Source: Elusimicrobiota bacterium (GTDB taxonomy: Bacteria; Elusimicrobiota; Elusimicrobia; UBA1565; UBA9628). From it: a stretch of 5,891 nt of DNA. Location of the stretch: the NCBI GenBank assembly GCA_016194625.1, contig JACQBB010000462.1, positions 1-5,891 of the forward strand, given 5' to 3'. Below are positions 1 to 5,891 of the stretch, in pieces. The notes beneath the pieces were generated by a model. It saw nothing but the letters and a program-made list of their open reading frames with translations. It had not been told where the DNA came from and made no database searches. How positions within the stretch are numbered: position 1 is the stretch's first letter; the number at the start of each line of letters is the position of its first letter. Made by a program: the position numbers and the translations under genes.

Positions 1-842
1 CGGATGAGCGAGCCGCGCGAGCGCACGCGGTGGTAGGCCACGCCGATGCCGCCCGAGAACTTGGAGAGGAGCGCGATGTCGGTGTAGCGCTTGTAGATGG
101 ACTCGAGGTCGTCTTGCGGGCTGTCGAGCAGGTAGCAGGAGGACATCTGCGGGTGGCGCGTGCCCGAGTTGAAGAGCGTCGGCGAGCTCGGCATGTACTC
201 GAAGCGGGAGATGAGGTTGTACATCTCCACGGCTTCCTGCACGGTCTCGGCGAGGCCGCAGGCGACGCGCATGAAGAAGTACTGCGGGGTCTCCAGGACC
301 TCGCGGGTCTCCGGGTTCTTGAGCAGGTAGCGGTCGTACACCGTGCGCAGGCCGAAGTACTCGAAGAGCTCGCTGCGGGCGGGCTCGATCGCGTCGTTGA
401 GCTTGCGCGAGTTGGCGGCCACGAACTGGCCGACCTTCTCGGCGATCAGGCCGTGGCGGACGCCCGCCGCGATGGACTGCGAGAACGAGTGGATGTCCTG
501 GTTCTCGACCTCCTTGTGGATGTAGGTCGCCAGCAGGCGCGCCGCGAGGCGCGAGTACTCGGGCTCCTCGGCGATGAGGAGCGCCGAGGTCTGGATCGAG
601 AGGTTGTCGAGTTCCTTCGTGGTGGCGCCGTCGTACAGGCCGCCGATGGTCTTCGTCGCGATCTTGAGCACGTCGACGTTCTCAAGACCCTGGCCGCAGC
701 GCGCGACGGCGCGCACGATCTTGTTGACGTCGACGGGTTCGAGGGAGCCGTTGCGCTTGCGCACCTGCATCGTGGTGGCGTTCGCGTCCTCGTTGGCGTT
801 TCCGGCGGGGGTGACAGGCGTGTTCGAGGGTGCCGTGTTCAT
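1..842 (-). CDS. nrdA: Class I ribonucleoside-diphosphate reductase large (alpha) subunit, N-terminal part, cut by left edge
   Basis: Reduces ribonucleotides to deoxyribonucleotides in the cytoplasm, together with a radical-generating beta subunit not present here. The 280 complete residues show, in order: a Thr/Asn/Pro-rich leader (1-24); one ATP-cone allosteric domain beginning MQVRKRNG (about 25-115); the RNR_N helical domain (about 135-215); and the start of the catalytic barrel with SSCYLLD (234-240). Cys236 corresponds to the substrate-site cysteine of the redox-active pair (E. coli Cys225). The following SGGIGVAYHRVRSRGS segment (263-278) matches the family's GGIG...IRxxGS motif. The active-site loop cysteines and the C-terminal swinging-arm cysteines lie beyond the window. 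The ATG at 842 is preferred because GGAG lies 6 bases upstream; Met25 would trim the gene to the ATP cone but has no comparable ribosome site. The gene is transcribed divergently from the SCO gene. Class I is inferred from similarity to NrdA; a class II enzyme is less likely. Confidence 0.93.
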   Translation of the reverse strand, partial: MNTAPSNTPVTPAGNANEDANATTMQVRKRNGSLEPVDVNKIVRAVARCGQGLENVDVLKIATKTIGGLYDGATTKELDNLSIQTSALLIAEEPEYSRLAARLLATYIHKEVENQDIHSFSQSIAAGVRHGLIAEKVGQFVAANSRKLNDAIEPARSELFEYFGLRTVYDRYLLKNPETREVLETPQYFFMRVACGLAETVQEAVEMYNLISRFEYMPSSPTLFNSGTRHPQMSSCYLLDSPQDDLESIYKRYTDIALLSKFSGGIGVAYHRVRSRGSLI

Positions 843-848
843 CCTTTT

Positions 849-852
849 CTCC
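849..852 (-). promoter_or_regulatory. Ribosome binding site of nrdA
   Basis: GGAG on the minus strand, with 6 bases (AAAAGG) before the ATG at 842. It decides the start in favour of the 24-residue N-terminal leader over the internal Met25 at the ATP cone. Confidence 0.6.
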
Positions 853-921
853 GTGAATTTTGTAGCGTTGTCGTGCTCGGATCCGCGGCGCGGCCCGCGC
901 GCGTTTTCGAGCAAGGGCAGT

Positions 922-950
922 AGAATAACCGAAGATGTTTTTTTTGTAAA
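922..950 (-). promoter_or_regulatory. Candidate sigma-70-type promoter of nrdA
   Basis: On the minus strand, TTTACA (950-945, 5 of 6 to TTGACA) is followed after exactly 17 bases by TATTCT (927-922, 4 of 6 to TATAAT). The spacer contains a run of seven A. It lies in the only AT-rich part of the intergenic region and would give a leader of about 70 bases before the nrdA ATG. Found by eye, with no experimental support. Confidence 0.45.
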
Positions 951-970
951 GACCCACGCGTACCTATATC
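944..970 (+). promoter_or_regulatory. Weak candidate promoter of the SCO gene
   Basis: On the plus strand, TTGTAA (944-949) and TATATC (965-970) are each 4 of 6 to the sigma-70 boxes, but the 15-base spacer is short. Initiation would leave a leader of only about 13 bases, just enough for the AGGAG at 978-982. The -35 lies on the same base pairs as the -35 of the opposing nrdA promoter. This is a weak call, made because no better candidate exists in the 146-base gap. Confidence 0.22.
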
Positions 971-977
971 GTTGGAC

Positions 978-982
978 AGGAG
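978..982 (+). promoter_or_regulatory. Ribosome binding site of the SCO gene
   Basis: AGGAG with a 6-base spacer to the GTG at 989. This strong site supports a GTG start, which gives a complete lipoprotein signal peptide of the right length. Confidence 0.7.
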
Positions 983-988
983 TTTCGA

Positions 989-1549
989 GTGCTTTTGAGT
1001 GTCATCTTTTCGAGTGTGCTTTTCGTCATTTCGGGCTGTCAGCGCGCGCCGGCGCAGGCGCGCGCGCTGCCCGACTTCGCGCTCACCGGCGTCACCGTGG
1101 ACGGCGTCTCTCCGCTCGACCGCCGCGCGCTGCGCGGCCGCGCGTGGATCGCCGACTTCGTGTACACGCGCTGCTCGGGCCCGTGCCCGCTGCTGACCGC
1201 GCACATGGCGTCGCTGCAGAAGCGCGTGCCGAAGTCCGTCGGCCTGCTCTCGTTCACCGTGGACCCCGACCACGACTCGCCCGAGGTCCTCACGCTGTAC
1301 GCGAAGAGGTTCAAGGCCGACCCGCAGCGCTGGTTCTTCGTCACCGGCGACAAGCCCGAGCTGGTCAAGCTCTTCCGCGACGGCTTCCAGATCGCCGTCG
1401 CCGAGGATCCCGACGCGCCCGCCGGACAGACCGTCGCGCACACGACCAAGTTCGTGCTGATCGACGGCGAGGGCCTGATCCGCGGCTACTACGACGGCGA
1501 CGAGCTGGAGTCCCTCGACAAGCTCGCCAAGGACGCCGGCGGGCTCTAG
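989..1549 (+). CDS. SCO1/SenC-family lipoprotein (copper/thiol chaperone of the cell envelope)
   Basis: SCO proteins have a thioredoxin fold and deliver copper to, or reduce cysteines of, the CuA site of cytochrome c oxidase; some act in redox signalling. In this 186-residue protein the hydrophobic N-terminus ends in a lipobox ISGC, so Cys17 should be lipidated after cleavage. The hallmark copper ligands are present: CSGPC (Cys62 and Cys66) and the distal His151 in AHTTKFVLIDG. The family motif VDPDHDSP is at 91-98. Length is typical for a bacterial SCO protein. The start is GTG with a strong AGGAG. Residue +2 after the lipidated Cys is Gln rather than Asp, so by the E. coli rule it could go to the outer membrane, although SCO proteins usually work at the inner membrane. 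Its stop overlaps the stop of the convergent membrane-protein gene. No oxidase subunit gene is visible in the window. Confidence 0.92.
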   Translation: MLLSVIFSSVLFVISGCQRAPAQARALPDFALTGVTVDGVSPLDRRALRGRAWIADFVYTRCSGPCPLLTAHMASLQKRVPKSVGLLSFTVDPDHDSPEVLTLYAKRFKADPQRWFFVTGDKPELVKLFRDGFQIAVAEDPDAPAGQTVAHTTKFVLIDGEGLIRGYYDGDELESLDKLAKDAGGL

Positions 1550-1959
1550 CGCCGCGGGCGCAGGTGGAGGACGAGCGGGGCGAGGACGAGCGCGCCCAGC
1601 CAGGTGTGGATCGCGGCCGCGGCCGAGCGCGTCCCCGCGTCCGTCGCGTAGAAGAGGAACGGCACCGTCGCGATCACCGCGCCGAACGAGCCGACGAGGA
1701 CCCAGCCGCTGCGCCGCTTCTTGCGCTGCGCCAGCACCGGCTCGATGTGCGTCTTCCACAGGTAGCCGACGATCGGCAGGAAGGCCAGGCCCGCGACCGA
1801 GTGCGCGTGCAGGACCGGGACCTTCCACGGCGACGGCTCGAGGCCGTAGCCCGCGTCGGCCTGGAACCAGCGGGCCAGGACCCAGACCGCGGCGCCGCTC
1901 GCGTAGATCGCGGCGGTCAGCCCGAGCAGGACGGCCTTGAAGCGGGGGGAGAGCTTCAT
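1546..1959 (-). CDS. Small four-helix membrane protein, probable b-type cytochrome
   Basis: A 137-residue integral membrane protein with four predicted helices at about 9-31, 49-69, 85-105 and 116-133. Positive charges (N-terminal Lys/Arg, QRKKRRSG at 78-85, C-terminal RPRR) place both termini and the 2-3 loop in the cytoplasm. Histidines cluster at helix ends. His51/His53 and His118 sit at the periplasmic ends of helices 2 and 4, and His71 and His132 at the cytoplasmic ends, as expected for two stacked b haems in a four-helix bundle. I do not recognise a named family with certainty; DUF4405 or cytochrome-b561-like proteins are the closest idea. The start overlaps the stop of the FMN-binding protein gene by ATGA with no ribosome site of its own, so translation should be coupled. 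Inferred role: passing electrons across the membrane to that flavoprotein. Haem binding is inference. Confidence 0.8.
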   Translation of the reverse strand: MKLSPRFKAVLLGLTAAIYASGAAVWVLARWFQADAGYGLEPSPWKVPVLHAHSVAGLAFLPIVGYLWKTHIEPVLAQRKKRRSGWVLVGSFGAVIATVPFLFYATDAGTRSAAAAIHTWLGALVLAPLVLHLRPRR

Positions 1960-2507
1960 CGTGCCGGGTTCAGGACGCGGTGGACCGCCAGCACGCGGCG
2001 CACCGCGCGCGTCACGACGTCGGAGGTGATGCTCGCTCCGGTGACGTTGCGCAGGCCGCGGCGCAGCATCAGCTCGTCGTCGAGGCGGCGGCCGCGCAGG
2101 CGGTCGAGCCAGCCGCGCGGCGCCATGTACTCGTCGGGCTCGGCGAAGGCCAGGACCTCGACGCTCCGGATCGTCGCGTCGGGCGCGACGACGATCATCA
2201 GCGCCTCGTTCATCGTCCGCACCTTGTGCGCGTCGAAGTAGGCGGTCCCCAGCGCCCCGGACGAGGAGGCGCCGACGTAATAGGTCCAGACCTTCGACGC
2301 GACGGGCGCGCCGGCGTCGCGCGACGCGGCGTCCAGCTGGGCGTCGGTCAGGTAGGCGGTGCGGCGCTCCACCTTCGCCCCGGAGGGGAAGGCGACCGCG
2401 AGGGCCTGCTCCTGTGTGAGGAGGACCTTCGCGGCGGCGGCTCCTGGGACGGCGGCCGCCGCCGCGAAGGAGAGGATCAGAAGATGAAGCCGACGCCGAA
2501 GTTCCAT
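1956..2507 (-). CDS. Exported FMN_bind-domain flavoprotein
   Basis: A 183-residue protein with a Sec signal peptide (ELRRR n-region, hydrophobic core 9-20, cleavage near AAA at 24-26) and an FMN_bind domain like that of NqrC and RnfG. The C-terminal part carries FAEPDEYM (121-128) and LDDELMLRRG (142-151), leading to TGASITS (156-162), which aligns with the family's S/T-G-A-T attachment motif where ApbE links FMN covalently. The expected acceptor is Ser159 rather than Thr, and the usual Asp three residues before the motif is Arg153. It lies in the same operon as apbE, its likely modifying enzyme, and overlaps the four-helix membrane protein gene by ATGA. The ATG at 2507 lies 31 bases inside the porin gene and gives a clean signal peptide. 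A GTG at 2654 would add an Arg/Pro-rich stretch that is only the porin gene read in another frame. No Shine-Dalgarno is seen, so coupling to porin translation is likely. Confidence 0.85.
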   Translation of the reverse strand: MELRRRLHLLILSFAAAAAVPGAAAAKVLLTQEQALAVAFPSGAKVERRTAYLTDAQLDAASRDAGAPVASKVWTYYVGASSSGALGTAYFDAHKVRTMNEALMIVVAPDATIRSVEVLAFAEPDEYMAPRGWLDRLRGRRLDDELMLRRGLRNVTGASITSDVVTRAVRRVLAVHRVLNPAR

Positions 2508-3793
2508 TGGTTGACGCCCGTGCGGGCCTGGTTGCGCTTCCACTGCTGGTCGAGCTTCAGCGCGACCCGCGAGACGGGCTTGTAGGTCAGGCCGAGGGTG
2601 TACTCGACGCGGCTGTTGGCGGGGTCCTTCGCGTAGCCGTCCGGCACCCGCCACTGCGTATCATAGCGTTCGTAGCGGACGAAAGGCGAGAGGGCCTGGC
2701 CGCCCGCCTTCGGGAACAGCGAGAGCACGTCGAACGCCGCCTCGGCGTAGCCGCCGAACAGGCGCCGGCCGACCGACTGGTTCCCGGTGAAGCCCTGGGC
2801 GACGTTCAGGTCGCCGGCGTTGCCGACCGTGCCCTCGGCGTACAGCGCGCGCACGGAGGCGCCGCGCCAGGCCGCCTCGCCGTGCGCCTCCCACAGCGTC
2901 ACCGGGACGGTCGCGCCGGAGTTCACGCGCGCGGCGCGGCCCAGGTACAGGCCCGCTCCGGCCTTCACGCCCTCGACGACGGTCAAGTCCGCGCGCGACG
3001 CCCAGGCGAGGTCGTCGGCGGGGCTGTTCGTGCCCTCGGTCCGGCCGCCGCGCAGGCCGTTGGCGGCGGTGAAGCCGTCGGCGTCCGGGTCGGTGGACTT
3101 GGCGCCGGTCAGCGACGCCAGCGCGTAGGTCCGGTAGGCGAGCGGGCCGGCCTCGCCGAACACGCCGACGCCGTTCTCGTGCCAGGTCGAGGGGATGATC
3201 GTCTGCTCGACGCTGGGCCGGTTCACGCCGTGGAACGCGGTCGGCTCGTGCAGCTCGTTGACGAGCCCGAGCGGGACGATCACGTGGCCGACGCGCGCGC
3301 CGAGCGCCTTGAACGGCCGGTACTCGAGGTAGGCCTGCTCGACGGCCGCCTCGCCGCGGGCCTCGGAGCCCTCGCCGGTGCCGCCGTGCTCGAACTCGAA
3401 CTCCGAGTTCAGCAGGAGCGTGTCGGTGAACTTGTAGCCGGCGTACAGCACCATGCGCTGGAGGTCGGACTGCTTCTTGAGGCCGGAGGCGTCCCCGTTC
3501 TGCTTCGCGCGCGACGGGGCCTTGAACACGAACTCGCCGTAGCCGCCGAGCGAGACCTTGTCGAGGGCGGAGCCGTACACCTTCGACGCCGACGGGCTGA
3601 GGCCGGGCTGGGCGGGGACGGCGGACGGAGCCTCGGCGGCGGCGCCGAGACGCAGCTTCTCGAGCTCCGAGGTCAGCGCGTCGACCTTCCTCTCCAGCTC
3701 GCCCAGGCGGGCGGCGGGTGCGTCCTGAGCGCGGACGGGCGCCGCGGCGAACAGCGCGGCGGCGGACAGCAGTGCGGCGAGGGGACGGTTCAT
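2477..3793 (-). CDS. Outer-membrane porin with N-terminal coiled coil (OprP/OprO-like)
   Basis: A 438-residue outer-membrane beta-barrel protein. The signal peptide is at 1-22 (cleaved after VRA). A short coiled coil follows, with L30, L33, V37, L40, L44 and L47 in 3-4-3-4-3 spacing. A Pro/Ala/Ser linker (50-70) leads into a barrel of alternating aromatic and polar strands beginning SLGGYGEFVF (81-90). The barrel ends NFGVGFIF with a terminal Phe, the usual recognition signal for barrel assembly. The segment TIIPSTWHENGVGVFGE (about 198-214) and the EFEFEHGG/EQAYLEYRP region resemble proteins annotated as phosphate-selective porins, but substrate cannot be read from this. The start overlaps the apbE stop by ATGA and has its own AAAGGAG. 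In context it should supply the substrate or acceptor of the flavoprotein system encoded around it. Porin identity is firm and selectivity unknown. Confidence 0.88.
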   Translation of the reverse strand: MNRPLAALLSAAALFAAAPVRAQDAPAARLGELERKVDALTSELEKLRLGAAAEAPSAVPAQPGLSPSASKVYGSALDKVSLGGYGEFVFKAPSRAKQNGDASGLKKQSDLQRMVLYAGYKFTDTLLLNSEFEFEHGGTGEGSEARGEAAVEQAYLEYRPFKALGARVGHVIVPLGLVNELHEPTAFHGVNRPSVEQTIIPSTWHENGVGVFGEAGPLAYRTYALASLTGAKSTDPDADGFTAANGLRGGRTEGTNSPADDLAWASRADLTVVEGVKAGAGLYLGRAARVNSGATVPVTLWEAHGEAAWRGASVRALYAEGTVGNAGDLNVAQGFTGNQSVGRRLFGGYAEAAFDVLSLFPKAGGQALSPFVRYERYDTQWRVPDGYAKDPANSRVEYTLGLTYKPVSRVALKLDQQWKRNQARTGVNQWNFGVGFIF

Positions 3794-4638
3794 CGGGATT
3801 CTCCTTTATAAGACGGGTTTTCGGTGAAGAACGATCGTCCCGGGAAAGAAGGGGGAGTCTTTCCCAGGACGAAAAGGGCGGTGGACCAGGCGTCGGCCTC
3901 GGTCGCGGTGGGCAGGACGGCGGTCGCTTGGAGCGTGCGCCGGACGGGCCGGCCGTCGAACGGCGAGACGATGTGGCCGGGCCGCTCGGAGTCGCCGGAG
4001 GTCGACACGGACCCGGCCGTCAGGGCGATCGGGCCGCTCCGTCCCGGGACCGCGACGCTCCACTCGCCGCCGCCGGCGGGGGCGCCGAGCACGAGGATCT
4101 GTCCGCCGAAGTTCATCCGGGCGCGCACGACGCCGCGCGCGCGCAGGACCGCGGCCGCGCGGTCGAGGGCCCAGCCCTTGCCGATGCCGCCGAAGTCCAG
4201 CCCCATCCCGGCCTTCGGCAGCTCGATCGCGCGGGCCGCGGGGTCGAGGCGGACCCGGGCCCAGCCGACGAGCGGCAGCGCCGCCGGCCCGCGCTTCTCC
4301 AGCGGGAGCACGGTCGGGTCGAACGCCCCGCCGGTCGCGCGGGCCAGGCGCAGCGCCGCCTCGGTCTGCGCGTACAGCTCGGGCGAGGCGCGGAACGGCC
4401 CCTTGCCGGCGGCGGCGTTGAGGCGGTTCAGCTCGCTGTCCGGCTTGTACAGGCTGAGCACGCGGTCCCAGCGGTCGATCTCGTCGAACGCGGCGGCGGC
4501 GGCGGCGTCCGCGTCCGGTCCGCCCGAGGCTTCGATCGAGCACATCGTGCCCATCAGCCAGCGCATGCGCGCGGTCTCCGCGGCGGCGGGCGCGGCGGCG
4601 AGGAGCGCGGCGGCGACGAGCGTCTTATTGAGATTCAT
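3790..4638 (-). CDS. apbE: FAD:protein FMN transferase (ApbE), exported
   Basis: ApbE uses FAD and Mg2+ to transfer FMN onto a Thr or Ser of exported flavoproteins, releasing AMP. The 282-residue product shows a signal peptide (about 1-20, no lipobox, so soluble in the periplasm unlike lipidated E. coli ApbE). It carries the family motifs in order: LMGTMCSIEA (28-37), AFDPTVLPL (105-113), LDFGGIGKGWALD (147-159), NFGGQILVLG (176-185), STSGDSER (212-219), HIVSPFDGRP (222-231) and TEADAWSTALFVLG (246-259). The last contains the Mg-binding Asp249. Length is slightly short for the family (about 300-350). It heads the operon with an FMN_bind protein that is its probable substrate. The ATG at 4638 is preferred; a TTG at 4647 would add MLK, and neither has a Shine-Dalgarno. 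Its stop overlaps the porin start. Confidence 0.93.
   Translation of the reverse strand: MNLNKTLVAAALLAAAPAAAETARMRWLMGTMCSIEASGGPDADAAAAAAFDEIDRWDRVLSLYKPDSELNRLNAAAGKGPFRASPELYAQTEAALRLARATGGAFDPTVLPLEKRGPAALPLVGWARVRLDPAARAIELPKAGMGLDFGGIGKGWALDRAAAVLRARGVVRARMNFGGQILVLGAPAGGGEWSVAVPGRSGPIALTAGSVSTSGDSERPGHIVSPFDGRPVRRTLQATAVLPTATEADAWSTALFVLGKTPPSFPGRSFFTENPSYKGESR
3801..3807 (-). promoter_or_regulatory. Ribosome binding site of the porin gene
   Basis: AAAGGAG on the minus strand, 7 bases before the ATG at 3793 and lying inside the last codons of apbE. It is the only strong ribosome site inside this four-gene operon, which suggests the porin is made in larger amounts than its neighbours. 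Confidence 0.65.
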
Positions 4639-4651
4639 TTTCAACAAGGAC

Positions 4652-4681
4652 AGGATAGCACGGGTCCTTATTGAAATGCAA
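4652..4681 (-). promoter_or_regulatory. Candidate promoter of the apbE operon
   Basis: On the minus strand, TTGCAT (4681-4676) and TATCCT (4657-4652) each match 4 of 6 bases of the sigma-70 boxes, with an 18-base spacer. They lie in the AT-rich patch directly upstream of apbE. Transcription would begin around 4645, only about 7 bases before the ATG, which would make the apbE mRNA nearly leaderless and fits the missing Shine-Dalgarno. The -35 box falls inside the palindrome at 4669-4689. Confidence 0.35.
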
Positions 4682-4689
4682 TATCAATA
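4669..4689. promoter_or_regulatory. Fur-box-like palindromic operator upstream of apbE
   Basis: A 21-base imperfect palindrome, TATTGA...TCAATA on the minus strand, has 8 of 10 arm positions paired around a single centre base at 4679. Its 15-base core (4672-4686, minus strand TGATATTGCATTTCA) matches the 7-1-7 Fur consensus TGATAATNATTATCA at 10 of 14 defined positions. It sits in a GC-rich genome where such AT-rich symmetry is unlikely to persist by chance, 31 bases from the apbE start and over the candidate -35 box, the right place for a repressor. Other Fur-family regulators (Zur, PerR) could fit. Confidence 0.45.
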
Positions 4690-4701
4690 AGCGTCCGGGC
4701 G

Positions 4702-4734
4702 AAAAAAAGAGGGCCCGCCTCGCGGCGGGCCCTC
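4702..4734 (-). terminator. Intrinsic terminator of the tlpA-dsbA operon
   Basis: On the minus strand, a perfect 11-bp GC-rich stem (GAGGGCCCGCC pairing with GGCGGGCCCTC, arms 4724-4734 and 4709-4719) is closed by a GCGA tetraloop of the GNRA type. Seven T (4708-4702) follow immediately. It begins 15 bases after the DsbA stop codon. It separates that operon from the apbE promoter just downstream. Confidence 0.93.
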
Positions 4735-4749
4735 GTCCTCCGTCGGCGG

Positions 4750-5520
4750 TCAGACGCCGAGGCGGTTGATGATCTTGTCGAAGTCCTCGGGCGGGTACGC
4801 GCCGCGCAGGGGGACGCCGTTGATCAGGAAGCCGGGCGTGCCGGTGAAGCCGAACGACTTGGCCTCCTTCACGTCGGCCTCGATCTTGTCGGCGACGACC
4901 TTGCTCTCCGCGTCCTTGGCGGCCTTCGCGACGTCCAGGCCCAGCTCCTTGACGGTCTTCTTGAAGAAGTCCTCGCCGAGCTGCCCCTGGTTCTCGAACA
5001 TCTTGTCGTGGAAGACCCACGCCTTGTCGGGGGACTGCAGCGCGACCGCCTCCTGCCACTTCGCGGCCGGCAGGGCGAACGGGTGGATCGCGACGAGCGG
5101 CAGGTGCTTGTAGACGAAGCGGACCTTGGCGCCGTACTTCTGCCGGACGGCCTCGACGACCTGGAAGCCGCGGCCGCAGTAGGGGCACTGGAAGTCGGAG
5201 TACTCGACGAGCGTGATCGGGGCGTTCTTGTCGCCGCGGACGCGCGTCTTCTCGTCGATGACGGGCTTGAAGGGGTTCTTGTAGGCCGCCTCCAGCTCGG
5301 CCTTCTCCTTCTCCTCCTCCTCCTTCTGCTTCTTCGCCTGATAGTCGCGCTGGGCTTCCATCATCAGCTCGAAGAGGGCGCCCTTGTCGGCCTTCTTCAG
5401 GGCGCCGATGACCAGGTCGGGGTTCGCGTCGAGGGCCTTCTTGAGCTCGTCCCGGCTCACGGCGGCGGCGGCCGGCGCGGCGACGAGGACGCTGAGGACG
5501 GCGGCGAGGGCTCGGTTCAT
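4750..5520 (-). CDS. DsbA/ScsC-like periplasmic thiol-disulfide oxidoreductase
   Basis: A 256-residue exported thioredoxin-fold protein that should oxidise or isomerise disulfides in the periplasm. Features in order: signal peptide (1-20, AAAA cleavage region); a helical stretch 22-60 with a DANPDLVIGAL element like the N-terminal oligomerisation segment of ScsC/Com1-type proteins; a highly charged Lys/Glu helix (62-81); then the catalytic domain beginning GDKNAPITLVEYSDF. The active site is CPYC (Cys112, Cys115), and the partner cis-proline is Pro229 in TGTPGFLI. The helical insertion typical of DsbA lies between. The ATG at 5520 has AGGAG 6 bases upstream and overlaps the stop of the TlpA-type gene by ATGA. 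The pairing of a TlpA-type with a ScsC-type protein recalls ScsD-ScsC of copper-tolerance operons; that parallel is inference. A strong terminator follows. Confidence 0.9.
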   Translation of the reverse strand: MNRALAAVLSVLVAAPAAAAVSRDELKKALDANPDLVIGALKKADKGALFELMMEAQRDYQAKKQKEEEEKEKAELEAAYKNPFKPVIDEKTRVRGDKNAPITLVEYSDFQCPYCGRGFQVVEAVRQKYGAKVRFVYKHLPLVAIHPFALPAAKWQEAVALQSPDKAWVFHDKMFENQGQLGEDFFKKTVKELGLDVAKAAKDAESKVVADKIEADVKEAKSFGFTGTPGFLINGVPLRGAYPPEDFDKIINRLGV

Positions 5521-5891
5521 GAGGGTCTCCTGTTCAGAAGGCTGAGGATATCATTTTCGACCGCGCGGGCGTCCAGGGGGCCGACGTAGCGGCGGGCGAT
5601 GGTCCCGTCGGGAGCGATCAGGAAGGTCGTCGGGAGCATCCGGACGGCGTAGGCGTCCATCGTCCGGCGGTCGGCGTAGAGCAGCGGGTAGTTCAGGCCG
5701 TGGGCGGCGGCGAAGGGGGGGACGACCTTCGCCGCGTCGTCGTCCACGCTGACCGAGAGGAGCTCGAAGCCGTCCGTCGCGGAGCGCTCCTGGAGGGCCC
5801 GCAGCGCGGGCAGCTCCTCCTTGCAGGAGTCGCACCAGGTCGCCCAGAAGTTCAGGACGACGACGCGGCCCTTCTTCGACGAGAGCGAGAC
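5517..5891 (-). CDS. TlpA/ResA-family thioredoxin-like protein, C-terminal part, cut by right edge
   Basis: The last 124 residues of an extracytoplasmic thiol-disulfide reductase of the TlpA/ResA/DsbE group, which reduces cysteines of apocytochromes or of copper-site proteins. The visible part opens with the central strand VVVLNFWATWCDSCKEELP (10-28 of the fragment). Its redox pair is Cys20 and Cys23, with the family Glu just after; DS replaces the usual xP between the cysteines. The cis-proline lies in MLPTTFLI, and DGTIARRYVGPLD is the typical C-terminal strand region. The fragment starts just before the active site, so the signal peptide or membrane anchor and the true start are outside the window. 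The stop overlaps the start of the DsbA-like gene by ATGA, so both are one operon. The family call is firm; the specific partner is unknown. Confidence 0.88.
   Translation of the reverse strand, partial: VSLSSKKGRVVVLNFWATWCDSCKEELPALRALQERSATDGFELLSVSVDDDAAKVVPPFAAAHGLNYPLLYADRRTMDAYAVRMLPTTFLIAPDGTIARRYVGPLDARAVENDILSLLNRRPS
5527..5531 (-). promoter_or_regulatory. Ribosome binding site of the DsbA-like gene
   Basis: AGGAG on the minus strand, 6 bases before the ATG at 5520 and inside the 3' end of the upstream TlpA-type gene. It allows independent initiation in addition to coupling through the ATGA overlap. Confidence 0.65.

Follow-up and report, generated by a model that had tools for sequence, protein, structure and literature searches.

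Four overlapping minus-strand genes in a 5,891-nucleotide stretch of an Elusimicrobiota genome (contig JACQBB010000462.1; this whole stretch is hereafter called the window) probably encode, with a likelihood of roughly three in four as judged from sequence, a Fur-controlled ferric reductase module that is induced by iron limitation and feeds FeoB. The ferric reductase interpretation of the original prediction is supported by a conserved gene set, by adjacency to iron genes and by a shared operator, and for the redox steps we infer the following course. When iron is scarce, Fur would leave two operators and the unit would be transcribed, as the operators and the regulon suggest. The outer-membrane barrel would admit small iron complexes or iron ions to the periplasm, where ApbE, by its family and the target motif, is expected to load FMN onto the RNVTGAS serine of the exported FMN_bind protein. 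The four-helix protein, whose invariant histidines and topology point to a pair of b haems lying towards opposite faces of the inner membrane (predicted ligands His53 and His118 for the periplasmic haem, His71 and His132 for the cytoplasmic one), would relay electrons to FMN, with the quinol pool as their probable source. Reduced FMN would then reduce Fe(III), and FeoB would take up the Fe(II).

The genes form one unit with its own control region and follow each other, in the order of transcription, with overlaps of 4, 31 and 4 bases: apbE, encoding an exported FAD:protein FMN transferase (3790..4638), a porin-like outer-membrane beta-barrel (2477..3793), an exported FMN_bind protein (1956..2507) and a four-helix inner-membrane protein, a predicted two-haem b-type cytochrome (1546..1959). 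This arrangement is as originally described, and the Fur-like operator claimed upstream is found twice. The window holds two palindromes of the Fur-box type TTGA-N9-TCAA, both before apbE, and none of 200 shuffles contained two; on the minus strand they read TTGAAAATGAATCTCAA (4628..4644), overlapping the apbE start codon, and TTGATATTGCATTTCAA (4671..4687), 43 bases further upstream. A dsbA and a tlpA-like gene stand directly upstream of the unit, from which dsbA is separated by a terminator-like hairpin with a T run (4709..4734, minus strand; 11 pairs, 10 of them G-C; mean of 0.1 in shuffles), and a SCO1-like gene (989-1549) lies convergent to the unit on the opposite strand. A consensus promoter scan of positions 4550-4800 found no promoter, and the window gave no Rfam match at gathering cut-offs.

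A search of 340 Elusimicrobiota genomes found relatives of the FMN_bind protein in 47. Neighbourhoods were read in 40 of these 47 (all but G008, G013, G120, G132, G188, G242 and G246), and 38 loci, namely 37 relatives and the window, were tallied after dropping L050 and L052, where contig ends remove apbE and the barrel, and L061, L064 and L074, which have no apbE or barrel match. ApbE is present in 34 and the barrel in 33 of the 38 loci, and one of two four-helix proteins in 29. The gene fur adjoins 17 loci, other iron genes, recognized by protein similarity, adjoin 11, and one or the other adjoins 22; ferritin or feoB is a neighbour in several loci, and in G182 and G183 feoAB shares one locus with fur, apbE and the barrel. 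The co-occurrence and the link to iron genes that the original prediction put forward as checks are thus borne out, the former also by the Ideonella set described below and the latter by this adjacency together with the shared operator.

The neighbouring genes lend themselves to two other readings. An oxidative-stress or thiol-redox system tied to DsbA and the TlpA-like protein would account for their genes lying upstream of the unit in the window and close to the cluster in a number of relatives, three of which (L036, L037 and L055) have fur there as well. In the window, however, dsbA is set apart from apbE by the terminator-like hairpin and by the region that bears the operators, and in other relatives fur takes the place of dsbA, which is missing there. 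Moreover, all 17 adjacent Fur proteins carry Glu where the PerR of 2fe3 has Asp, a position which we take to separate Fur from PerR, and a thiol-redox role is accordingly considered very improbable. The SCO1-like gene raises the question of copper handling and recurs in eight other loci, but in the window it runs on the opposite strand, convergent to the cluster, and within the stretch read it occurs in none of the fur-adjacent loci, so that a part in copper handling is barely plausible.

The iron connection extends to a shared regulon. The operator was scanned for in 21 of the 47 matching genomes, which were picked mainly among the strongest matches and are not a random sample. Its longer form gave 47 sites in 18 of the 21 genomes and was absent from the other three, and the reversed pattern used as a control had no site in any of the 21. 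Thirty-six of the 47 sites stand at the apbE-barrel-FMN_bind cluster or at feoB, FTR1, TonB/receptor, IucA/IucC or ferritin genes; sorted by hand, 19 belong to the cluster, nine precede feoB or feoAB, two precede FTR1, one precedes TonB and a receptor, five lie beside IucA/IucC and/or ferritin genes, four precede a Phenol_MetA_deg outer-membrane protein and seven are unlinked. Three of these sites (G196:C8, G207:C425 and G210:C36) were given to feoB solely by their distance, about 1.45 kb, from a FeoB_C match, and the G197:C98 site was assigned to the cluster because it lies downstream of dsbA at a contig end, with apbE on another contig. At feoB, the operator is present in roughly half of the genomes scanned. 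In the 38-locus tally, from which a G002:C29 site just inside the assigned apbE start was left out, 38 operator sites were found in 80 upstream stretches, compared with a mean of 0.3 and a maximum of 2 in 200 shuffles. The operator is near the start of fur, apbE or the barrel gene in 23 loci; the searched stretch has none in 15, in some of them because the stretch is truncated at the end of a contig. A Fur-box-type palindrome at the control region is hence common to the iron genes of the related genomes, as in a Fur regulon, and as these include known iron-uptake genes, an iron role is likely.

The same operator bears on the possibility that the unit exports electrons, in respiration or extracellularly, to a terminal acceptor, with Fur control merely reflecting the replacement of iron proteins by flavin when iron is scarce. 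Other systems use flavinylated proteins in respiration, and such flavin-for-iron replacement has been discussed (passages of PMC8238504). The same four genes are also carried by the betaproteobacterium Ideonella dechloratans, where they are preceded by a di-haem cytochrome c peroxidase gene, which would suit a respiratory role, and by a two-component system. Their control may therefore differ from that in Elusimicrobiota; the one weak Fur-type site of this locus does not exceed chance expectation (20 of 200 shuffles also contained a site). Against electron export speak the sharing of the operator with iron-uptake genes, the ferritin or feoB genes adjoining several loci, and the lack in all 38 loci of a frame with at least four CxxCH motifs (one short frame has two), which means that no multihaem cytochrome is encoded nearby. 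Electron export is therefore regarded as unlikely. As the FMN_bind protein had no match among plasmids at E<=1e-5, the Ideonella copy was found via the barrel, relatives of which occur in 17 plasmid records. Among five plasmid neighbourhoods of the barrel that were read, one is the four-gene set of Ideonella, two have imelysin genes beside the barrel, and in the two of Candidatus Manganitrophus neither apbE nor an FMN-binding protein is annotated.

With respect to the flavoprotein, the ApbE of the window matches Pfam PF02424 far over the cut-off (E 6.5e-53), its profile finds solved FMN transferases (best match 5.1e-33) and its N-terminus is signal-peptide-like. The FMN_bind protein is borderline for PF04205 (21.8 bits versus a cut-off of 22.0), with relatives over the cut-off (L001 at 23.4), and its profile matches RnfG of 9eri with E 0.0016. 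An apbE and an exported FMN_bind gene thus stand together, as in ApbE-dependent flavinylated FMN_bind systems. The putative flavinylation site RNVTGAS (residues 153-159; 2031..2051, minus strand), located by alignment and motif tally, has the TGAS of the consensus D-x-x-[S/T]-G-A-[S/T] but Arg at the position of Asp, which weighs against the proposed module; across the 38 loci this position is Arg in 26 and Asp in one. A change of the Asp to Ala had only a minor effect in one model protein (consensus and mutant as given in the relevant part of PMC12052999), and Ser159 is the expected, putative FMN acceptor.

The four-helix protein has four hydrophobic segments and histidines at 51, 53, 71, 118 and 132. 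H53, H71, H118 and H132 are invariant in alignments of 11 and of 6 sequences and unchanged down to 28-29% identity (the L063 copy, whose second half does not read in frame, was excluded), giving the four central histidines in a four-helix membrane protein that are typical of DUF4405 cytochromes. The window protein stays below the DUF4405 (PF14358) gathering cut-off with 16.3 versus 26.7 bits, as do the matches of 8 of 11 family members at E<=0.1 (best 4.1e-4), and it is therefore filed as DUF4405/b561-like rather than as a DUF4405 member. Cytochrome b561 (PF01292) is not among its matches at E<=0.1; the relative L060 exceeds the cut-off of that family (32.9 versus 30.1). The invariant histidines, the match of L060 and the haem b binding shown for a DUF4405 protein and for FezC (reported in part of PMC11334425) strengthen the original cytochrome reading, the haem itself staying a prediction, and a two-haem DUF4405/b561-like b-type cytochrome is expected. 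Another four-helix family, PF27139, occupies the membrane slot in 25 of the 38 loci. Profile comparison gave no significant match between the two (probability 0.5%), and they are thus handled as two distinct families that can fill the same slot. AlphaFold gave a poor model of the cytochrome (pLDDT 67, four helices), which had no Foldseek match at E<=0.001 and for which VIA-align listed mixed helix bundles, and a PDB sequence search with the cytochrome alignment gave chance matches only. The PF27139 model (pLDDT 79) likewise had no Foldseek match at E<=0.001, its top row being haem A synthase at E 0.97, and only unrelated helical proteins in VIA-align. These structure searches being uninformative, none is taken as evidence for either family.

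The barrel has a signal-peptide-like N-terminus and a C-terminal Phe that is invariant in all 23 family members. Six of the 23 match Porin_O_P at E<=0.01 (best 5.2e-6), two match BBP2, one OMP_b-brl and one Porin_4. On its own, the window barrel stays below the Pfam cut-offs (Porin_O_P 13.9 versus 20.9 bits) and is therefore called porin-like only; searched against PDB sequences, the barrel alignment found only OmpX (E 0.05-0.09). In L063, a DUF6662 protein stands in the outer-membrane slot.

A broader and more tentative proposal, to which we give slightly less than an even chance, is a TonB-independent, modular mode of iron acquisition in at least two phyla, with a fixed core of FMN_bind protein and ApbE and with exchangeable slots, filled in the outer membrane by a porin-like barrel or the DUF6662 protein and in the inner membrane by the DUF4405/b561-like cytochrome or the PF27139 family. 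The barrel would hand iron directly to the flavoprotein, making entry and reduction one machine. For a phylum most of whose members are uncultured, the ferric reductase module would offer a specific and testable means of acquiring iron. It also suggests a role for two families of small membrane proteins (DUF4405/b561-like and PF27139), and the operator pattern can be used to predict the iron regulon of Elusimicrobiota.

Among known systems, RnfG shares the FMN_bind family by profile, but the Pfam matches of the window genes include no Rnf/Nqr membrane subunit. Flavinylation-associated DUF4405 cytochromes are likewise small membrane proteins with four central histidines encoded with apbE; there the partner is often Flavodoxin_4 (PMC11334425, in part), here FMN_bind, and the outer-membrane barrel in the operon is a further difference, the word 'porin' being absent from the text of PMC11334425. 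In Caulobacter crescentus, the iron-responsive apbE/DUF2271 gene group CC_3060-3063 has DUF2271 instead of FMN_bind, and that run, as described in the pertinent section of PMC3751524, has no porin. PepSY-type iron reductases and HiuABC also combine outer-membrane entry with an inner-membrane reductase under Fur regulation for iron assimilation (sections of PMC8238504 and PMC13001220), but there entry is by a TonB-dependent receptor, whereas the present unit has a porin-like barrel, a separate exported FMN_bind protein and a smaller cytochrome. Comparable to the barrel, by description only, is a porin named psp in Geobacter metallireducens and Desulfuromonas, which is preceded by Fur boxes and has a proposed iron role: it is weakly similar to PF07396 and has two tandem Fur boxes with a similar palindrome, WTGAAAATNATTTTCAW. 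In the portion of PMC545781 that describes it, psp is listed alone, without an FMN_bind, apbE or cytochrome partner, and the module proposed here may supply partners for such Fur-box-preceded porins of unknown role.

On the minus strand, a TlpA-like fragment (5517-5891) is followed in transcription order by dsbA (4750-5520), apbE (3790-4638), the gene for a porin-like barrel (2477-3793), the FMN_bind protein gene (1956-2507) and the gene for a four-helix protein of 137 residues (1546-1959). The last four form the cluster of the original prediction, with successive overlaps of 4, 31 and 4 bases; the SCO1-like gene (989-1549) is convergent to it, with a ribonucleotide reductase gene (3-842) beyond. 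As a terminator-like hairpin of 11 pairs (4709-4734) lies 3' of dsbA, apbE probably begins its own transcription unit; a consensus promoter scan upstream of apbE, hairpin region included, gave no promoter.

A FMN_bind profile search matched 47 of 340 Elusimicrobiota genomes, and neighbourhoods were read in 40 of these, yielding a tally of 38 loci (37 relatives and the window). The predicted co-occurrence is borne out by the presence of apbE in 34 and of the barrel in 33 loci, and the predicted link to iron genes by fur (17 loci), feo, ferritin, TonB or IucA-like genes (11 loci), or either (22 loci). The source organism, where given for the 120 of 1021 relatives listed, is Elusimicrobia, Elusimicrobiota or a bacterium without a name, and the two relatives that turned up in the named contigs belong to Elusimicrobia metagenome genomes. 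In the betaproteobacterium Ideonella dechloratans, a plasmid carries consecutively the barrel (aligned to 82% of the query at 30% identity), FMN_bind, apbE and a hypothetical protein of 155 residues, a set absent from the other four of the five plasmid neighbourhoods read among 17 records with a barrel relative. Upstream of the Ideonella set (L101, 1-4665) lie a two-component system, a di-haem cytochrome c peroxidase gene and, on the opposite strand, a TonB-dependent receptor gene. On plasmids of Parabacteroides distasonis (L102) and Pseudoalteromonas donghaensis (L103), barrel relatives adjoin imelysin and di-haem oxidoreductase genes, possibly another iron-uptake setting.

The Fur-type palindrome TTGA-N9-TCAA occurs twice in the window (4628-4644 and 4671-4687), both times before apbE, and at most once in any of 200 window shuffles. 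In relatives it precedes fur, apbE or the barrel gene, with 38 sites in 80 upstream stretches against 0.3 expected, and ten loci, the window included, have it as a pair spaced 42-43 bases; it was found in 23 of the 38 tallied loci and not in 15, a contig end being the reason in some. A relaxed Fur-type pattern matches once at the Ideonella locus, which 20 of 200 shuffles equalled. Across 21 related genomes, the longer form ATTGA-N9-TCAAT gave 47 sites in 18 genomes and was missing from three, while the same pattern read backwards gave none. Nineteen sites lie at the apbE-barrel-FMN_bind cluster, nine before feoB or feoAB (six read, L087-L092, and three assigned by distance from FeoB_C), two before an FTR1 permease, one before a TonB gene with a receptor plug domain after it, five next to genes for IucA/IucC siderophore synthetase-like proteins and/or ferritin, four before a Phenol_MetA_deg outer-membrane protein, and seven, four of them within reading frames, have no visible link. 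This gene make-up matches the expectation for a Fur regulon. Phenol_MetA_deg-type proteins stand directly downstream of the operator at L086 2065-2853, L080 2033-2779 and L050 4370-5224; behind the operator at L075 1-1960 and L077 918-2912, FTR1 permease and cytochrome c domain are joined in one protein.

The Fur adjoining the L002 cluster aligns with PerR (2fe3) and Fur (6d57) structures and, like 6d57, has Glu where 2fe3 has Asp, as do all 17 Fur proteins adjoining the cluster; this position presumably tells PerR from Fur. The palindrome itself resembles the delta-proteobacterial Fur box, reported as WTGAAAATNATTTTCAW (PMC545781).

ApbE is clearly identified (E 6.5e-53 to the family profile; 5.1e-33 to solved FMN transferases). 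In the window, the FMN_bind protein falls slightly short of the Pfam cut-off, which relatives exceed; a search with its profile found RnfG of 9eri (E 0.0016). By alignment, RNVTGAS is the expected flavin attachment site of the FMN_bind protein; in the consensus D-x-x-[S/T]-G-A-[S/T], Ser is a possible acceptor (PMC12052999). Arg replaces the consensus Asp in 26 of the 38 loci, window included, and Asp is kept in one. Genome G204 has two additional FMN_bind-like paralogues with no apbE or barrel matches nearby: one (L064 6902-7441) lacks the GA[ST] motif, the other (L061 6962-7492) retains AGAS and has no Pfam FMN_bind score.

Four of the five His of the window four-helix protein are invariant in 11 sequences with identity down to 29%, and the Ideonella 155-residue protein also carries them. 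The positive-inside rule would put His53 and His118 towards the periplasm and the pair His71 and His132 towards the cytoplasm, a placement compatible with two haems. Eight of the 11 members touch the DUF4405 model, all under cut-off, and the window protein is likewise under curated family cut-offs; the relative at L060 exceeds that for cytochrome b561. This type fills the inner-membrane slot in four of the 38 loci and another four-helix family, labelled PF27139 in all 120 relatives listed, in 25; profile comparison detected no similarity between them, and structure models of the four-helix proteins gave no significant fold match. PF27139 members have three invariant His on one helix, and might be haem proteins in which dimerisation pairs the haems, an arrangement proposed for FezC. 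In alignments A6 and A9 (L001 8500-8991 and relatives), the three His form HxH with the third His 13 residues on, alongside invariant Trp/Arg.

The relationship of the barrel to Porin_O_P is weak (6 of 23 family members match; the window barrel is under the curated cut-off), and at L063 a DUF6662 protein occupies the barrel slot. Three invariant Glu at alternating positions (131, 133 and 135; alignment A8, 23 sequences) may line the pore, giving it a preference for cations.

Upon iron starvation, Fur would be released from the operator, the barrel would admit iron, and the predicted two-haem cytochrome would pass electrons to the presumably covalently flavinylated periplasmic protein; Fe(III) would be reduced and Fe(II) taken up by FeoB, whose FeoB_C domain was detected in all 21 scanned genomes (once under cut-off). 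The regulatory part of this model is founded on computed results, the redox and transport part on family knowledge. The ferric reductase originally predicted gains regulon-level support from an operator common to iron-uptake genes. As TonB-type and siderophore genes are also under the operator in some cluster genomes, the cluster is not their sole iron route.

Published work already ties flavinylation systems to iron assimilation (PMC8238504) and DUF4405 proteins to haem and apbE (PMC11334425); the word 'porin' does not occur in either source, and no title or abstract among the open-licence papers searched was found to describe the gene combination. The nearest functional parallel is the Fur-regulated HiuABC operon, which has a TonB-dependent receptor where the window cluster has a porin-like barrel (PMC13001220). 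The sequence comparisons support a flavinylation-based iron reductase of a kind already known, in which the porin and the exchangeable membrane parts appear to be new.
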